Shown here: piece by piece, positions 1 to 64,000 of the stretch
Layout of the letters: each line of letters opens with the position of its first letter
Position numbering within the stretch: the stretch's first letter is position 1
Origin: a virus
Virus record (IMG/VR): IMGVR_UViG_3300005613_000027
Location: 23,112 to 87,111 of that record
Direction: 5' to 3' (one strand)
Length of the DNA stretch: 64,000 nucleotides
Program-made: the position numbers and the translations under genes
The notes under the pieces: model-generated
The model's database searches: none
What the model was told of the DNA's origin: nothing
The model's input: only the letters and a program-made list of their open reading frames with translations

Positions 1-29
1 CCTGGAAGCCTTGTAGCTATATATTTTAA

Positions 30-434
30 TTAAGTAACGACGTATGGATTCCAAATTCCGTCACTACTTTGAACATACATATTAAATCTATAAGTACCAG
101 GACCAGTATAACTTGACGCTGAAGTAATCATAGCAGCAGTAATAATGTGTTCAAATTCAACGTCAGCAATAACATATCCTGTGAACATCAAATCACCCGT
201 ATAAACTCCAGTTCCACCCATTTCAATTCTATAATTACCATCTATATTGCTAGTCCATCTTACAACTACCGAATCAAAACCATCTGCAGTATAAACAGTT
301 TCAAGAGACGCATCCTGTACCAATTCAGAGACTATACCAAACAGGAAATTTACATTTTGCCCAGTTGGGGCTACATAACTTCCTTCAAAAGTAAAATTAA
401 CAGCATCGCCCGCTGGCGGTGTATAAATTGTCAT
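30..434 (-). CDS. small beta-rich putative virion protein
   Basis: A 134-aa protein that I cannot assign to a family. It is rich in Gly, Thr, Tyr and Val with alternating hydrophobic residues, as expected of a beta-sandwich, and has no signal peptide or membrane segment. It is the last complete gene on the left, 10 nt after the 802-aa structural gene and with its own AAGGAGG site. The position after two large head/tail-type paralogs suggests a virion or tail-fibre accessory role (inference). Confidence 0.6.
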   Translation of the reverse strand: MTIYTPPAGDAVNFTFEGSYVAPTGQNVNFLFGIVSELVQDASLETVYTADGFDSVVVRWTSNIDGNYRIEMGGTGVYTGDLMFTGYVIADVEFEHIITAAMITSASSYTGPGTYRFNMYVQSSDGIWNPYVVT

Positions 435-444
435 AATTTCCTCC

Positions 445-2853
445 TTAAGTCCTTATCACATACGTAATATTGTCATCTTGGTACAGGTCCATATGAAATG
501 TTATTCCTGATGTACTAGTTTCAGCGTAATCTCTATCCGCATTAACACCAGCAGATCCTGTGCTAGCAGCTAAAAGTTGACCATTATGGTATACATCCAT
601 ATTTTGACCTTCTTTACCGCCAGCAGACACTGGTGTATAGGTGGCACTACCTGGTAATGGGTGTTCGACTCCAGCAGAAAGATCTGACGACAAAGCTTCT
701 AAATATTTGTCACCAGATGTGCTGGAAATAGCATCATTATTGTCTTTAATAGCTTGATCCAAAGCATCTAGAGAAGAGGTGATTGTTTCTCCATCAGTAA
801 TATAATTATCTTCTGTATAAGTCCTGTTACCAATCTTATCATTAATATTATCTAAAGCCTGCTTCAAATTATCAGTGGACTCAACCATCCAATAATTTCC
901 AGTATTACTCCAACTTGGTCCAACAACATCATCGCCGCCGCCAGTAAAAGCCCACAGGTTAACCATATCATCTACTAATTCCGCATCACCTTCCCAACGA
1001 CTAACGAAATCTGTCCTCATCCATTCCCATTCTTCCACTTCACTTAAAAGCCTTCTGCGTGGAAAAACCATCGTAATGTTTGCAGGATCAGAGGCTGTCC
1101 ATGTATAAGGAGCATCATTCACATAAAATCTTACATATACATCATAATTATCTCCGGTACCACCAAAATCAGCACCATCATAAAATTTAGCATATATAAT
1201 ATTAGAAGTACCTGAAGCAGTAAACTCTGCTCCAGTATCAGTATTGATTAAGTCAATAACACATACGTTATCGGTACCTCCCTCATCATAATAACTACCA
1301 TTATTAGTAGTGCTTGAAAAAATACACAACCCACGTGTATCTGTAGTATTTGCATATCCTACATTAGTATTATATAGAAAACCAGTATCAGTAGTCGAAA
1401 TATCAAAACCAACACCTGAATTAGTGGCCTCTACAGCATTAATAATAGTTTTTGCATCTAAAGTATTACCTGAGAAATTATAAAGAGTACCTTCTTTATC
1501 CGTACCAGTATCAGACGGATCAGTATATGTTTGTAAAGCATCGTACCAATTCCACGTGCCAGTCCCTCCTTTTAAATCATGTAAAATAGTTCTAATTACA
1601 TTCATATCATGCTCTAAAACATCATCAGCACTAGCATCATCAGTAGAACCACTAGGTTCGGCCACTGCCTGTGTAGTAGTTCCAGAAACAGTGTCATCAT
1701 ATGTTGCCGATCTCCTAATTTGTTCATATTGAGTTAACAAACTTCTTTGCAAACTAGGTGGTGTAGCATAACACGTAGTAATTTGATCAGGACTAGTGGC
1801 AAGGCTATCCACTGTCGCTTCATAAGTCGCAACACCAATACTTGTCAAATTAAGCGTAGCAGTAGCATAACCATTAGCATCAGTATTCACCGGATTAGCA
1901 CTAAAATTACCTATATTATCGCCAGCAATTCCAGAAAAAGTTACGGGAGCAGATTCTACACCCTCACCATTAGTATCAGTGACTAAAACTTTCAACGTAA
2001 TAGCGCTTCCGTTATATCCAGCTGTAATAGAGTCATTTGTAAACTCTATTTTATTTAAAGTTGCAAATCCATAGGTAGAAAATTTAGTAACATCGAAGGT
2101 TAACTTCTTTGTGCCTTCAGTCCAAACAAAATTATCTAATCTACCTGCATCCTCAACCGAAAGTTCAGTTTTGGCAGTACCATCATATTGTGTTAAAGAT
2201 GTGTATTCACCATCAACCAACATTGTAATAAACGGTTTAGCAGTTGTTGTAAAAGTTTTTTCAACTGACACAAATCCAGTATCATCATATTCAATGAGTT
2301 TCCAAATCTGACTTCCAGATACCGCAGTTAAAGTATTACCTGTCATCTGGATACCAGTGAAATCCCTATCATGAAATCTGAGCTGCTTAACATTTGCTTT
2401 AGCAAACGTTAAATCTATATCATTAGTAGAATCTCTTAAAGTATTAGTTTCATCATTACCGTCATTAAGGGCAACCCATGACAAAGATTCTTGTTTTGTA
2501 GGCGCTGTCCAACTAAATTTAATACCACTAGCTGTAATGACCCCAGATTCTACTTGACTAGCATCTCTAAATCTAGCATACAAATATTGAATATCACTTT
2601 CGGTAGTATCCAAATCAATACTTACAGTTCCACTAGCCGGTAATACATTCCAAGAAGCAGATCCTTCAGTAGGAAAATCAGCGTAGCCCCATAACTTATA
2701 TTCCGTATAAGTAAGGTCATCGGGGGCAGATAAACCAACATTAACTGCCTCACCATGAGCATACCAATCTGCATCATCAGAGTTTTGCACACTAATAAGG
2801 CCTGAAGCTGGCATTGACGTAGCAATGTCTAAATACATATAATTAGTAGCCAT
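445..2853 (-). CDS. large structural protein: N-terminal extension, Big_1-like domain and 436-aa paralog block
   Basis: An 802-aa protein. Residues about 270-352 resemble a bacterial Ig-like (Big_1/invasin) domain, with the pattern TDTNGEGVESAPVTFSG followed by TDANGYATATL. From about residue 367 to the end it is a paralog of the complete 436-aa neighbour encoded at 2880-4190: both carry EQIRRSATYDD, EDMNVIRT/HDMNVIRT, WNWYDAL, LYNFSGNTLDA and a matching C-terminus ending in a YVIRT/YVVRT-type motif. The gene is thus a fusion of a new N-terminal half onto a duplicated structural protein. Ig-like domains are common on phage surface proteins that touch the host; a virion surface or tail-fibre role is inferred. 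Confidence 0.7.
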   Translation of the reverse strand: MATNYMYLDIATSMPASGLISVQNSDDADWYAHGEAVNVGLSAPDDLTYTEYKLWGYADFPTEGSASWNVLPASGTVSIDLDTTESDIQYLYARFRDASQVESGVITASGIKFSWTAPTKQESLSWVALNDGNDETNTLRDSTNDIDLTFAKANVKQLRFHDRDFTGIQMTGNTLTAVSGSQIWKLIEYDDTGFVSVEKTFTTTAKPFITMLVDGEYTSLTQYDGTAKTELSVEDAGRLDNFVWTEGTKKLTFDVTKFSTYGFATLNKIEFTNDSITAGYNGSAITLKVLVTDTNGEGVESAPVTFSGIAGDNIGNFSANPVNTDANGYATATLNLTSIGVATYEATVDSLATSPDQITTCYATPPSLQRSLLTQYEQIRRSATYDDTVSGTTTQAVAEPSGSTDDASADDVLEHDMNVIRTILHDLKGGTGTWNWYDALQTYTDPSDTGTDKEGTLYNFSGNTLDAKTIINAVEATNSGVGFDISTTDTGFLYNTNVGYANTTDTRGLCIFSSTTNNGSYYDEGGTDNVCVIDLINTDTGAEFTASGTSNIIYAKFYDGADFGGTGDNYDVYVRFYVNDAPYTWTASDPANITMVFPRRRLLSEVEEWEWMRTDFVSRWEGDAELVDDMVNLWAFTGGGDDVVGPSWSNTGNYWMVESTDNLKQALDNINDKIGNRTYTEDNYITDGETITSSLDALDQAIKDNNDAISSTSGDKYLEALSSDLSAGVEHPLPGSATYTPVSAGGKEGQNMDVYHNGQLLAASTGSAGVNADRDYAETSTSGITFHMDLYQDDNITYVIRT

Positions 2854-2879
2854 AGCTTATATACTCCCCTTATTTTATA

Positions 2880-4190
2880 TTAAGTTCGAACTACGTAAGT
2901 TATATTCCTACCTATCTGAACATTAAATCTAAATGTGATACCAGAAGCAGTAGTTTCTCCGTAATCTCTATCTGCATTAGCTCCATTAGCACCAGTATCC
3001 GCAGCAAGTAATTGACCATCTATATAAACATCCATATTTTTACCTTCTTGGCCTGGGGTAGAATTAGGTGTATAACCACCACCAGCTGTGATAGCAGCAG
3101 GTAGTGTATGTAAAGTATTAACTGTAATCGGAGCAGCAACAGACTCTACATACTTATCTCCAGCAGAAGAGGTAATAGCATCAGCATTGTCTTTAATAGC
3201 TTGATCCAAGGCATCTAGAGAAGTGGTGATTGTTTCTCCATCAGTAAGATAGTTATCTTCCGTATAACTTCTGTCGCCAACACCATCATTTATATCATCT
3301 ATAGCAGTTTTCAAATCACTAGGATCACCATCTAATAGATAATAAGAACCAGTATTGGTCCATGGACCAGCATCGCTGTCACCATCAGAAGCGCCAGTAA
3401 ATGACCATAAGTTAGAAATATCTTCTACAAGCTCAACATCGCCTTCCCAAGAGCTTACGAAGTCAGTTCTTAACCATTCCCATTCTTGCATCTCTGATAA
3501 TATCTTACGTTGAGGATATACAAACTTAACCGCTGTAGGTGCAGGATCTACTGTGCTCAAATCAGTTTCAACATCGTTAGCAAAAAATTTCACATATACG
3601 TCAGTTCCATCACCGGAACCAGCGTAATCAGCACCATCATAAAATTTAGCATATATAATGTTTCCACTACCATCTTGCATTTCAGCATCTTGAGTTACAT
3701 CAAGAACATCGATACGGCATACGTTATCATTCCCACCTTCATCATAGTAAGTACCACTATTTGTGACACTTAAGAAAATAGGTAAACCACGCGTATCCGT
3801 AGTATCCGCATAACCAGTAGTAATAGTTCTCAATAAACCTGTGCTAGTACCAGAAACAGTATAACCCGCTCCAGCAACACCGTCATCAGTAACGGCTAAT
3901 ATAATAGTATTAGCATCAAGTGTGTTTCCAGAAAAATTATAAAGTGTAGCAGATTTATCAGCCACAGTATTAGATGGATCGGTATATGTCTCTAAAGCAT
4001 CATACCAATTCCAAGAACCACTACCACCCTTTAAATCATGAATAAGGGTTCTGATTACATTCATATCCTCTTCAAGAGAACCAGACACTGTAGGCTCAGC
4101 GACAGCAGACGTGTTAACACCAGCAACAGCGTCATCGTAAGTTGCTGAACGTCTAATCTGTTCTAATTGTCTTAGTAAACTTCTAGCCAT
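2880..4190 (-). CDS. putative virion structural protein, paralog of the C-terminal half of its neighbour
   Basis: A 436-aa protein, colinear over its whole length with residues about 367-802 of the protein encoded at 445-2853. It starts MARSLLRQLEQIRRS and ends NITYVVRT. Thr, Asp, Gly and Ser are frequent and there is no membrane segment. It is preceded by an AGGAGG site and sits downstream of the capsid operon. Tandem paralogs of unequal length in a late region usually belong to tail or fibre assemblies, but no named family is recognised. Confidence 0.7.
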   Translation of the reverse strand: MARSLLRQLEQIRRSATYDDAVAGVNTSAVAEPTVSGSLEEDMNVIRTLIHDLKGGSGSWNWYDALETYTDPSNTVADKSATLYNFSGNTLDANTIILAVTDDGVAGAGYTVSGTSTGLLRTITTGYADTTDTRGLPIFLSVTNSGTYYDEGGNDNVCRIDVLDVTQDAEMQDGSGNIIYAKFYDGADYAGSGDGTDVYVKFFANDVETDLSTVDPAPTAVKFVYPQRKILSEMQEWEWLRTDFVSSWEGDVELVEDISNLWSFTGASDGDSDAGPWTNTGSYYLLDGDPSDLKTAIDDINDGVGDRSYTEDNYLTDGETITTSLDALDQAIKDNADAITSSAGDKYVESVAAPITVNTLHTLPAAITAGGGYTPNSTPGQEGKNMDVYIDGQLLAADTGANGANADRDYGETTASGITFRFNVQIGRNITYVVRT

Positions 4191-4259
4191 AACAAGTCTC
4201 CTCCTAAATTGTTTTTTAGAAAATTAACTTTCGTAAATCATAGGAGGCACATTCAAAGT

Positions 4260-4739
4260 TTACCTCCTTTGTGTTTCCAATTCCATAATTCTTTTTTTTA
4301 GAATACGACAAAGGCTGTCTTTACCAGATCTAGGTGTAGCTTCTGACAAGGAATACTTCAAAAGCTTAACATCTACAACATCTGGTATAACCTCTCTCGC
4401 TTGTCTAACAGATAAATTAACAACTTCCTCTATACCCATATTCTTGGGATTTATCTTTGTTATATCTATTCGCCTTTCCTCAATTTGTGCAGGTGTTTCT
4501 TCCTGTACTTCTATAGCTTCCGCTTTTTCAGCTTCCTCGGCCATTACAATATGCCAATTATCGTTGCCTCGCAACTTAACATTTTTCAACCACTCTATAA
4601 ATTCTTGCCCCTTTTCCAACTCATGTTTCGGGCCATATTGGTCGTACAATTCATCAAGTGGGATCTTTTGGCCGGGGCTAACGGCTCTCTTCATAGCATG
4701 AAGCCACATAGACCCTTTATTAATAAGATGTCCATTCAT
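4260..4739 (-). CDS. hypothetical protein in the head/tail region
   Basis: A 159-aa mostly alpha-helical, charged protein with an acidic middle (EEAEKAEAIEVQEETPAQIEE cut short: residues about 70-90) and a basic C-terminus (ILKKRIMELETQRR). The ribosome-binding site AAGGAGA precedes ATG. It lies between the capsid and the tail-type paralogs, where head-completion or connector proteins are common, but no diagnostic motif is visible. Confidence 0.6.
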   Translation of the reverse strand: MNGHLINKGSMWLHAMKRAVSPGQKIPLDELYDQYGPKHELEKGQEFIEWLKNVKLRGNDNWHIVMAEEAEKAEAIEVQEETPAQIEERRIDITKINPKNMGIEEVVNLSVRQAREVIPDVVDVKLLKYSLSEATPRSGKDSLCRILKKRIMELETQRR

Positions 4740-4778
4740 TTATCTTCTCCTTTTCTTTACTATTTCAATCCCCTTGTC

Positions 4779-5114
4779 CTAAAGTGCATTCCTATCAAGT
4801 CTATCAATTAAATAATGCAGTATATTAGATAATCTGTGTAAAACAATGCCTGCAAAAAAAACATTAAGCATTACATTATTTATAACTAACATACAAATAG
4901 CTATAAACCACCCTATCCACACCGAAGTACAATAACCGCAGTCAAGTAAATCATGTATGTATTTACAAAATCTGCTCTTCGTTCCCTTTACGAAAAAAAA
5001 CTTCCTAATTGGTCTAAATAATTTAGATTTGGTTATAATCTGTGTTATTGCTTCGGTAAGTATAACTGCAAACAAGATAAGGCCAATAACTATCAATACT
5101 CTCAACATTTTCAC
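4779..5114 (-). CDS. small membrane protein, DUF1360-like
   Basis: A 111-aa protein with an N-terminal hydrophobic helix (residues about 4-24), a basic loop and a second hydrophobic region (about 66-92). The segment DLLDCGYCTSVWIGWF matches the 'C..C...W.G' signature seen in DUF1360-type phage membrane proteins (recognised from memory, not searched). The start is GTG at 5114 or ATG at 5108; neither has a strong ribosome-binding site. It follows the capsid terminator hairpin, so it may have its own promoter. Confidence 0.6.
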   Translation of the reverse strand: MKMLRVLIVIGLILFAVILTEAITQIITKSKLFRPIRKFFFVKGTKSRFCKYIHDLLDCGYCTSVWIGWFIAICMLVINNVMLNVFFAGIVLHRLSNILHYLIDRLDRNAL

Positions 5115-5127
5115 ACCATAAAAGTCT

Positions 5128-5165
5128 CATCTCACATTACCACACAACAGCAGTAATGTGAGATG
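5128..5165 (-). terminator. hairpin terminator after the major capsid gene
   Basis: Positions 5128-5140 and 5153-5165 form a perfect 13-bp inverted repeat (CATCTCACATTAC with its complement) with a 12-nt loop, 9 nt after the capsid stop codon. On the minus strand the stem is followed by AGACTTTTATGG, a weak U-tract. It fits an intrinsic terminator or 3' stabiliser of the capsid message. Confidence 0.7.
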
Positions 5166-5173
5166 TTTATATT

Positions 5174-6070
5174 TTACAGACTTCTGTCAATAACTCCCAT
5201 TCCCAGCATTCTACTGTCTAAACAAGCAAAGCCTATCTCAGCCCAACCAAAGAAACCTTGTTTCTGCATTCTCAACAGAGTTGGATCATCATGAGCTTCA
5301 TAGTCCTTACGGATAGGCATTACAAGAGAATCATTAACACTAAGATCAAATCCCAGAATCTGAGTTTCACCTAATGTGCTGACTGTACCGTCAGCAGCAG
5401 TTACATTAGGATTATCAAGAGTATAATTATTATAGGTATCTACACCATCTGCTAAGAACTTACCATAACTAGATGTACTACCGTTAATGTTGTACATACC
5501 AGTAGCACCTAAATGCTGTATTTCATGGAGTCTAACATTCCAGATGCTTCCCATACCCGCTGCTTGAAAAATCTCACGTCTAGTTACAGGATCAATATCT
5601 GTATCTGTCCACTCACGAATATCTGCAGCATCTTCTGGAGATACATACAGATCGCCGAGTGTTCTACCAGTTCTCTTGAACCCAACAATCATTTTGTTAA
5701 TAAGTTCTTTAGATAGATAACCGGCTCCAGTGGAAGCAGGATTAATCTCGTAAATTGGGGCGGGCCTTGACCCTAAAAGACCTTTACCTGAAAATGCTGA
5801 AGTTGCCGCAGGCATAATAACCCGCCAACCACACTCTTCTTCATAATTAGCGAGATCTTTGGCAGCCCTTGCCGCAGCTCTCTGTGGAATATCCACACGA
5901 GAATCTCTTGCATAAGTAATTTTCCAATCCGCAGATGCATCAATCGTGAATGTCGGAACATATACTTCTTCTCCGATACCCTCGATGAAATTCTGAGCTA
6001 CATAACTCAGCCCAGGTAATACCCAAACCGGAATTTCAAAATCTTCTGCGATAGGGTAAACCGCTTGTGC
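5174..6070 (-). CDS. major capsid protein, exon 2
   Basis: The C-terminal 298 residues of an HK97-fold-type major capsid protein. The reading frame begins AQAVYPIAEDFEIPVW and joins directly to the exon encoded at 7251-7424 (…VERLGPG), giving a continuous 356-aa protein of normal capsid size. An in-frame ATG at 6071-6073 would allow a free-standing ORF, but it has no ribosome-binding site and lies inside the intron 3' end. The gene follows the scaffold and decoration-type genes and ends at a strong hairpin. Splicing is inferred from the intron features; the protein family is recognised by sequence character and context. Confidence 0.85.
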   Translation of the reverse strand, partial: AQAVYPIAEDFEIPVWVLPGLSYVAQNFIEGIGEEVYVPTFTIDASADWKITYARDSRVDIPQRAAARAAKDLANYEEECGWRVIMPAATSAFSGKGLLGSRPAPIYEINPASTGAGYLSKELINKMIVGFKRTGRTLGDLYVSPEDAADIREWTDTDIDPVTRREIFQAAGMGSIWNVRLHEIQHLGATGMYNINGSTSSYGKFLADGVDTYNNYTLDNPNVTAADGTVSTLGETQILGFDLSVNDSLVMPIRKDYEAHDDPTLLRMQKQGFFGWAEIGFACLDSRMLGMGVIDRSL

Positions 6071-7250
6071 CATTCTGTTACTTGTATGACCTGTAAAATT
6101 ATTACAGGCGGGGGTTTGCGAAAACCCCTCTCACAGATTTCCTGTGAGTTCAGACTATGTCTTAATCTTCGTTAGAAGATTCCTCTCGTTTAGTCGTTGA
6201 GGTGTCTTTAACATTGTATTTAACTTTTTCTTTTTTCATAAGTTCGTATAATTCAATAGATTCTTCAGAATATGGTCTTGTGTTTTTACCAATACGCGAT
6301 TTACAAAAAGAGTGTAACAATTCACATTCAAATGTTTTACCTCTCACTTTATTCTTTAAAAACTCAACTAGTTTATAACACGCGTCCAAATTTTCAATCT
6401 CAATCTCATTAATAACAAAACGCCTGTTTCTACCGTGCTTTCTGCCTTTTGGTCGTTCTCTAATGCTATATTTAATATTATACATTTTTAATGTTTCAAC
6501 AACATTATTCAGTATGCATTTATTAGTAGTAGTAAATGATATATACGGTTTGTATCTAAAATTACCATTTCTACGCTTTATTCTTTTTATAGCAAAACAA
6601 CCATCACCATCGGCTAAACCAGCAAGCCAGTATAAAGAATTATTTCTAAATCCGTAGTCTATTAAATTACATTGAACATTGAAGTTATTTACGATACTAG
6701 TAAATCTTAAAGAATAAGCGTCATAACTGCTTTTTTTACCTTCATTAATTATTTTATCAAGTCTGTATCTACAAAACTCAGAAAGTGTTATAAGTTGGTT
6801 TCTTTTACCAACTAAACTATTAAGAATTATGTCAGCCAAACTAATTACTTTACCCAATCTTCTAACAGAAATCTGGGTAGATAATTTTCTAAAGTTTCTA
6901 CTACCACCCTCTATTCGTGTTCTATCACTAACATAAATATGATGATTTATATTGAACTCACTCAACACTATATGTGTATGTGTTACTATATCATCATTGG
7001 CGCTATATATAGTTACTTTAGGTTGTAAGGACACATTTCTTTTAGTCTTATTTTTGCTCAAATTAATACTACCATCTGAATCTATAAGACCCGATAACCA
7101 ATCAATGTCTTCAATGTTAAAGTTCCCTGCGTAATTGCCCATTGTAATCCTCCTTATTTTTACCATATTAGTAAAGTAGGCTTTAGGGGTTCTTAGCAAA
7201 TAGAAAGGTTCTCATATAAATATCACTATTTATACGGGGCACAAAATTTT
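6071..7250 (-). other. group I intron in the major capsid gene
   Basis: A 1,180-nt intervening sequence. The 5' exon ends in U (CCGGGU) and the intron ends in G at 6071, the group I rule. The exon GGGU can pair with GCCC at 7240-7237 with a U.G wobble at the splice site (P1). Near the 3' end AAGACATAGTCTGAA (about 6148-6164) is the typical P7 3'-strand sequence, followed by hairpins CTCACAG-GAAAT-CTGTGAG (about 6131-6149), GGGGTTT-TCGC-AAACCCC and CCTGTAA-TAATT-TTACAGG (P9 region). It carries a LAGLIDADG endonuclease gene. Confidence 0.88.
6162..7142 (-). CDS. LAGLIDADG homing endonuclease, intron-encoded
   Basis: A 326-aa protein starting at the ATG at 7142, which has AAGGAGG 7 nt upstream; a longer frame to 7199 lacks a site. 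It has two LAGLIDADG motifs, WLSGLIDSDG (residues about 15-24) and WLAGLADGDG (about 172-181), each ending in the acidic residue that binds metal. It is therefore a single-chain, two-domain enzyme that cuts an intronless capsid allele and starts intron homing. The stop codon overlaps the P7 element of the intron, so the ORF is embedded in ribozyme loops. C-terminal residues are basic. It looks intact. Confidence 0.93.
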   Translation of the reverse strand: MGNYAGNFNIEDIDWLSGLIDSDGSINLSKNKTKRNVSLQPKVTIYSANDDIVTHTHIVLSEFNINHHIYVSDRTRIEGGSRNFRKLSTQISVRRLGKVISLADIILNSLVGKRNQLITLSEFCRYRLDKIINEGKKSSYDAYSLRFTSIVNNFNVQCNLIDYGFRNNSLYWLAGLADGDGCFAIKRIKRRNGNFRYKPYISFTTTNKCILNNVVETLKMYNIKYSIRERPKGRKHGRNRRFVINEIEIENLDACYKLVEFLKNKVRGKTFECELLHSFCKSRIGKNTRPYSEESIELYELMKKEKVKYNVKDTSTTKREESSNED

Positions 7251-7424
7251 ACCCGGACCAAGCCGTTCCACCGCGAAAAGTTTTCGCATAATCGATTCCA
7301 ATTCAAGTTTCTGCAGGATCGGAGTTGTCAATGCAGCTGCAAAAGCTCTATAAGCTGCAAGCCCTTCAGGTGTCTGAATTTCAGCAGTTGCCCTGAAAAG
7401 CTCCATCATTTCTTGTCTATCCAT
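7251..7424 (-). CDS. major capsid protein, exon 1
   Basis: The first 58 residues of the capsid protein (MDRQEMMELFRATAEIQ to VERLGPG), preceded by AGGAGG. Without splicing the frame continues only six codons (KILCPV) into the intron and stops at 7230. The N-terminal helix with 'QTPEGLAAYRAFAAAL' is typical of this capsid group. The exon 1/exon 2 junction at LGPG-AQAVYP restores the reading frame. Confidence 0.85.
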
Positions 7425-7483
7425 AATAACAACTCCTCCTATATTATTAGTTTCGGAAGCACTATTCGTGCTTTAATCCGTAT

Positions 7484-8146
7484 TTATATCAAAAGTTTAA
7501 TTCTAATTGGATAAAGTGTAGTATTATTCACATTGGCACTACATTTAGCAGCACTAACGCCTTTAACAGCACGTGCTACAGCTGTAGGGGTAACATTAGG
7601 TAAATATTGACCATCAACAGTATCATCACCAGCAGGACTTCCGCTGTTGGTAATCATAGAATCCATAGTGGCAGCAACACGAAAGTTGTCGCCAGGATTA
7701 ATGGCTGCACAAACTGCTGTACCACCTGATTTACTGCCAGTAAATTCACTGGTATAATGTACAGTGTCCCAAATACCTAAGTGAGCAACACCGAGAGGTG
7801 CTTCTTTAGTACCATTAATACTACCAGCACTATACGAAGGCTGAGCAATAACATCGCTTGAACCCAGGTCGCCGGGCATCATGAATCCAGCCGGGTGTAC
7901 CTGGTGGTATCCCGACTTAACTTTTTGCATAGAAAACCCAAAAGCAATTCTTTCTTCTGCATCAGTTGGTTCATTAGTATGAGAACCATACGCCTTCACG
8001 ATTGCCTCTTGATTAGTAGCACTATTATCCAAATACAACACTGCACCAGCATAACACAGTACTCCGCCAACACCAGTAGCGTCAGCAGTCTGAGCCGCAT
8101 AACTGCAGAATTGATTTTCTACAACAGGATGTCTAGGTATAAACAT
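7484..8146 (-). CDS. putative capsid decoration or head protein
   Basis: A 220-aa protein rich in Ala, Gly, Ser and Thr with predicted beta strands, no membrane segment and no recognised motif. It lies between the scaffold-like gene and the capsid gene with an AGGAGAGG site, exactly where head decoration proteins are usually encoded. The role is inferred from position. Confidence 0.6.
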   Translation of the reverse strand: MFIPRHPVVENQFCSYAAQTADATGVGGVLCYAGAVLYLDNSATNQEAIVKAYGSHTNEPTDAEERIAFGFSMQKVKSGYHQVHPAGFMMPGDLGSSDVIAQPSYSAGSINGTKEAPLGVAHLGIWDTVHYTSEFTGSKSGGTAVCAAINPGDNFRVAATMDSMITNSGSPAGDDTVDGQYLPNVTPTAVARAVKGVSAAKCSANVNNTTLYPIRIKLLI

Positions 8147-8160
8147 ATCCTCTCTCCTCC

Positions 8161-8898
8161 TTAATTACTCTTTTCTTCTTGATTAGTCATTAAACTCGCC
8201 ATTGCTTTACCCATTTCATTATATTTCGCAACCAGGTCCTTATCAGGGAAAATTTCCATGTTAAGTGCTGCCTGGATAGCCTGGCCTGGGTCTATGTTAG
8301 CAGGCGGGGTGTCAGAGCCATCTTCTTCTGCATCTTCAGCTTCAGCATCTTCAGCTTCAGCAGCAGCGGCATCTTCTTGTTCTTGTTTCTCTCTCGCAGC
8401 CTTTTCTTCATCAGTTTCACCATCTTTGGCTTTTGAAAGTTCCGCAATCACAGCTTCCCTAATTGACACCAACTCATCTTTATAAGACGCAAATTCATCA
8501 TCAGACATCTCTCTGACTTTAGTAGATTGGGCTTCTTTATCAGACACAATACCAGCTTCTTCAAGCTCACGCATTCTGAGTTCAGCAGCTCTATCTTTCT
8601 TAATTTCTTCCAAAGCTTTCTCCGACTCTTCCAACTTTTGGTTAGCTTCTTCAATCTTTTCTTGAGCCGCCTCAAGCTCAGTCTGTAGATTGTTAGCCTT
8701 GTCTTCAGATTCAGTAAGCTTCTCTTCGAAATCTTCAACTTCACTGTTCTTTGCTTCAAGAGCAGATGTTAATTCTTCAATTGTAGTAGCTGATCTGCTT
8801 AAAGCATCTTCAGTTTGTCTCCGAATTTCGACTTCTTCTTTCTCAGAAAATATTTTAGCCACTACAGCTTCAACATCTTTCCTTAATTTGTCATCCAT
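8161..8898 (-). CDS. scaffolding-like coiled-coil protein
   Basis: A 245-aa very acidic protein: residues about 35-110 are a heptad coiled coil rich in Glu/Lys, followed by an Ala/Glu/Asp low-complexity stretch (about 165-195) and a short C-terminal helical tail (PDKDLVAKYNEMGKAMAS). Acidic coiled-coil proteins placed between the protease-like gene and the capsid gene are the internal scaffolds of HK97-type heads. The ATG at 8898 is chosen over TTG at 8901 because AGGAGG is optimally spaced. Confidence 0.75.
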   Translation of the reverse strand: MDDKLRKDVEAVVAKIFSEKEEVEIRRQTEDALSRSATTIEELTSALEAKNSEVEDFEEKLTESEDKANNLQTELEAAQEKIEEANQKLEESEKALEEIKKDRAAELRMRELEEAGIVSDKEAQSTKVREMSDDEFASYKDELVSIREAVIAELSKAKDGETDEEKAAREKQEQEDAAAAEAEDAEAEDAEEDGSDTPPANIDPGQAIQAALNMEIFPDKDLVAKYNEMGKAMASLMTNQEEKSN

Positions 8899-9028
8899 CA
8901 AAAATACCTCCTATATGTTCTTTTCCATATAAAGAAATATTACCAACCTGAGTACTCTTATTAAGTACTTTTTTATTTAATTCCTTTTCCTGAAACTTAA
9001 TTACTTGTTAAATCTTATTTGTTAAATC

Positions 9029-9466
9029 TTAAGGATAATTTGCTCTTATATTACTTGAGCTCCAAGTACTACAATAAATACCTTCAATAACTGGATCAGA
9101 TGCGCCCAACATGAATTTCACATCAACGCGTGATGAACCATCGTTAGCACCAGCATTAGCTACTGTAAGTGAAATTACATTAGTAGTAGTATTCTTACTA
9201 ACGTAAAAACTACCAGCGTTATACGCAGGAGTTACTTGAACATTAGCATACGTAGCTAAATCCATTCCATGGAATTTAACACCACTTACTAATGTCATAG
9301 CTGTAACACCAGATGCTACTGTAAATTCTTGGCCCCAAACAAAAGGATGGGCATGGTTGTTACCCATGTTTCTCCAGATAACCTTAAGATTATCGTCGCC
9401 ATTAATCCTAGTAAGTTTTGGGGTACTTCTTAAAAACCCTACTTGTGCTTGCCCTAATTGTGGCAT
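9029..9466 (-). CDS. putative head decoration or structural protein
   Basis: A 145-aa beta-rich protein, Ala/Gly/Val/Thr-rich with no charged coiled coil. The middle (ANVQVTPAYNAGSFYVSK) and C-terminus (RVDVKFMLGASDPV) look like a small capsid decoration domain. AAGGAGG precedes the ATG. It lies between the protease-like and scaffold-like genes. No family is recognised. A 127-nt stretch without genes follows (8902-9028), with only a weak AGTAC hairpin. Confidence 0.55.
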   Translation of the reverse strand: MPQLGQAQVGFLRSTPKLTRINGDDNLKVIWRNMGNNHAHPFVWGQEFTVASGVTAMTLVSGVKFHGMDLATYANVQVTPAYNAGSFYVSKNTTTNVISLTVANAGANDGSSRVDVKFMLGASDPVIEGIYCSTWSSSNIRANYP

Positions 9467-9520
9467 AATTAATTCCTCCTTTTACGATTATTATTTTCAC
9501 TGGCTCGTGTCAACCAGCTG

Positions 9521-10627
9521 TTAAAGCAACTTTTTTAATCTGTCTAACTTCTCTCTCCGTCTATCAGTACTAGCTCTTTGTTTCATATAATCCTGTGCAC
9601 ATTCCGCAGCAGCCACACTAATTTGATTTCTTAGGCATTTCGGATCAGTGGTATCCCTAGAAAAAGAGGTACAGCTTTTTTCATACAACGTACACCAGTC
9701 TGTATGTATGACCTTACTCGATTCATCTTTAAATGTATTATCATACACTTCTTTTTTATAATTGACACAAATACCTACTGTATCATTATATTGTAACTCA
9801 CTCTCTTCAGAATTAAGTGTATCTGTATTATCAGAGGTTACATTAATATCAGCCATTTCTTCATTCTCCTCTTCTAATTTGTCGTAATCCAAAATAATTA
9901 CATCATCTGTGTCAACCTTATTATCTTTTTCATTGGCTGTCTCCAAAACAATTGATGGTGGATTGGCTGGCTTCTTGACAAAACCACAACCAGAAAATGT
10001 AATGTCCCTTAAAACCCTGTCTATTTTACCAGTAGCAATTTCTTTAGTATTTTTAAGGACCTTAGCAATCTTTCCATATACAGAATTATCATCATGTGCT
10101 AATCCTAAAGCTTCTGCTTCCGGCTTGCTCAAAATCAATTCACCTATTTTTACATCATAATTTCTAAAATAAGCTTCCATACTTACAGACCATTTTCCTG
10201 CTGCAACCTCTCTAGCTAAATCTGGAAATCTATTTTTATACACAATACCAGCAATAGCTATATGAACTTCTTGCGCATCCAAACTTCCCATTTCCATAGA
10301 CGCAAGATCTTCAAGTTTCACTCTATTACTATCCTTATCCGTAAATACACGATCATAAATATGTCCAACTATTTCATCTTCACTGTGTTCCAAATCCATA
10401 GCCTTATTAACAATCGTTCCCTCTGCCTTCACCAACTCTGACGGAAGAAAATAAGCATGATTTAAGTTGGCCCCAGAAGAAACAAATATAGCAGAAAAAT
10501 ACTGTAGATCTATCTGTTTTTCTCCTTCTTTTGGCAACGCTATAACAGAAGCCGCTTCTTTAAGCTCTACTGTTTCATCATGCAATTCTATTTTGGCTCT
10601 TAAGTATACAGGTTTATATTTCTCCAC
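9521..10627 (-). CDS. putative prohead maturation protease
   Basis: A 368-aa protein. Residues about 40-180 carry features expected of a herpesvirus-assemblin-type (S78/U35-like) prohead protease: a His in DLEHSEDEIVGHIYD and a Ser in GKWSVSMEAYF, then a beta region ending GCGFVKKPANPP, a motif often seen after the protease core. The C-terminal third is acidic and then Cys-containing and basic, possibly a scaffold-like tail. The start is GTG, 7 nt after AAGGAGG. It sits between portal and scaffold, the standard place for the head protease. The catalytic assignment is inferred. Confidence 0.65.
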   Translation of the reverse strand: MEKYKPVYLRAKIELHDETVELKEAASVIALPKEGEKQIDLQYFSAIFVSSGANLNHAYFLPSELVKAEGTIVNKAMDLEHSEDEIVGHIYDRVFTDKDSNRVKLEDLASMEMGSLDAQEVHIAIAGIVYKNRFPDLAREVAAGKWSVSMEAYFRNYDVKIGELILSKPEAEALGLAHDDNSVYGKIAKVLKNTKEIATGKIDRVLRDITFSGCGFVKKPANPPSIVLETANEKDNKVDTDDVIILDYDKLEEENEEMADINVTSDNTDTLNSEESELQYNDTVGICVNYKKEVYDNTFKDESSKVIHTDWCTLYEKSCTSFSRDTTDPKCLRNQISVAAAECAQDYMKQRASTDRRREKLDRLKKLL

Positions 10628-10642
10628 GTCAAATCCTCCTTA

Positions 10643-10699
10643 TTAAGTCCTTTTTTTTCTTTCTTTGCCTCTACGATAACTTTGTTTACGTCTTGCCAT
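10643..10699 (-). CDS. 18-aa highly basic microprotein
   Basis: ATG at 10699 is preceded by AAGGAGG at normal spacing and opens an 18-codon frame, MARRKQSYRRGKERKKRT, ending 9 nt before the ribosome-binding site of the protease-like gene. Nine or more residues are Lys/Arg. It may be a real nucleic-acid-binding microprotein or only a translational coupling leader between portal and protease genes. Confidence 0.45.
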   Translation of the reverse strand: MARRKQSYRRGKERKKRT

Positions 10700-10733
10700 A
10701 AGTAATAACCTCCTTATTATATTAACGGTTAGT

Positions 10734-12551
10734 TTATTCTTGCAATCTTGCCAATTCTAATTGACGCTTAAATTCTATAAACTGTTCATCAGTCATTTCT
10801 TTAGCAATCTCGGCAACCGTTTTTGGCTTAGCTGTTTTAGGTTTTGGTTTTGTGTCAACTGTCCGTTTTTTAGCAGGCTGACCTTTAGGTCTTCCTGATG
10901 ATGGTGTCCCTATAGGCGCTCGTTGAGTAGGCTGTACGGCAGGCCCCATTTTAGCTTGTTGCCAAGGAGAACCTAAAATACCAAATGTGCCATCATCCAC
11001 TAATGGAAATTCTTCTTTCATGTTCATAAGCTCTGTAGGGTAGTCAAAACCAAGAGCCTCATGAGCAGTGCGATAACTCAACATTCTACGATCTACAAGT
11101 TGTGATATTGTATTCATGTATAATATAACATCCTGTAATATTCCCTCATCCCACCTAATTTTAGGAAAACGATCAAAACCCGCAGCTTCAGCAATCTGTC
11201 TATATTCATTATATATCCAACGTGTGACTTGTCTACGAGCATAATTTATTTCTTCCATCAGACCTTTAACCACTAAACCAGCTTCAGCCACATTTAAATC
11301 AGATATACCATCTATCAAAGCTCTAGACATAGCCAAACCACCAGTTAAGTCTTCATTGACTTGTTGATATTTTTCTTGGCCTAATATAGCCTCAATTTCA
11401 GGTGATACTACCTTTTCAATTTGTAAAGTATGATTCCACACAACATCGAAAGATTTGCTTGAAGTGTTAAACAATTGAGCTACAGCCTCTAATTCCCCTT
11501 GAGTAGTAACTGGATATTCATCTGAACCTATGGTTACCTTTAGAATATAATTAGAAATACCATCCAATGTACTTAAATCCGCTTCTTTAAGAGATTTCTT
11601 ATACTCTATTGTGTCAAATACCCTAGTAGCTCTTGGTTTTGCATACCTTTCGTAAGGCATTTTTCTATAAGTTATTGTACCAACCAATCTAGGATCAAGC
11701 TTATATTCCTGGCCTGATTTAGCTGCTTGCTTCAAATCACTAGGCAGAGCTTTTATCAAAAGTTTTTCTTCTTCTGTTAACTCTCCAGTAGCTTTTTGTA
11801 GCATAGCAGTTAATTCGGGCGGGGGTCTTAATGCAACAGCAACTTTATCAAACAATAAGTTACCTACAACATTAACCAGTTGAGGATTTAAAATAGTATA
11901 AGATACTGGTAAATGGCCTTTTGACCATATATTCTTTTTAGCCGCTTTTTCAGCTTCTTTCTTTAACATTTCTCCAGTAGCTTTAGATTTTTTTGTAGGT
12001 TTTTTCATTTTCTGCCCTGGAACGGGTGATAGGTGGGATACTCTAGGTTCGTATTTTGCTAACACTTTATATGTAACAACATGGCCAATTTTGAAAAAAT
12101 CTAAATAAAGCCACTCCAACATTTCAGCCATGTTTACATCAAAACACCAAGTGTCAAAAAATTGTTTTATATTTTCATCATCTATATCATTCTCAAAACC
12201 TTTTGTTGCTAAAGAAGCTAATATATTTACTACAGTTCCAACTAATGGATCTGTATAATAATACCTATCTGCTCTTCTAAACAACTCTTGTGGTGATTCA
12301 TCATATGGATCTCTCTTAGCCAAATCAAGAAAAGTCCTATCCACCGCATCTCTTGTAATAGTAGCTGCTTTTTCTCTAAAATGTCTTGGAACAACAGCAC
12401 CCTGTTCAAGAAATGCTAATGATTTTTTCGTTGGATCTAAATAGAAAGTAGATTGTCCGGTTTTCTCATTCACTTCTATATTTCTTATACCCACATCAGG
12501 ATATTCCTTTCTTAATGTGGCTGTAACCTTTTTTATTGTATTATCATCCAT
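10734..12551 (-). CDS. portal protein
   Basis: A 605-aa protein in the position and size range of phage portals, the dodecameric ring through which DNA enters and leaves the head. The N-terminal part contains DRYYYTDPLVGTVVNIL, followed by a helical domain (DTWCFDVNMAEMLEWLYLDFFKIGHV) typical of portal clip/wing regions; later sections discuss-free beta and helical segments end in a Lys/Pro-rich tail (GRPKGQPAKKRTVDTKPKPK) and a short amphipathic helix. Upstream genes are the terminase subunits and downstream the protease and scaffold, so context strongly supports the call. Confidence 0.8.
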   Translation of the reverse strand: MDDNTIKKVTATLRKEYPDVGIRNIEVNEKTGQSTFYLDPTKKSLAFLEQGAVVPRHFREKAATITRDAVDRTFLDLAKRDPYDESPQELFRRADRYYYTDPLVGTVVNILASLATKGFENDIDDENIKQFFDTWCFDVNMAEMLEWLYLDFFKIGHVVTYKVLAKYEPRVSHLSPVPGQKMKKPTKKSKATGEMLKKEAEKAAKKNIWSKGHLPVSYTILNPQLVNVVGNLLFDKVAVALRPPPELTAMLQKATGELTEEEKLLIKALPSDLKQAAKSGQEYKLDPRLVGTITYRKMPYERYAKPRATRVFDTIEYKKSLKEADLSTLDGISNYILKVTIGSDEYPVTTQGELEAVAQLFNTSSKSFDVVWNHTLQIEKVVSPEIEAILGQEKYQQVNEDLTGGLAMSRALIDGISDLNVAEAGLVVKGLMEEINYARRQVTRWIYNEYRQIAEAAGFDRFPKIRWDEGILQDVILYMNTISQLVDRRMLSYRTAHEALGFDYPTELMNMKEEFPLVDDGTFGILGSPWQQAKMGPAVQPTQRAPIGTPSSGRPKGQPAKKRTVDTKPKPKTAKPKTVAEIAKEMTDEQFIEFKRQLELARLQE

Positions 12552-12561
12552 GTAAGTCTCC

Positions 12562-12753
12562 TTATATTAATACTGCCCCTGCTGTACCAGACACAGTACC
12601 TCCGTATTCTGTAGTATATTCAGCAGCAGCTTTTACTTTTACATAATCTGGTCGGCCAATTTTTTCTTCCACTGTTGGCTGATTACCAGACCATGTAGTA
12701 GCCCATATATTAGCTCGATACTTCGACTTATCCTCTAAATAGCTTTCAGCCAT
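12562..12753 (-). CDS. small hypothetical protein next to portal
   Basis: A 63-aa protein (MAESYLEDKSKYRANIW…) ending in a Gly/Ala/Val-rich stretch, with AAGGAGA before the ATG. It lies 10 nt upstream of the portal gene and 4 nt after the HNH endonuclease gene. No family is recognised. Confidence 0.6.
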   Translation of the reverse strand: MAESYLEDKSKYRANIWATTWSGNQPTVEEKIGRPDYVKVKAAAEYTTEYGGTVSGTAGAVLI

Positions 12754-12756
12754 TGT

Positions 12757-13623
12757 TCATTCTCCTTTATGAGTATTAGTTCTCCTATATAGAATTGCTT
12801 GATACCAAGCCGTGTGCCATTCTCTATCTTTATTTGCGCGCGAATTGCAAGATGTGCATAAAGTTATTAAATTCTCCGGCCCACAATTCTTTTTGTTGTA
12901 ATCAATGTGGTGTACACACAATCTATATATATTTCCAAAACAATCTGGATTTAAACATTTGTTACCGTCTCTTTCTTTTATGTAATCTTTGAATTCTTTG
13001 AAAGACCATTCGTGACAGTAGGGTTCACAGGAAATACCACCTTTCCAGTTTGGGTGGTTTTTGCCAGACATATTCACCACTTTACAAGAAGGACAACGTC
13101 TGTTTTGTTGCCAATGCCCCCACACCATACTGTGTTTATGCCCTTTGGGACACTCATATCTAAGTTTAGTTTGGCTATTTTTATAGATTTTAGATAGTAA
13201 CTTATATCCTTCTTTCTCAAATTCTCTTTTAATAAATTTAATATTTAATTTTCTATTACCGCTACAATGAGAACATCTATTATTGTTGTGCATCCAATTA
13301 TGCCATGAAATTTTATGCAGATGGCCGTTTTCACAAACATATTCTAATTTTTTATAATTATTCTTATATTTGTTTGTTAAAAGAATACAATTTTCTTTTT
13401 CAAATTCTTTCCGAATAAAATCAACAGTTAATTTTACATTTCCAGCACAATAAGGACATCTATATCCGGCACGCCAATCATTCCATCTTATAGAATGTTT
13501 ATGTCCATTAGAACAAATGTAATCTACTTTTTTATGAGCATTAATATATTCTTTGTTTAATAATCTATATCCTTCTTTTTCAAATTGTTTTTTCACAAAT
13601 TCTATAGTTAATCTTTTAGACAT
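12757..13623 (-). CDS. free-standing HNH homing endonuclease with three zinc-ribbon repeats
   Basis: A 288-aa protein from the ATG at 13623 (AAGGA 9 nt upstream). Three tandem repeats of about 60 residues fill the first two thirds, each with the pattern F..K.FE.E…LL…Y……Y.C..GH…..W…..RC..C (zinc-ribbon-like DNA-binding modules). The C-terminus is an HNH nuclease: C..P.CFGN, then VHHIDYNKKN, then ENLITLCTSCN. It is inserted between two late genes, as selfish homing endonucleases are. The repeats match those of the 19345-20811 protein, which has a different nuclease. Confidence 0.88.
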   Translation of the reverse strand: MSKRLTIEFVKKQFEKEGYRLLNKEYINAHKKVDYICSNGHKHSIRWNDWRAGYRCPYCAGNVKLTVDFIRKEFEKENCILLTNKYKNNYKKLEYVCENGHLHKISWHNWMHNNNRCSHCSGNRKLNIKFIKREFEKEGYKLLSKIYKNSQTKLRYECPKGHKHSMVWGHWQQNRRCPSCKVVNMSGKNHPNWKGGISCEPYCHEWSFKEFKDYIKERDGNKCLNPDCFGNIYRLCVHHIDYNKKNCGPENLITLCTSCNSRANKDREWHTAWYQAILYRRTNTHKGE

Positions 13624-13633
13624 AACTTTTTCC

Positions 13634-14584
13634 TTAGAAAGGCACTGAAAACGAAACACCATATGACATTTCACCTTCAGTATCCCAGGCCATAGTAGGA
13701 CCTAAAAACATGTTCTCTACTAATGGAACTATATTACCAAAATTCCATTGTACTGGTGTAAATCCAAAAACAGCCTCAGAACTATCGTTTTTATTAGCTA
13801 TACCTATGGAGGGTATGATAAATCTCCAGTCCATGTCTCTTTTGGTTTTACCGTAAGACATCACACTTAAATCCAACGATGGTGCAAAAACTTCACTTGT
13901 AAACATTGCTTGGAACGCCAATCTTGGATTCCAGAAGAAAAAATGTCTTTCGGTTATTGGATTTTTAGCCCATTCTATACTATTAATTTTGACAGGATAT
14001 TTATTACCTTTTGTTTCTTTCATTTGATTATTCGTTATATTAAGTTCTACATATCTGGCATATTTACCAGATGGCTGTTCTGTTTCAATAATATATGTTT
14101 CAAATTTTATAGGATAAGTTCCTGTTTTCCATAACTTCTCAGGATCATCTTGATTAGGATGAAACATGGCCCACGCTATAGGAAACTTAGTGCCATCAGA
14201 CGCTGTAGCATAAATCTTTTTGAAATGATGGTCTGTCTTTTTTCCTGTGAGATACACATGAGATGATGTTCTATTAAGAAGATCTCTTGTCTGTTTAAGT
14301 TCGGCTTCTATTCTTGCTATCTCATCAATCTTTTCATTCCTCTTACGCACTTCCGCCAAAATCTTACTGTTAGAATCCTCTAACTTTTCTTTTAATTCCT
14401 GAACTTGTCTTTTGCTTGCTTCGAACTCCACACGCCAAGCGTTATCTGTTATTTGTACAATCTGTGGGGCTGGAGGTATAGGTGGTTTTAGCATTTCTAA
14501 TATGTATTCAAATTTATTATATAAAAATCCTACTACTATTATTATTATTACTACTTTTACTATACCTAGAACTTTATCAAACAT
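13634..14584 (-). CDS. membrane-anchored coiled-coil protein with beta-rich C-terminus
   Basis: From the ATG at 14584 (MFDKVLGIVKVV…) the protein is 316 aa. Residues about 5-22 form one transmembrane helix; about 50-110 are a coiled coil (KRQVQELKEKLEDSNSK…); the rest is beta-rich and ends GVSFSVPF. A C-terminal Phe after alternating residues resembles outer-membrane barrel strands, but a barrel is not proven. The ATG overlaps the stop codon of the HNH remnant upstream and no clear ribosome-binding site is seen, so translation may be coupled. A structural or envelope-spanning role is possible. Confidence 0.6.
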   Translation of the reverse strand: MFDKVLGIVKVVIIIIVVGFLYNKFEYILEMLKPPIPPAPQIVQITDNAWRVEFEASKRQVQELKEKLEDSNSKILAEVRKRNEKIDEIARIEAELKQTRDLLNRTSSHVYLTGKKTDHHFKKIYATASDGTKFPIAWAMFHPNQDDPEKLWKTGTYPIKFETYIIETEQPSGKYARYVELNITNNQMKETKGNKYPVKINSIEWAKNPITERHFFFWNPRLAFQAMFTSEVFAPSLDLSVMSYGKTKRDMDWRFIIPSIGIANKNDSSEAVFGFTPVQWNFGNIVPLVENMFLGPTMAWDTEGEMSYGVSFSVPF

Positions 14585-14666
14585 ATGTTTTATACCCATT
14601 ATTTTTATGATGCTCATTATGACATTCAACACACAAAGTCATCCCGTTCTCCAAATCAAATAATGA
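14577..14666 (-). pseudogene. 3' remnant of an HNH homing endonuclease interrupted by a TnpB element
   Basis: Directly after the right-end hairpin of the TnpB element an open frame without start codon reads SLFDLENGMTLCVECHNEHH and stops at 14577. 'L.NG.TLC..CH..HH' is the C-terminal zinc/HNH motif of phage HNH endonucleases. The matching 5' part lies on the other side of the element (15874-16023). Confidence 0.75.
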
Positions 14667-15873
14667 ACTACCACGAAACTAAAGATTTCGTGGTTTCCTG
14701 CTTCAATGGAAAACTATAGTCTTCCTCCACAGGCATGAATTCGGGTTGTCCCATCCCTATTTTTTTTATATTATTACTTGCTAATATATCCCTATCATGA
14801 GTTGTATTGCAGTTAGAGCAAGTCCATTCTCTATCACTAAGTTTCAATTTATGATTGATTTCCCCGCAAGAACATAACTTACTGCTTGGTTCATATTGAC
14901 CAATTTGTATGAAGTTCTTGCCATACCAGTCACACTTGTACTTGATCATAGAAACAAACTCACCCCAACCTACATCACTGATTGATTGAGATAACCACCT
15001 ATTTTGTTGCATTCCCTTTATATCAAGGGTTTCCATAACAAGGGTGTTCGTTTGGTTATCACGAACTAAGGTAGTAGAAACCTTGTGGTGGAAATCTTTT
15101 CTTGCATTAGTTACTTGTTCATATTTACGAGCAAGTTTAACTTTTGCTTTTTGTCTGTTATTGCTTCCTTTCTGTTTTCTTGCTAGGTTGCGTTGACTTC
15201 GTTTGAGTGCTTTCAACTTATGTTTCAAGTAACGAGGATTATCTATCTTTTCTCCTTTACTTGTAGTAAGAAAGTGAGATATTCCAAGATCTATTCCAAT
15301 AGTAGTATCTCCACTCATTGGTGCTTTAGTTGGTAACTCTTGTCCATCTTCAACTAAAATAGAGATATAATATTTACCAGTTGGAGTTCTACTTATCGTA
15401 CAAGTTTTCATTTCTCCATCAAACTTACGATGAGCATCAAACCTCAAGTTTTTAATTTTTGGAACTTGTATTGTTTTTGTTTCGAAATCTATTTTAGTTG
15501 TAGAAGAAGGAGGGATCTCAAATGATTGGTTTGAATTATGTTTAGATTTGAACTTAGGGAAACCTTTCTTTTCACGAAAGAATCTAACATATGCCATATC
15601 TAAGTGGATCAAACTTGCTTGTAATGTTTGAGAATTAACTTCAGATAACCAATTGGTTTCTTCTTGTTTTTTCATTAGTGGAAGTTGTTTCTGAATATCA
15701 AACCTACTTAGTGTTTTCTTTTCTTGTTCATAGATCTTAATTTTTTGACCAAGTGCGTAGTTATAGATAAAACGAGAACAACCTAAGTGTTTTTCAATTA
15801 ACACTCGTTGTTCCTCGTTTGGGAATAATCTATATTTGTATGCTTTTAACATTCCTATTGTTTCCTTACATCT
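14667..15873 (-). mobile_element. IS200/IS605-family tnpB-only element
   Basis: The unit comprises tnpB and its ends. The right end has the perfect hairpin CCACGAAA-TCTTTAG-TTTCGTGG (about 14671-14693), part of tnpB itself, as in other elements whose omega-RNA overlaps the gene's 3' end. The left end lies within about 20 nt upstream of the ATG. Both flanks carry halves of one HNH endonuclease gene, which fixes the insertion. Exact tips cannot be set without an empty-site comparison. Confidence 0.75.
14668..15852 (-). CDS. tnpB: TnpB, RNA-guided nuclease of an IS200/IS605-type element
   Basis: A 394-aa protein with the complete TnpB plan: N-terminal helical domain (MLKAYKYRLFPNEEQ), RuvC-like nuclease with Asp188 in GIDLG, Glu274 in LVMETLDI and Asp355 in HDRDILASNNI, and a zinc finger with CSCG and CSNC pairs between the last two. 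All catalytic residues are present, so it should be active as an omega-RNA-guided DNA endonuclease that favours retention of the element. No tnpA is adjacent, so transposition would need TnpA in trans. The last codons encode the right-end hairpin. Confidence 0.95.
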   Translation of the reverse strand: MLKAYKYRLFPNEEQRVLIEKHLGCSRFIYNYALGQKIKIYEQEKKTLSRFDIQKQLPLMKKQEETNWLSEVNSQTLQASLIHLDMAYVRFFREKKGFPKFKSKHNSNQSFEIPPSSTTKIDFETKTIQVPKIKNLRFDAHRKFDGEMKTCTISRTPTGKYYISILVEDGQELPTKAPMSGDTTIGIDLGISHFLTTSKGEKIDNPRYLKHKLKALKRSQRNLARKQKGSNNRQKAKVKLARKYEQVTNARKDFHHKVSTTLVRDNQTNTLVMETLDIKGMQQNRWLSQSISDVGWGEFVSMIKYKCDWYGKNFIQIGQYEPSSKLCSCGEINHKLKLSDREWTCSNCNTTHDRDILASNNIKKIGMGQPEFMPVEEDYSFPLKQETTKSLVSW

Positions 15874-16023
15874 CTATTTATAATAATTATCTATATATTT
15901 ATATTTATGTGTTCCCTTCTGTAAAGTTTCTCTACCTTTTCTCTCATAGTAAAAAACCTTTAACCAAAATCCACTATTTACATCATAAATTAAATCATCC
16001 AAATTATCCCAACAAATTTTCAT
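15874..16023 (-). pseudogene. 5' remnant of the HNH homing endonuclease interrupted by the TnpB element
   Basis: An ATG at 16023 overlaps the preceding stop (TAATG) and opens a 49-codon frame (MKICWDNLDDLIYDVNSGFW… ending in KYIDNYYK) that stops at the element edge. The 'WDNL..L.Y' opening followed by a 'KG.HKY.Y.D' strand resembles the N-terminus of phage HNH endonucleases with such an N-terminal domain. Together with 14577-14666 it reconstructs a gene of unknown full length; a middle part with the first Cys pair may be lost. Confidence 0.6.
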
Positions 16024-16328
16024 TATCTATCCGTATCCAATACTTCTTCATAGTTACCATTACCATTTTCGGTCAATTTAGTTCTTGTATATATCCTTCC
16101 TAAAGCAATAGTTACATATCCACCTCCTAGGAAACCTAATCCAACTGCTGGAGATATTTTGGAAACCCACTGCGTTTCAGTCCATTTACCGTCAAAAATT
16201 CCGTATATAACAGGAATATAAAGCAATATAAGTATTTGATATTTTACAGAAGCAAAATTTCTGAACACCTTCATTCCTAATAAGGACCAGAATTTCTTTG
16301 AAAAAAATGTAATCTTACCCTCCGTCAT
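16023..16328 (-). CDS. small membrane protein next to terminase
   Basis: A 101-aa protein from the ATG at 16328, preceded by GGAGGTGATATT. Two hydrophobic segments (about residues 32-48 and 60-76) suggest a two-helix inner-membrane protein, with a charged C-terminal tail (NYEEVLDTDR). It lies just downstream of the large terminase gene. A holin-type or superinfection role is possible but unproven. Confidence 0.6.
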   Translation of the reverse strand: MTEGKITFFSKKFWSLLGMKVFRNFASVKYQILILLYIPVIYGIFDGKWTETQWVSKISPAVGLGFLGGGYVTIALGRIYTRTKLTENGNGNYEEVLDTDR

Positions 16329-16377
16329 AATATCACCTCCATTAATAAACAACTCTATTAGTAAGAAGGTTACATTA

Positions 16378-18129
16378 TTACTTTATTTTCTTTTTCAACA
16401 CAGCGGCACTTAAATTACGACCAGACGTCCCAACTATAAGAGGTCCCTGAGCATGTTGTAATGCATCTAAAGGATTCCATGTGCTGTTAACATTATGAGT
16501 TCGCATCATACCGCCTTTAGTAAACAGAATAGGATCACCTTCTTCTTCTAATTCTTTCTCAACCATTCTGGCCCCATATCCAGCGAGTATTAACGCTGAA
16601 TATAAGTCTTTCTTCTGTCCTTTTTTAGGAGTATCAAAATGCAGAAGCCCGCTTGCTGTTTGAGTAACAATTATACTCAACATCTGGGCTTTAAGTTTCT
16701 GTATATTCTCATAAACAATAGCAAACCTATCGTCTGGAGAAACTGGTGGTTCTGGAAATCTTAATCTTTTTTCTTCTAATAAAGATAGTGTAATGAAATT
16801 AGCATCAGAAATCCAGGCCGGATTAAAATTAATCATTTCCAATATATGCAAACCTTTTATATGAAGCTTATCCTTATCAGTCCTGTCAATCATTGGTTCA
16901 TGGCCATTATACCCATCTTCTAATAAATCCATTATAGCTTTTCCGCCACCACCTTTATCTATAAATATTCTTATTATATTATACATTTTATATAAATGTT
17001 GAATGGCCGTTGTAAGTCCTTGTGTAGTTTTATCTTTTAATTCTAATACATTTACTACCTTATTAATAACTCCTAACTTAATGACTACAGCACCACAACT
17101 TGCTTCCCCGCCCTGATTAGGGTCTACACCTAAAACATATTGAGCTTCTGGATCGCCCCTCAATTCTATGTTAAATCCACTGTCAATAGTACACCCCTCT
17201 AACAATGATGCTTTAAAAAACCCTTCGGAATCTGAAATCATTGCTGCTTCATATTCCATTTTGAATTCATAGCTTGACATAGTACGCTTTGCTTCAATTA
17301 TACTATCCTCTACCAGAAACCCCTCTGGCATAAACCAGTAAGGAACTTGATAAACAACATGCCTACAAGTTTCTGGAGGTTCCCTATCCATCATATCCCA
17401 ATGATCTTTCATTCGTCTCCACATATGATTGAATTTAAAAAACCCAGACGATGTCATAACCATTTTATTTACCGATTCTTCTTCAAAATCATCTTCCGTA
17501 GCCAAACCTTCTGCTATAAGCTTCTTTTGATGTTCTATTCTTCTTACCTTTTCCATAGGCTCTAATGCAACAGCCGCAAATGGCCTAACTACTAAATCCA
17601 ACACCTTGTCTGGTACCTGGGCAAGCTCGTCTATACATATCAAATAAAAACGGGACCCCCTAATCTTGGCCCCGTCAACACCTAATGGTAAAGCTTCTAT
17701 GTAAGAACCACTCATACCACCAACAGCTTTAAACTTTAAGAAACACGTATCAGTACCCCTAGTAGGCTTCTTTTCTACAGCCTCGCGTATTAAAGCAGAT
17801 TTGCTATATAACTTTTCAACTTCTGAAAACATCATTTTTGACTGGCGAAAAGTAGGTGCAATTAATCCTACCCTATATCCTGGATAAAGTAAACAATACA
17901 AAACAGCTAACAATCCCTGCATATACGTCTTTCCACATCCACGGCCCATTACAGCAATAACATAATTCTTTATCCACATATCATTAAAAACTAGTCTTTG
18001 TATAGGAGCCAAATCAGACCTACATAAATCAAATGCTGCTATTGTGGGGTTGTCTCTATAAAATTGGATAAGTTCTACACCTTGTTCAAACACCATATCC
18101 ATGTGCCTCTTGGTCTTTCGTTTGGCCAC
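16378..18129 (-). CDS. terL: terminase large subunit
   Basis: A 583-aa packaging motor. The ATPase has Walker A GRGCGKT (residues 62-68), Walker B LICIDE (163-168) and a coupling-type motif around TSSGFFKF. The C-terminal RNase H-like nuclease has Asp in GVDPNQGG, Asp in IRIFIDKGGGG and Asp in KKDLYSALI. It begins at GTG immediately after the terminase small subunit stop, with AAGGAGG 11 nt upstream, so the two are coupled. It docks on the portal and fills the head with DNA. Confidence 0.93.
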   Translation of the reverse strand: MAKRKTKRHMDMVFEQGVELIQFYRDNPTIAAFDLCRSDLAPIQRLVFNDMWIKNYVIAVMGRGCGKTYMQGLLAVLYCLLYPGYRVGLIAPTFRQSKMMFSEVEKLYSKSALIREAVEKKPTRGTDTCFLKFKAVGGMSGSYIEALPLGVDGAKIRGSRFYLICIDELAQVPDKVLDLVVRPFAAVALEPMEKVRRIEHQKKLIAEGLATEDDFEEESVNKMVMTSSGFFKFNHMWRRMKDHWDMMDREPPETCRHVVYQVPYWFMPEGFLVEDSIIEAKRTMSSYEFKMEYEAAMISDSEGFFKASLLEGCTIDSGFNIELRGDPEAQYVLGVDPNQGGEASCGAVVIKLGVINKVVNVLELKDKTTQGLTTAIQHLYKMYNIIRIFIDKGGGGKAIMDLLEDGYNGHEPMIDRTDKDKLHIKGLHILEMINFNPAWISDANFITLSLLEEKRLRFPEPPVSPDDRFAIVYENIQKLKAQMLSIIVTQTASGLLHFDTPKKGQKKDLYSALILAGYGARMVEKELEEEGDPILFTKGGMMRTHNVNSTWNPLDALQHAQGPLIVGTSGRNLSAAVLKKKIK

Positions 18130-18660
18130 TTAAAAAAATTCCTCCTTATCTGACACTTTAACATCTAAATCATACCTGTTACCTTGAAATTTATTAAATT
18201 GTTTGGCTGCTTCAGTCTCTTCTTCTTTATTGAATATGGCCTTGTTTAACATATCTTCCTTTTTTTTCTTATCAAATGCTACAGCTAGGTCTATAATAGA
18301 AAATCCCTTATACTCATGTGGATTTATTCTATCTTTTCTTCTACTTAACAAGTTATCTTTTATTTTATCGTTTTGCTTTCTTAATTTTTCTATAGCAGTA
18401 GAAGCATCTATCTGTTTATCTGGACTACCTTTACTGGTTTTAAGAAGCCGTATCTCCAAAACCCTGTTCATAGCCAAACTCATAACATCATCCATATCAC
18501 TAGAAGTTAAATCCTCTTTATCAAAATCTTTCATATAAATGTCCACCAATGATTCATATATTTTCTTTTCATCATCCTCAAATATATCATCTATAGGAAT
18601 TACTTCCTTTAGCATCTCTTTTGCTTTTGGTGGGTTCTTAGGTCTACCGACAGATTTCAC
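18130..18660 (-). CDS. terS: putative terminase small subunit
   Basis: A 176-aa helical, charged protein whose stop abuts the terL start. It begins with a basic stretch (MKSVGRPKNPPKAKEM) and contains long helices, as small terminase DNA-recognition subunits do. No sequence motif is decisive; the call rests on position and size. Confidence 0.6.
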   Translation of the reverse strand: MKSVGRPKNPPKAKEMLKEVIPIDDIFEDDEKKIYESLVDIYMKDFDKEDLTSSDMDDVMSLAMNRVLEIRLLKTSKGSPDKQIDASTAIEKLRKQNDKIKDNLLSRRKDRINPHEYKGFSIIDLAVAFDKKKKEDMLNKAIFNKEEETEAAKQFNKFQGNRYDLDVKVSDKEEFF

Positions 18661-18671
18661 AAGCCCTCCTA

Positions 18672-19106
18672 TTATGTTAAATCATCAAATAAAGTTTCTG
18701 GATCTAACCCATGCATCTCACAAAATTCTTTAAACAAAAGCAGTGTTTCGGGGGTCAATACGTGACCAAAATATTCTATATTATTACCGAAAGATATTTC
18801 CATTCTTCTTGCGCTTCTCATTGATCTATTAGTCAATACATCGTCTAAATCATCTAATTCTTCCCTCACCTGGTTAAGCCAACCACACATACTGTCATCG
18901 TTTAATCTGCAATATGTATTTTCTATCTCTTCTGAAAGTGGATTCAATCTCCTAAAATATAATATTAGTGATTTAGAGATTTTATCTTTTGTTTCCTGTC
19001 TATGGCTCTGTCCAGTTTTAGATTTACTTATAGCTTGTTTACTCTTTTCACTTAATTTAAATCCAATAGGACGACCACGTTTCTTTTTGTCTCCATTACC
19101 AGACAC
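18672..19106 (-). CDS. protein with N-terminal NUMOD3-like motif
   Basis: A 144-aa protein. Residues about 14-48 (GRPIGFKLSEKSKQAISKSK, then a second TGQSH..ETKDKISKS unit) look like the NUMOD3 DNA-binding repeat found in homing endonucleases and some phage regulators. The remainder is acidic and helical without a nuclease motif. Lying directly before the small terminase, it may be a domesticated DNA-binding protein or a terminase accessory factor. Confidence 0.6.
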   Translation of the reverse strand: MSGNGDKKKRGRPIGFKLSEKSKQAISKSKTGQSHRQETKDKISKSLILYFRRLNPLSEEIENTYCRLNDDSMCGWLNQVREELDDLDDVLTNRSMRSARRMEISFGNNIEYFGHVLTPETLLLFKEFCEMHGLDPETLFDDLT

Positions 19107-19109
19107 CCA

Positions 19110-19373
19110 CTACACCTCCTCCACACTGACGTATTTTTTACACTCAGTGCATATCATTCCTATTGTGTTTATAGGAACAGACGCTATGTGACCACAATCT
19201 TTACATTCTACGTTATTATGTCTTTTTGGTTTACTTGGTTTAGAAAATGTAAAGGGCAAATTACCATGGTCATCTACAAACTTACTTTCTCTGTGAATTC
19301 GTTCATTATGTTTTTTTACACCCTTTTCAGGTTCCCATCTTCTCTTAGTTACACCTGGATCTAATACCGCCAT
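19110..19373 (-). CDS. small zinc-ribbon protein
   Basis: An 87-aa basic protein with two Cys pairs near the C-terminus (CKDCGH … CTECKKY), which form a zinc ribbon. Its start codon lies 29 nt inside the end of the upstream endonuclease gene, with AAGGAG before it, suggesting the endonuclease inserted just upstream. A DNA- or RNA-binding role is inferred. Confidence 0.65.
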   Translation of the reverse strand: MAVLDPGVTKRRWEPEKGVKKHNERIHRESKFVDDHGNLPFTFSKPSKPKRHNNVECKDCGHIASVPINTIGMICTECKKYVSVEEV

Positions 19374-20811
19374 TCCTTTTCTCCTTATTCTTGTTGTATT
19401 TTAAGTTGCCACAATCCCAGATCCTATTCCATCCCTGTAAAACCCTATTTTCCCATTCAGTAAGTGTTTGGTCATCATTATTGTTTTTTCTTAAATTAAA
19501 TCTATGAATTCTTTTATATTTATTTCTGTCACTAAAATACCAATAATTTGGGGGTGTAATGGAATTTAGGTTAAACCCTAATTTTATATATAAATCACCA
19601 ACTGACCATCTCCGATCAGCATAAGAAAATATTTCTGACCAATCATAATTTCTCTCAAAATATTTTAATAGTTTTGATGCGCCGCCAACTACTTGATAAT
19701 TTATTTTAGAACAAAATCTGTTTAATTCCCAAACACTAATTAAAGAATTCTTGGCTCCTTTAGAAATAGATGGTTTTGAAAATGTCATGGCAGAAACCAT
19801 TTCTTCTTTATAAAAAAGACCTAATTTAACACTAGAACCATTATAACCCTGTAAATGATTTTCATTAAAAAAACTAGCTGCATCATTAGTACTTATTTCT
19901 CTGATAGAACAATTTCTGGCATAAACAATATTCGTATTATTCTCACCTAATATGCTTAACAACCTAGATAACACAATGTCTTTATTAAACAAAAATTCAT
20001 CTTCAAATATAGTAACAAGCCTATATCCAATCTCCTTACATCTAACTAGTTTATTTAAATGATATACACTATCTTTACCAAATAACTCTGAGTGCCACCT
20101 AATACCACAATACTCAATAGCTAATTTTTTACTTGGTATTACAATATCAAGTTCATAGGGTGGTATTAGTGTTTTATCATTAATAAATAAATCAGATTGT
20201 GTAACTACATTATTTAGAAACACAGCTAAAGTTTTTTCTACTCTTGATGTATTATTACTACATTTTTTACATCTACTATTATTAGTAAACCAGTTAAACC
20301 AACTAGATATATACACATGTCCATTAGGACATAATAACTTTATTCTACTCCTAGAACTTTTATATTCACCTTCAATATATTTATACCCCTCTAACTCAAC
20401 ATGTTTTATAAAGACATCTAAATAATTATCCTTACATTTATTTGACACACAAAAAACACATTTATTTTTCTTCCTAGACCACGCACTCCAAATTACACTA
20501 TTAATACCACCACATTTATCACATTTATAATATATCTTTTGTTTACTACTTTTATATTCATTTGTCAATAATGTAAACCCCTCACTATTAACTATATTAC
20601 GCACATCATTTATATTAGAAAAACGATTAAATGCACATAATTTACATCTCTGACCCACCAACCATTTTTCTAAAGATATTTCTCCTTTATGCCCAGCTGG
20701 ACAAATATACTTCAATTTTTGTTTAGTGTTTATATAATAAGTAGTTAAAAGAATATAATTATTTTTATTAAAAACTTCTTTTACAAAATTTATATCATAT
20801 TTTCTATTCAA
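19345..20811 (-). CDS. homing endonuclease: three zinc-ribbon repeats plus EDxHD (Vsr-like) nuclease
   Basis: A 488-aa protein. Residues 1-190 hold three repeats with C..(G/C) H and C..C zinc-ribbon patterns, homologous in layout to those of the HNH protein at 12757-13623. Residues about 200-300 contain YELDIVIPSKKLAIEYCG, RWHSE and RLVTIFEDE, the features of EDxHD homing nucleases (I-Bth0305I type, related to Vsr). The rest (NHLQGYNGSSVKLGL … SYADRRWS) is a conserved extension seen in such enzymes. It is inserted between the HD hydrolase gene and a zinc-ribbon gene and appears intact. Confidence 0.82.
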   Translation of the reverse strand: MNRKYDINFVKEVFNKNNYILLTTYYINTKQKLKYICPAGHKGEISLEKWLVGQRCKLCAFNRFSNINDVRNIVNSEGFTLLTNEYKSSKQKIYYKCDKCGGINSVIWSAWSRKKNKCVFCVSNKCKDNYLDVFIKHVELEGYKYIEGEYKSSRSRIKLLCPNGHVYISSWFNWFTNNSRCKKCSNNTSRVEKTLAVFLNNVVTQSDLFINDKTLIPPYELDIVIPSKKLAIEYCGIRWHSELFGKDSVYHLNKLVRCKEIGYRLVTIFEDEFLFNKDIVLSRLLSILGENNTNIVYARNCSIREISTNDAASFFNENHLQGYNGSSVKLGLFYKEEMVSAMTFSKPSISKGAKNSLISVWELNRFCSKINYQVVGGASKLLKYFERNYDWSEIFSYADRRWSVGDLYIKLGFNLNSITPPNYWYFSDRNKYKRIHRFNLRKNNNDDQTLTEWENRVLQGWNRIWDCGNLKYNKNKEKRNGGIRSRCN

Positions 20812-20813
20812 CC

Positions 20814-21374
20814 TTATCTCCTATAATCTACTTCTACACAACGTTTGGATGCTATGTAGTCTGACACATACACACACAACTCTTCAGGTGTATATTTAGA
20901 TAAATCTTTCTTCCATTTTCCGTAAGACCATAATCCATAATGATATCCTACCATATTTTTAATTGCCTTATAGTCCTCATCATCCAAAAGCATAGTAGCT
21001 TCCTGTACCTCTATAACCAACTGAGCACCTAAATCTGGATGATTCTTAGTAGTATGCCCTGTCTTTTTCAATCCTTGTTTCCTCAAATCATGAATTATAC
21101 AAGCGCTTAAAATTAGATCTCTGCTGGTCTCACAACCAAGCCCCCTACACAACTCATACGCCAAAGTAAACACTTTCTTAGTGTGTAATATAGTACCATC
21201 AGGCCCTAACTCACTAATGGGATGATATTTTCCACTAGATGATGCAGGACAATCAGTAAAGAAATAATCAGGCGCATTTATCACACATAACTTTGTAAAT
21301 TCTCTTATATCATCGTCAAATATTAACTCTAATTCTGCCGCGAAAATTGCGGCTTTTTCTTCAATAGAAACCAT
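20814..21374 (-). CDS. HD-domain phosphohydrolase
   Basis: A 186-aa protein with the HD metal-site pattern: H in LHTKKV, HD in CIIHDLRKQG, H in NHPDLGA, H in YHYGLW and D in YVSDYIAS. HD enzymes hydrolyse phosphate esters, often nucleotides. It is preceded by AAGGAGAG. A dNTP or nucleotide-signal hydrolase role fits the nearby dNMP kinase but the substrate cannot be read from sequence. Confidence 0.85.
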   Translation of the reverse strand: MVSIEEKAAIFAAELELIFDDDIREFTKLCVINAPDYFFTDCPASSSGKYHPISELGPDGTILHTKKVFTLAYELCRGLGCETSRDLILSACIIHDLRKQGLKKTGHTTKNHPDLGAQLVIEVQEATMLLDDEDYKAIKNMVGYHYGLWSYGKWKKDLSKYTPEELCVYVSDYIASKRCVEVDYRR

Positions 21375-21394
21375 TAATTCTCTCCTTTTCCATT

Positions 21395-21625
21395 CTAACG
21401 TGGTTTTAAACTTAAATCCTCTTTATATAAATTAGCCCTTTCAACTCTTATAGATTGGTGGTTTGGGTTATATCCAGCTTGTGGATATCTACCACCTCTA
21501 TAACTACGTGGATATTGTTCAAAATCCATGAACTTAGACCTTTCAGATACAATTCTAGCTACAGTATATCCTTTTTGATGTCTAACCCAGTAAGGTTCTC
21601 TATAATCACTTTCAGAAAGTGGCAT
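21395..21625 (-). CDS. small Arg/Tyr-rich hypothetical protein
   Basis: A 76-aa protein rich in Arg, Tyr, Ser and Pro (PRSYRGGRYPQAGYNPNHQS) without Cys or membrane segment. Its ATG overlaps the stop of the next upstream gene by one base. No family is recognised; the composition suggests a flexible nucleic-acid-binding or virion protein. Confidence 0.5.
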   Translation of the reverse strand: MPLSESDYREPYWVRHQKGYTVARIVSERSKFMDFEQYPRSYRGGRYPQAGYNPNHQSIRVERANLYKEDLSLKPR

Positions 21626-21966
21626 TACTCATCTCCTTCACTAATTTTTTTAAGACTTTTAAGATAGGTAATATCATACTCACCTCTTAAAAATTTTGAA
21701 ACACATTTTAAATTATCAACCCATCTATTCAAATCCTCTTCTATAGCGGACGCCCTAACTCTAAATAAAATAGTGTTACTATACTCTTTTATGTCTATAT
21801 TATCTAAATCTACATCCACTCTAAATTCCACACTAGATAAAATATTAATCCATTTTAAAAAAGTATCCTTTTCTTCTGTATTAACACTGAACTCAAAAAC
21901 TATCTTATTTGTAGATCTTAACAAATCAAATTGTATTAGACTTTCATTAAATTCAGACTTAAACAT
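21625..21966 (-). CDS. hypothetical protein
   Basis: A 113-aa protein from the ATG at 21966, which has AAGGTGG at good spacing; a GTG at 21978 is too close to the site. Alternating hydrophobic segments (KIVFEFSVNTEE, SVEFRVDVDLD, ILFRVRASAIEE) suggest an alpha/beta fold. It overlaps the following gene by one base (operon). No family is recognised. Confidence 0.55.
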   Translation of the reverse strand: MFKSEFNESLIQFDLLRSTNKIVFEFSVNTEEKDTFLKWINILSSVEFRVDVDLDNIDIKEYSNTILFRVRASAIEEDLNRWVDNLKCVSKFLRGEYDITYLKSLKKISEGDE

Positions 21967-22047
21967 TTTATACACCACCTTTTCCTTGTCTTATTTATAA
22001 TTTTATCCTAAAATAAACTATTTAGGCACACATTTTTTTCTTTTTGT

Positions 22048-22362
22048 TCAATAGCGCTGGCCTGGCGGACATTTAGGAGCAGAATCTTCAGCATCTCTCG
22101 CCAAATATTCTGCATACTCCTCCTCTCTACCCTCAACAACTTTACCAGTAGTTATTTCGCTGGCTTTTATTGTTCCCATTAAATCCATAGCAAAAGAAGG
22201 AATACTGTCTCCCTCCCACTCAACAGTTATATTCATATAAGTTTTATCCGCTATCTTTGATACCATTCTAGCAGAATTATAATTATCCCCGCTTTTTGTT
22301 ATACTAGTATATACGATGGTACCAATGTCTATCTTTATATCTAATGTTTTTTTACTAGCCAT
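22048..22362 (-). CDS. hypothetical protein
   Basis: A 104-aa protein with a beta-rich N-terminal half (LDIKIDIGTIVYTSI, MNITVEWEGD) and an acidic helical C-terminus ending CPPGQRY. It has an AAGGAGG site. No family is recognised. Confidence 0.55.
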   Translation of the reverse strand: MASKKTLDIKIDIGTIVYTSITKSGDNYNSARMVSKIADKTYMNITVEWEGDSIPSFAMDLMGTIKASEITTGKVVEGREEEYAEYLARDAEDSAPKCPPGQRY

Positions 22363-22389
22363 TGTTATTCCTCCTTTTAATTTTATTTA

Positions 22390-22620
22390 TTAAGGTGACG
22401 GTGGCTCTGCTATAAGAGCTGCATTATAAGCATCTATATCTTCTTGAGTCATATCCCCCTGCATAAGCGGAGTACCACTAGCTGGGTCATTAGCAGGCAT
22501 AGTGTCTTCAGGACCATACCAACAAATCCAATCTCCATCAAATACAATACCAGTAGCATATCCATCGGCTGGCGCGGACTGCCCTGGTGTTAATTTGAAC
22601 TTTCTATAAACATTAGCCAT
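22390..22620 (-). CDS. small hypothetical protein
   Basis: A 76-aa protein from the ATG at 22620 (AGGAGG 4-5 nt upstream; the longer frame to 22662 lacks a site). It contains KFKLTPGQSAPADGYATG and a Trp pair (DWICWYG), then an acidic Pro-rich tail. It immediately follows the dNMP kinase stop. The role is unknown. Confidence 0.55.
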   Translation of the reverse strand: MANVYRKFKLTPGQSAPADGYATGIVFDGDWICWYGPEDTMPANDPASGTPLMQGDMTQEDIDAYNAALIAEPPSP

Positions 22621-22621
22621 A

Positions 22622-23272
22622 TTATCCTCCTGAAATTTTAAAATTTGCAAGATGTTTGCCAACTAAAAATCTAGCTACATCTTTAGCAGTCTCTTTTAAT
22701 TCTTTTAATGTCCATTGATTATTCACTGTAAAATCTACTCTGTGCCCATCATCTAAATCAGTTTCTGATATATGTTGTTTATTATGTGTGGCTTTATCTT
22801 CTTCTCTCTCAACTCTTACATGATAACCACCTCTATCCACAACAGCATCAACTTCATTTACATGACGTAAATCAGTAATTATAACATTTTTATATTCTTT
22901 ATCTTCAATAACTCTAAATAAGCGGTCTATCCAAAAATCATAATTTATTGTTCTGAAAAACTGACCGTAATTCTGCATTATCTCACGGGGTGTCCAATAC
23001 TTAGGACGGGTTGGTAACTCACCTTTACCAAGACCTTCACAAAATGGTATTATGTGGTGTACCCTTTTATATCTCTCATCCTCAACTTCTTTCTCATCGC
23101 CCCAAAGCTGTTCGTAAGATAAATCAAAATCCTTTTGAACTTTTAACTTTAATTCATGAGCATATGCCATAAGAACATATGCCTGACCTGTTTGTATTTG
23201 TAATTCTCTTGCCAACATTTCTGCAAATGTATCTTTCCCAGACCTTGCCTTACCACTTACCCCGATTAACAT
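22622..23272 (-). CDS. deoxynucleoside monophosphate kinase-like P-loop kinase
   Basis: A 216-aa protein starting with a Walker A loop, GVSGKARSGKDTF (residues 4-16), and later features of phage dNMP kinases: EIMQNYGQFFR, a Walker B-like NVIITDLRHVNE, and an arginine-rich lid region (YHVRVEREED). Such enzymes phosphorylate dNMPs to supply dNTPs for phage DNA synthesis. The class resembles T4 gp1-type dNMP kinases; substrate range is inferred. Confidence 0.8.
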   Translation of the reverse strand: MLIGVSGKARSGKDTFAEMLARELQIQTGQAYVLMAYAHELKLKVQKDFDLSYEQLWGDEKEVEDERYKRVHHIIPFCEGLGKGELPTRPKYWTPREIMQNYGQFFRTINYDFWIDRLFRVIEDKEYKNVIITDLRHVNEVDAVVDRGGYHVRVEREEDKATHNKQHISETDLDDGHRVDFTVNNQWTLKELKETAKDVARFLVGKHLANFKISGG

Positions 23273-23330
23273 TTTAAACCCTCCCCCTGAACACCTTTAA
23301 CAACTTTGTATACTTTATCATAAACTCCTA

Positions 23331-23591
23331 TCAAACTTTAAATTTTTTTATATTCCTTTTTAATTCAGAATCATACCTTTTTATCTTCTCGATTATATTT
23401 TTAACAGCCTTCTGCTCCCTGGTTAAAATTTCCGTTGCACGCTCTGTTGTTATATCTCTCTTTATTTCTACAAATTTAACAACATATTCTTTACACTTAG
23501 GCTCTTCTTCCTTTACACACTTCTTTCTATTCTCCTCACAAAAACACTCTACATCTAATCCATCAAATTTGACCCACAGTTTTTTAATCAA
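23331..23591 (-). CDS. small Cys- and Lys-rich hypothetical protein
   Basis: An 86-aa protein with Cys at CFCEENRKKC and EEEPKCKEY, perhaps a metal-binding knuckle, and a basic helical C-terminus. It overlaps the upstream gene by 8 nt (translational coupling). No family is recognised. Confidence 0.5.
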   Translation of the reverse strand: MIKKLWVKFDGLDVECFCEENRKKCVKEEEPKCKEYVVKFVEIKRDITTERATEILTREQKAVKNIIEKIKRYDSELKRNIKKFKV

Positions 23592-23985
23592 CGTTTATAC
23601 TCCAATCGTTTATATTTATAACCCTATTAAGCAACATATATTCTTCAATTAACTTAGTTCTTTGCTCCATTAAATTAAAAATATCTAATGTATTTCTAGG
23701 ATTACTTATCAAACTTGCCATTGTTTCTATTTTCTCTAAAACTGTAGTCCTCAATTCAACAGCAGTGGAAATAGACACTTTAGTAGTACCTATCTCTACT
23801 TCAACATCATTATTAGCTCTATTTATAGCTATAGAATACTTTTGAATTTTATCCTGTAATATAAATATCTTATTTATAATATCATTTACATTACCATGAA
23901 CATCTTTATCTAATAAATAGTTCTCAAGCTCTTTAATTTCTGTTTTCAATATTTTATTTCTTAATATTAATTCTCCTAATAACAT
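23584..23985 (-). CDS. helical protein resembling the DIP1984 family
   Basis: A 133-aa helical protein. The layout LGELILRNKILKTEIKELE at the N-terminus, a middle 'AINRANND' and a later 'STAVELRTTVLEKIETM' resemble DIP1984-type proteins (LAEALL.R…, then I.R.N.TN). The biochemical role of that family is not established. Has AAGGAGA before ATG. Confidence 0.45.
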   Translation of the reverse strand: MLLGELILRNKILKTEIKELENYLLDKDVHGNVNDIINKIFILQDKIQKYSIAINRANNDVEVEIGTTKVSISTAVELRTTVLEKIETMASLISNPRNTLDIFNLMEQRTKLIEEYMLLNRVININDWSINVD

Positions 23986-24000
23986 TTAAATCTCCTTGTA

Positions 24001-24922
24001 AAATGTAGTTGTTCATCAAGGAACTCGGATAGAGCCCCGGCCTGCTTTTAGTCTAGTGCTGTGGAGCAATTACCACAGAATTTCAAATATGAACGCCATC
24101 TCCTACCACAAGTAGGGCATTGAATTTTTACCCTAGTAGCTACTGCTTTTCTCACAGGTCTAACTTTACCACTCTTTTTAACAGTACCCTTCAACCTAAT
24201 AATTATAGTAGAAGAACTGCTTTCCAGCGGGCCGACATCACCATAGTGAAAATCTTGTCTGACTTTGGACCCCTTCACAGTTATCACCTCGTCTGGCTTT
24301 GGGGTAGGAACATTACATGACACAGTAGTAGACGATTTCATACACCCTTTCACCTGATGGAAATTAGCCATGGTATATGTTGTTTGCGAAGGTCCGCCTT
24401 TACTATCTCCAAAAGTAAAATCATTTAAAGTATAATCAGGACTAAACCCCTCATCATAATTATAAACCACCCAAGGAGTAACTTGAGTAGTTTGCTCATA
24501 CCAAAATTCTACTTCAACCATACCGTCATCAATTCTGTCTCCACGAAATCTTGCAATTTCCTTAGTCTTCTTAATAACTCTAAACTTATGGGTAGCTCTA
24601 AGTCCTTTAAGAAAACCTTTTAATTCTCTCTGGGATTTACCAGGAACTATATACCTGTGACCGCCCATTACATCTTGTCCATCAACAGAAATTCTGGCTA
24701 CCGCCGTTCGAGAATCTTTGTTTTTTAACAAAATAGAATATTCAGAACCAGGTGGTAATCTTACGACACCGCCTCGTTCTCTCATTATTCTACCTTTATG
24801 TTTTATTACTGCTATAAAATTATTCTTGTACACCATTCTATTTCCTCCCTTTTTACAGGCCTCCAGCCAAGGCCTCGTTTTATTTTTAAGCTGGATAGGA
24901 TTTATGATGAACAACTACATTT
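24001..24922. repeat. 18-bp perfect inverted repeats flanking a zinc-ribbon gene
   Basis: AAATGTAGTTGTTCATCA at 24001-24018 is repeated as its exact reverse complement at 24905-24922. Together they enclose only the gene at 24048-24836. The inner flanks also contain GC-rich, hairpin-forming sequence (AGGCCT…AGGCCT at about 24855-24875; CCCGGCC at 24036). The arrangement could be terminal inverted repeats of a cassette, recombination sites of an invertible segment, or complementary mRNA ends. Confidence 0.8.
24048..24836 (-). CDS. C-terminal zinc-ribbon hypothetical protein
   Basis: A 262-aa protein from the ATG at 24836 (GGGAGG 7 nt upstream; the longer frame has no site). The first part is beta-rich (PPGSEYSILLKNKDSRTAVA, then VDGQDVMGGHRYIVPGK), and the C-terminus is a zinc ribbon, CPTCGRRW … CGNCSTALD. 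It has no membrane segment. It is bounded on both sides by 18-bp inverted repeats. A secreted or virion beta-domain joined to a zinc ribbon would be unusual; no function is assigned. Confidence 0.65.
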   Translation of the reverse strand: MVYKNNFIAVIKHKGRIMRERGGVVRLPPGSEYSILLKNKDSRTAVARISVDGQDVMGGHRYIVPGKSQRELKGFLKGLRATHKFRVIKKTKEIARFRGDRIDDGMVEVEFWYEQTTQVTPWVVYNYDEGFSPDYTLNDFTFGDSKGGPSQTTYTMANFHQVKGCMKSSTTVSCNVPTPKPDEVITVKGSKVRQDFHYGDVGPLESSSSTIIIRLKGTVKKSGKVRPVRKAVATRVKIQCPTCGRRWRSYLKFCGNCSTALD

Positions 24923-24925
24923 AGT

Positions 24926-25144
24926 TTATTCTTCTATTAATACTTCTTTGGCTTGCATGCCTTTTTCTTCCTTTTTAAGAACAAAAGACACCTTCTGCCC
25001 AGCTTTTAACGTTTTAAAGCCTTCCATATCAATGCTACTGAAATGAACAAAATACTCTTCATTCTCAATATCATCTCTGGTTACAAATCCGTAACCTCTT
25101 TCATTACTAAACCATTTAACTTCTCCAAATACTCTACTCATCAT
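24926..25144 (-). CDS. cold-shock (CspA-family) nucleic-acid-binding protein
   Basis: A 72-aa single cold-shock domain with RNP1-like GYGFVTRDD and RNP2-like YFVHFSSID motifs and the usual KWFSNERG start. Such proteins bind single-stranded RNA or DNA and melt RNA structure. GGAGG precedes the ATG. It is one of few host-like regulators in the late arm. Confidence 0.92.
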   Translation of the reverse strand: MMSRVFGEVKWFSNERGYGFVTRDDIENEEYFVHFSSIDMEGFKTLKAGQKVSFVLKKEEKGMQAKEVLIEE

Positions 25145-25159
25145 TCTAAATTCCTCCGA

Positions 25160-25348
25160 TTATTCTTCTTTTTTCTCTTCTGTTTTATTGCCCGGCAGAA
25201 GGGGCTTCAAAGCAGCTTTAATTGCAGTTAAAATTATATCATCGTAAGGTGTAGGTGTTATGGCCACAACTTTATCGGCCACAAGTAAAATTAGTAAAAC
25301 TAATTCCCAATTTTGTATAACCCACGTCAAAACAGTAACATTATCCAT
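25160..25348 (-). CDS. small membrane protein, candidate holin
   Basis: A 62-aa protein with one hydrophobic segment (residues about 12-29, WELVLLILLVADKVVAI) and a charged C-terminus (GNKTEEKKEE). Its gene directly follows the endolysin gene, the typical place and topology for a small holin. Proof of pore formation is lacking. Confidence 0.55.
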   Translation of the reverse strand: MDNVTVLTWVIQNWELVLLILLVADKVVAITPTPYDDIILTAIKAALKPLLPGNKTEEKKEE

Positions 25349-25357
25349 GTTTCCTCC

Positions 25358-25846
25358 TTAAACGTCGTATAAACTCTTTAGGTAATTTAAAGACACCTCT
25401 TCATAACTATGTTTCTCATCCTTTAATTTTAACTTCTTAATATTCCCGCCTTCTCTGTAAGCCACGTGAATCCATCCATCTGGAAAATATTCTGCAATGA
25501 CTGCGCGATATTCCAGCCCACTACAAATAAATTCCACGACATCAATTAATTTAGTTTTCGGATCTATCGGCTCTATATCAGCAGCCTGCCCTCTTGCGTG
25601 ATTCGAATTCTTATTGCTACCCACCGCTTCACACAATTCCACACTCCTAAAACCACTTGTAATCCTAATTCTGCCAAACTCATTTCTTACAGGCTGTAAT
25701 ATATTTACAGCCAGCTTTTCTATACATTCCCACTCTTCATCAGTAGGTTCGTTTTTTATACCTTTCCTCAAAGCAGTCTGAGATCTTACAAACTCCTTAT
25801 AACTAAAGCTTTCTGCGCCAGGTATTTTATCATTTAATTTTCTCAT
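25358..25846 (-). CDS. M15-family peptidase, candidate endolysin
   Basis: A 162-aa protein with the D-Ala-D-Ala/L-Ala-D-Glu peptidase (M15) zinc site: ITSGFRS, then H and D in SNHARGQAADI and the last His in GWIHVAY. It should cut peptidoglycan cross-links at lysis. No separate cell-wall-binding domain or signal peptide is present, so it would rely on a holin for release. Confidence 0.88.
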   Translation of the reverse strand: MRKLNDKIPGAESFSYKEFVRSQTALRKGIKNEPTDEEWECIEKLAVNILQPVRNEFGRIRITSGFRSVELCEAVGSNKNSNHARGQAADIEPIDPKTKLIDVVEFICSGLEYRAVIAEYFPDGWIHVAYREGGNIKKLKLKDEKHSYEEVSLNYLKSLYDV

Positions 25847-25856
25847 TAATTATCTC

Positions 25857-26855
25857 CTATAGCTGTGACGCTAAAAGACATCCGTGCGCAACAGCGGTCA
25901 TTGGATCTTCCGCTTCTCTCACTTCACTTATTTCTAATGGAAAATTCACAGTTTTTAAACTTTCTTTTATTTTCCTAGTAAACCCTTTAGCCCTAGCTAA
26001 ACCACCTGAAACAATTATTGGCACTGGGTCTCTGAAAATAGGTAGCTCCTTTTCTCTTCTACCAAGTTCATACACAATATTTTGTAAAGTGTAAGTAATA
26101 ACTGAATTGTAATACACAGCAACAGCTTCCATAATCTGATTACTCGGTTTGAATAAATCTACACCTGCTTCTTTTTCTAACTGCACCAAACTAGGAGAAA
26201 CATCCAATGCCTCACCTACAGATTGGTCTATGAAATCTCCTGCTTTAGTCATACTAAATTCAATTAAAGGATCTCCTTGGTGGATTACAGCCACATTACA
26301 CATCCCAGCTCCATAAGAAAGACATATACCAGTAAGCCCGTCTTCAAGTAGCTCGGACAATGCTATGGCAAAACCCTCATTGATTGGTGACGCCACATAC
26401 CCCATTTCATTTAAATACATGTTCATAATTTCTGTGTGGTACACAATATTAAAAACTGCATCTATCGGTTTAGCAGGCACTGAATAAATAACCACATCAC
26501 CCTTATTACCATTACCTAGTAAACTTTTTATAATTAGTTTAAGCATAGGTAATGAGGCTTTCTCTTTGGGTGATATAATGCCTTTTTTTAATGGACGCCT
26601 TGCTACATCATTTCTTTCTATAGCAATCTCAAGGGCATCTTCACCCACCACTGTAAAAGCGCCATCAGAATTGGTTATGAAATTACAACCTCGTTTTTCT
26701 AATGACAATCTAATACTATTTTTGTTTACTTCTGATTTAGGCACTATCGTATAGAAAGCATCCCTTTCCATTTTGAAAACCACTTTATCGTCGGCATCAA
26801 GCATTCCTGCTACCAACATATTTGTACCTATATCTAAACCTTTACTTCCAGACAT
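25857..26855 (-). CDS. actin-like ATPase (ParM/MreB-type fold)
   Basis: A 332-aa ASKHA-fold protein: phosphate-1 loop GLDIGTNML (residues 5-13), phosphate-2 loop LSYGAGMCNVAVI and adenosine motif IIVSGGLARAKGF. There is no Hsp70 substrate domain. Phage actins make filaments that position or segregate DNA or replication centres. It is followed by a large coiled-coil gene that may be a partner. Which actin family it belongs to is uncertain. Confidence 0.8.
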   Translation of the reverse strand: MSGSKGLDIGTNMLVAGMLDADDKVVFKMERDAFYTIVPKSEVNKNSIRLSLEKRGCNFITNSDGAFTVVGEDALEIAIERNDVARRPLKKGIISPKEKASLPMLKLIIKSLLGNGNKGDVVIYSVPAKPIDAVFNIVYHTEIMNMYLNEMGYVASPINEGFAIALSELLEDGLTGICLSYGAGMCNVAVIHQGDPLIEFSMTKAGDFIDQSVGEALDVSPSLVQLEKEAGVDLFKPSNQIMEAVAVYYNSVITYTLQNIVYELGRREKELPIFRDPVPIIVSGGLARAKGFTRKIKESLKTVNFPLEISEVREAEDPMTAVAHGCLLASQL

Positions 26856-26873
26856 AATTCTTCCTCCTTTTTC

Positions 26874-28226
26874 TTATCCATTCGCCTTAGGAAGTTTACC
26901 CATCAAACTTCTTAATCTCTCTACCTTACTCTGTACTTCGACCTCTGACTCTGATTTTTCTTCCTTTATATTTATATGCGATTCTAAACCTTCACCAGCA
27001 TCCTTCTTCAAAGGATCAATAAACGTAGTTTCCATCTTAGGCCTATTAGTTTCCAGTTCAAGTTGAGCTTCTGCGTTCGAAAGAGCGAACGTTAAATCTT
27101 CAATCTTTCTAGTCTGTTTCTTCAATAAAGCAGTAACATCCTCATCAGTTTTGAATTTAACTTTCTCTTTTAATGTTCTGATCTCACCTTTTTTCTTTTC
27201 TATCTCAAGCTTAAATTTATTTATCTCTTTATTGTGCCGCGCGTTAATTTTATCCTTTTCTGATGCCATCATTGCTAATTCAGCTTTCAGCTTCTTTGGT
27301 TCTTCTGATTTAGAACTGCTTTCCAATTTCTCATATTTTTGCTTTAATTCATTTAATTCGGAAGTTATTTTAGACAACTCTTTTTCTGCTACATTCCTTT
27401 TTTCTCTTGATTCATCCAACTTTTTTTGTAAAACATCGGCTTTATCTTCTAACTCCTTATAATCGAAACTACCTACTTTTGAAGCCATTTTTGTTAATTC
27501 AGTTTGTAATTTAACCTGTTGTTTCTTAGAATCATCTAATTTTTTCTGTAATTCTTTGGACCCTTTTATCTTGGCGCCACGTTTAAATTCTGTAAACTTA
27601 TTTACCAACTCAACTCTATTATGCTCGGTATCTGATAATTGTTGTTCAAGCGTCGCCTTTTCAGATTTAATATTATTTAGCTGTGCTTCTAATTCAGTTT
27701 TTTCAGATTCCAAAATTCCTATTTGATCTTGAGCCTCATTTTTTCTAACTCTCATGTTCTTTACTTCATTGACTAATCTGTCTTCATTAGCTTGTAAAGA
27801 ACTTACTCTATCTTTAAATTCTAATTTTTTAGATTTAGCCTCTTCTAATTCTTTTTGAAGACCTACTTGATATATCTCTAAATTTTTTATTTGCTCTAAA
27901 AGATCACTTTCATTCTTTTTCAAAGCATCTGTAGCAACACGTAATTCTTTAATCTCCTGTTTATTACCTTCCTGTACTTCTTTTACAGCAGAAGCTACGG
28001 CCCGTCTAATTTCGTCATCGACTTGCTCACCAGTATACTCTGCCTCAGACACTTTCTTAAGAGCTAATTCTTCGGTTAACCGTCTAACTTCCTCCCTTAA
28101 ATACACAACTAACTCTGATGTTTGAGTTGCCATTGTTTTCTGGCGTCTCTGTAAATCCCTTGGCCCGCCGCTAAGTAATTTTCTACCGTCAGGCTTTTGA
28201 AATTCTTTATCATATTTCATTACCAC
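26874..28226 (-). CDS. long coiled-coil protein upstream of the actin-like gene
   Basis: A 450-aa protein; residues about 35-410 are an almost continuous Lys/Glu-rich coiled coil of Smc-like character without nucleotide-binding motifs. The start is GTG 9 nt after AGGAGG. Its gene is 18 nt upstream of the actin-like gene, so the two are probably co-expressed; a filament partner, linker or scaffold role is inferred. Confidence 0.65.
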   Translation of the reverse strand: MVMKYDKEFQKPDGRKLLSGGPRDLQRRQKTMATQTSELVVYLREEVRRLTEELALKKVSEAEYTGEQVDDEIRRAVASAVKEVQEGNKQEIKELRVATDALKKNESDLLEQIKNLEIYQVGLQKELEEAKSKKLEFKDRVSSLQANEDRLVNEVKNMRVRKNEAQDQIGILESEKTELEAQLNNIKSEKATLEQQLSDTEHNRVELVNKFTEFKRGAKIKGSKELQKKLDDSKKQQVKLQTELTKMASKVGSFDYKELEDKADVLQKKLDESREKRNVAEKELSKITSELNELKQKYEKLESSSKSEEPKKLKAELAMMASEKDKINARHNKEINKFKLEIEKKKGEIRTLKEKVKFKTDEDVTALLKKQTRKIEDLTFALSNAEAQLELETNRPKMETTFIDPLKKDAGEGLESHINIKEEKSESEVEVQSKVERLRSLMGKLPKANG

Positions 28227-28241
28227 AACGAAATTCCTCCT

Positions 28242-28832
28242 TTACTCCCTCTTGTACTCCACACTATCTATAAGACCATATTCCTTCGCCTCTTCTGGCG
28301 TCATATAAAAATCACGTTCCATATCGATCTTTATTTTCTCTAGGTCTTGACCAGTTTTTTCGGCATAATGCTCTGCCATTTTAGCATGTAATCTTGTTAC
28401 CTGTTTGTATGTAACTTTTAAATCACCATATTTACCGCTAACTCCGCCGGATAATTCGTGTATCATAATGTTAGCATTAGGTAACGCATATCTTTTTTCT
28501 TTAGTTCCAGCACACAAAATAAAACTACCAGCACTTGCTATAGTTCCATATCCAACAGTAATAATATCTGGTTTAATATACTGCATTGTATCATATATAG
28601 CATACATAGCATCAATCTCACCACCACGCGAATTGACATACATACAAATATCTTTATCTGGATCATCTGCTTCTAAAAATAAAAGCTGAGCCACAATACT
28701 ATCAGCCATATCAGGCTTAAATTCTCCGCTCAGAAAGATTATTCTATCTTTCAACATCCTTGAATATAAATCATAAACCTTCTCTTGATTATTTTCCCCT
28801 TTTTCTATAACTAACGGTATTCTATAAGACAT
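28242..28832 (-). CDS. clpP: ClpP-family serine protease
   Basis: A 196-aa protein, the usual ClpP length, with catalytic Ser100 in GTIASAGSF, His125 in MIHELSGG and Asp174 in MERDFYM. The N-terminal IPLVIEKGENNQEKV and handle helix are conserved. It would form a tetradecameric peptidase chamber, working with a host or phage unfoldase, or process virion proteins. No Clp ATPase is in the window. Confidence 0.95.
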   Translation of the reverse strand: MSYRIPLVIEKGENNQEKVYDLYSRMLKDRIIFLSGEFKPDMADSIVAQLLFLEADDPDKDICMYVNSRGGEIDAMYAIYDTMQYIKPDIITVGYGTIASAGSFILCAGTKEKRYALPNANIMIHELSGGVSGKYGDLKVTYKQVTRLHAKMAEHYAEKTGQDLEKIKIDMERDFYMTPEEAKEYGLIDSVEYKRE

Positions 28833-28872
28833 AATTCTTCTCCTTTTCCTCTATTATTATATGGTTACATTA

Positions 28873-29670
28873 TTAAGCGTTGGCTGTTCCAGTCATACTG
28901 CTACGAGCAACCGTTACATCACCAAAGTCAGTTGCGTTACCTGGAGTTGAAATCGTAATATAATCTATAACATTAGTAGCACCACTAGATCCACTACCGC
29001 CGCCAAATGTTCCTCTATCATTGGTGCCATTAGAAGCTGGGCCGCCAGTATGCCTTATTCCAGTTAAATCACCAAAGTCAGTCGCATCTCCTAAAGATGA
29101 TATTGTGATGTAATCCATAACATCAATTTTAACAGTTGTGTTGCCTCCTGCAAATACACCTCTATTATTTGTCGTATTTGATGTTGCCATTAAATAATCA
29201 CGCGCTACTGTCATATCACCAAAATCATTCGCATCTCCAGTAGATGATATGGTTATGTAGTCTATAACATTCGTACCAGCATTACCCTTACCGTGCCACA
29301 CAGCTCTATCATTAGCGCCGTTTGATGTTGCAGCTGGATATGATTTAGTTGTTGTTAAATCTCCAAAATCAGTAGCATCCCCAGTAGATGATATGGTTAT
29401 GTAGTCTATAACATTACTTGTGCCTGTGCCACCAGCAAACACACCTCTGTCTCCAGGAGGTACAACATAAGAAATAGGTGACACACTACCAAATCCTAAT
29501 ACTTCTCCAACACTATCTCTTGCAATAACTGTCTTGGTGCCTGATTCCAAACTATCAACCTCATATACGCCAACAGATTCTTCCGTATTGGATTCTACAG
29601 TCCAATCACTTTCTTTAATTATAATAACTCGTGAAGCATTTTCTAAAGTTCCTGAAATTTTATATGGCAT
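28873..29670 (-). CDS. MPYKISG-module protein with 'GDRGVFAGG' repeats
   Basis: A 265-aa protein. Residues 1-73 are the shared module (MPYKISGTLENASRVII … VLGFGSVSP), a beta-sandwich-like domain found in five other loci here. After PPGDRGVFAGG come four repeats of about 48 residues with the core DYITISSTGDA, DFGDLT. Such repeats look like kelch-type or propeller blades of phage surface proteins. No signal peptide. Probably a virion adhesin or tail-associated protein (inference). Confidence 0.7.
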   Translation of the reverse strand: MPYKISGTLENASRVIIIKESDWTVESNTEESVGVYEVDSLESGTKTVIARDSVGEVLGFGSVSPISYVVPPGDRGVFAGGTGTSNVIDYITISSTGDATDFGDLTTTKSYPAATSNGANDRAVWHGKGNAGTNVIDYITISSTGDANDFGDMTVARDYLMATSNTTNNRGVFAGGNTTVKIDVMDYITISSLGDATDFGDLTGIRHTGGPASNGTNDRGTFGGGSGSSGATNVIDYITISTPGNATDFGDVTVARSSMTGTANA

Positions 29671-29682
29671 TATTTTATCCTC

Positions 29683-30297
29683 CTAAAGAATCCATCCTAT
29701 TTGCCACTCATTTACAATCTTTTTGTAACCAACATTCTTCATAAAATCATTTACATAAGCACCCTTACCTATTTGCTCGTTCATATTATCATCAACCAAA
29801 ACTATTGCGCCAGATTTTAATTTTCCTAAAATTGCACATAATTCTTTAATGTGATGAAGCATTGATGGGTGTGCTGTTTGGGTGTTGCTCATAACTATGT
29901 CATATGAATCTAAATACACTAAATCTATATCTTTATCATAATCAAAATTCCATAAAAACTCTACACTATCTCCGTTGTGCACCTTTACTTTAGAACTTGT
30001 TATTTTTTCACACTTCTCACAAGCATCTTTGTTTATGTCTACAGTAAAAACCACACCATCGTAGTAGTTTACAAAATCATCAAATAACAAAGTGCTGTGC
30101 CCATCTCCTTCTATTGTGACTGCCCTGTAACAACCTGTTTCTACTATTGTGTAGAAATCCTGTCGTTTGAACTCTAACAACTCCATAATCTTTCTAAAAG
30201 TTCTCTGTCTGGCTGCCAAACGCGGTCCATATTTATTATCAAATAAATCTAAAAATGAACTACTACTCTTAAATTCCTCTTTCGTAAATCTATGCAT
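29683..30297 (-). CDS. class I SAM-dependent methyltransferase-like protein
   Basis: A 204-aa protein with a Rossmann-type start IVETGCYRAVTIEGDGHST, then VFTVDINKDAC (motif with acidic residue for the ribose), DLVYLDSYD and GAIVLVDDN, a layout seen in Methyltransf_24-type enzymes. It overlaps the glycosyltransferase gene by 8 nt. A role in modifying glycans or virion/surface proteins is inferred from that neighbour. Confidence 0.65.
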   Translation of the reverse strand: MHRFTKEEFKSSSSFLDLFDNKYGPRLAARQRTFRKIMELLEFKRQDFYTIVETGCYRAVTIEGDGHSTLLFDDFVNYYDGVVFTVDINKDACEKCEKITSSKVKVHNGDSVEFLWNFDYDKDIDLVYLDSYDIVMSNTQTAHPSMLHHIKELCAILGKLKSGAIVLVDDNMNEQIGKGAYVNDFMKNVGYKKIVNEWQIGWIL

Positions 30298-31306
30298 TTA
30301 CCCTTTCCTTTAATTCTTCATGAACATTATCAAAAGGCGGTTCCCATATACCAACTGTGTCTTGTCTAAATAATTTTACACTATCATACCAGGGTGAATC
30401 TGTTCCAGGGAGTGCCCATGTATAGTAAGGTAAAATAGGTATTACTATCCAAGTGGGTTTCCCCATAGCAGCTGCTAAATGAGCTACTGAAGTACAAGAA
30501 CTAATAATTAAATCCATATTTCCTATTGCTCCTGCTGTATCCTCCCAATCATTCAAATACTTGTCTAATGGAATAATATGATCTGGATAACCCTTATTCC
30601 AATCCTTCTGTAAACTGTATGCTTGTATATTATCTACATTTACAGCATCAAACATTAACTTTTCTGGAAACAATCTAAACTGTTCGTGCTCGAAAGTTGG
30701 ATTCCCTGACCAACGAACACCTACTTTTAGTTTAGGACTATTTACTACTAACCTAAACTTATCTATCGCTTCCTGACTCGCTGAGAGATATGTCTCTCCT
30801 GATAATGTTTCATATGTGGTACCCAATATATAAGGGGTACTCATTGATGGTGCCCAATAATCGTGGTACATCGCTAGTGCTGCTTTATAATCTACTACAG
30901 CAGATGCGTAAGGTATTCTAGCAAACATTGATTTTAAACCATCACTGCACGCTACAGTTACTCTCCCACCACGTTCGCTTAATTCTTTTGCAAATCGCAC
31001 ATATACCATCTCGTCGCCGAAACCGGCTTCCATTGTGAATAATATATGCTCTCCGTTTAATTCCCTTCCATCATAAATGGGTTTATTAGTTCCTATATGT
31101 AAATTTCCCCAAATCTCTTCCCATCTACCTCTATTCATCAATTCAAAACCGTTATGAAGATCGCCACGCATCATCAAATACCACCCGCGATTGAATGCCG
31201 ATCTATTACAGTTGGGTCTCTCTTTTTCAAGTTGTTTACATATTTCCCATCCTCTTTCGAAATTTCCTTCTAATCCTACCTTTAATTGTTCATCTAATAA
31301 ATCCAT
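30290..31306 (-). CDS. glycosyltransferase (GT9/GT41-like) with TPR-type N-terminus
   Basis: A 338-aa protein. Residues 1-70 are helical with TPR-like spacing (GNFERGWEICKQLEKERP, AFNRGWYLMMRGD). The catalytic part has AGFGDEMVYVRFAKEL, then VGVRWSGNPTFEHEQFR and SSCTSVAHLAAAMGKPTW, the donor-binding features of heptosyltransferase/OGT-like enzymes. It may glycosylate virion proteins or host surface glycans; the adjacent adhesin genes favour the former. Confidence 0.75.
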   Translation of the reverse strand: MDLLDEQLKVGLEGNFERGWEICKQLEKERPNCNRSAFNRGWYLMMRGDLHNGFELMNRGRWEEIWGNLHIGTNKPIYDGRELNGEHILFTMEAGFGDEMVYVRFAKELSERGGRVTVACSDGLKSMFARIPYASAVVDYKAALAMYHDYWAPSMSTPYILGTTYETLSGETYLSASQEAIDKFRLVVNSPKLKVGVRWSGNPTFEHEQFRLFPEKLMFDAVNVDNIQAYSLQKDWNKGYPDHIIPLDKYLNDWEDTAGAIGNMDLIISSCTSVAHLAAAMGKPTWIVIPILPYYTWALPGTDSPWYDSVKLFRQDTVGIWEPPFDNVHEELKERVNA

Positions 31307-31316
31307 TTAATTCTCC

Positions 31317-32631
31317 TTAATAAGACTTTAATGCCATCATATAAGATACACCAGCCTCTACACTAGTCCAATCTGTGTCAGAACCAATTTGTACTGGTGA
31401 AGAACGATATGTTTGATCTCCTTGAGCTAATTGACCATCACCGTTAGCCCCCCAAGCCCAGAGAGTTCCATCTGTCTTAATTGCCACCATGTTAGAACTT
31501 CTCACTGAAATGCTATTCCAATCAGTTAAAACTCCTACCTGAACCGGAGAAGAAAGTTTCGTTTGATGACCTAATCCTAACTGTCCTTGTGTATTATAAC
31601 CCCAGGTCCAGAGAGTTCCATCTGTTTTAATCGCCCCAGTAGCCCCTCCATTCATAGAAAGCTCACTCCAATCAGTTCCAGAGCCAACTTGTACTGGTGA
31701 GGAATAACTAGTAACATTATTCTGTCCTAATTGTCCTTCACTATTACTACCCCAAACCCAAAGAGTTCCGTTTGATCTTATTCCACCAGAATTTAAACCA
31801 CCTGCTTCTATCTTTACCCAATCAGTTAAGGCTCCTACCTGAACTGGAGACGAGCGATCAACTATGTCTCCTAATGCCAATCCACCAGCACTATTATTAC
31901 CCCACATCCATAGAGTTCCATCTGTTTTAATTGTAGCTACGACACCGTTATCAGTACTAATATAATCCCAATCCGTTAAAGCTCCTATTTGAACTGGAGA
32001 TGACCGCTGTACTGTGTCTCCTACACCCAACTGCCCATCAGTGTTATAACCCCAGGACCAAAGAGTCCCATCGGTCTTTTGTGCTATATTGAAATAATCA
32101 CCACCGGCTGTATCACTCCAATCAGTTAGAGAGCCAACTTGTGCTGGTGAAGAACGCCGGTCAATATCACCTAATCCTAACTGACCGTACTCATTATAAC
32201 CCCAGGTCCAGAGAGTTCCATCTGTTTTGATAACTGCTGAATGCATACCTACATGTGTATTTAGTATTTCCCAATCAGTCAAAGCCCCTACTTGTACTGG
32301 TGAAGATCGTGGTGTTATATCTCCCAATCCTAATGTACCGTGTATATTCCAGCCCCATACCCATAATTCTTTTCCGGCGGGTATATATAGTATTGGAGTA
32401 ATGTTTCCATATGACAGTATTTCAATATAGTATTGGAGTAATGTTTCCATATGACAGTATTTCATCTTCATTGGATTCAGCCACAACCATCTTTGTTCCA
32501 TCAACAAGATCTAACACCTCATAAGCACCTGAACCAGATATTACTGTATTAGATTCAATGCTCCAGTCACTCTCTTTTAAAACCATTATACGAGCAGTAT
32601 CGTTTTTTGTTCCAGAAATTTTGTAAGGCAT
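31317..32631 (-). pseudogene. MPYKISG-module RCC1-repeat protein, frameshifted by a 40-bp duplication
   Basis: The module starts at 32631 with AGGAGG (MPYKISGTKNDTARIMV…) and reads to GNITPILY, where it stops at 32422. The RCC1 part resumes in another frame from about 32464 and runs to 31317 with about seven blades of the pattern LW.WG.N..GQLGLGD…SSPVQVG.LTDW. A 40-bp exact tandem copy at 32385-32464 causes the +1 shift; removal of one copy gives a continuous protein joining NITPILY to IPAGKELWVWG. The protein would be a beta-propeller-like adhesin. Confidence 0.85.
32385..32464. repeat. 40-bp tandem duplication within an RCC1-repeat gene
   Basis: Positions 32385-32424 and 32425-32464 are identical 40-bp units (beginning ATATAGTATTGGAGTAATG). 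Forty is not a multiple of three, so the second copy throws the gene out of frame. The copies have not diverged, so the event is recent or recurrent. Confidence 0.95.
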
Positions 32632-33433
32632 TATCTTCCTCCTTATTTAAATATTTTCTTACTAAAGAAAAAGCAGTATGAGGATTAACCCCGTACTGCT
32701 CTAAATACTCATGTGTACCAACATTTAGTTTACCTGTCATCTCCACGTCTCTTACTGCGTGAAGAAACGCTGTTTTCACATGTTCTTCAATCTCAGATTT
32801 TTCCATATCAAGCTCATCCCAAACCTCAGGTATGTTGTAAGATTCTCTAATCTCATCGTATGCCTCTTGATACATTCCTATTTCTTTTAACGCTCCTTCT
32901 ATGTATATATTAGAATCACTGACATCAGCAGCGAGCTTCTGAATCCTAATATCCAACTCTTGAAGTTTAAAATCGAGTTCAGTTACATCTCCTTCTTCCT
33001 TAGCTTCTTCAATATCAACTATATCACTAACTAACTTCTGTCTTTTATATAAATATCTGTCTAGTTTTACTCTATTCTGACGAAGCTTAAAAATGTTTTC
33101 TTTCAATGCGCTACGCTTTCTTTCAATTTTAGCTAAACATTGCTTCATTCTCCTATAGGGTGATTGTGCAATCATATGCAGCGACATAAGTTTACCAGTC
33201 GCTTGAGAGTTCTGTTTACCGAACGCTCTAGTTGCTCTGTTTATTTCTGGCATTCTTGAAGCCACCAATGCCAATTTTTCTTCATCAAATGTTTTAAAAT
33301 CAATTAAGTCTTTCGCATTAGGATCGGCACCCCGTGTAGAAATCTGCATAAACACATTATCTTTATCAATCAATTCTTCTACCTTTAGTGCCAAGTCTCT
33401 AATCTCATTTGTAGTTGTTAAATCTTTAGTCAT
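32567..33433 (-). CDS. coiled-coil hypothetical protein
   Basis: A 288-aa helical protein; residues about 90-195 form a coiled coil (KIERKRSALKENIFKLRQ…). The C-terminal 21 codons overlap the start of the downstream MPYKISG gene by 65 nt in another frame, unusually long for this genome, and the natural end may be KYLNKEEDN. No enzyme motif; a structural or tail-assembly role is possible. Confidence 0.6.
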   Translation of the reverse strand: MTKDLTTTNEIRDLALKVEELIDKDNVFMQISTRGADPNAKDLIDFKTFDEEKLALVASRMPEINRATRAFGKQNSQATGKLMSLHMIAQSPYRRMKQCLAKIERKRSALKENIFKLRQNRVKLDRYLYKRQKLVSDIVDIEEAKEEGDVTELDFKLQELDIRIQKLAADVSDSNIYIEGALKEIGMYQEAYDEIRESYNIPEVWDELDMEKSEIEEHVKTAFLHAVRDVEMTGKLNVGTHEYLEQYGVNPHTAFSLVRKYLNKEEDNALQNFWNKKRYCSYNGFKRE

Positions 33434-33435
33434 AT

Positions 33436-33666
33436 TTATAACTCCCTTTGTATAAAATCATTAATTATATTACTTAATGTCTCTAGATCTTCGTCAGCAA
33501 CAACATTTTCTTCCCAAATTTGCATAATTCCAGAAGCAATATTATTCCAAACAACCATAATAGGAACGCCGTTCCAAACCGTGGTCACGAATGTCTGAAG
33601 ACCTGTTGAATTTTTTATCTGCATCAACTGCTGTGCCATATACAAGTTAATATATGTTATTGCCAA
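33436..33666 (-). CDS. small hypothetical protein
   Basis: A 76-aa protein (MAITYINLYMAQQLMQIK…) with hydrophobic stretch FVTTVWNGVPIMVVWNN that is too short and polar for a clear membrane helix, and an acidic C-terminal helix. Stop is 2 nt before the next gene. No family is recognised. Confidence 0.5.
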   Translation of the reverse strand: MAITYINLYMAQQLMQIKNSTGLQTFVTTVWNGVPIMVVWNNIASGIMQIWEENVVADEDLETLSNIINDFIQREL

Positions 33667-33773
33667 ACGCTACACCTCTAGACCTTTTTTCTGATTTGGG
33701 AAATCTTTGTAAATAAACTTTAGTTTAGTTACTTTTATATATTCTTAAAACCTTTTATATTATATATTCTTGG

Positions 33774-33806
33774 TTCAGAAAAACTGACTTCAGTTTAACT
33801 GAACTC
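33774..33806 (-). terminator. possible terminator hairpin after the winged-helix gene
   Basis: Positions 33790-33804 are a perfect palindrome TTCAGTTTAACTGAA, and the adjoining ACTGACTTCAGT region can extend alternative hairpins; on the minus strand the structure is followed by TTTTTC. It lies just after the stop at 33810, in a 143-nt AT-rich spacer that also contains TATAAT-like sequence. Confidence 0.4.
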
Positions 33807-33809
33807 ACT

Positions 33810-34271
33810 TTACATAAACTTTTCTAAGATAATTTCACCTTTTTGTTTAGCGAAATGTGTAAATACATATAAGTATTCATAAAAATGTGGTTCCCCACTA
33901 TGAGTTCCAAATTCATAAGCCCAAACTCTCTTACCATGTAAAATTTCGGGTTGTTTTACTATAAATCCTTTTTCTTCGAGTGATCTTATAGTGCTGGATA
34001 CCCCACCCACACTTTTAAGTTCAAGAGTGTCTGCTATATTTTGTAGACTCCAACGCGCTACTAATTTATTTTTACCTATGAAATATTTTCTATATAAATA
34101 ATTACAAAATTCATTTCTCATTTCCCCACGTAAAATCCAAGAACATAAATATAACCAAACTTTTCCTTCTGTGGATGTAAGCCATTTTAGAAATTTACCA
34201 TCTCTTAAAAATCTCAAAGGTATTGGAAAATGTTGTTCTCTTTTTTGCCCTTTAAAATCATCTTGTTTCAT
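33810..34271 (-). CDS. winged helix-turn-helix DNA-binding protein
   Basis: A 153-aa basic protein with a helix-turn-helix segment RWSLQNIADTLELKSVGG followed by VSSTIRSLEEKGFI, typical of winged-helix regulators or replication-initiator-like proteins, and a conserved N-terminal helical part (STEGKVWLYLCSWIL). It has its own promoter at 34293-34320, unlike most genes here, which suits a regulator expressed separately. Confidence 0.75.
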   Translation of the reverse strand: MKQDDFKGQKREQHFPIPLRFLRDGKFLKWLTSTEGKVWLYLCSWILRGEMRNEFCNYLYRKYFIGKNKLVARWSLQNIADTLELKSVGGVSSTIRSLEEKGFIVKQPEILHGKRVWAYEFGTHSGEPHFYEYLYVFTHFAKQKGEIILEKFM

Positions 34272-34292
34272 CGCCTATCTCCTTCCCCTTTT

Positions 34293-34320
34293 AATATAAC
34301 CATTAAATCTTATTTGTCAA
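34293..34320 (-). promoter_or_regulatory. sigma70-type promoter for the winged-helix gene
   Basis: On the minus strand TTGACA (34320-34315) is followed after 16 nt by TATATT (34298-34293), then by AAGGGGAAGGAGAT and the ATG at 34271. The -35 box is a perfect consensus and the -10 box matches 5 of 6. Confidence 0.65.
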
Positions 34321-34346
34321 GTCCTTTTCTTAAAAAATTAAACATT

Positions 34347-35645
34347 TTATTTGTAAGCAAGCATATGGTTTTCACCTGCTACAGTTTGACCTACTACCCA
34401 ATCAGTCAAAGCTCCTACTTGTACAGGAGAAGATCTGTGGTTAGTATCTCCTATACCTAATTCACCTTGGTTATTCCATCCCCAACCCCACAAAGTACTG
34501 TCTGTTTTGATTGCATAGACAGAAACACCTCCACTATTAGCAATAGGCGCTAGCCAATCCGTTAAAGCTCCTACTTGTGTTGGAGATGAGCGTCGTGTTA
34601 AATCACCTTGACCTAATATCCCAAAACCAGCCCCGCCCCAAGACCACAATGTTCCATTTGTTTTGGTACCAAAACTAGCTGCAACAGCACAACTTATATA
34701 ATTCCAATTAGTATCAGAACCTACTTGTACTGGAGACGATCTGTGAATTTCATCCCCCAAACCCAAACAACCGCCGCCATTTCCACCTACTGCCCATAAT
34801 TGACCATTAGTTTTTATAAACATACCGTATCTAGCTCCAGCAGCTATTTTACTATAATTATTTCCAACTAGAACTGGAGATGAGTAACCTGTTATATTAT
34901 TCTGACCTAATTGACCTAAATAATTTTGTCCCCAACCATAGAGAAGATTTACATTTGTTAAAGCGTATGTAAATCCAGGACCAAGAGCCAAACTTTGCCA
35001 ATAAGTTTCAGATCCTACTTGCACTGGAGAAGAGCGATGTGTAACATCTTCTAAACCTAATTGCCCATAAGTATTATCTCCCCAAGCCCAAATTGTTCCG
35101 TCTGTCTTGATTCCAACAGTAAAATCATTACCACAAGCTACATCTAACCAATTAGTATCAGACCCTATTTGAACTGGCGAAGAGCGCCTAAAAGGATCGG
35201 TTTCACCATTACCTAATTGACCGCTGCCATTATAACCCCAAGCCCATAATTCACCATCACTTGTAACTACCATAGTATGACATTCACCACCAGCTAATTC
35301 ACTTGAGCTTCTGTCAAAACCAACCTGTACTGGAGACGAGCGCGGTATAACATCTTCTAAACCTAACTGTCCTTGTATATTATAACCCCAAGTCCACAAA
35401 GGATTAGGTATTATATATTCAGTAGGATTTATGGTATGTCCTTGAACCCACCCATCACGCACTCTACGACCAAGAACAAGCTTCTCTGTATTTGTTAAAC
35501 CTGTCAACTCATAATCTCTGTATCCAGATGCTCCCGAAGTACCAGAAAAAACAGTATTGTCTTCTATTGTATAATCATTTTTATCTATTACAATAACTCT
35601 ACATGTATGATTGTGACTTATAAATCCTGATATCTTATATGGCAT
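34347..35645 (-). CDS. MPYKISG-module protein with RCC1-type repeats
   Basis: A 432-aa protein. Residues 1-78 are a divergent module (MPYKISGFISHNHTCRV…), followed by about seven RCC1 blades (WTWGYNIQGQLGLEDV, SSPVQVG…). The blades differ in sequence but keep W.WG, GQLG and SSPVQVG. RCC1 blades build seven-bladed propellers, matching the repeat count. It is intact, unlike the frameshifted neighbour, and overlaps the methionine aminopeptidase gene by 11 nt. An adhesin/fibre tip is likely. Confidence 0.75.
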   Translation of the reverse strand: MPYKISGFISHNHTCRVIVIDKNDYTIEDNTVFSGTSGASGYRDYELTGLTNTEKLVLGRRVRDGWVQGHTINPTEYIIPNPLWTWGYNIQGQLGLEDVIPRSSPVQVGFDRSSSELAGGECHTMVVTSDGELWAWGYNGSGQLGNGETDPFRRSSPVQIGSDTNWLDVACGNDFTVGIKTDGTIWAWGDNTYGQLGLEDVTHRSSPVQVGSETYWQSLALGPGFTYALTNVNLLYGWGQNYLGQLGQNNITGYSSPVLVGNNYSKIAAGARYGMFIKTNGQLWAVGGNGGGCLGLGDEIHRSSPVQVGSDTNWNYISCAVAASFGTKTNGTLWSWGGAGFGILGQGDLTRRSSPTQVGALTDWLAPIANSGGVSVYAIKTDSTLWGWGWNNQGELGIGDTNHRSSPVQVGALTDWVVGQTVAGENHMLAYK

Positions 35646-36399
35646 TTTTACTCTCCTTTGTAGTTAATATTATATGATTTTTTTCTGTAACGGCAACAGT
35701 GTGTTCAAACTGTGCTACACAACTTCCGTCTTTTGTTCTTGCATCCCAACAACCATTTGGATGTATTACTTCATAACTACCAGCTGAAATGATGGGTTCT
35801 ATTGCAATAACCATTCCCTCTTTTAACATTATACCTTCATTTGCTTTTCCATAATTAAATACACTAGGCTCTTCATGTAGGTCTCTACCTATACCATGAC
35901 CAGTATAAGCCCGTACAGGGTTAAATGAGGCCGCCTCAGCGGTTATTTGAATGGTGTTTGATATATCACCTATTCTGTTTCCAGGAATTGCTTTTTCAAT
36001 AGCTTTATTTAAACACCTCTCGGTAATTCGCATAAGATTTGCTTTTTTTAAAGAAATTTTTCCCACCCCCGCAGTAAATGCAGCGTCGCCACACCAACCA
36101 TTATAAATAGCGCCATAATCTATAGTTATAATATCACCTTCTTCTAGTCTTCTTTCACTAGGAAATCCATGAACTATTTGATCGTTTACAGAAGCACAAA
36201 TTGTAAATGGATATCCATTATAACCAAGAAATGCTGGTTTTGCTTTGTGTAAACGTGTTAGTTCATTTGCAAAATGGTTCAAACTTAAAGTTGTAACACC
36301 AACATCTATAGAATGTTTTAATTCATTTAACACATCTGCTACTATCCAACAAGCATCTTTAATTCTTTTTATTTCTTCTTTAGTTTTAAGTATTATCAC
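35635..36399 (-). CDS. map: methionine aminopeptidase, type I
   Basis: A 254-aa protein of normal type I MetAP length with all five metal ligands: Asp94 (TIDYG), Asp105 (CGDAAF), His168 (GHGIG), Glu201 (AIEP) and Glu232 (FEHT), plus catalytic-pocket His77 (IVHGFP). It removes the initiator Met from new proteins. Its place between the adhesin genes is odd; it may process the many phage proteins that start Met-Ala/Ser. Confidence 0.95.
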   Translation of the reverse strand: MIILKTKEEIKRIKDACWIVADVLNELKHSIDVGVTTLSLNHFANELTRLHKAKPAFLGYNGYPFTICASVNDQIVHGFPSERRLEEGDIITIDYGAIYNGWCGDAAFTAGVGKISLKKANLMRITERCLNKAIEKAIPGNRIGDISNTIQITAEAASFNPVRAYTGHGIGRDLHEEPSVFNYGKANEGIMLKEGMVIAIEPIISAGSYEVIHPNGCWDARTKDGSCVAQFEHTVAVTEKNHIILTTKESKNAI

Positions 36400-36402
36400 T
36401 CT

Positions 36403-36615
36403 TTAGCCTCCACGTTGTTTATATGCTCTTTGGACAGCTTCCTCAGTTTTTTCACCTTCTATTTTTTTGGCTTTTTTAAGCCTTTTAATTTGTGCATTAA
36501 TCATATCTGCATTTCTTCCTGGAAGTAATTCCATTAATTCTTTTATCGTTGCATTTTCATAATTATTTGCTAATGTTTGTTTTTCAGTATAAGTCCACCT
36601 TCTCCTTCGAGCCAT
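36403..36615 (-). CDS. small SANT/Myb-like DNA-binding protein
   Basis: A 70-aa basic protein (MARRRRWTYTEKQTLANNY…) with a helical pattern W.Y.EKQ.L..NYE…..I.ELLPGRNADMINAQIKRL that resembles Myb/SANT-type helix-turn-helix domains, where the last helix would contact DNA. It is encoded between methionine aminopeptidase and an adhesin module gene. Confidence 0.65.
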   Translation of the reverse strand: MARRRRWTYTEKQTLANNYENATIKELMELLPGRNADMINAQIKRLKKAKKIEGEKTEEAVQRAYKQRGG

Positions 36616-36641
36616 AATTCACACCTCCCCCTGTAATTTTA

Positions 36642-37157
36642 TTATTTTAAAGCCGAAACGTGATACTGACCACCAGTAATACTACTCCAATCAGTTAGAG
36701 AGCCAACTTGAACAGGTGAAGAATAATTTGTTTGGTTACCTAAACCTAGTTGACCGCTGCCATTATAACCCCAAGACCAAAGAGTTTTATCAGTTTTGGT
36801 TGTCATAGTGTGAAATTCACCACAAGCAATATTTTCCCAAGCAGTCAAGGCCCCAACTTGTACTGGTGAAGAGCGGGCGGTTATATCTTCTTGACCTAAT
36901 TCACCATAGTCATTACGCCCCCACATCCAAATTTCTAAACCAGGCGGCGCATAAAATTCTGATGTAACATTTCCAAACCCAAGCATCTCTCCTTCAGCAG
37001 ACCTTGCTACTACAGTCTTGGTTCCAACTTCAAGACCTGTTATTTCATAACTACCTGAGCCAGATATAACTGTATTATCTTCAACAGACCAATCTGATTC
37101 TTTGACAGTTATAATTCTAGCGGTTTCTGATTTAGTTCCTGATATTTTATAAGGCAT
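36642..37157 (-). CDS. MPYKISG-module protein with two RCC1 blades
   Basis: A 171-aa protein: module at 1-74 (MPYKISGTKSETARIITV … MLGFGNVTS) and only about two RCC1 blades (WMWGRNDYGELGQED, then WSWGYNGSGQLGLGN). It stops at YHVSALK, where longer members end too (SYMMALK, NHMLAYK), so it looks like an internally shortened version rather than a broken gene. Two blades could not close a propeller alone, so it may assemble with others. Confidence 0.7.
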   Translation of the reverse strand: MPYKISGTKSETARIITVKESDWSVEDNTVISGSGSYEITGLEVGTKTVVARSAEGEMLGFGNVTSEFYAPPGLEIWMWGRNDYGELGQEDITARSSPVQVGALTAWENIACGEFHTMTTKTDKTLWSWGYNGSGQLGLGNQTNYSSPVQVGSLTDWSSITGGQYHVSALK

Positions 37158-37337
37158 TTATTCCTCCAATTGATCATCTAAGTAATCTTCCATAGATGAT
37201 TTAACTTTTGCTCTTTTTGTAAACTCTTTCATTAATTCTAAAATCTCTTTATCAACAGATCCTTCCTCCATTAATTTATTAATACCATTCAAAATATCTT
37301 TTTTTCTTTGCTTCCAAATATCATCATAGTTAGCCAT
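37158..37337 (-). CDS. small charged helical protein
   Basis: A 59-aa ORF (MANYDDIWKQRKKDILNGIN… ending EDYLDDQLEE) with GGAGAGG before the ATG at 37337. Its stop codon directly abuts the ATG of the next MPYKISG gene, and its last codons carry that gene's ribosome-binding site (TTGGAGGAATAAATG), a sign of coupling. A structurally similar 55-aa ORF precedes the module gene at 44332. Confidence 0.65.
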   Translation of the reverse strand: MANYDDIWKQRKKDILNGINKLMEEGSVDKEILELMKEFTKRAKVKSSMEDYLDDQLEE

Positions 37338-37415
37338 AATACACCTCTCCGATAATTATTTTTTAACTTTCCTATTTATATATTTAGCGGATGTCTCCGC
37401 ACTATTAACTATGAT

Positions 37416-37757
37416 TTATTCTTCATAACACATTGGGCATCTATAAAAAAATATAATACTCTCCCAAGGTGGATAATATTTACAAGCTCTGCTTTTCATT
37501 AACCATTGAGAACTGTTACATGTTAAACAATAAAATAATAACCAGTCTTCTTCATACAATGCCGTTGCGCATTCTTCACATATTGGTATTTCTAATAAAA
37601 TTTCTGGCCAATCTCCCCTCATATCTCCTAAATGTTGACATAAATAATCAACTGCCTGTGGGGGTTTTACGTCTTTTCCGTGATTTAAGTGACATTTTTC
37701 GTTTACCAGGGCCGCCGCTGCCGTTATTTCGTGCAATAATCTGTCGAACTGTTCCAT
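37416..37757 (-). CDS. Cys-rich zinc-binding hypothetical protein
   Basis: A 113-aa protein with several Cys pairs: ICEECAT, YCLTCNS and YRCPMCYEE, enough for two zinc knuckles. GAGGAG precedes the ATG. The first 110 nt overlap the end of the upstream gene in another frame. A nucleic-acid-binding role is plausible. Confidence 0.6.
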   Translation of the reverse strand: MEQFDRLLHEITAAAALVNEKCHLNHGKDVKPPQAVDYLCQHLGDMRGDWPEILLEIPICEECATALYEEDWLLFYCLTCNSSQWLMKSRACKYYPPWESIIFFYRCPMCYEE

Positions 37758-37869
37758 TTATTTTCTCCTCAGCCACTTTTCTTCTTATCCTATTTAACTG
37801 ATCAAACTGTTTACCAAAAAATTTACTTTTTTCTTCTAAATATACCAGATCATCAGTTTTTTCCCACAT
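37648..37869 (-). CDS. small basic hypothetical protein overlapping its neighbour
   Basis: A 73-aa ORF (MWEKTDDLVYLEEKSKFFGK…) with AAGGGG before the ATG; the first half is helical and charged, the last third is a basic low-complexity tail (KRKMSLKSRKRRKTP) inside the 110-nt overlap with the Cys-rich gene. The tail may be functional or only the result of a frame that lost its original stop. Confidence 0.45.
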   Translation of the reverse strand: MWEKTDDLVYLEEKSKFFGKQFDQLNRIRRKVAEEKINGTVRQIIARNNGSGGPGKRKMSLKSRKRRKTPTGS

Positions 37870-37879
37870 TTTTCCCCTT

Positions 37880-38161
37880 TCACGGTGGATCTTCCTTTAA
37901 ATCTTTACTGACCCACTTTTTTGCTTGGTTTAATGTACAAATTTTTGATTTTTCCGATTCTCTAACTATCCAATGGATCTCTCCATTGATGTATATTCTA
38001 TGCAATAAAATACCATAAATATTATTAGGTATCCGATCTAATACACTTTCTGTTATTGGATACCAAAAACGATTTTTGCTCGTAAGAATTTCTTTAGAAT
38101 TTTCTAGTTTCTTTCCTTCCATGTTGTAAATACCATATCTTTTATGTATGGTTTTTTTCAT
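37880..38161 (-). CDS. hypothetical protein
   Basis: A 93-aa basic protein (MKKTIHKRYGIYNMEGKKLE…) with alternating hydrophobic residues in the second half (IYGILLHRIYINGEIHWIV), suggesting an alpha/beta domain. No Cys, no membrane segment, no recognised family. Confidence 0.5.
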   Translation of the reverse strand: MKKTIHKRYGIYNMEGKKLENSKEILTSKNRFWYPITESVLDRIPNNIYGILLHRIYINGEIHWIVRESEKSKICTLNQAKKWVSKDLKEDPP

Positions 38162-38191
38162 AGTTATTAGACATTAGTTGTTATTTAACGT

Positions 38192-39256
38192 TTATCCTAA
38201 TCCACCATGCCCATTGGAACAGGCTGCCAAACCCTCACTTCTAGTCAGAGTTAAATCACCAAAATCGGCCGCACTGCCAGTGGTAGCTATTGTAACATAA
38301 TCCATAACATTAGTATTAGAACATCCTGCAAAAACTGCTCTAGTATTATTTGAACACCCAGCAACGTAACTTCTATCAGTAGTTAATTCACCAAAATTAG
38401 TTGCACTTCCTGGTGTGGCTATAGTAATATATTGAATATCACTGTATCCTGCGTGTGCTCCACCAGCAAACAACCCTCTGGTAGATGACGATGCTGCACC
38501 ATTATGCCGTCTTTCCGCTATAGTACCAAAACTAGTAGCATTACCAGTTGTTGCTATTGTAACATATTCTGTGTATCCTTGTGAATCCCAAGTAGTTCCG
38601 AGATTAAATACTGCCCTAGTTGGTGAGGACACCCCATCTCCATATGAACCGCTATGAAGTAAATCTCCAAAAGTACTAGCATCGCCTGTGGTAGCAATTG
38701 TTATATATTCAATAGCATTTCTAGGTGAATCATGCCCTGCAGCAAACAATCCTCTAGTAGAATTACTTGCTCCTTTACACCCATAGTAATGAGTTATAGA
38801 TAAATTTCCAAAACTGGAAGCATTGCTTGGTGTAGAGATAGTTACGTGCTCCATTGCTCTACAAGATTCCCCAGAGCCCCCGCCAAAAACAGCTCTTTCT
38901 GTAGAAGACACTGCACCAAAGCCAAATCTTGCTAATATCAAATCGCCAAAGTCAGTAGCGTCCCCAGTTGAGGTAATATTTATATATTCTATTATATTAA
39001 CACTGGAATACCCTCCGGCAAACAATCCCCTGTCACCAGGAGGTGGCATATATGAAATAGGATCTACATATCCATAAGATATTGCCTCACCTGCTGTTGT
39101 TCTTGAAATAACCGATTTGTAGCCAGAATTTAAACCTGTAATTTCAAAACTACCTGATCCTGATACTACTGTATTGGATTCTATAGACCAATCACTCTCA
39201 TTAACAACAATTATTCTTGCTGTTTCACTTTTAGTTCCTGATATTTTATATGGTAT
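38192..39256 (-). CDS. MPYKISG-module protein with 'GDRGLFAGG' repeats and ATA start
   Basis: The repeat part (about six 45-48-residue units such as IEYITIATTGDASTFGDL) is preceded in frame by a complete module reading (I)PYKISGTKSETARIIVV … YGYVDPISY. The codon in the place of the start ATG is ATA at 39256, 5 nt after AAAAGGAGT; no ATG, GTG or TTG occurs in frame before 39049, where an internal ATG lacks a ribosome-binding site. Translation may start at ATA, be coupled to the upstream stop (TAATA), or the gene may be off. The product would be a kelch-like adhesin of about 354 aa. Confidence 0.65.
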   Translation of the reverse strand: MPYKISGTKSETARIIVVNESDWSIESNTVVSGSGSFEITGLNSGYKSVISRTTAGEAISYGYVDPISYMPPPGDRGLFAGGYSSVNIIEYINITSTGDATDFGDLILARFGFGAVSSTERAVFGGGSGESCRAMEHVTISTPSNASSFGNLSITHYYGCKGASNSTRGLFAAGHDSPRNAIEYITIATTGDASTFGDLLHSGSYGDGVSSPTRAVFNLGTTWDSQGYTEYVTIATTGNATSFGTIAERRHNGAASSSTRGLFAGGAHAGYSDIQYITIATPGSATNFGELTTDRSYVAGCSNNTRAVFAGCSNTNVMDYVTIATTGSAADFGDLTLTRSEGLAACSNGHGGLG

Positions 39257-39675
39257 TATTTTTTACTCCTTTTCTCTTTTTGTTGACGGGCTAAAAAATC
39301 TGTTATTGTATGCGTGCCGTCCTCAATCTCTTCTAATTTTTTTGTATTAACAGTGCCCATACCATTACCCCTAAGGACACACATAACTAATTGTTGTAAT
39401 ACCTCTTTAATAGTTTTTACTTCTCTAATTTGTTCTAATATTCTTGACGCAGCTGAAGCTTTCGTCTCTTGTGAAACCGTAACAAGATCGACTAGTTCCT
39501 CGTGGTATTCTTGAAATCTTGCTGCTGCTTCCCTTCTATCTTTCCGTTGTAACTTTATTAAATATATTATAAAAAACCCTTCAAATATAGCCACTGCCCA
39601 TCCTCCGTAAATTTTACAGAATTCTCCTATCGCGTTTAGATAATCTATATCTAAAACTGGATGTGGTGCAGCCAT
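39256..39675 (-). CDS. membrane-anchored coiled-coil protein, holin-like
   Basis: A 139-aa protein from the ATG at 39675 (AAGGAG upstream). One transmembrane helix (residues about 25-43, WAVAIFEGFFIIYLIKL) is followed by a basic/acidic coiled coil and a basic C-terminus. N-out/C-in single-helix proteins of this type occur as phage holins or membrane organisers. The position among adhesin genes does not decide. Confidence 0.55.
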   Translation of the reverse strand: MAAPHPVLDIDYLNAIGEFCKIYGGWAVAIFEGFFIIYLIKLQRKDRREAAARFQEYHEELVDLVTVSQETKASAASRILEQIREVKTIKEVLQQLVMCVLRGNGMGTVNTKKLEEIEDGTHTITDFLARQQKEKRSKK

Positions 39676-39743
39676 TTTTTTATTTCTCCTTTCCACAAAA
39701 TTTAGAGAACAGCTGTTCCCTTAACTTTAATATGGTTAGTTTA

Positions 39744-40307
39744 TTATCTTTTACATATTGGAGCAGTTAAAATCATAGTACCACCAGTTCTTCCATTTTT
39801 AAACTTATGCCTTACTATACCGATACCCAACTCTATCATGTCTGTGTTTAACATTCTACCATCAGGAAGTCTTGCCATTCTGGCTCCACAAGTCGGATGA
39901 ATCCAATACTCCCATTTTTTCATTCTCTGATGTCTTTTTATAGCTATTTTCCAATAGTTAACTATATCTTCTATTACCTGTAATTTATCTTCGTATGATA
40001 ATCTTTTATAATTACAATGACCCATGACATGTTTAGTAATCTGGTCTCTATTAGGTGGTATAAAGGTGTCTAGAACTTTAGGATATGGTACTCTATGCTC
40101 CCTTATCCACTTTTCTATATTCTCTTTATAAACCCTACCATCTTTTTTTATAATAAAATGTGTCGCTGTTTGTTTTTTGACAAAACCAAGTATATAACGA
40201 GCATCTGGTGCTGACTGCCCGTCAATTGCTGCAGCTATAGATTGCGTACCAAATACAATTGCTAATCCAAACATTAAAATAAATATGTAATTCAATAATT
40301 TTTTCAT
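39744..40307 (-). CDS. secreted hypothetical protein with signal peptide
   Basis: A 187-aa protein with a clear N-terminal signal: KK, a hydrophobic core (LLNYIFILMFGLAIVFG) and a likely cleavage after SIAAA. The mature part contains CNYKRLSYEDK and a Cys in HPTCGARMARLPDG and ends APICKR, so disulfides are possible. Exported phage proteins can act in superinfection exclusion or lysis; the role is unknown. Confidence 0.65.
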   Translation of the reverse strand: MKKLLNYIFILMFGLAIVFGTQSIAAAIDGQSAPDARYILGFVKKQTATHFIIKKDGRVYKENIEKWIREHRVPYPKVLDTFIPPNRDQITKHVMGHCNYKRLSYEDKLQVIEDIVNYWKIAIKRHQRMKKWEYWIHPTCGARMARLPDGRMLNTDMIELGIGIVRHKFKNGRTGGTMILTAPICKR

Positions 40308-40633
40308 TCTAATCCCTCACGTCTTAGTATATCAAGTAATAACAATTCTACTACCAATCTAGATGCAATTATACCTGTCATTTTGGTCATTAATTCCTCC
40401 ATATCTAAATAAGTTACATCTCCTGTCCGTGTCATCATTAAATCTAATTCTTCAAAAACTCTATCTATATAATCTTTATATATTTCAATAAAATGATCAA
40501 TCATCTCTTCTAATCGCTCATTAGAAATTTTGGTTTCTAGATTATATGATCTTATATAAGATTTAAATATACTATTAATAGAATCACGTAATAGTATTTT
40601 ACGAGTATATTTTAATAAGCTGTCATCAGGCAT
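40304..40633 (-). CDS. helical hypothetical protein
   Basis: A 109-aa largely alpha-helical protein (DSLLKYTRKILLRDSINS … VVELLLLDILRREGLE). It overlaps the secreted protein gene by 4 nt (ATGA), so the two are translated together. No family is recognised. Confidence 0.55.
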   Translation of the reverse strand: MPDDSLLKYTRKILLRDSINSIFKSYIRSYNLETKISNERLEEMIDHFIEIYKDYIDRVFEELDLMMTRTGDVTYLDMEELMTKMTGIIASRLVVELLLLDILRREGLE

Positions 40634-40641
40634 GTTTCCTC

Positions 40642-40929
40642 CTATCCAGAGGCAGTAGTTCCTATAATTATGGATTTATACTCATCACTAATGTCTTGTG
40701 TAGGATGTATATAAAGATCTAGAAAAAGCACATCATAAACATCTTGATTGTTTATGGAGTATCCCGCTTCTAGTAATTCTTGTTCTGTTAAATCCACTGC
40801 ATTCTCGGGTGATCCAGCTAAAGCAATAGCTCGACCATTGTCCCCTGCAAGCAATTCAAATTCTATATCAAATACGGTTGGCGCACCATCTACCAAATCA
40901 TCTGGCCCTGTATAATTTATCGTAGCCAT
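40642..40929 (-). CDS. small acidic hypothetical protein
   Basis: A 95-aa acidic protein from the ATG at 40929 (GGGAG upstream). It contains DLVDGAPTVFDIEFELLAG and an LTEQELLEAGY helix. No Cys or membrane segment; no family is recognised. Confidence 0.55.
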   Translation of the reverse strand: MATINYTGPDDLVDGAPTVFDIEFELLAGDNGRAIALAGSPENAVDLTEQELLEAGYSINNQDVYDVLFLDLYIHPTQDISDEYKSIIIGTTASG

Positions 40930-40940
40930 AGTTTCTCCCT

Positions 40941-41162
40941 TCAATTATCCTTATCAGCTATAATATAACTTTCACGCATAGTGTTATGTACCATCTCTAT
41001 TCCTTCGGAAAGGCATCCAGGACAAATAATAATATGTGAGGTTCTAAATAATATTATTTTTAAATATCCAGTTGTTTTAGCTTTACATTTACCACAACTT
41101 ATTGGTCCAAACCCCCCATCTTCTGTTCTAGGAGACAGCACTGCTTCAAATTTTATATCCAT
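40941..41162 (-). CDS. small zinc-binding protein
   Basis: A 73-aa protein with two Cys pairs, CGKCKAKT and CPGCLSEG, separated by about 20 residues, a typical zinc-ribbon spacing. It follows a terminator-like stem. The target is unknown. Confidence 0.6.
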   Translation of the reverse strand: MDIKFEAVLSPRTEDGGFGPISCGKCKAKTTGYLKIILFRTSHIIICPGCLSEGIEMVHNTMRESYIIADKDN

Positions 41163-41180
41163 ATCTTTTTCCTTTAAAAA

Positions 41181-41249
41181 CCCGGCTACCTTCAGTCTCC
41201 GTTAGTGTGATTAATTTTTTTTGGTTTACAACGAGTTTCAGCAGCCGGG
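41181..41249 (-). terminator. long-range stem with U-tract, possible terminator
   Basis: CCCGGCT at 41181-41187 and AGCCGGG at 41243-41249 can pair across a 55-nt loop; on the minus strand the stem is followed by TTTTTAAAGG. It lies between the 41257 gene and the zinc-protein gene at 40941. The large loop makes it uncertain. Confidence 0.35.
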
Positions 41250-41256
41250 CATTTAT

Positions 41257-41505
41257 TTATATATCCCCATGTTCATCAATTTTGACATCTTCATAAGGAC
41301 CAGTCATTCTTCGTCTAATTTCTTCAACACATTCATTTAGTTCTCCACAAAAATTCTTATAGTTGCCATAACCTGGCATCACATTTTCTTTACAGAACTT
41401 ATAAAGAATATAATTTAAATCTCCATCGGCCTTTACACCGGCTTCTACCATTGCTTCCACCACTTTGTTCATGGTAGGCCTGTTTTCCTGTTGAATATAT
41501 GGCAT
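41257..41505 (-). CDS. MPYI-type small protein, DUF6899-like
   Basis: An 82-aa protein with the pattern MPYIQQENR … DLNYILYKF … GYGNYKNFCGELNECVEEIRR … PYEDVKIDEHGDI, which matches a small phage/bacterial family I know as DUF6899-like (from memory). It is a paralog of the next gene upstream. Function unknown. Confidence 0.6.
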   Translation of the reverse strand: MPYIQQENRPTMNKVVEAMVEAGVKADGDLNYILYKFCKENVMPGYGNYKNFCGELNECVEEIRRRMTGPYEDVKIDEHGDI

Positions 41506-41532
41506 AATTCCCTTCCTTTCCTTTAATTATTT

Positions 41533-41790
41533 TTATTCAACATCCCCATTTAATTTTTTTTCTCGTTTATCATGGGGTACCATTTTTGTTATTAACCACT
41601 CATCAGCAGCATCATTCATTGCTGATTTTATCATTGATAAATTTGCATAATTTGTTTTCAGATCCTTAAGGACTTCTACGCCTAATTTATATATACAGTA
41701 TGTTAGTTCCTTCTTTTCGTATACTTGTTTAGCTGCATGTTTTAGTGGCGTATCAAATTTTGTTCTAGCATCTTGCGCAATATATGGCAT
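41533..41790 (-). CDS. MPYI-type small protein, divergent paralog
   Basis: An 85-aa protein that starts MPYIAQDAR and keeps the LTYCIYKLG … YANLSMIKSAMNDAADE … KLNGDVE layout of its neighbour. Tandem divergence suggests two versions of the same helical accessory protein. AGGAGG precedes the ATG. Confidence 0.6.
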   Translation of the reverse strand: MPYIAQDARTKFDTPLKHAAKQVYEKKELTYCIYKLGVEVLKDLKTNYANLSMIKSAMNDAADEWLITKMVPHDKREKKLNGDVE

Positions 41791-41809
41791 GATAAAGCCC
41801 TCCTTTTCT

Positions 41810-42301
41810 TTATGCTATTTCGTCATCATAATAGTTAAACCATCTTTCCATATCAAAGAGTGGATGTACCCACGATGGACAGGGTCCTCGTGAGAATATT
41901 ACTACTCCTATTACATGTAAATACGGATGTTTATTCTTTTCCTCCTCCATTGACGCTCCTGTTGTCAAAACATCGTCTACAATTAACAACGGTCCATATT
42001 GTTTAGTCCACGCCCCACACGCTTTTGCAAATCTTGTGCCGCCTGTAGGTATACCTATTACTTTAGAAAATCTAAATTTTTGTGCCACTATATAAGCTAT
42101 TGTTTTTAGATCTACTTCGGTTAATGCATCACAATCTATTTTAAAGTATCCTTTTTGTCCTGAATGTAGTCTAAATTCTCCCAGCTTAAACAAATTCATT
42201 TGTTTATCCGTAAGCGGCGCAGCCGCTTTTTTTTCTAATTTTTCCAAAATTTCCCCATTTGTATGCTCTAGTATATCTTTTCTTATTGGCCTTAGTACCA
42301 A
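41810..42301 (-). CDS. phosphoribosyltransferase-like protein
   Basis: A 163-aa protein with a PRPP-binding loop LLIVDDVLTTGAS (residues 105-117) and an upstream VIGIPTGGTRFA loop, the core of orotate-type phosphoribosyltransferases. It may salvage a base or remodel nucleotides. Together with the deoxyribosyltransferase-like, dNMP kinase and HD genes it suggests nucleotide remodelling during infection. Confidence 0.75.
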   Translation of the reverse strand: MVLRPIRKDILEHTNGEILEKLEKKAAAPLTDKQMNLFKLGEFRLHSGQKGYFKIDCDALTEVDLKTIAYIVAQKFRFSKVIGIPTGGTRFAKACGAWTKQYGPLLIVDDVLTTGASMEEEKNKHPYLHVIGVVIFSRGPCPSWVHPLFDMERWFNYYDDEIA

Positions 42302-42323
42302 CTAAAATTCCTTTTTAACATTT

Positions 42324-42509
42324 TCATTTTTCAAAAGTTTCCAATATTTTTTTTGTATATTCTTCATCATTAGAAAAAATCAACGCTTTTACCTCACGCT
42401 TATCTTCAGGCATATCATCAGGTGAATACACAACTACATACTTAAATAACTGCCTCCCTGAAACAACATGTACGTGTGACTTACCTTGGGACAAGCCCCA
42501 AGGCTTCAA
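42324..42509 (-). pseudogene. gene remnant at the right end of a TnpB element
   Basis: A 61-codon frame whose first residues (MKPWGLSQG) are encoded by the element's right-end hairpin, so the natural N-terminus has been replaced. The remaining part (KSHVHVVSGRQLFKYVVVYS … KKILETFEK) looks like a real protein end but no family is recognised. It may still be translated from the hairpin ATG. Confidence 0.5.
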
Positions 42510-42520
42510 GCGAAGTTTAG

Positions 42521-43768
42521 TTATGCAACTCTTATTCGCTTAGGGTATACCACAACACCCTTTATCTGCTTAACAGTATTAAACTGTATTGCAGTTACTT
42601 TTGACTTCCTTGCTATATTGATAGCACCATTTACATCTGCATTTATTAATATTCCATCTTTACTTTTAAACAACCCTCTTTTTACTCTTTTACCAACATA
42701 CTCTTTATGGTGTTTTACTTCTTCATTATCAATTGCAGAACATTTAGAAGTATGTGACTCTTGAGTTTCTATATATCGCAATCCATATTCTTCACATTTT
42801 GATTCCAACATAGACATCAAATATCCAAATGGAACTTGTACAAAACTCTGATTATTCCTTTTACCTATGTTTATTTCTTGCTTCCAGCCTTTATTATGTC
42901 CTATTACTATTGTTCCAATGTCATTTTGAATACAATAATCAAGAATATATTTAGCCGATTTTCTTATAATATCTTTAATACGATTCTCTCTTTTTCTTTT
43001 TAATACAAATTGTTTCTTTGTGTAACTTTTGATATTTTGTTTGTCTTTAATTGATTGTAATCTTGCATTTTGTTTGTTCCAATAATAGTTAATTGATTTA
43101 AGTTTTTTACCGTCCATAATGAACGCCCTATTATTGTAAGCATCGTAGCAAGTAGCAAGATTAGATAAACCAACATCAATGCTTAACACGTTTTCTTTGT
43201 TCAATTTTAAGTTTTTTTCTTCTACTTCATACACCACCTCCATTTTAAAAAATGTTGCTTTTTGTTGTGGAATGATTCTTATTTCTTGCACTCTTTCTTT
43301 GTTTATTTGTGTTGGAAAATCTAACACAATATTCTTCATTCCTGTTTCTTTTTTAAGTTGTTGTGAAATTCCAATATAAATTTTATTTTCTTTAATCTGA
43401 AATCCATTTTTAGGGATTATTAATTGAAAATATCCATCTTTAGGAAGATATTTTGGTATTGAAATTCTACATTCATATTTACCTTTTTTCTTTACCTTTA
43501 ATAAACCAAAAAAAGATTTGAAACTTCTATCTACAACTTTAAGAGTTTGTTGTCCTATTGTCGAAGGTAAAATCTGATAATTTTCATTTGTTTTGCAAAA
43601 ATGATAATTTTGTGGATATGGTAAATATGTTTTAGTTTCAAAAAATTGTTGTCTAATTGTATATAAACCTACATTATAAAGACGAGCAGAATACCAACAT
43701 AATTGTTGTAACAATTTATATTGTTTTTTATCTAAATTTCGTAATTGATTTGATTGTGTTTTATACAA
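42521..43768 (-). CDS. tnpB: TnpB-family protein of a second IS200/IS605-type element
   Basis: A 415-aa protein with RuvC Asp198 in SIDVGLSNL, the block IVIGHNKGWKQE (residues 287-298), the helix VPFGYLMSMLESKCEEYG and Asp378 in INADVNGAINI. Instead of the Glu of 'LVMEDL' the second RuvC strand reads VIGHN, so the usual catalytic Glu is absent at that position, and only one Cys of the zinc finger remains (TSKCSAID). This is characteristic of a TnpB branch; activity depends on another acidic residue, possibly Glu298 or Glu322. It has a strong promoter of its own. Confidence 0.9.
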   Translation of the reverse strand: MYKTQSNQLRNLDKKQYKLLQQLCWYSARLYNVGLYTIRQQFFETKTYLPYPQNYHFCKTNENYQILPSTIGQQTLKVVDRSFKSFFGLLKVKKKGKYECRISIPKYLPKDGYFQLIIPKNGFQIKENKIYIGISQQLKKETGMKNIVLDFPTQINKERVQEIRIIPQQKATFFKMEVVYEVEEKNLKLNKENVLSIDVGLSNLATCYDAYNNRAFIMDGKKLKSINYYWNKQNARLQSIKDKQNIKSYTKKQFVLKRKRENRIKDIIRKSAKYILDYCIQNDIGTIVIGHNKGWKQEINIGKRNNQSFVQVPFGYLMSMLESKCEEYGLRYIETQESHTSKCSAIDNEEVKHHKEYVGKRVKRGLFKSKDGILINADVNGAINIARKSKVTAIQFNTVKQIKGVVVYPKRIRVA

Positions 43769-43812
43769 TTTAGAACAACTCCTTGCTTTTATTATGTTAG
43801 TATCCTAATTAC

Positions 43813-43841
43813 AATATACTATCATATTCATACTTTGTCAA
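43813..43841 (-). promoter_or_regulatory. sigma70-type promoter for the second tnpB
   Basis: On the minus strand TTGACA (43841-43836) and TATATT (43818-43813) are separated by 17 nt, ideal for sigma70. It lies inside the left end of the element, about 45 nt upstream of the tnpB ATG. No AGGAGG is seen before that ATG. Confidence 0.65.
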
Positions 43842-43905
43842 ATTATTTTTTAAATATTTTGTCAATTCATCCCCGATGCAAGCATACGGGGTTTTCTTGG
43901 CAGTT

Positions 43906-44007
43906 TTAATATAACATAAAATCATTCCATAGTTTAATAATAGTATTATGAAACACAGCCAGTATTAATGCTGTCATTATAGATATAATAAGCCAGTTGC
44001 TATCCAC
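43906..44007 (-). CDS. 33-aa single-helix membrane microprotein
   Basis: GTG at 44007 with AAAGGAG upstream opens a 33-codon frame (MDSNWLIISIMTALILAVFH… ending KLWNDFMLY) with one transmembrane helix. The GTG overlaps the TAG of the preceding basic microORF by one base. Size and topology fit small phage membrane peptides. Confidence 0.5.
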   Translation of the reverse strand: MDSNWLIISIMTALILAVFHNTIIKLWNDFMLY

Positions 44008-44069
44008 TATGTCTTTCTCCTTTGATGTCTTGTCCTCTTTAATCTTTTGCGATGCTTATGTTTAGCCAT
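44007..44069 (-). CDS. 20-aa highly basic microprotein
   Basis: ATG at 44069 opens MAKHKHRKRLKRTRHQRRKT, 13 of 20 residues Lys/Arg. The best ribosome-binding site (AAGGAGGTGAATT) lies about 40 nt upstream, so the frame may begin earlier at a non-standard codon. It resembles in composition the 18-aa ORF at 10643-10699. Low certainty. Confidence 0.35.
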   Translation of the reverse strand: MAKHKHRKRLKRTRHQRRKT

Positions 44070-44176
44070 CTTCTTTCTTCTTTTTTTAACTATAGTACCA
44101 ATCCTAATTCACCTCCTTATATTCTATTATCTTATAATTCATTGTTGTTGAACCTAGTCTGGTTAATGTCGTTTGA

Positions 44177-44332
44177 TCACGCGAGGACTGATTTACTACC
44201 AGATTCTAACCCATCTACTTCATATACCCCTGAGCCTGATATTACCGTATCTGATTCTATACTCCAATCACTTTCTTTTAAGATCATAATTCTTGCTGTT
44301 TCTGATTTTGTTCCTGAAATTTTATAAGGCAT
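44177..44332 (-). CDS. module-only MPYKISG protein, possibly truncated
   Basis: A 51-aa ORF (MPYKISGTKSETARIMIL … GLESGSKSVLA) identical in layout to the first two thirds of the shared module, then TGA. No repeat domain follows. Either the gene was cut short, or the TGA marks a decayed copy; AGGAGG and the TAATG overlap with the upstream 55-aa ORF are intact. Confidence 0.6.
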   Translation of the reverse strand: MPYKISGTKSETARIMILKESDWSIESDTVISGSGVYEVDGLESGSKSVLA

Positions 44333-44499
44333 TATATTTTCCTCCTACCGAAATTTTCTGCTGATTCTTTCAAACTATCTGATATACCTTGAAAAGCATC
44401 TTTTACTGCTTCGTTATATTTCATTTGTGACTCAAACATTTTAGTCATCATGTCTAAATAACTCATATCTTTATCTTCATCAGGTAATGTCGGTGCCAT
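44332..44499 (-). CDS. 55-aa helical protein coupled to a module gene
   Basis: ATG at 44499 (AAAGGAGAAGACG upstream) opens MAPTLPDEDKDMSYLDMMTK … SAENFGRRKI and stops in TAATG, overlapping the downstream module gene. Like the 59-aa ORF at 37158-37337 it is a short charged helical protein placed directly before a module gene, perhaps a dedicated partner. Confidence 0.6.
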   Translation of the reverse strand: MAPTLPDEDKDMSYLDMMTKMFESQMKYNEAVKDAFQGISDSLKESAENFGRRKI

Positions 44500-44602
44500 C
44501 GTCTTCTCCTTTTAGACCACACTCTATACATTTACTAGTACCATCCTGTATGTTATGTACCATAGCCACCTTACCACATTCACAGAAATAACCATCTAGT
44601 GG

Positions 44603-44923
44603 TTAGTTGTTTTTCATATCCCTTATCAAACCCTCAAAAGCATAACTCGGAACTTTATCCCCGGCGGCTAAATGTTCGTTTAAATGGTCTATAGCTTCTT
44701 GATATGTTTTGAAACTCATGTTTCCTGGCATCATACAACTATCACAACCTTCTCCTTTACAATCTTCACATCCAGAAACAGTTCCGAATAAAAAATGATC
44801 TTCTTCGCCTTCTGTGAAAATACTTTTAACCTTTTTTGACAGCGAACAAGCACAACATGTTATTCCGCCTGCTACATCTGCATACATATACACATCTCCG
44901 CTTATAAATCTACAATAACTCAT
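44603..44923 (-). CDS. Cys-rich zinc-binding protein with in-frame downstream zinc ribbon
   Basis: A 106-aa protein with many Cys: ITCCACSLSKK, GCEDCKGEGCDSC. After its TAA the same frame stays open for 40 codons to 44480 and encodes PLDGYFCECGKVAMV and SKCIECGLKG, a complete zinc-ribbon. No start codon with a ribosome-binding site serves that part, so the longer protein may have been split by a nonsense mutation, or the stop is read through. Confidence 0.65.
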   Translation of the reverse strand: MSYCRFISGDVYMYADVAGGITCCACSLSKKVKSIFTEGEEDHFLFGTVSGCEDCKGEGCDSCMMPGNMSFKTYQEAIDHLNEHLAAGDKVPSYAFEGLIRDMKNN

Positions 44924-44926
44924 TGT

Positions 44927-45121
44927 TTACTCCAAACCCTCTAATTCCCCTACTTCCACAAATTTATTTTCCAGATTTTCTCCTGTAATGGTAAAACCTT
45001 CTTTAGGTCTATAAATTTTTCCGTAATCATCTATAAAGTAGGTATAAATTTCTCCTGTTGCAATACGCTCATCATCTTCTTTAGCTATAAACTCTTTTAC
45101 TATTAACTTTTCAACTGACAT
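44927..45121 (-). CDS. small hypothetical protein
   Basis: A 64-aa acidic protein from the ATG at 45121 (AAAGGAG upstream; the frame to 45181 has no site). It contains ATGEIYTYFIDDYGKIYRP, a likely beta-hairpin. Its stop lies 3 nt before the Cys-rich gene. No family is recognised. Confidence 0.55.
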   Translation of the reverse strand: MSVEKLIVKEFIAKEDDERIATGEIYTYFIDDYGKIYRPKEGFTITGENLENKFVEVGELEGLE

Positions 45122-45143
45122 AATCCTTCTCCTTTTACTATAT

Positions 45144-45737
45144 TTAACCGAAGTATCTTTCTGCAATTTTACAAGCATCAATCTCGTTCTTTACCCAAGT
45201 GTGAACTGCATTTCTCACAAATGGATGTCTACAATAAGTATCTCTGGAATGATCTCCATCAAATATACCTATAACTGCTTTCTCGCTAGCATCAGCATAC
45301 CACGCTAATTCAAACATTGTACCAATTAATGGGTCAGGGTAATCATACCAGTTTAAATTAGCAAAACAAATAGTGCTTCTGGCCACAAACTGTCTGTCCT
45401 TTGGTACAATTAAATCTAACCCAGAAACTTCATAAACATCTTCTACTCTACTCATTTCATCTTTCAAAACTTCTTTATTAAAGTCATTGTGACAAGGGTC
45501 AAAAATTTCAAATTTAGGTTCTTTTGGTGCTGTCAACACCATCATAGGCATGTCCATTTTTTTGTCTTCGCCAAATATATCATATGGTGGCATGATGCTT
45601 TGTGTTTCTACTGCTACATCGTGGTCATAATTATTTTCACGTTCGGCAAAATAATTTCTTACCCTTTCTCTCCAATCATAGGTCTCCGGTTTTAGCGGTG
45701 ATATCTGTCCTATTAAATATATGGTTTGTTTATTCAT
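45144..45737 (-). CDS. nucleoside 2-deoxyribosyltransferase-like protein
   Basis: A 197-aa protein that starts TIYLIGQISP, has ARSTICFANLNWYDYPDPLIGT and the catalytic-Glu-type motif GTMFELAWYADASEKAVIGI, as in the NDT/DUF4406-related fold. Such enzymes exchange bases on deoxyribose. It could remodel host nucleotides; the substrate is not evident. Confidence 0.7.
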   Translation of the reverse strand: MNKQTIYLIGQISPLKPETYDWRERVRNYFAERENNYDHDVAVETQSIMPPYDIFGEDKKMDMPMMVLTAPKEPKFEIFDPCHNDFNKEVLKDEMSRVEDVYEVSGLDLIVPKDRQFVARSTICFANLNWYDYPDPLIGTMFELAWYADASEKAVIGIFDGDHSRDTYCRHPFVRNAVHTWVKNEIDACKIAERYFG

Positions 45738-46224
45738 TGTTTTTCTCCTTTATTATTTCTATAATTTCTTCAAGTGATATAGGATAATAATCATTATTAT
45801 CTACTCCTACATCCCATTGCCTTTCAAACGGTTTAATAGTACCGTGGCAATGACCATGAAGCATAATACTGCCATGAGCATTCCTAGGCCAAGATCTCAT
45901 TGGGTAATGGCACACTACTACATAATTGTTTTCTATCTTTTTCTGCCACATTACCCTAGTATTTTTAGGCATCCATCTGTCATGACAACCTTTTAGATAA
46001 ATGTGATTACCATTTAATTGTTTAAATATACTATTAGCTTCCTTATGTGTTTTTACCCAAGCAAAATCACCAGCATGAATAGTAATATCATTTTTTCCTA
46101 CTACTTCATTATGCCTTCTGATTAGTTCCTCATTCATTTCTTGAGTTGAACTAAATGGTCTATCACAATATCTTATTATATTACTATGGTTATAATGTTG
46201 ATCGGCTGTAAAAAAATAACTCAT
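45730..46224 (-). CDS. metallophosphoesterase
   Basis: A 164-aa protein with the calcineurin-like set FTADQHYNHSNII (D.H), HAGDFAWV (GD), LKGCHDRW (the usual GNHD, here GCHD), CHYPMRSW and LHGHCHG. It hydrolyses phosphomono- or diesters. The Asn-to-Cys change in the GNHD motif is unusual because that Asn bridges the metals. The start at 46224 is chosen for GGAG spacing; 46239 is possible. Confidence 0.88.
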   Translation of the reverse strand: MSYFFTADQHYNHSNIIRYCDRPFSSTQEMNEELIRRHNEVVGKNDITIHAGDFAWVKTHKEANSIFKQLNGNHIYLKGCHDRWMPKNTRVMWQKKIENNYVVVCHYPMRSWPRNAHGSIMLHGHCHGTIKPFERQWDVGVDNNDYYPISLEEIIEIIKEKNNE

Positions 46225-46496
46225 TTTATTTTTCTCCAAAAATTGTCTCCAAAAATTGATGGAAGTACTGGGATAGTTGGTAATTTTTCCTTTTCCATTA
46301 ATTTTAATGCTTTAATAGTAAGTTTACGATATCCATCATCTCGTTTATGATTAATAGTAGTTTTGGTTAATCTTTTCTGGGTTCCTGGTTTAATTAATTC
46401 ATATACATATTCACCAGTTTTTGTTTTTTTAGCAGTATTATGAATATATATAACATCTATTGGTCTGTGATTAATGTACGCTTTTATTACTAACAT
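46221..46496 (-). CDS. hypothetical protein
   Basis: A 91-aa basic protein from the ATG at 46496 (GGAGG upstream), alpha/beta in character (MLVIKAYINHRPIDVIYIH…) with many Lys/Arg/Thr. The region between it and 46618 (about 120 nt) contains only frame fragments (for example LAYARFGAWRNHV), perhaps a decayed gene. No family is recognised. Confidence 0.5.
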   Translation of the reverse strand: MLVIKAYINHRPIDVIYIHNTAKKTKTGEYVYELIKPGTQKRLTKTTINHKRDDGYRKLTIKALKLMEKEKLPTIPVLPSIFGDNFWRKIK

Positions 46497-46617
46497 GATT
46501 CCTCCATGCTCCAAATCTTGCATAAGCAAGTGCGTTTGGGCTATTCTTAGTAGGTGCTGTGCTTAATAGATAACATTACCATAAGCTGTTTTAAAATCAA
46601 CTTCCATCATTTCTTGT

Positions 46618-46896
46618 TCAGTCTTCGTGTCTTAATCTCTCCATATATTCCTCAGAACAAAAAGGACAATTATTACCACAAGTTCCTCGTTCATGATTTA
46701 ACACTGCACTTTCTTCTTCGTTGAATTCTGTAGCCATATTTAATCGTTTTAATTCATCAAGCACTTTTTCCCAATCTTCTTTTGTTAATAACACATGTCC
46801 AGGCACTGCTTTATGATCTACATTAATCCAAATTTGTCTTCTCGCGGGTGGAGCCGTCGGCGGATTTGGTTTTGGGTTTGATTCTTTTTTATTCAT
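46618..46896 (-). CDS. small Cys-containing hypothetical protein
   Basis: A 92-aa protein from the ATG at 46896 with a Pro-rich start (SNPKPNPPTAPPARR), a helical middle (TKEDWEKVLDELKRLN) and CGNNCPFCSEEY, a possible zinc site. It overlaps the upstream gene by 8 nt. Function unknown. Confidence 0.55.
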   Translation of the reverse strand: MNKKESNPKPNPPTAPPARRQIWINVDHKAVPGHVLLTKEDWEKVLDELKRLNMATEFNEEESAVLNHERGTCGNNCPFCSEEYMERLRHED

Positions 46897-47239
46897 TTCT
46901 ATTGTCCTCTGTTTGCAGTAGTTCTCCAAATAACGACATCCTGACACTTTGAAAAGCATCAATATAACATGACGCTATTACTGATTCCATTTCTTCTGAA
47001 CTAGTCGGAGACATTGATTTATCATCACGCGTCTTTCTCCACTTTCTAATAGCATTATCCAAATATTCTTTAATATCTTTTTCTGTTAATGGTACAATAT
47101 TTTCTGTTTTTTCATCGGATATGACATCCTCGTCTAGCCAACTTTCTAATGCGCATCTTATAAGCAATCCTTGATTTCTGTTACAGTATATTTTTATAGG
47201 CGCTCCAGCAAGCATTCCTTTTATGTAGTTTTTAGCCAT
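46889..47239 (-). CDS. hypothetical protein
   Basis: A 116-aa protein from the ATG at 47239 (AAGGAG upstream; a longer frame to 47308 runs through an upstream remnant). Mostly helical with acidic patches; IYCNRNQGLLIRCALESWLDE near the N-terminus. No family is recognised. Confidence 0.55.
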   Translation of the reverse strand: MAKNYIKGMLAGAPIKIYCNRNQGLLIRCALESWLDEDVISDEKTENIVPLTEKDIKEYLDNAIRKWRKTRDDKSMSPTSSEEMESVIASCYIDAFQSVRMSLFGELLQTEDNRNE

Positions 47240-47240
47240 T

Positions 47241-47411
47241 TTAGTTCTCCTTCTTTTTGGAGTAATGTGTACAAGACGTAACATTAGGAGTTTTATAATC
47301 TTTACCATATTTATCTTGGTAATGACCTACTTTAAGTTTATCAAACACACCTACTCTAACTAAACATGCTTTTTTGGTGATGTTTTGTCCACCATTAAAA
47401 TTTATATTTAA
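47241..47411 (-). pseudogene. 3' remnant of a gene cut by the IscB element
   Basis: A 56-codon frame without start codon reads LNINFNGGQNITKKACLVRV … YKTPNVTSCTHYSKKKEN and stops 2 nt before the next gene's ATG. It runs out of the truncated tnpA in a different frame. The codon use and composition are gene-like, so it is probably the end of a protein whose start was lost when the IscB element arrived. Confidence 0.5.
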
Positions 47412-47601
47412 TCAATATATGAACATGATTAATATCTACTTCCATTTCTATTATTTTAAAATCAGATATATTTTCTATTCTGTAAAATTCACTTTTGATA
47501 AAATTTCCAAAATTCACTAACAATGACTTTCTATATTTGCAAACAAATATTAAATGGCAAATTAACAAATGTTTTGAATGATTTTCTGATACATAATCCA
47601 C
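47395..47601 (-). pseudogene. truncated TnpA (Y1 transposase) of the IscB element
   Basis: A 67-aa ORF with the N-terminal half of an IS200/IS605 Y1 transposase: SKHLLICHLIFVCKYRKSLL and the HUH motif in NHVHILIKY. It ends just after HUH, lacking the catalytic Tyr helix, so it cannot transpose. Its start overlaps the end of iscB by 40 nt, a common arrangement in these elements. Confidence 0.8.
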
Positions 47602-48845
47602 GATTTTCTTGCTCCAATCCTTTGTAAATTATTTAATTTAGGTGTTTTCATTCCTCTTGGCATATTTGAAAAATCTACTTTATTACCAAATATATCCATT
47701 AAAATACAATAACCTGAACTCATACGCCCTTTGATAAAATATTCTTTACCTAAATATTTAACTTTATCAAATTTTCTAAATCCTTGAATTTTACCTGTTG
47801 GTATTTTTTGTTCTGAACGAATGCCTTTAGTTTTTTGGTAATCACGATACGAAACACATTTCTTATACAAAATTTGACTTGTTTTAAAATCAATATTTAT
47901 CTGTCCTGTATTTATAATATTATTTAAACAAGCTATAGCCACAGCGTCATTATAATGTTCTTTAGTTAGTTCTAAATACCGTCTATGAACTTTAGTTATA
48001 TATCCAAAGGTTTCTTCTGCTTCAACTTTTTTTAGTAATTGTATTCTTATACTGTTCATTTGTGTTGCATGTTTTAATTGATTTTTGGTTTTTCCTTTTT
48101 TCTTTAATTTAATTTTACCTTTATGTAATTTGTCATGACAAGATTTACATAGAGTTATAAGATTGCTTTCTTCGTTTGATCCATTATTACTCCTAAAAAT
48201 AATATGATGAACCTCTAATTTACTGTCTTTGCTTTTACCTTTACAATATTGACAAGTGTAATTATCTCTATTTAAAACCATTGCTTTAGCATTTTCAAAT
48301 CCATAATTTAATCCTTTTTGGTACATCCACTTATTTTTTAATACAGCTGGATTTTTTAAGGCGTGAGTATCAAAATTACCTGTTTCAATTATAACTTTGG
48401 TAATTGGAAGTATAGATTTAACAAAATTAATTTCTTTTAAATGATTATTAATTTTACTTGTCATAGTAGGTGAAAATCTACCATTTTTAATACTATTTTT
48501 CCTATTTAGCCACCTTGCTTTACGGTATCTAGTTTTTCTATTCCTTCTACTTCTACGATATTTTGACCTACGATTCATTTTGTCTGAAATATCATTTCTT
48601 ATTTCAACTTCTGATAAATACACAACTTCATTGTTTTCATTTACAACTGCACTACCTATTTTGCTACTTCCAGTATCTACACCAAGCATTAAATCTTGAG
48701 TATAATTAGTAGTTTGATAAGTTAATTTAATTGTAAACGGTGTTTTTCTTTTAACTTTAGCCTTACCTGATTTTAGTAATAATCTTGCTATTACATTAGT
48801 ACATGGCATTAAAGGTGTTCCGTCATAATTAATTACATAAACCAT
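47562..48845 (-). CDS. iscB: IscB, RNA-guided HNH/RuvC nuclease
   Basis: A 427-aa protein with all IscB parts: PLMP domain (GTPLMPCTNVIARLL), RuvC-I Asp57 in GVDTGSSKIG, Arg-rich bridge helix (RRSKYRRSRRNRKTRYRK), RuvC-II Glu154 in VIIETGNFDTH, HNH domain with CQYC, EVHHIIF and LCKSCH, RuvC-III HYNDAVAIA (His297, Asp300) and a C-terminal TAM-interacting domain. All catalytic residues are present. It would cut DNA chosen by the omega-RNA encoded just upstream. IscB is the ancestor-type relative of Cas9. Confidence 0.95.
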   Translation of the reverse strand: MVYVINYDGTPLMPCTNVIARLLLKSGKAKVKRKTPFTIKLTYQTTNYTQDLMLGVDTGSSKIGSAVVNENNEVVYLSEVEIRNDISDKMNRRSKYRRSRRNRKTRYRKARWLNRKNSIKNGRFSPTMTSKINNHLKEINFVKSILPITKVIIETGNFDTHALKNPAVLKNKWMYQKGLNYGFENAKAMVLNRDNYTCQYCKGKSKDSKLEVHHIIFRSNNGSNEESNLITLCKSCHDKLHKGKIKLKKKGKTKNQLKHATQMNSIRIQLLKKVEAEETFGYITKVHRRYLELTKEHYNDAVAIACLNNIINTGQINIDFKTSQILYKKCVSYRDYQKTKGIRSEQKIPTGKIQGFRKFDKVKYLGKEYFIKGRMSSGYCILMDIFGNKVDFSNMPRGMKTPKLNNLQRIGARKSWIMYQKIIQNIC

Positions 48846-49131
48846 AATAAACAGTCCTTTCTGTTATAAACTCTACTTAAAAGTAGGTATTGGCTATTAT
48901 ATTGCTATTACCACAACATCTTTCGCACTTGATTTCGATAATGATGAAATAACTTACATGTATATATCACAAGGCTGTTCTTATTCTAACCTAACTTAAA
49001 TATATACGATAGTGCCTTATTCTAATCCAGCAAACAAGGGTATCATCACTAAATCATCGTAGTATTAATTTCTTAATACTTAATCAGGGTGAACTATTTA
49101 ATAGAAGCCACTAAGTCTTTAGCTTAGTGGT
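48846..49131 (-). ncRNA. omega-RNA region and left end of the IscB element
   Basis: The 286 nt upstream of iscB hold no gene but several hairpins, as expected of omega-RNA, which lies 5' of iscB with its guide at the element's left edge. The outermost hairpin CCACTAAG-TCTTTAG-CTTAGTGG (49108-49131) marks the left end; its loop matches that of the first TnpB element. The guide would come from sequence just outside it, about 49132-49150. Confidence 0.7.
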
Positions 49132-49606
49132 AATTCACTTTGCATTTAAATAATGCAGCGCAACTGCATTGGTTATCTATTAATGCTGGAATTAGTTTTA
49201 TGGCTATATCTGCCATTTTTACTTTTTGTTCTATCAGAAATTCTTTATCCCTATCTTTGTTGACAAATTCTATGAAATGTTTGTGAACTTTAAATTGTGA
49301 GATTAATCTCTCAACATCCACTTTTTCCGTTTTCTTTGGCAGTTCTTTTCCTTTGAGGACTTCTTGGATGAATTTATCTACTATTTCGCCTATTTCTTTG
49401 CGAAACTCGGCTGTTTCTTGATAAGTGAGGTGTTCAGTCTCTGCTAGTCTAGTTATATAAGGATCAAGGTGTGTGGTTATTTTGCTAATAAAATCTTCTA
49501 TTAACCACTCATTATCTTCTTTTCTTACATGCTGCAGATCCGACTTAGCCCAGTTCATGACCATTCCTTTTAATGTGTTCAGTTCTTTTCTTACATTCTC
49601 TTTCAT
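49124..49606 (-). CDS. helical hypothetical protein, C-terminus altered by the IscB element
   Basis: A 160-aa alpha-helical charged protein (MKENVRKELNTLKGMVMNWA…) ending CSCAALFKCKVNYH. The last codons are encoded by the element's left-end hairpin, so the natural end is probably lost. AAAGGAG precedes the ATG and the start overlaps the upstream stop by 4 nt. Confidence 0.6.
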   Translation of the reverse strand: MKENVRKELNTLKGMVMNWAKSDLQHVRKEDNEWLIEDFISKITTHLDPYITRLAETEHLTYQETAEFRKEIGEIVDKFIQEVLKGKELPKKTEKVDVERLISQFKVHKHFIEFVNKDRDKEFLIEQKVKMADIAIKLIPALIDNQCSCAALFKCKVNYH

Positions 49607-49821
49607 TTCTTTTCTCCTTTGGTTTTTTTGATTCTACCAAATGCATATTTATAGCCAGACAGCATGCCTAATACAGCTCCAATAGCAAAGATAACTATTA
49701 CTATAGGTTCTACTTTATACAATAGTATTAGTACTACTATAAATGCTAATCCTAGTATATGATGCGCCCAGGTTTTTTCAGTGCGCTTTATTTCTTTTTC
49801 TATAAATTTGTCTCTATTCAT
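49603..49821 (-). CDS. small two-helix membrane protein
   Basis: A 72-aa protein with a charged N-terminus and two hydrophobic stretches (AHHILGLAFIVVLILLY, IVIVIFAIGAVLGMLSG), then a basic tail. Overlaps its neighbours by 4-8 nt. A holin-like or anchor role is possible. Confidence 0.6.
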   Translation of the reverse strand: MNRDKFIEKEIKRTEKTWAHHILGLAFIVVLILLYKVEPIVIVIFAIGAVLGMLSGYKYAFGRIKKTKGEKK

Positions 49822-49984
49822 TTTCCTTTGGTTTTCTTATTCCAAGCCACTTTCTAAATTTACCTTTCCACGATAGTTTTCTGTGAAATCTATAACTACT
49901 ATCTGTACATCTACCTATAATTGGAAATTTATATTTCACAAGGTCTTCTTGCCAATCAAAAGTTTTTCTTACGACATATACCAT
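49814..49984 (-). CDS. small basic hypothetical protein, first gene of the minus operon
   Basis: A 56-aa protein from the ATG at 49984 (AAGGAGG 7 nt upstream), rich in Lys, Arg and Trp (RFHRKLSWKGKFRKWLGIRK). It is the first gene behind the promoter at 50048-50075. Confidence 0.6.
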   Translation of the reverse strand: MVYVVRKTFDWQEDLVKYKFPIIGRCTDSSYRFHRKLSWKGKFRKWLGIRKPKENE

Positions 49985-50047
49985 GGGATGGCCTCCTTGT
50001 GGATATTTTACTGGTATTAGGTGTTCTATTACTAAGATTCTACTACT

Positions 50048-50075
50048 ACTATAAGCACTAATTTCCATTTGTCAA
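50048..50075 (-). promoter_or_regulatory. sigma70-type promoter of the leftward operon
   Basis: On the minus strand TTGACA (50075-50070) and TATAGT (50053-50048) are 16 nt apart, followed by the first leftward gene. The 190-nt divergent region also contains a small hairpin (CACCA-AAATA-TGGTG, about 50140-50155) and no clear rightward promoter boxes. Confidence 0.65.
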
Positions 50076-50261
50076 GTCACAAATGCAACTTTTTTTGATT
50101 TTATTAGAAAACTATCATGGTCGTAATAAAAAATCACCACCAAAATATGGTGAGAGGGTACCAGTATATATAAGATGGTATTTATTTCGCTTTTGAGCTT
50201 TATAGCCCCCACCCCCTTACTTTTGAGGGTTAGGGAATTCACTTTTGAAAGGAGGATTTTT

Positions 50262-50354
50262 ATGGAAGCATATATTTTGGCAATTATCTGGTTCATTTCC
50301 GACAAGGTACATGAACTGTTAAAGAAAATCTTTAAATGGGAGGTAATAGCATGA
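50262..50354 (+). CDS. 30-aa membrane-anchored microprotein, first plus-strand gene
   Basis: GAAAGGAGG precedes an ATG opening a 30-codon frame (MEAYILAIIWFISDKVHELL… ending KWEVIA): a short hydrophobic helix followed by a basic amphipathic helix. The TGA overlaps the next ATG (ATGA), so it is coupled to the downstream Cys-rich gene. Confidence 0.6.
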   Translation: MEAYILAIIWFISDKVHELLKKIFKWEVIA

Positions 50355-50737
50355 AAGCAAAAGATTGTGTTTATTTTGAAGTATGTTTGTATGGAAAATG
50401 TCCATGCAGATTGACAGACGAACCCAAAGACCAAGCTCTTTTTGACGCCGCTCAAATAGTCTTTGATTTATCTCTTAATCTAATCAAATCAGAAGATGTC
50501 GAAAGAACGATTGCGCGAGAAAGTATTACTTATACACTATTGAAAGGTATTATTACTGATGCACAGGCAGTTCAATTGACAAGGGATTTGTATACAAAGT
50601 GTGATGAGTGTGTGCACTCCAATCCTAACCCTATCGGTTGCAAACTTGGATATGAAATGGAACCTTTTTGTTGTACCTTCATTCCTTATCCAAAACAATC
50701 CAAGGTTGAAAATTTCGTATGTGAAGGAAGGAGGTAA
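50351..50737 (+). CDS. Cys-rich hypothetical protein
   Basis: A 128-aa protein with Cys clusters at both ends (VYFEVCLYGKCPCRL; TKCDECVHS and EPFCCTF), probably metal-binding, around a helical core. GGGAGG lies upstream of the ATG at 50351; a frame from 50336 is not needed. Function unknown. Confidence 0.6.
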   Translation: MKAKDCVYFEVCLYGKCPCRLTDEPKDQALFDAAQIVFDLSLNLIKSEDVERTIARESITYTLLKGIITDAQAVQLTRDLYTKCDECVHSNPNPIGCKLGYEMEPFCCTFIPYPKQSKVENFVCEGRR

Positions 50738-50741
50738 TATC

Positions 50742-50960
50742 ATGACAAACTATATCGAAAGAAAAAGGAGGTTTGACGCCAGAAAACGCAACATTCTGGC
50801 CCAGGTAGCAAGTAAACAGATTAGTGTTGATCAAGGGTTTGGCGACCTGATGGCCTGGGCTAATACCAATCATACCTATGGCGCCAACTGTCCGGTATGT
50901 GAGGGACTGTGTTGTAAAACTAAAAATAGAAAATTTAATTACTCTATAGAAGGGAGGTGA
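50742..50960 (+). CDS. small Cys-containing protein
   Basis: A 72-aa basic protein (MTNYIERKRRFDARKRN…) with CPVCEGLCCKTKN near the C-terminus, a possible zinc knuckle. AAGGAGG precedes the ATG. Confidence 0.6.
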   Translation: MTNYIERKRRFDARKRNILAQVASKQISVDQGFGDLMAWANTNHTYGANCPVCEGLCCKTKNRKFNYSIEGR

Positions 50961-50966
50961 TACCTA

Positions 50967-51254
50967 ATGGCTGAAACACTGGCACTGTTGTTTGTGCTCT
51001 TCATGTTCCTACCTCTTATAAGCATTGTGGCAGTACCAGGAATAAAGTTAATTGGTGGATTTTTCCACGTTTCACTTTTGTTTATTTCTGTCTGTGCTAT
51101 AATAGGTATAACAATTCATTTGGTTGAAACCAAGATTACACCAGAAATGCATTACATCAGTGGTTTAAAGAGGACAAGAGATAAGTTAAAACTGGAAAGA
51201 GATCTGTTGTTTCTTAAACATGAAGTAAACAAATTAAAAGGAGGTGATAATTAA
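50967..51254 (+). CDS. membrane protein with cytoplasmic coiled coil
   Basis: A 95-aa protein with two transmembrane segments (ALLFVLFMFLPLISIVAV and FHVSLLFISVCAIIGITI) and a basic helical tail (RDKLKLERDLLFLKHEVNKL). GGGAGGTGATAC precedes the ATG. Confidence 0.65.
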   Translation: MAETLALLFVLFMFLPLISIVAVPGIKLIGGFFHVSLLFISVCAIIGITIHLVETKITPEMHYISGLKRTRDKLKLERDLLFLKHEVNKLKGGDN

Positions 51255-51320
51255 CATTGGTGGTTCTTTTGTTGGATTTTAAACTTGAAACAAACAAATT
51301 TAAGTTAAAAGGAGAAAAAC

Positions 51321-51728
51321 ATGTACACGCACAAATTCACATGGTCTAATGACAATGAACACTTTTATGTAATATCAGGCGCTGTAGAAACGCGGACTTT
51401 CCTGGGTATAGTCTGCAATTCTGAATTTTGCAAAATCGTGGCTGAAGGTCTGATTGGGCCGGACGGCATAATTTGGTGTAAAGAAGACAAATTCACGCAG
51501 CTTCTATCTGATTTGAATATACTGGCTACATGCGCTTGCTATAACGCCAAAAACTCGGCGGAAATGCAGTTGGCACTTAAACAGCTTGCTTGGGAATTTG
51601 CTGAGAAATGCCTGAAACCAGGTATAACAAAATACATTACTGACGACGAGGTTAATATTATTGCAGAAACTGTTTCTCAAGTTAATGATAAACTGTTAAT
51701 GTTGAAAATGCTACTGGAGGTGCTGTAG
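51321..51728 (+). CDS. hypothetical protein
   Basis: A 135-aa alpha/beta protein (MYTHKFTWSNDNEHFYVISG…) with a helical second half. AAAGGAG precedes the ATG. A ribosome-binding sequence also lies at 51238 without a good ORF behind it, in the 66-nt spacer. No family is recognised. Confidence 0.55.
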   Translation: MYTHKFTWSNDNEHFYVISGAVETRTFLGIVCNSEFCKIVAEGLIGPDGIIWCKEDKFTQLLSDLNILATCACYNAKNSAEMQLALKQLAWEFAEKCLKPGITKYITDDEVNIIAETVSQVNDKLLMLKMLLEVL

Positions 51729-51807
51729 GAGCGATCGAACGGCTTCCTAATATCAAAATAGAGAAGCCAAGTCTATAATACTAATTAGTTAAAGGAGGTG
51801 ATAACAC

Positions 51808-51996
51808 ATGGGATTTCAACTTGGAGAATACGGGGGTTATGTATATGATTCGCATTTGGCCGAAGGTGAACCTCTGATAGATCAGGGAGATGGTGTATCG
51901 CACAGCGTCGACACTGAACTTGAAGATATAATAAATGATGTGGATTGCACCTTAGACGGAATCCCTGCAGATTGGGAAGACCCAATCTTTGAATAA
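51808..51996 (+). CDS. small acidic hypothetical protein
   Basis: A 62-aa protein with a net negative charge near -16 (ELEDIINDVDCTLDGIPADW). AAAGGAGGTGATAACAC precedes the ATG. Small acidic phage proteins often mimic DNA or bind host basic proteins; no direct evidence here. Confidence 0.6.
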   Translation: MGFQLGEYGGYVYDSHLAEGEPLIDQGDGVSHSVDTELEDIINDVDCTLDGIPADWEDPIFE

Positions 51997-52004
51997 CCTT
52001 TAAC

Positions 52005-52040
52005 CAGAACCCCCCAATCTAACGATTGGGGGTTTCTGAC
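52005..52040 (+). terminator. intrinsic terminator
   Basis: A stem CCCCCAAT-CTAACG-ATTGGGGG follows the stop at 51996 and is followed by TTTCTG. The stem is strong and the U-tract short. Confidence 0.65.
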
Positions 52041-52103
52041 ATATTATTCTTAATGAATCGTATGTTTGAAATCCCTAATAATTAAATGAAAGGAGGTAAT
52101 ATT

Positions 52104-52607
52104 ATGACTGTTGAAAGAAAAGAACCAGACGAATTAACTCATGGAGGATTCAAATTCCGTAACTGGGGTATTGACTCTATCAGTCCAAACGTTATAGCCA
52201 ATTTCTGTTCTGGTTTAGATAAGGACAAATTTGACCGAATAGACATGATGGGGGATACCGAACCTGAGGATACAATTGTAATAACATATTCAGAATCAAT
52301 CACTAAGTTCTTAACTGGTGATGTTTGGCAATCAGAAAGTAGATACGATACTGTTGTTTGGTTGTACCCCACAACTAAAGCATGGACATGCTCACTGTTC
52401 ATTTACTTAGACAGCGGTGATCCCATTGTCCATAAATTCATAGACTCACAGGATGAGAACAAGTATGAACCACCTAACTGGTTGCGTATGGATTATCAAA
52501 AGTTAAGAATGATAGATTTCGTTCGCTGGAGTGGGTGGGCTATGTCAGAAGTGTTTGAGGAGATAGCTAAAAACATTAGATATGCTCTAATGTATGAAAG
52601 GAGGTGA
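52104..52607 (+). CDS. hypothetical protein
   Basis: A 167-aa acidic alpha/beta protein from the ATG at 52104 (GAAAGGAGGTAATATT). Trp and Asp are frequent (DYQKLRMIDFVRWSGWAM). No Cys pairs, no membrane segment, no recognised family. Confidence 0.55.
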   Translation: MTVERKEPDELTHGGFKFRNWGIDSISPNVIANFCSGLDKDKFDRIDMMGDTEPEDTIVITYSESITKFLTGDVWQSESRYDTVVWLYPTTKAWTCSLFIYLDSGDPIVHKFIDSQDENKYEPPNWLRMDYQKLRMIDFVRWSGWAMSEVFEEIAKNIRYALMYERR

Positions 52608-52611
52608 TATC

Positions 52612-52905
52612 GTGAGTACTCAACAACAACCGGAAGCCGCGCCACTACAATGTTTTGAATGTGGTGCCGAAGTAAAACGTCTGCCAGGTACACCTGAGGA
52701 CATGGAAGAAAGTATGTGTCCTGCGTGTATCAAGAAGTTCCCATTAGCTATGTGTCATGGGTGTCCTGCTGAACGTCAGACAAAAGAAGTGGTAGGCGCA
52801 CACTTTGTCTGTGATAACATGGATTGTCCAAACGGTCTTAAAGAATTGGATAAAACATGCCATGACCGTAAAAATTGGCTCTTTCATGATGGCACACTAC
52901 GTTAA
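52612..52905 (+). CDS. multi-zinc-ribbon protein
   Basis: A 97-aa protein starting at GTG 52612 (GAAAGGAGGTGATATC). Cys pairs CFECGAEV, CPACIKK, CHGCPAE and CDNMDCPN indicate at least two zinc sites. Such proteins usually bind nucleic acids or proteins. It is the last gene before the structured non-coding region. Confidence 0.7.
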   Translation: MSTQQQPEAAPLQCFECGAEVKRLPGTPEDMEESMCPACIKKFPLAMCHGCPAERQTKEVVGAHFVCDNMDCPNGLKELDKTCHDRKNWLFHDGTLR

Positions 52906-52944
52906 GGAAGGGAGGTGATAACTATCAAATAATCAGGTAGGAAA

Positions 52945-53069
52945 GAGCAGGGGTCAATGGGATTGGGATCCGAACCGGCCCCTGCTCCCACCTGTTCTGT
53001 ACACAAACCATTCGTAGGAGTGGGAAGCGGCACTCACGGTCTACCCAGGTTTGTGTGCAGTACAGGTGG
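52945..53069 (+). ncRNA. double-hairpin RNA element related to the GEMM-I motif
   Basis: GAGCAGGGG (52945-52953) pairs perfectly with CCCCTGCTC (52979-52987). The next 22 nt (52988-53009, ending CACAAACC) pair with 53048-53069 at 20 of 22 positions. The apical part reads AAACCATTCGTAGGAGTGGGA, nearly the P1b arm of GEMM-I riboswitches, but CGCAAAGCC is missing. It may be a degenerate riboswitch or a partner of the one downstream. Confidence 0.6.
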
Positions 53070-53135
53070 TTGATACCATCTAGCGTAATTCTGCCCGCTA
53101 TAAGCAGAAACAACTACTTCCAAGGAGGTGTTATT

Positions 53136-53162
53136 ATGGATGATACCACCTCGCTAAGCTAA
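53136..53162 (+). CDS. 8-aa leader peptide MDDTTSLS
   Basis: AAGGAGGTG is followed at good spacing by ATG and an 8-codon ORF whose stop codon lies within P1 of the riboswitch. CACCTC in its codons can pair with GAGGTG of its own ribosome-binding site. Translation of this leader would therefore disturb the riboswitch base. Confidence 0.45.
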   Translation: MDDTTSLS

Positions 53163-53244
53163 CATGGCAAACCCATCGTAAGGTGGGGGCGCAAAGCCAC
53201 GGGGGCCCGCCGCACTCACTGGGTAGGGGCTAGCCGGGTTGTTA
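53160..53244 (+). promoter_or_regulatory. c-di-GMP-I (GEMM-I) riboswitch
   Basis: The consensus core is present in order: P1 UAACA (53160-53164) pairing with UGUUA (53240-53244); GGCAAACC (53166-53173); arm CCCATC-GTAA-GGTGGG with a GNRA loop; CGCAAAGCC (53190-53198); and the closing UAGCCGGGUU. The base equal to G20 of the V. cholerae Vc2 aptamer is G, which favours c-di-GMP over cGAMP. No obvious terminator follows, so control may be at translation or RNA stability. Ligand binding is not shown. Confidence 0.75.
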
Positions 53245-53309
53245 TTCATGATCACAGGCAATCATATATGTGAGTCTATTCCTTATCATGATCTCTAAAT
53301 TGCCAAAAG

Positions 53310-53470
53310 GAATTGTGATTATGCTGCCGCTTAGCGAACGGAAGACAAGGGTAGTTAGGACAAATAAACTCCTAACCAATAGAGCCACTCTGTGGAGTAC
53401 CACGCACACTGTGGAGGACTACCCACAACGTGGAGGACTACCCACTGAGCGGATAGGGGAGGACAGGATT
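53310..53470 (+). ncRNA. structured segment downstream of the riboswitch
   Basis: Contains the hairpin GTTAGGA-CAAATAAAC-TCCTAAC (53354-53376), CCACTCTGTGG, two direct copies of GTGGAGGACTACCCA (53411-53425 and 53430-53444) and CCGCTTA near 53322 that can pair with TGAGCGG at about 53446. It looks like a multi-branched RNA. No match to a named family is recognised by eye. Confidence 0.5.
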
Positions 53471-53542
53471 ACATGAACCGTTTTCCTTATATAAGAACTG
53501 CATTTTAAAGTACAACTTTATGAGAACTAAGGAGGTGATATC

Positions 53543-53728
53543 ATGGCAGGATTAGTAGAAATGGCCACTCCCAATGGATGGTTATCTACATCAGAAGAAC
53601 AAGAACAAAGTGGATTTAAGTTTGTTAAGAACCACCAGGTACTGGCTTCTGATGTTAGAAAAACTAAGAAAAAGAAAAAGAAACGTAGAAAAATTGTTGC
53701 ACGATCACGTGCACGTAATCGCAAGTAA
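53543..53728 (+). CDS. small protein with highly basic C-terminus
   Basis: A 61-aa protein: a neutral first half (MAGLVEMATPNGWLSTS…) and a tail of KTKKKKKKRRKIVARSRARN. AAGGAGGTGATATC precedes the ATG. It is the first gene after the structured region and the best candidate for riboswitch control. A nucleic-acid-binding or charge-neutralising role is likely. Confidence 0.65.
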   Translation: MAGLVEMATPNGWLSTSEEQEQSGFKFVKNHQVLASDVRKTKKKKKKRRKIVARSRARNRK

Positions 53729-53742
53729 AGGAGGACAAGACA

Positions 53743-54102
53743 GTGAGCCCTAATATTATCGTAATCAACAAATGGCACGGAGGGTTGCCCAATCTATATC
53801 AAAACCTCAATGATAAGGTGATATACCATATCATGAAGAGCGAGGGCAGTATACTGGGCAACACAAACTACAATTCCAAGGATATGACACTTACTGAGAA
53901 CCTTGCTGCTTACGACAAGTGGCTCTGGGAAGAGGTCAAAGCACAGGGCGAGGTGTACAACCTGCTGTGCAGCATGGTAAGCAAGTTCAACAAAGGTAAA
54001 TCTATCTACCTGGTGTGTGTATGCAAGCCCAAGCCCTGCCATGGGGACAGTGTAGCTAAGTGTTTAATTTGGATGTTGCAAAAACAGATATGTGTCGGCT
54101 AA
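53743..54102 (+). CDS. DUF4326-like protein
   Basis: A 119-aa protein starting at GTG 53743. It has INKWHGG, ILGNTNYN, AAYDKWLWEE and the C-terminal VCVCKPKPCHGDSVAKC, the signature of DUF4326 (C.C.PKPCHGD..A), a small family found in phages and bacteria with unknown function. Cys pairs may bind metal. Confidence 0.8.
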   Translation: MSPNIIVINKWHGGLPNLYQNLNDKVIYHIMKSEGSILGNTNYNSKDMTLTENLAAYDKWLWEEVKAQGEVYNLLCSMVSKFNKGKSIYLVCVCKPKPCHGDSVAKCLIWMLQKQICVG

Positions 54103-54115
54103 AGGAGGTGATACC

Positions 54116-54358
54116 ATGCCGAACAAACAACCGTTTATAACAACCTACCTGGCATGTGTTGGGTGGAAGGCACAACTGATTGTATGGAATGAAGATGAGC
54201 AGATCTGGGAGCCTTGGCAGACCAGTTTCTTTGCTTATGGAACGGAAGAAGAGGCTGAATGCTACGGTGTAAGCTGGGCAGAAGCCGAGGGAATTGAATT
54301 TCAATACAGAAATAAGGAACGGAAGGAGGTGAATTCACAATGTATTATACTGGCGTAG
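54116..54358 (+). CDS. small hypothetical protein
   Basis: An 80-aa protein from the ATG at 54116 (AAAGGAGGTGATACC), acidic and aromatic (LIVWNEDEQIWEPWQTSFF; EAECYGVSWAEAEGIEF). The end overlaps the SLOG gene start by 19 nt. No family is recognised. Confidence 0.6.
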   Translation: MPNKQPFITTYLACVGWKAQLIVWNEDEQIWEPWQTSFFAYGTEEEAECYGVSWAEAEGIEFQYRNKERKEVNSQCIILA

Positions 54359-54939
54359 GAGCAAGGGCAACTCCTGCTCACATACTGCAGCTTATGACAC
54401 AGATTGCAGTTAAACTTGCTGCTTTAGGGTGGACTCTACGCTCAGGTGGTGCAGCAGGAGCAGACTTGGCATTTGAACAAGGTGCTACATTAAAGCAAAT
54501 CTTCCATGCTAATATGGCCACTGAACAGGCTATGGCCATAGCGGCGGCATTCCACCCTGCATGGAACAAGATGGGGTCTTATGCTCAAAAACTTCATGGA
54601 AGGAATGCTTTTCAAGTGCTTGGACCATCACTATGCGAGCCATCGACGTTCTTGGTGTGCTGGACACCTGATGGATGCCCTGCATGGAACAAGATGGGGT
54701 CTTATGCTCAAAAACTTCATGGAAGGAATGCTTTTCAAGTGCTTGGACCATCACTATGCGAGCCATCGACGTTCTTGGTGTGCTGGACACCTGATGGATG
54801 CAAATCTCACGCCACCAGAACACGCGCTACTGGCGGCACTGGTACTGCTATATCCATCGCTTCACATTATCGTTTGTCAATAAACAATTTGGCAAATACT
54901 GAAACCTTCAACATATGGACAGCTTGGCTGCAAAGATAA
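54340..54939 (+). CDS. SLOG-like Rossmann protein with internal 41-aa duplication
   Basis: A 199-aa protein that opens MYYTGVGARATPAHILQLM and then LGWTLRSGGAAGADLAFEQG, the nucleotide-binding start of SLOG/DprA-like proteins (bacterial members bind NAD/ADP-ribose-type ligands). A 41-residue stretch beginning PAWNKMGSYAQKLHG is present twice in exact tandem, so without it the protein would be 158 aa. GGAGGTGAATTCAC precedes the ATG. Confidence 0.7.
   Translation: MYYTGVGARATPAHILQLMTQIAVKLAALGWTLRSGGAAGADLAFEQGATLKQIFHANMATEQAMAIAAAFHPAWNKMGSYAQKLHGRNAFQVLGPSLCEPSTFLVCWTPDGCPAWNKMGSYAQKLHGRNAFQVLGPSLCEPSTFLVCWTPDGCKSHATRTRATGGTGTAISIASHYRLSINNLANTETFNIWTAWLQR
54555..54801. repeat. 123-bp exact in-frame tandem duplication
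   Basis: 54555-54677 and 54678-54800 are identical (unit starts CCCTGCATGGAAC). The 123-bp unit equals 41 codons and keeps the frame. No differences between copies; recent event or assembly artefact. Confidence 0.95.
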
Positions 54940-55109
54940 AGAAAGGAGGTGGTACCGTTAGAGAAGATGGATTATGTCCTATATGCATGCTACCTATAGA
55001 CAAAAAGGAGGTGTACAATTGGCTGAAAAGAAAAAGAAAACCATCCAAGGCGTGGCGTTCAGATGTCATGCGTGTGGACAAGTGTTCATTGCAGGCTCAT
55101 TGGGTATAG
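54915..55109 (+). CDS. possible small Cys-containing ORF in an overlap
   Basis: A 64-codon frame that includes GLCPICMLPIDKKE, a zinc-knuckle-like pair, and a basic tail. AAAGGAGGTGGTACC (54943) lies inside it with no standard start behind it. It overlaps the SLOG end and the TTG-started gene in another frame. It may be real with a non-standard start or only a by-product. Confidence 0.3.
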   Translation: MDSLAAKIKKGGGTVREDGLCPICMLPIDKKEVYNWLKRKRKPSKAWRSDVMRVDKCSLQAHWV

Positions 55110-55330
55110 AACCCCTAACCAAACGTGTGGCACAACATGCTCACGATAACGGACACTTGGACATACCGCCTATCAATCCGCCTAAGGGTATGTGTTATGA
55201 AAATCTGACAGGTACAACCCTGGTAGGTGCGCCGTTCGATGGTAAGGACAAGGATCAGTGGCTAAAGCAGATTAAATCATTGGCTGCTGCACATGGTGGT
55301 ATCAGACCAGCATGGAAACTTAAACTCTAA
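55019..55330 (+). CDS. small zinc-finger-like protein
   Basis: A 103-aa protein starting at TTG 55019, 6-7 nt after AAAAAGGAGGTG. It begins MAEKKKKTIQGVAF and has CHACGQVF followed by H..H spacing (AQHAHDNGH), a C2H2-like zinc site, then a C-terminal helical part. The ATG at 54974 is rejected because it has no ribosome-binding site. Confidence 0.6.
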   Translation: MAEKKKKTIQGVAFRCHACGQVFIAGSLGIEPLTKRVAQHAHDNGHLDIPPINPPKGMCYENLTGTTLVGAPFDGKDKDQWLKQIKSLAAAHGGIRPAWKLKL

Positions 55331-55368
55331 TCAAACGGGTGGTAGGGAGGGAAAGAAGGAGGTAATTT

Positions 55369-57486
55369 ATGTATAATAGAACTAATTGGATATTTGACCA
55401 CGAACTGGCGGGTACTCAAAAGTACTTTTATGACCCTGAATATATACCGCCTCTAAGGAAACCACACAACCCCAAGGTGTTGGAACTACCTCCACCTAAA
55501 CGCTTCTTAAAGGAGGGCAGTGCATGGTTCACTTCTCCTGATACTCACTATATGTTCATTCCACCAACACCTAATCCAAAAGAAAATAACAAGTACAATG
55601 TCAATGTGGTTGTGCATAAAATCAGAATAAAACCTGATAGAATTCAACTAATACGTATTATGTTCTACTTCCTTAGGGAAAAGGATATAATGGCTGAGAA
55701 ACGCAGTGGATACAAAGTGCTTTCATATATCATACCAAAACAAGCATTGTACAGTATTGAAACAGAGAAAAAGCTTGTTGGTAAGAAGGTCAAATTCATG
55801 AAAAATATAAAAAGAATATCCCTGTGCTACGATCACATAGTAAATTTAAATGTATGGCCTATCCAGTTCTTGACAAGATGGTTAACTGCTATGTATAATG
55901 CTGTTAAAGCAGACATTCCAGATGTGAAGTGTGAGTGTTATGGTGCGAAAAAGACTATCATTTCGTTGATGCTGCAGCACAGGGTAGGTAAATCTATACC
56001 TGGACTGAATGATCAACTTATTAATAACCTATGCACACTCACACGGTGTAAATATACAGCAGAATTAGCTATGATAGAATCACCTTATAAAGGTGATCCA
56101 TCAGTAGATATAACAAAAGATATAGCAAAATATGTAGCAAAAACAAATAAAAACTTGCGAAGACGAACTGTATACAAATTCATACCTACATTAAAACAGA
56201 CTGGGTCTACGAATAAAGGATTACAAGTCATGCTCAATCAGTATTCTAACAAATCTTTAATTAAAATCATCAATAAAATGCATCTGGATATGATTGTACC
56301 AGATGATACGGCTATATTCATAAGTAAATTCAATAATATACCTAAATCATTAAAACATTGGATATCACATCTTCTCAATGAAAATACAGATGATGCAAAT
56401 CAGATGATTAAAGATATCATAATCCAAACAGTACAGATGTTAAAGGATGATAAGCCACCACATATCGTTTCTAATTGGATTACTACCATGAAACGGTTGA
56501 ATGCAGTGATTTTATGGCGCATTTGGGAAGATCTGTACAGAATATCCGAAATATTACTGATAAGAATTAGACCAGCACAGTTTATGACAATAGAAGATAT
56601 TATCAATGAGCATGATATGTATGCCGAACGGATGAGAAACACAAAGGTATTTGTTGCAGGAGTACCTGAGAATAAATATAGGTTTGTTAAAGTAGATCAT
56701 CCAAAAGTACTTACAGATAATGATGGTGCACCTGTTAGAGAGTGGTTTATTATACAGATACTATCATATAGAAAATTAAGATACGAACAAATAATTATGG
56801 GTCATTGTGTAGACACATATGGCGGTAAATGCATGCTAGGAAATTCCATTATATTTTCTATACGAGATAGGCGGGGCAACCACCTGTTCACTGCTGAATA
56901 TGATAAAAACTTTAAATTCATACAAGCAGAAGGACCAGTTGGGAAAGATAGAAAACGCACATTCCCAAATAGTATTCATATTGAAAAGTTCTTTGTGCCG
57001 CTTGGTAATCTAATTAGTTTGAAGGAGATTAAGAAACCCTTAGATTATAAATGGAGAGTATCGGCCAACACAACTCTTATCAAATTGAAATGGGAATTGC
57101 AGATGCTGCAAAACTCAGACAATTTACCTGAAAATATTGAAATCATAGCTGTGAATAAGATTGAGTCGGATATTAAACAACACATTAAAGACATTGCTAT
57201 TATGGAAGATGTGAATGAAATGATATTAAGAAATGATGAACCTGCCACCATACTGAGAAAAATGGAGCAGGTGAATTTTAACAGGACAGTAGTTAATCAA
57301 AAACTAAAAAATAGAATGCCTGGAAGGGCCCCACAACGAAGAGATAGAGTTGATGAAGAAGTTGATGAAGAAATTGATTTTATAGGAGGTCCACCTGTTG
57401 CTGTTCCTCAACCTGTTGATGGTCCTCAACCTGTTAATGTATTACTTGGCGTTCATCCTAGACATATAATACATCCTATACAATAA
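55369..57486 (+). CDS. PcfJ-like protein
   Basis: A 705-aa protein, the largest in this arm. The C-terminal third contains YEQIIMGHCVDTYGGKCM, NSIIFSIRDRRGNHLFTAEY and KFIQAEGPVG, which fit the PcfJ-like pattern (…L.HCVG.Y…G.S.I…R….P..T.E). The N-terminal two thirds are helical and basic. It ends in an acidic, Pro/Val-rich tail with repeats of PQPV(D/N). The PcfJ-like family occurs in phages and plasmids; its mechanism is not established. Confidence 0.65.
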   Translation: MYNRTNWIFDHELAGTQKYFYDPEYIPPLRKPHNPKVLELPPPKRFLKEGSAWFTSPDTHYMFIPPTPNPKENNKYNVNVVVHKIRIKPDRIQLIRIMFYFLREKDIMAEKRSGYKVLSYIIPKQALYSIETEKKLVGKKVKFMKNIKRISLCYDHIVNLNVWPIQFLTRWLTAMYNAVKADIPDVKCECYGAKKTIISLMLQHRVGKSIPGLNDQLINNLCTLTRCKYTAELAMIESPYKGDPSVDITKDIAKYVAKTNKNLRRRTVYKFIPTLKQTGSTNKGLQVMLNQYSNKSLIKIINKMHLDMIVPDDTAIFISKFNNIPKSLKHWISHLLNENTDDANQMIKDIIIQTVQMLKDDKPPHIVSNWITTMKRLNAVILWRIWEDLYRISEILLIRIRPAQFMTIEDIINEHDMYAERMRNTKVFVAGVPENKYRFVKVDHPKVLTDNDGAPVREWFIIQILSYRKLRYEQIIMGHCVDTYGGKCMLGNSIIFSIRDRRGNHLFTAEYDKNFKFIQAEGPVGKDRKRTFPNSIHIEKFFVPLGNLISLKEIKKPLDYKWRVSANTTLIKLKWELQMLQNSDNLPENIEIIAVNKIESDIKQHIKDIAIMEDVNEMILRNDEPATILRKMEQVNFNRTVVNQKLKNRMPGRAPQRRDRVDEEVDEEIDFIGGPPVAVPQPVDGPQPVNVLLGVHPRHIIHPIQ

Positions 57487-57527
57487 TACAATAATAATAT
57501 TTTATTTTAAAGAAGGAGGACAAACCA

Positions 57528-58040
57528 ATGGAAAAAATTAAAGATCGTATAGTATTTCTTGGGTTTACTGATGATGGGACAGTAAGCGTGTCAATTAACG
57601 GCCAAGAGTTTTTGTATACAGGTGTAGACATCACTGTTTACAAAAAGAGATCTAATACCTATCGGTACAAACCAGGTAAACTTTTGAACTGGTTGGCAAA
57701 GAATTCCGGTGAATACAGTAAATTGGTAAGTAAAACATTAAAAACCAACAAAAGCCTCGGGAGGCCCTCTGCAAGTGAGTACAGGGCCAAACGGGATGAG
57801 GAATTGAAAAATAGACCTGTTATGATTAAATCGTTCCTCAACATCTGTAAGGCGCAAGGGTATTCACCACACAACAATCACAAATCTCTTATTATTGTAA
57901 AATGTCCTATGTGCAAACGTATGTCTGTAGTCAGAGCGCGCAGAGGAAACAAGATGGCATTTGTTTGTCTGCACAAGTACAACCCGGTAAGCAATAACAG
58001 GTGCAGATACAAAGCATCCAAGCTTATTAAACCCGTATAA
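57528..58040 (+). CDS. zinc-finger hypothetical protein
   Basis: A 170-aa basic protein with beta-rich start and C-terminal Cys pair KCPMCKRMSV plus CLHKYNPVSNNRC, a plausible zinc ribbon. The middle has a basic helix (SASEYRAKRDEELKNR). GAAGGAGG precedes the ATG. Nucleic-acid binding is inferred. Confidence 0.6.
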   Translation: MEKIKDRIVFLGFTDDGTVSVSINGQEFLYTGVDITVYKKRSNTYRYKPGKLLNWLAKNSGEYSKLVSKTLKTNKSLGRPSASEYRAKRDEELKNRPVMIKSFLNICKAQGYSPHNNHKSLIIVKCPMCKRMSVVRARRGNKMAFVCLHKYNPVSNNRCRYKASKLIKPV

Positions 58041-58046
58041 CTGGCA

Positions 58047-58066
58047 GCCGGGGGTAAAACCCCGGC
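58047..58066 (+). promoter_or_regulatory. GC-rich hairpin directly before the NADAR ribosome-binding site
   Basis: GCCGGGG (58047-58053) and CCCCGGC (58060-58066) form a 7-bp GC stem with a 6-nt loop, two bases before AAAGGAGG. There is no U-tract, so it is more likely to control translation or RNA processing than termination. Confidence 0.55.
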
Positions 58067-58075
58067 AAAGGAGGT

Positions 58076-58597
58076 ATGGTGGAAGAAATAATTTTATCAA
58101 CAAAAACATATGACAATATGGCTGACACTATAATGTCATTTGAAGGTGAAAATGCCTTTCTTAGTAATTTTCACATGTTAAAGACACCAATAAAGTGGCT
58201 GGAGGTATTCTACAGAACCACTGAACACTTCTATCAGGCAATGAAAACGCTGGAAGAAGACGAACGCAGGTGGATTGCCGGTCTGCAGCACGCATGGCAA
58301 GCCAAACGCGCTGGCAGCAAACGTGGGTTTGATGGTAGAAAAATAACTTTTAGACCAGACTTTGATGTTAAACGAACAACCATTATGTATGTAGCGAATA
58401 CGCTTAAATACAATGGTAATCCTCAACTATTATTCAAACTGGCCGCCACACACCCCAAACAGCTGATAGAAGGCAACCATTGGTGCGATAATTACTGGGG
58501 AAATTGCCACTGTCATAAATGTATGCATATTCCGGGGCGCAATAACCTGGGATTAATATTGATGTATATTAGAACACAATTTATGATGGTTGGTTAG
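58076..58597 (+). CDS. NADAR-family protein (YbiA-like)
   Basis: A 173-aa protein with the NADAR layout: FEGENAFLSNFHM, YRTTEHFYQAMK and IEGNHWCDNYWGNCHC with NNLGLILMYIR. NADAR proteins are N-glycosidases acting on ADP-ribose conjugates; some reverse DNA ADP-ribosylation by DarT-type toxins. Here it may counter NAD/ADP-ribose-based defences. The ATG at 58076 is only 1 nt from AGGAGG; GTG 58079 or ATG 58118 are alternative starts. Confidence 0.88.
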   Translation: MVEEIILSTKTYDNMADTIMSFEGENAFLSNFHMLKTPIKWLEVFYRTTEHFYQAMKTLEEDERRWIAGLQHAWQAKRAGSKRGFDGRKITFRPDFDVKRTTIMYVANTLKYNGNPQLLFKLAATHPKQLIEGNHWCDNYWGNCHCHKCMHIPGRNNLGLILMYIRTQFMMVG

Positions 58598-58645
58598 AAG
58601 GGTAATAAGTGTTATCTGGATGAACACAAGAAAGGAGGTGATACT

Positions 58646-59152
58646 ATGAAGATATTGGTTAGATCATGCCCGTTTGTTATGGACGAGCACCTGCGTACAT
58701 ACTTAAGATGGTTGTACAAAAGCCGGCCATTTATGGTCGACAAAGATACTATGCTGTGTGAAGTACAACAGCATACTGACACAAGTAGAATTAAGCATTG
58801 CGTTAAATGGATGGTTATTCACGTACGCAAACTGGCTAACGCTTGGAACAGCACCTACCACGCTGACACTCGATGCAGTAATTTCAAAACTATACAGCAT
58901 GATATAATGGCGTATATGCATTCCATAAATAAATGGACCAGTGTGGTAGATATGATCCATGAAAATGAGGGCGAGCACCATATAAAATTGGTGTTTACTG
59001 ACGCTGTCAGATACCCAATGCCGTCAACGCGGGGAGGCAACTACTATACGCCTGAACATGTCAGATGGGGTAGAAGTTTGTCCGAAAAAGCTTTCAAGAA
59101 AGCTCTCATGCAACATCCCAATTCATCCCCATGTATACCATACTGGGGATAA
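58646..59152 (+). CDS. hypothetical protein
   Basis: A 168-aa basic protein rich in His, Trp and Arg (HLRTYLRWLYKSRPFMVDK; IHVRKLANAWNSTYHADTR). GAAAGGAGGTGATACT precedes the ATG. No family is recognised; conserved aromatic/charged patches suggest an enzyme or nucleic-acid-binding protein. Confidence 0.6.
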   Translation: MKILVRSCPFVMDEHLRTYLRWLYKSRPFMVDKDTMLCEVQQHTDTSRIKHCVKWMVIHVRKLANAWNSTYHADTRCSNFKTIQHDIMAYMHSINKWTSVVDMIHENEGEHHIKLVFTDAVRYPMPSTRGGNYYTPEHVRWGRSLSEKAFKKALMQHPNSSPCIPYWG

Positions 59153-59175
59153 AAATTAAAATAGGAGGTATAAGC

Positions 59176-59616
59176 ATGGCATTAGCATCATTTTACGAAC
59201 AGTCCAAAGCAGCTGTCGAGAGGAACGTCAGCCATATTGGAAACCTTATTACTTACGTAGTAAGAGAAAAGAAAGATAAATCTACCGGAGAAACTATCGA
59301 AAGCAGAGCTGAACTTGCTATCGGAGAAATTATAATGTCTGAAGCCGGTTTAAAACACGGCGACAAAGTTGACATAATGTTTGACCCCGATGACGGGTTC
59401 GCCTTTATAGGGCGAAAAGCTAATGACGAAGGTGGGTTTAAAATTGGTAAAAGGAAAGCCAATCGACACGGGCATATAACCCTAAAATGGGTTAAAGGAA
59501 TGCCTTATGTTGATAGTTCGGCGAGAATTACAGTGGAGATAAAGGACTATGAAATTCAATTCGAATTTCCACCAGCTTTCTTTCATTATCTAAAAGAGGA
59601 AGACAAATCTGAATAG
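59176..59616 (+). CDS. hypothetical protein with AbrB-like strand pattern
   Basis: A 146-aa protein from the ATG at 59176 (ATAGGAGGTATAAGC). The stretch AELAIGEIIMSEAGLKHGDK followed by VDIMFDPDDGFAFI has the spacing of AbrB/SpoVT swapped-hairpin domains, but the match is weak. The C-terminus is beta-rich (RITVEIKDYEIQFEFP). Confidence 0.5.
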   Translation: MALASFYEQSKAAVERNVSHIGNLITYVVREKKDKSTGETIESRAELAIGEIIMSEAGLKHGDKVDIMFDPDDGFAFIGRKANDEGGFKIGKRKANRHGHITLKWVKGMPYVDSSARITVEIKDYEIQFEFPPAFFHYLKEEDKSE

Positions 59617-60034
59617 ATTTGAATATAAGAAAGGAGGTGATAAACAGAGGCGCTATGCGTGGCATCACGACTTGGCATAATTAACCACTTCTTCCCACAT
59701 TTTAACCACTAACTCTCATGAACCGATACCTGCGCTTAACGGCCCGTGATTTCGGTTCATAGCCCCACTTTCTCAGCCGTGGTCAGGGTTTGAGCTCCCT
59801 CCGGTCGCTTTTTTTCTCGGTTCCCGATTAAATGATAATTCTCATAATCACATTTCGGAGCTGCAAATCTCATAATAATATTTCATTTCTGCAATTCTTG
59901 CAATGACATTTGCTTTTTCCAAATGCTGCAGCGGCATTTCAAATACGAGATATATGCGAAAGCGGAGACGGACTGCGGAGTTTTTCTCGGAGCCCGAATA
60001 AACGAAGAAATTTAACCAGAAAGGAGGTGATGCG
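59617..60034 (+). promoter_or_regulatory. gene-free region with hairpin and repeats, candidate control or origin region
   Basis: A 418-nt stretch. It has an isolated GAAAGGAGGTGAT (59630) with only a 9-codon ORF (MRGITTWHN, 59655-59684) behind it; two copies of TTAACCACT (59681-59689, 59702-59710); a 9-bp inverted repeat ATGAACCGA/TCGGTTCAT (59718-59726, 59752-59760); and two copies of TTTCTCGG..CCCGA (59812, 59983). It precedes the GC-rich island with the SSB-like gene. Confidence 0.5.
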
Positions 60035-62011
60035 TTGGAACCGTTAGCACTGTTAACGGGCCTGTTTATTATTACTATTGCCATTGGTGCAAAAGCCAAC
60101 ACAAAACGAAAGGAGTTTTTCATGACCGAAACAGCGCAACAAGAGGCAATCGAAGTCGAATTTGTCGACATGACTGCAGTTAAAGAGCTCATGAAACGTG
60201 ATCACACAGTAATGAGCGGAGTCGAAATATACGGCTCGCAGCTGGTCAGCCAGAAACTGCTGGACGTAGTGCATCATACACTGTCCAGCTCGGACTGGGG
60301 CGTCACGGCAATCATCTTCAATGATGAAATGCCCAAGGACAAACTCGCAGACATAATCATCGACGAAGGCATTGTCCTTCTCAACCTTAAAGAGCACTGG
60401 CAGCTTGTCGTGGAAAAGACCAAGATGGACGACAACTGCTTATCGCTGCGAGCCTCTCTCTGGCTCGAACTGCTGATGAGCGTGTTTCACGAAGCCAGCC
60501 ACGCCAAAGCGCTTCTTACAGACCCAGAGGCTGCCAAAGCCATGAGCAAAGAAGAGCGCGAAGAGGCGGCTGAAGGGCATGCACGAGATGAGATCGAAAA
60601 CCTTGGAATCGGGTTTGAGATAGAGCCGCCGTCCATGGCCGATGAACCATATTTCGGAACACGATACATGCAGCTGTTCATCGACCGCATCAACACGGGC
60701 AAAGAGGACTGGGCAGTGCGCCAGGCCAACATGCACGATGAGCAGACGGTGTATCTGGACGAAGCAAACGATCTCATCCTATCCACATTCAGGGAGTATC
60801 TGCGGGCTTCACGCGATCCCAAAGAACAGAACCAGAGTTGGGACAAAACCACGCCTGAAAAGCTCAACGGATACCAGCTGCCCGTTCTATTAGTCGACGA
60901 AGCGGGAATTGCAGCGCCGGACGCAGCCAAAGCAAAGGCGGCTGATGAGGCAGACAAGCCAGCTGGCGAGGCAGCCGCGGCCGCAGATCCTTTAACCGAA
61001 CAGGTGCTGTCCATGGACATGATTGAACCGGAAGACCATGATTTCAACAACGCCCCATGGGACGTGGAAGCTGTTCATCATTTGTCCGGCAATACGATGG
61101 GAGCGGAAGAAGCTGCGGCCATGGATCCAATACCGCCGGCAGTGCAAACAGCTGCACCCATCGCACCTGCGCCGGCAGTGGAAACAGCTGCACCCGCCGC
61201 CGGGGCGAAGTTCTGCACAAGCTGCGGCGCCCCGGTATCCACAATGTTTTGCGGCAGCTGCGGCACGCGGGCAGCTGAACCGGCCGCTCCGGCCAGTGAA
61301 GATGCTGTTCCATGGACCACGGTTGAACAAAACGCCGGCGCTATGGCGAACGATCAATTCCCGCCATACGTCCCGCCTGCAAGCATGCCGCCTGGACAAA
61401 CCGCCGGCGGACCTGCCTACCGCCAACCGCCTCCAGCACACAAGTTCAACGAACCGCTGGAGACCAACCTGCCGCCCACTGGATTGACACGAGACCAGAA
61501 GTACCGCATCCTCATGGAAATCTACAGGCGCTGCAACCACCACATTTTCACCAAATGCGGCTTTCAAATGCCGCTGCAGCCTGCAGCAGCCAACAAAGAT
61601 GCATTTGACCCAAACCTTAGGCTGGCAGTACTGGAGCCAATCAGCATTGCAGACATTCCGGGCGCTGACCGCTTTGTAATCGGCTGCCGCACCTTGGAGC
61701 CTGTAAGCAATGAGTACAAAAGGCTTCCGGCGCAGGGTTCAATTGCCGGGCATGTCTTCAAAAATGCCCTGCTGCCAGGGTACACCCTGTATTTCAATGA
61801 TGGAGAGGGCAATGGTGTCGGATTCACCATTAAAAGAGTATTCTGCCCGCAAAATTGCTGGAAAACGAATAATGCAGGAACAAATTACAGCGAAGGTGCG
61901 CTGCTGGCGCAGCAAGGGCACCAAATCGCTTGGATCTTCGATGGCGCTGATCAGATTGCCGGCAGCAAGTGGAAAGGCAAGATGAAAGACGGCGTTTACT
62001 GTCCGCTGTAA
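60035..62011 (+). CDS. HExxH protein with zinc ribbon and Ala/Pro-rich linker; two possible starts
   Basis: A 658-aa protein from TTG 60035 (AAAGGAGGTGATGCG), or 629 aa from ATG 60122 (AAAGGAG) in the same frame. The extra N-terminus is a hydrophobic helix (LALLTGLFIITIAIG). HEASH at residues 152-156 with HARDE at 182-186 is a zinc-metallopeptidase-like (HExxH) site. Then come an Ala/Pro-rich linker, a zinc ribbon CTSCG…CGSCG (about 395-415) and a C-terminal domain of unknown type. The gene is GC-rich (about 55-60%) unlike the AT-rich arm. Confidence 0.65.
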   Translation: MEPLALLTGLFIITIAIGAKANTKRKEFFMTETAQQEAIEVEFVDMTAVKELMKRDHTVMSGVEIYGSQLVSQKLLDVVHHTLSSSDWGVTAIIFNDEMPKDKLADIIIDEGIVLLNLKEHWQLVVEKTKMDDNCLSLRASLWLELLMSVFHEASHAKALLTDPEAAKAMSKEEREEAAEGHARDEIENLGIGFEIEPPSMADEPYFGTRYMQLFIDRINTGKEDWAVRQANMHDEQTVYLDEANDLILSTFREYLRASRDPKEQNQSWDKTTPEKLNGYQLPVLLVDEAGIAAPDAAKAKAADEADKPAGEAAAAADPLTEQVLSMDMIEPEDHDFNNAPWDVEAVHHLSGNTMGAEEAAAMDPIPPAVQTAAPIAPAPAVETAAPAAGAKFCTSCGAPVSTMFCGSCGTRAAEPAAPASEDAVPWTTVEQNAGAMANDQFPPYVPPASMPPGQTAGGPAYRQPPPAHKFNEPLETNLPPTGLTRDQKYRILMEIYRRCNHHIFTKCGFQMPLQPAAANKDAFDPNLRLAVLEPISIADIPGADRFVIGCRTLEPVSNEYKRLPAQGSIAGHVFKNALLPGYTLYFNDGEGNGVGFTIKRVFCPQNCWKTNNAGTNYSEGALLAQQGHQIAWIFDGADQIAGSKWKGKMKDGVYCPL

Positions 62012-62397
62012 TGCGGCGGCTGAAAGGCATTGTTCAGGAGTTCAAGCATGGCATGGCTAAAATAGAGCTGCAGTCAGGCAAGACCTTCTGGACAATGCCC
62101 ACTTCCAACATGCAGAAGCTGTCTCACGTACTAGTAGCTTGGGACTGGACGCTCAACGAACCTGGCCGTGTGCTGACACAGGCCGATCTTGACAACCAGC
62201 CCACCATGCGTGAGCTGGCAGAAGCGGAAACGGAGCAGGGGGTTTCTCGAAGCCCGGCTATCGAAGAATGCGGAAGCGGAGCAATTGAAACTGCAGCAGA
62301 TCCTTTCTTCAAAGGGTTCGTCAGCGGAGACGAAGTCGAAACCGAAGATTTCTCGAACCCGATTAACGGTGATCCGAATGGCGGAGATCCGATGTGA
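62011..62397 (+). CDS. hypothetical protein coupled to the HExxH gene
   Basis: A 128-aa protein whose ATG overlaps the upstream stop (TAATG). It starts MRRLKGIVQEFKHGMAKIEL, a small beta-barrel-like segment (GKTFWTMPTSNMQKLSHVLVAWDW), and ends in an acidic low-complexity tail. The tail's DNA contains two copies of a GCGGAAACGGA…TTTCTCGAA repeat also seen upstream at 59962. Confidence 0.6.
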   Translation: MRRLKGIVQEFKHGMAKIELQSGKTFWTMPTSNMQKLSHVLVAWDWTLNEPGRVLTQADLDNQPTMRELAEAETEQGVSRSPAIEECGSGAIETAADPFFKGFVSGDEVETEDFSNPINGDPNGGDPM

Positions 62398-62440
62398 AAC
62401 GTTTCACTTTTAAACGCCCAACAGGGCAAGGAGGTACATT

Positions 62441-63373
62441 ATGGCTGGAACCTCAAATGGGTTCTTCAAGGCAAATGCAGTCGGCGGACGTGTCGGCACA
62501 AATAAGGAAATCAAGATGACTTACACCCCGGCGCATATCAACGCCCAGGGCAAGAAAGTCAATGCTCGTCTGGTCATTCCGATACTGATCAACGAGTACG
62601 GCAGGAGCGAGCCGGACAGCTACCGGCTCATCGCATGGGGCAAGATGGCAGACATGTTTGCCAAAAACCTCAATAAAGGCAAGGAGATGCATTTCTATCT
62701 TACCGGATCCAGCTACTGGGGCGATGTATATTCCCACGTCGACGGGGTTCAGATGCTGGACAAGGACAACCGCCCGCTCCAAACCCGGCAGGTATCTTTC
62801 ATTATCCGTGATTTCGTCTGGGGTTCAGATGGTATGGACACGCTCATGGACGAAATAAACAACGGGATCGCCACAGGTGAAGGCCGGCGTCCGGCCCAAT
62901 GGAATTTCCCCGGAACGCCTGACAATCAGCTCTGGAAACAGATGCTTGCGGCCAGAACCAACACCTTCTTCAGCCAGGCTCATCTGCAGGCGGGTGTCTT
63001 CGGTTTTGCTCGGGTGCGTCCCCCCAAGGGCGGCGGTGCGATCCTTTTCGGTGCGCAGTATGAAAGAGAAGCCGTGATTAATGCCAACGGCCCGGCTCCG
63101 GCTCCGCCCCCTCCGACCGCCGCCCCCGGATATCCTGGAGCTGCAGTGATCGGAAATCAAGGAATGCCGGTTGATCAAGCAATCACCAATGCCTTCGGCC
63201 CGAATGCGCCGCAGCAATGCACCAAGTGCCAGACGCAGATTCCGGCAGGTGCAGGATTCTGCAGTGTATGCGGGACCCAGGCTGCTCCGGCTCCGGTTAA
63301 CGCGCCCGTTCAGGGCAATGCCGTGTACGGAGCGGCAGGCAATCATCCGGGCGGAGCGCCTGCTGATTACTAA
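62441..63373 (+). CDS. single-stranded DNA-binding-like OB protein with zinc ribbon
   Basis: A 310-aa protein. Residues about 20-130 look like an SSB OB fold (RLVIPILINEYGRSE, SYRLIAWGKMADMFAKNL, KEMHFYLTGSSYWGDVY, VSFIIRDFVWGSD). A Pro/Ala-rich linker leads to a zinc ribbon CTKCQTQIP … CSVCG (about 264-283). The usual acidic SSB tail is absent (ends GGAPADY). AAGGAGGTAC precedes the ATG. It shares the zinc-ribbon-on-linker design with the HExxH protein, suggesting the two work together on DNA. Confidence 0.7.
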   Translation: MAGTSNGFFKANAVGGRVGTNKEIKMTYTPAHINAQGKKVNARLVIPILINEYGRSEPDSYRLIAWGKMADMFAKNLNKGKEMHFYLTGSSYWGDVYSHVDGVQMLDKDNRPLQTRQVSFIIRDFVWGSDGMDTLMDEINNGIATGEGRRPAQWNFPGTPDNQLWKQMLAARTNTFFSQAHLQAGVFGFARVRPPKGGGAILFGAQYEREAVINANGPAPAPPPPTAAPGYPGAAVIGNQGMPVDQAITNAFGPNAPQQCTKCQTQIPAGAGFCSVCGTQAAPAPVNAPVQGNAVYGAAGNHPGGAPADY

Positions 63374-63408
63374 CCGCCCCATCATCACAATTCCTTATGG
63401 CTGAGGAC

Positions 63409-63449
63409 GGGAGGGCTGGCAGTTTTGCCGGCTCTCCCGAAATCTTTTT
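63409..63449 (+). terminator. strong intrinsic terminator after the SSB-like gene
   Basis: A 13-bp stem GGGAGGGCTGGCA (63409-63421) with TGCCGGCTCTCCC (63426-63438), two G-U pairs, short loop, followed by GAAATCTTTTT. A second small hairpin CCGAAA-TCT-TTTCGG overlaps the tail. Confidence 0.8.
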
Positions 63450-63471
63450 CGGAGATGCTGAGGTTTTTTCT

Positions 63472-63648
63472 ATGATGCCCGAATTTATTTTACTTGCTGC
63501 ATATATACTACTACTATCACCAGATCTTCTTTACACGGCGGTAAAACTTGCTCTTGAACCGAATTTGTTTTCTATTTCCAGACTGAATTTCGATATCGGA
63601 CGGACGGCGGCTAATGAACGGAGCATTGATTTATCTCCCAGGTTTTAG
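63472..63648 (+). CDS. possible small membrane protein
   Basis: A 58-aa frame (MMPEFILLAAYILLLSPDLL…) with one hydrophobic helix; only GAGG at 9 nt upstream. A longer frame from 63397 would run through the terminator and is unlikely. Uncertain. Confidence 0.35.
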   Translation: MMPEFILLAAYILLLSPDLLYTAVKLALEPNLFSISRLNFDIGRTAANERSIDLSPRF

Positions 63649-63684
63649 TAGTAATAAAATCTATATACTTATAAAGGAGGCAGC

Positions 63685-63879
63685 ATGAAAGACCAGAAGA
63701 ACAACAAGATAGTGGAAGCAAAGAACGATGCTAAAGTATCAGTTAGTTTCCGTTTGCCAGTAGTGACCATCGAGGCTATTAAGACCAACATGCAAGCGGA
63801 AGATCTACACACAATGACGGATTCTATTATAGACCTGATAACCGAAGGTATGGTCTCAAAAGGACAAAAGATTGCGTAA
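63685..63879 (+). CDS. ribbon-helix-helix-like DNA-binding protein
   Basis: A 64-aa protein with a charged N-terminus, one strand (KVSVSFRLPVVTIEA) and two helices (TIEAIKTNMQAE, TMTDSIIDLITEGM), the layout of Arc/CopG/ParG-type ribbon-helix-helix proteins. AAAGGAGGCAGC precedes the ATG. Its TAA abuts the 9-bp repeat array, its likely DNA target. Confidence 0.7.
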   Translation: MKDQKNNKIVEAKNDAKVSVSFRLPVVTIEAIKTNMQAEDLHTMTDSIIDLITEGMVSKGQKIA

Positions 63880-63990
63880 TACGTGTATTACGTGTATTAC
63901 GTGTATTACGTGTATTACGTGTATTACGTGTATTACGTGTATTACGTGTATTACGTGTATTACGTGTATTACGTGTATTACGTGTATTAC
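63880..63990. repeat. 9-bp tandem repeat array TATTACGTG
   Basis: About 12 near-perfect copies of the 9-bp unit fill the last 110 nt, ending in TATTACATATAATATA. The first copy partly overlaps the stop of the RHH-like gene. There are no spacers, so it is not a CRISPR. It resembles iterons or a parC/parS-type binding site. Confidence 0.92.
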
Positions 63991-64000
63991 ATATAATATA

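Follow-up and report, generated by a model that had tools for sequence, protein, structure and literature searches.

The 2008 paper that first described GEMM riboswitches reportedly mentioned a phage too. Two GEMM-I switches have since been placed in PhiCD119-like C. difficile prophages (PMC3649979; PMC11477304), where they precede type I antitoxin RNAs (PMC11477304). The Cd1 switch has been reported without a P1 helix (PMC9262584), and several studies bear on substitutions in the ligand pocket: a review citing Shanahan 2011 states that a C92U mutant of class I binds 3',3'-cGAMP (PMC12032345), a G20A/C92U mutant is listed as a binder of c-di-AMP (PMC7288161), and a modelling paper, with the measurements it quotes, reports that pocket changes at G20/C92 weaken c-di-GMP binding (PMC9049102). 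The locus described here adds to the known phage GEMM-I switches a variant with an altered pocket. It lies in a 64-kb window, bases 23112-87111 of a virus record in IMG/VR that is 87,111 bases long, and matches to terminase, portal and DprA-like PHROG families in the record support the original prediction that the carrier is a phage.

The c-di-GMP-I model RF01051 matches positions 53156-53246 of the + strand with 53.3 bits, 18 bits over its curated gathering score of 35 (whole-window E 1.4e-7). This is the sole RNA family above threshold in the 64 kb and the only RF01051 match in the 87-kb record, so that the GEMM-I aptamer proposed earlier is borne out by the covariance model. Both P2 and P3 are kept, as are the GNRA loop of P2 (GUAA, 53178-53181) and, in the RF01051 alignment, the receptor-side bulges of P3 (A at 53199 and AG at 53232-53233). 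The earlier view that every conserved GEMM-I block is present goes too far, since positions 92 and 93, C in the consensus, are both U here (53242 and 53243), and of the two consensus As ahead of G20 the first is replaced by C. We conclude that the element is a genuine, diverged GEMM-I aptamer.

The aptamer occupies a leader of ~620 nt between two phage genes and has the orientation of its neighbours. The preceding gene, in the same direction, ends at 52905; the first gene on the 3' side, about 300 nt from the aptamer, is a Lys/Arg-rich ORF of 61 aa (53543-53728, +) for which no family match was found. An intrinsic terminator as expression platform was considered and rejected, none being found on the + strand around the aptamer. 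Two strong hairpins (52945-52987 and 52988-53069, +) stand between the preceding gene and the leader's short upstream ORF, in a region (52910-53130) that folds with a z score of -5.7, matched by 0 of 200 shuffles, and holds inverted repeats I1 and I3. A hidden second GEMM in the hairpin at 52988-53069 was likewise discarded, since with a cut-off as loose as E 10 Rfam still gave no match of this family there. Both here (52945-53069) and in a related phage (L260, 8690-8795) the stretch from the preceding gene to the leader holds very strong paired hairpins, possibly RNase III-type processing sites. Elsewhere in the window we observed an IscB-like protein with RRXRR and HNH domains (47562-48845, -), close to a truncated TnpA-like ORF (47395-47601) and with no Rfam RNA above threshold beside its gene; a DprA-like gene (54340-54939, +) with a perfect internal tandem duplication in which PAWNKMGSYAQKLHGRNAFQVLGPSLCEPSTFLVCWTPDGC occurs twice, either real or an assembly effect; and, by eye, RCC1-like WGxNxxGQLGLGD repeats in repetitive proteins of the structural-gene region (31317-32507, 34347-35645 and 36642-37157, -).

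Related phages were found by terminase alignments, which gave 10 loci at first and 80 kept later, and RF01051 was searched at E 0.1 in the 48 larger related records. No GEMM match was obtained in 44 of these, many of which are fragments; one such relative (G029) carries a pair of hairpins in a comparable position, and weak matches in G030 and G031 were set aside as lying inside structural genes. A strong canonical GEMM-I (75 bits) is present in the 234-kb phage G032 (L343), about 25 nt before a gene for a signal-peptide protein; the same contig has a Pistol ribozyme (65.3 bits, 73-142) about 1.4 kb upstream of that aptamer. The 53-kb phage G001, whose terminase is 60% identical to that of the window, gave a weak match of 20.9-25.8 bits, below the gathering score. 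Its domain is nevertheless homologous to ours, with 55 nt aligned and 0 of 1000 shuffles as good. P2 is kept through an A-U to G-C change, the pocket retains G20, A47, C92 and C93, and the P3 apical word GCACTsACTGGG is common to both copies; in the G001 domain lower P3 is mismatched twice and a hairpin has been inserted. In both phages the domain comes before a small basic gene, with DprA/DUF4326/NADAR-type genes farther downstream (assigned by eye in G001), and both have two strong hairpins upstream, but these are not alignable. Wider searches were less productive. The P3 apical word, scanned for as a pattern, turned up in G001 only and in no third case, no DNA similarity to 52900-53560 was found among phage records, the PcfJ-like and SSB-like proteins used as queries brought up no useful set of relatives, and a loose pattern scan of viral contigs was discarded because almost all of its matches were coding-region chance.

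The second conspicuous part of the leader is an upstream ORF of eight codons, MDDTTSLS, running from the ATG at 53136 to the TAA at 53162 (+) behind the Shine-Dalgarno (SD) sequence AAGGAGGTG at 53122-53130, whose duplex with the 16S end is calculated at -14.0 kcal/mol. The stop lies 3 nt ahead of position 20. That this ORF has a strong ribosome-binding site, and that its codons can pair with that site, had both been predicted and both hold, the latter as a hairpin at 53122-53152 (+) in which GAGGUG pairs with CACCUC (-12.2 kcal/mol). Comparable ORFs precede the other two domains: in G001 a GTG ORF of 25 codons (SD -14.1) ends 23 nt upstream of the core; in G032 the distance is 21 nt, for the ORF ATG AGA TAA (SD -15.3), and a further ORF with an SD of its own, ATG TTC ACA TAA, comes ahead of that one. 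All three phages of the clade that have GEMM domains therefore carry a short ORF, with a very strong SD, that ends 3-23 nt upstream, and an SD of -13.9 is reached at 0 of 71 other GEMM sites in bacterial and viral contigs, a comparison to be read with the definition of such an ORF fixed after the window case had been seen and with the window and G001 being homologous, so that G032 is the added case. Positions with an ORF of this kind that ends 0-25 nt upstream make up 0.1-0.5% of these phages (maximum 0.45%; 0.13% in the window). The 8-aa ORF is thus more than a chance occurrence. The peptides of the three upstream ORFs are unlike one another, so position and initiation strength, and not peptide sequence, appear to matter, and the arrangement suggests an operon-internal design with interplay between ribosome and aptamer folding. 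The nearest bacterial parallel is a GEMM-I on the minus strand of L194 (1886-1923), where a GTG ORF of nine codons with a fairly strong SD (-12.8) ends 7 nt before the core.

How the aptamer is closed has to be revised. The original prediction contained a P1 of 5 bp, UAACA/UGUUA (53160-53164/53240-53244), which is probably wrong: it is incompatible with the canonical P3 because it uses U90, which pairs with A49, and U92, a ligand contact, bases that belong to P3 and to the pocket. As candidate closing stem we propose instead a perfect helix of 9 bp between TCGCTAAGC (53151-53159) and GCTTAGCGA (53329-53337, +), which fits better; its 5' strand is exactly codons 6-8 of the 8-aa ORF, the last three sense codons, and it encloses the aptamer together with a further hairpin of 10 bp (53247-53323, +; -16.4 kcal/mol) that lies between the aptamer and the 3' strand. 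The reported absence of a P1 from the Cd1 switch makes such an unusual closing stem compatible with function. Adjacent to the 3' strand, in a segment spanning 53325-53337 (+), UGCC (53325-53328) can pair with GGCA at 53166-53169, which is pocket positions 20-23. In the free fold this pairing lengthens the 9-bp helix and closes the pocket, at -66.2 kcal/mol vs -64.2 kcal/mol when the closing helix and canonical P2 are forced, a gap of about 2. A downstream GGCAAAC in G001 can likewise pair with the GUUUGCC that contains positions 20-22, and we infer that the two are candidate anti-aptamer pairings. The P3 apical segment CTCACTGGGTAG (53215-53226, +) is in addition complementary at 11 of 12 positions to CTACCCACTGAG at 53438-53449 (inverted repeat I2). 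Shuffling the 3' flank gave a helix of 9 bp in 11 of 1000 cases, and the apical complementarity was reached by 2 of 300 shuffles, figures that are suggestive in view of the several long-range pairings examined, and the fold of the whole region 53110-53356 is modestly stable (z -2.2).

These features suggest how the leader might work. Without ligand, GGCA at positions 20-23 would pair with UGCC and lengthen the closing helix; with ligand, they would move into the pocket. A ribosome at the end of the ORF (53162) would cover the 5' strand of the 9-bp helix; ORF translation and aptamer folding should therefore affect each other. Our preferred reading, which we hold with about even confidence, is that a diverged GEMM-I in a phage leader, folded together with a strong-SD ORF, is most likely a working cis-regulator of the operon that begins with the 61-aa gene; binding of a ligand, switching and an effect on the downstream gene are all predicted parts of this reading. 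We count in its favour the covariance score, the kept core, the homologue in G001, the presence of the ORF in three of three cases and the small energy gap between open and closed pocket. Counted against it are U92 with U93, the sub-threshold G001 domain with its P3 mismatches, the 44 of 48 relatives in which no GEMM was found, the modest stability of the fold, the missing + strand terminator and the distance to the gene.

What such a regulator would sense depends on the pocket, whose bases we read from the RF01051 alignment and from a separate script in which pairing of P3 locates the 3' segment. We take the numbering 20/47/92 on the window sequence from the Rfam alignment together with the Vc2 structure. 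Position 20 is G (53166) and position 47 is A (53193). Position 92 is the usual pairing base for the second guanine of the ligand, and C is usual there, though not universal. The original prediction had deduced the c-di-GMP type from a G at the specificity base; the G at position 20 stands, but the type does not follow from it, given that U92 is reported to admit 3',3'-cGAMP. The c-di-GMP-I-UAU model RF03168 scores 51.8 bits, slightly less than RF01051 and under its gathering score of 65.9, and its pocket U20/A47/U92 is not the one found here, the window having G20. When one genome per species was scanned for the pattern and the pocket script applied, G20/A47/U92 was found in at least 14 bacterial aptamers, including those of Geobacteraceae and Alicyclobacillus; all have C93 and otherwise normal features, and the UAU model gives two of those in Geobacteraceae 80 and 74 bits. 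The genes on the 3' side of the bacterial G20/U92 aptamers are ordinary GEMM targets such as pilin-like, sensor and secreted proteins. No U92 was seen in the other viral-contig GEMMs inspected. Three viral-contig aptamers (L253, L255 and L257) have A20, the base associated with cGAMP, with C92 kept, and possibly belong to flanking or prophage DNA. Given the U92/U93 pocket and the reported effects of pocket mutants, the sequence does not settle the ligand, which may be c-di-GMP bound more weakly or 3',3'-cGAMP.

One alternative, possible if rather doubtful, is an ordinary c-di-GMP switch that would tolerate U92 as a G-U wobble. The canonical G20 and A47, the slight preference for RF01051 and the otherwise normal bacterial G20/U92 aptamers are consistent with this, but the changes at G20/C92 described in the modelling paper weaken c-di-GMP binding, and every bacterial G20/U92 case classified has C93 where the phage has U93. 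Somewhat less probable is a decaying relic: an ancestor would have gained the GEMM-I aptamer, which has since lost ligand binding and is kept, or drifts, as a stable RNA fold. The loss of both Cs at the second-guanine site would agree with decay, as would the mismatched P3 and inserted hairpin of the G001 copy and the scarcity of GEMM matches among related phage records. The two copies, however, retain a paired P2 with its GNRA loop and share the P3 apical word while their flanking hairpins cannot be aligned, and in G001 the contacts at 20, 47 and 92 are intact; with the core kept better than the flanks, drift alone would not suffice. That G20/A47/U92 would select 3',3'-cGAMP, with the ligand's G at one site and its A paired to U92, and let the phage read cGAMP signalling of the host, such as that of Hypr enzymes or a CBASS alarm, is improbable: the reported binding of 3',3'-cGAMP by C92U and of c-di-AMP by G20A/C92U, and the recurrence of G20/U92 aptamers in Geobacteraceae, a group with cGAMP signalling (PMC8835794), argue for it, but in bacteria the genes behind G20/U92 aptamers are ordinary GEMM targets, U93 adds another change, and the ORFs examined yielded no cyclic-dinucleotide enzyme. 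More speculative still would be a phage riboswitch that reads 3',3'-cGAMP by its natural U92 and acts through translation of the micro-ORF abutting the aptamer; if this were true, the phage would respond to the cyclic-dinucleotide immune or signalling state of its host. A natural phage aptamer with the substitution that admits cGAMP in a laboratory mutant in any case opens the question of RNA-based sensing, by phages, of cyclic dinucleotides in the infected cell.

Set against the described systems, our preferred cis-regulator resembles c-di-GMP-I (RF01051) in its core sequence, P2 with GNRA loop, P3 A and AG bulges, G20 and A47, and differs in U92/U93, the lack of a canonical P1, the enclosing 9-bp helix and the upstream ORF. 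With c-di-GMP-I-UAU (RF03168) it shares U92, the GUAA loop and the GGGUUGU 3' segment, but has G20 in place of U20 and stays under the gathering score. Like the cGAMP class (GEMM-Ib) and the engineered C92U mutant of class I it has one altered pocket base, and the C92U substitution is identical; in GEMM-Ib, however, the change is at position 20 (G to A), whereas here it is at 92, with a putative effect on the ligand. Cdi1_4 and Cdi1_5 of PhiCD119-like elements in C. difficile are likewise GEMM-I in phage DNA, but they lie in the lysis region before type I antitoxin RNAs (PMC3649979, PMC11477304), and ours heads an uncharacterised early operon behind an upstream ORF. The GEMM-I of the related phage G032 goes with a related terminase and has a short strong-SD ORF just upstream, as here, and differs in its canonical pocket, its score of 75 bits and the signal-peptide protein that follows it so closely.
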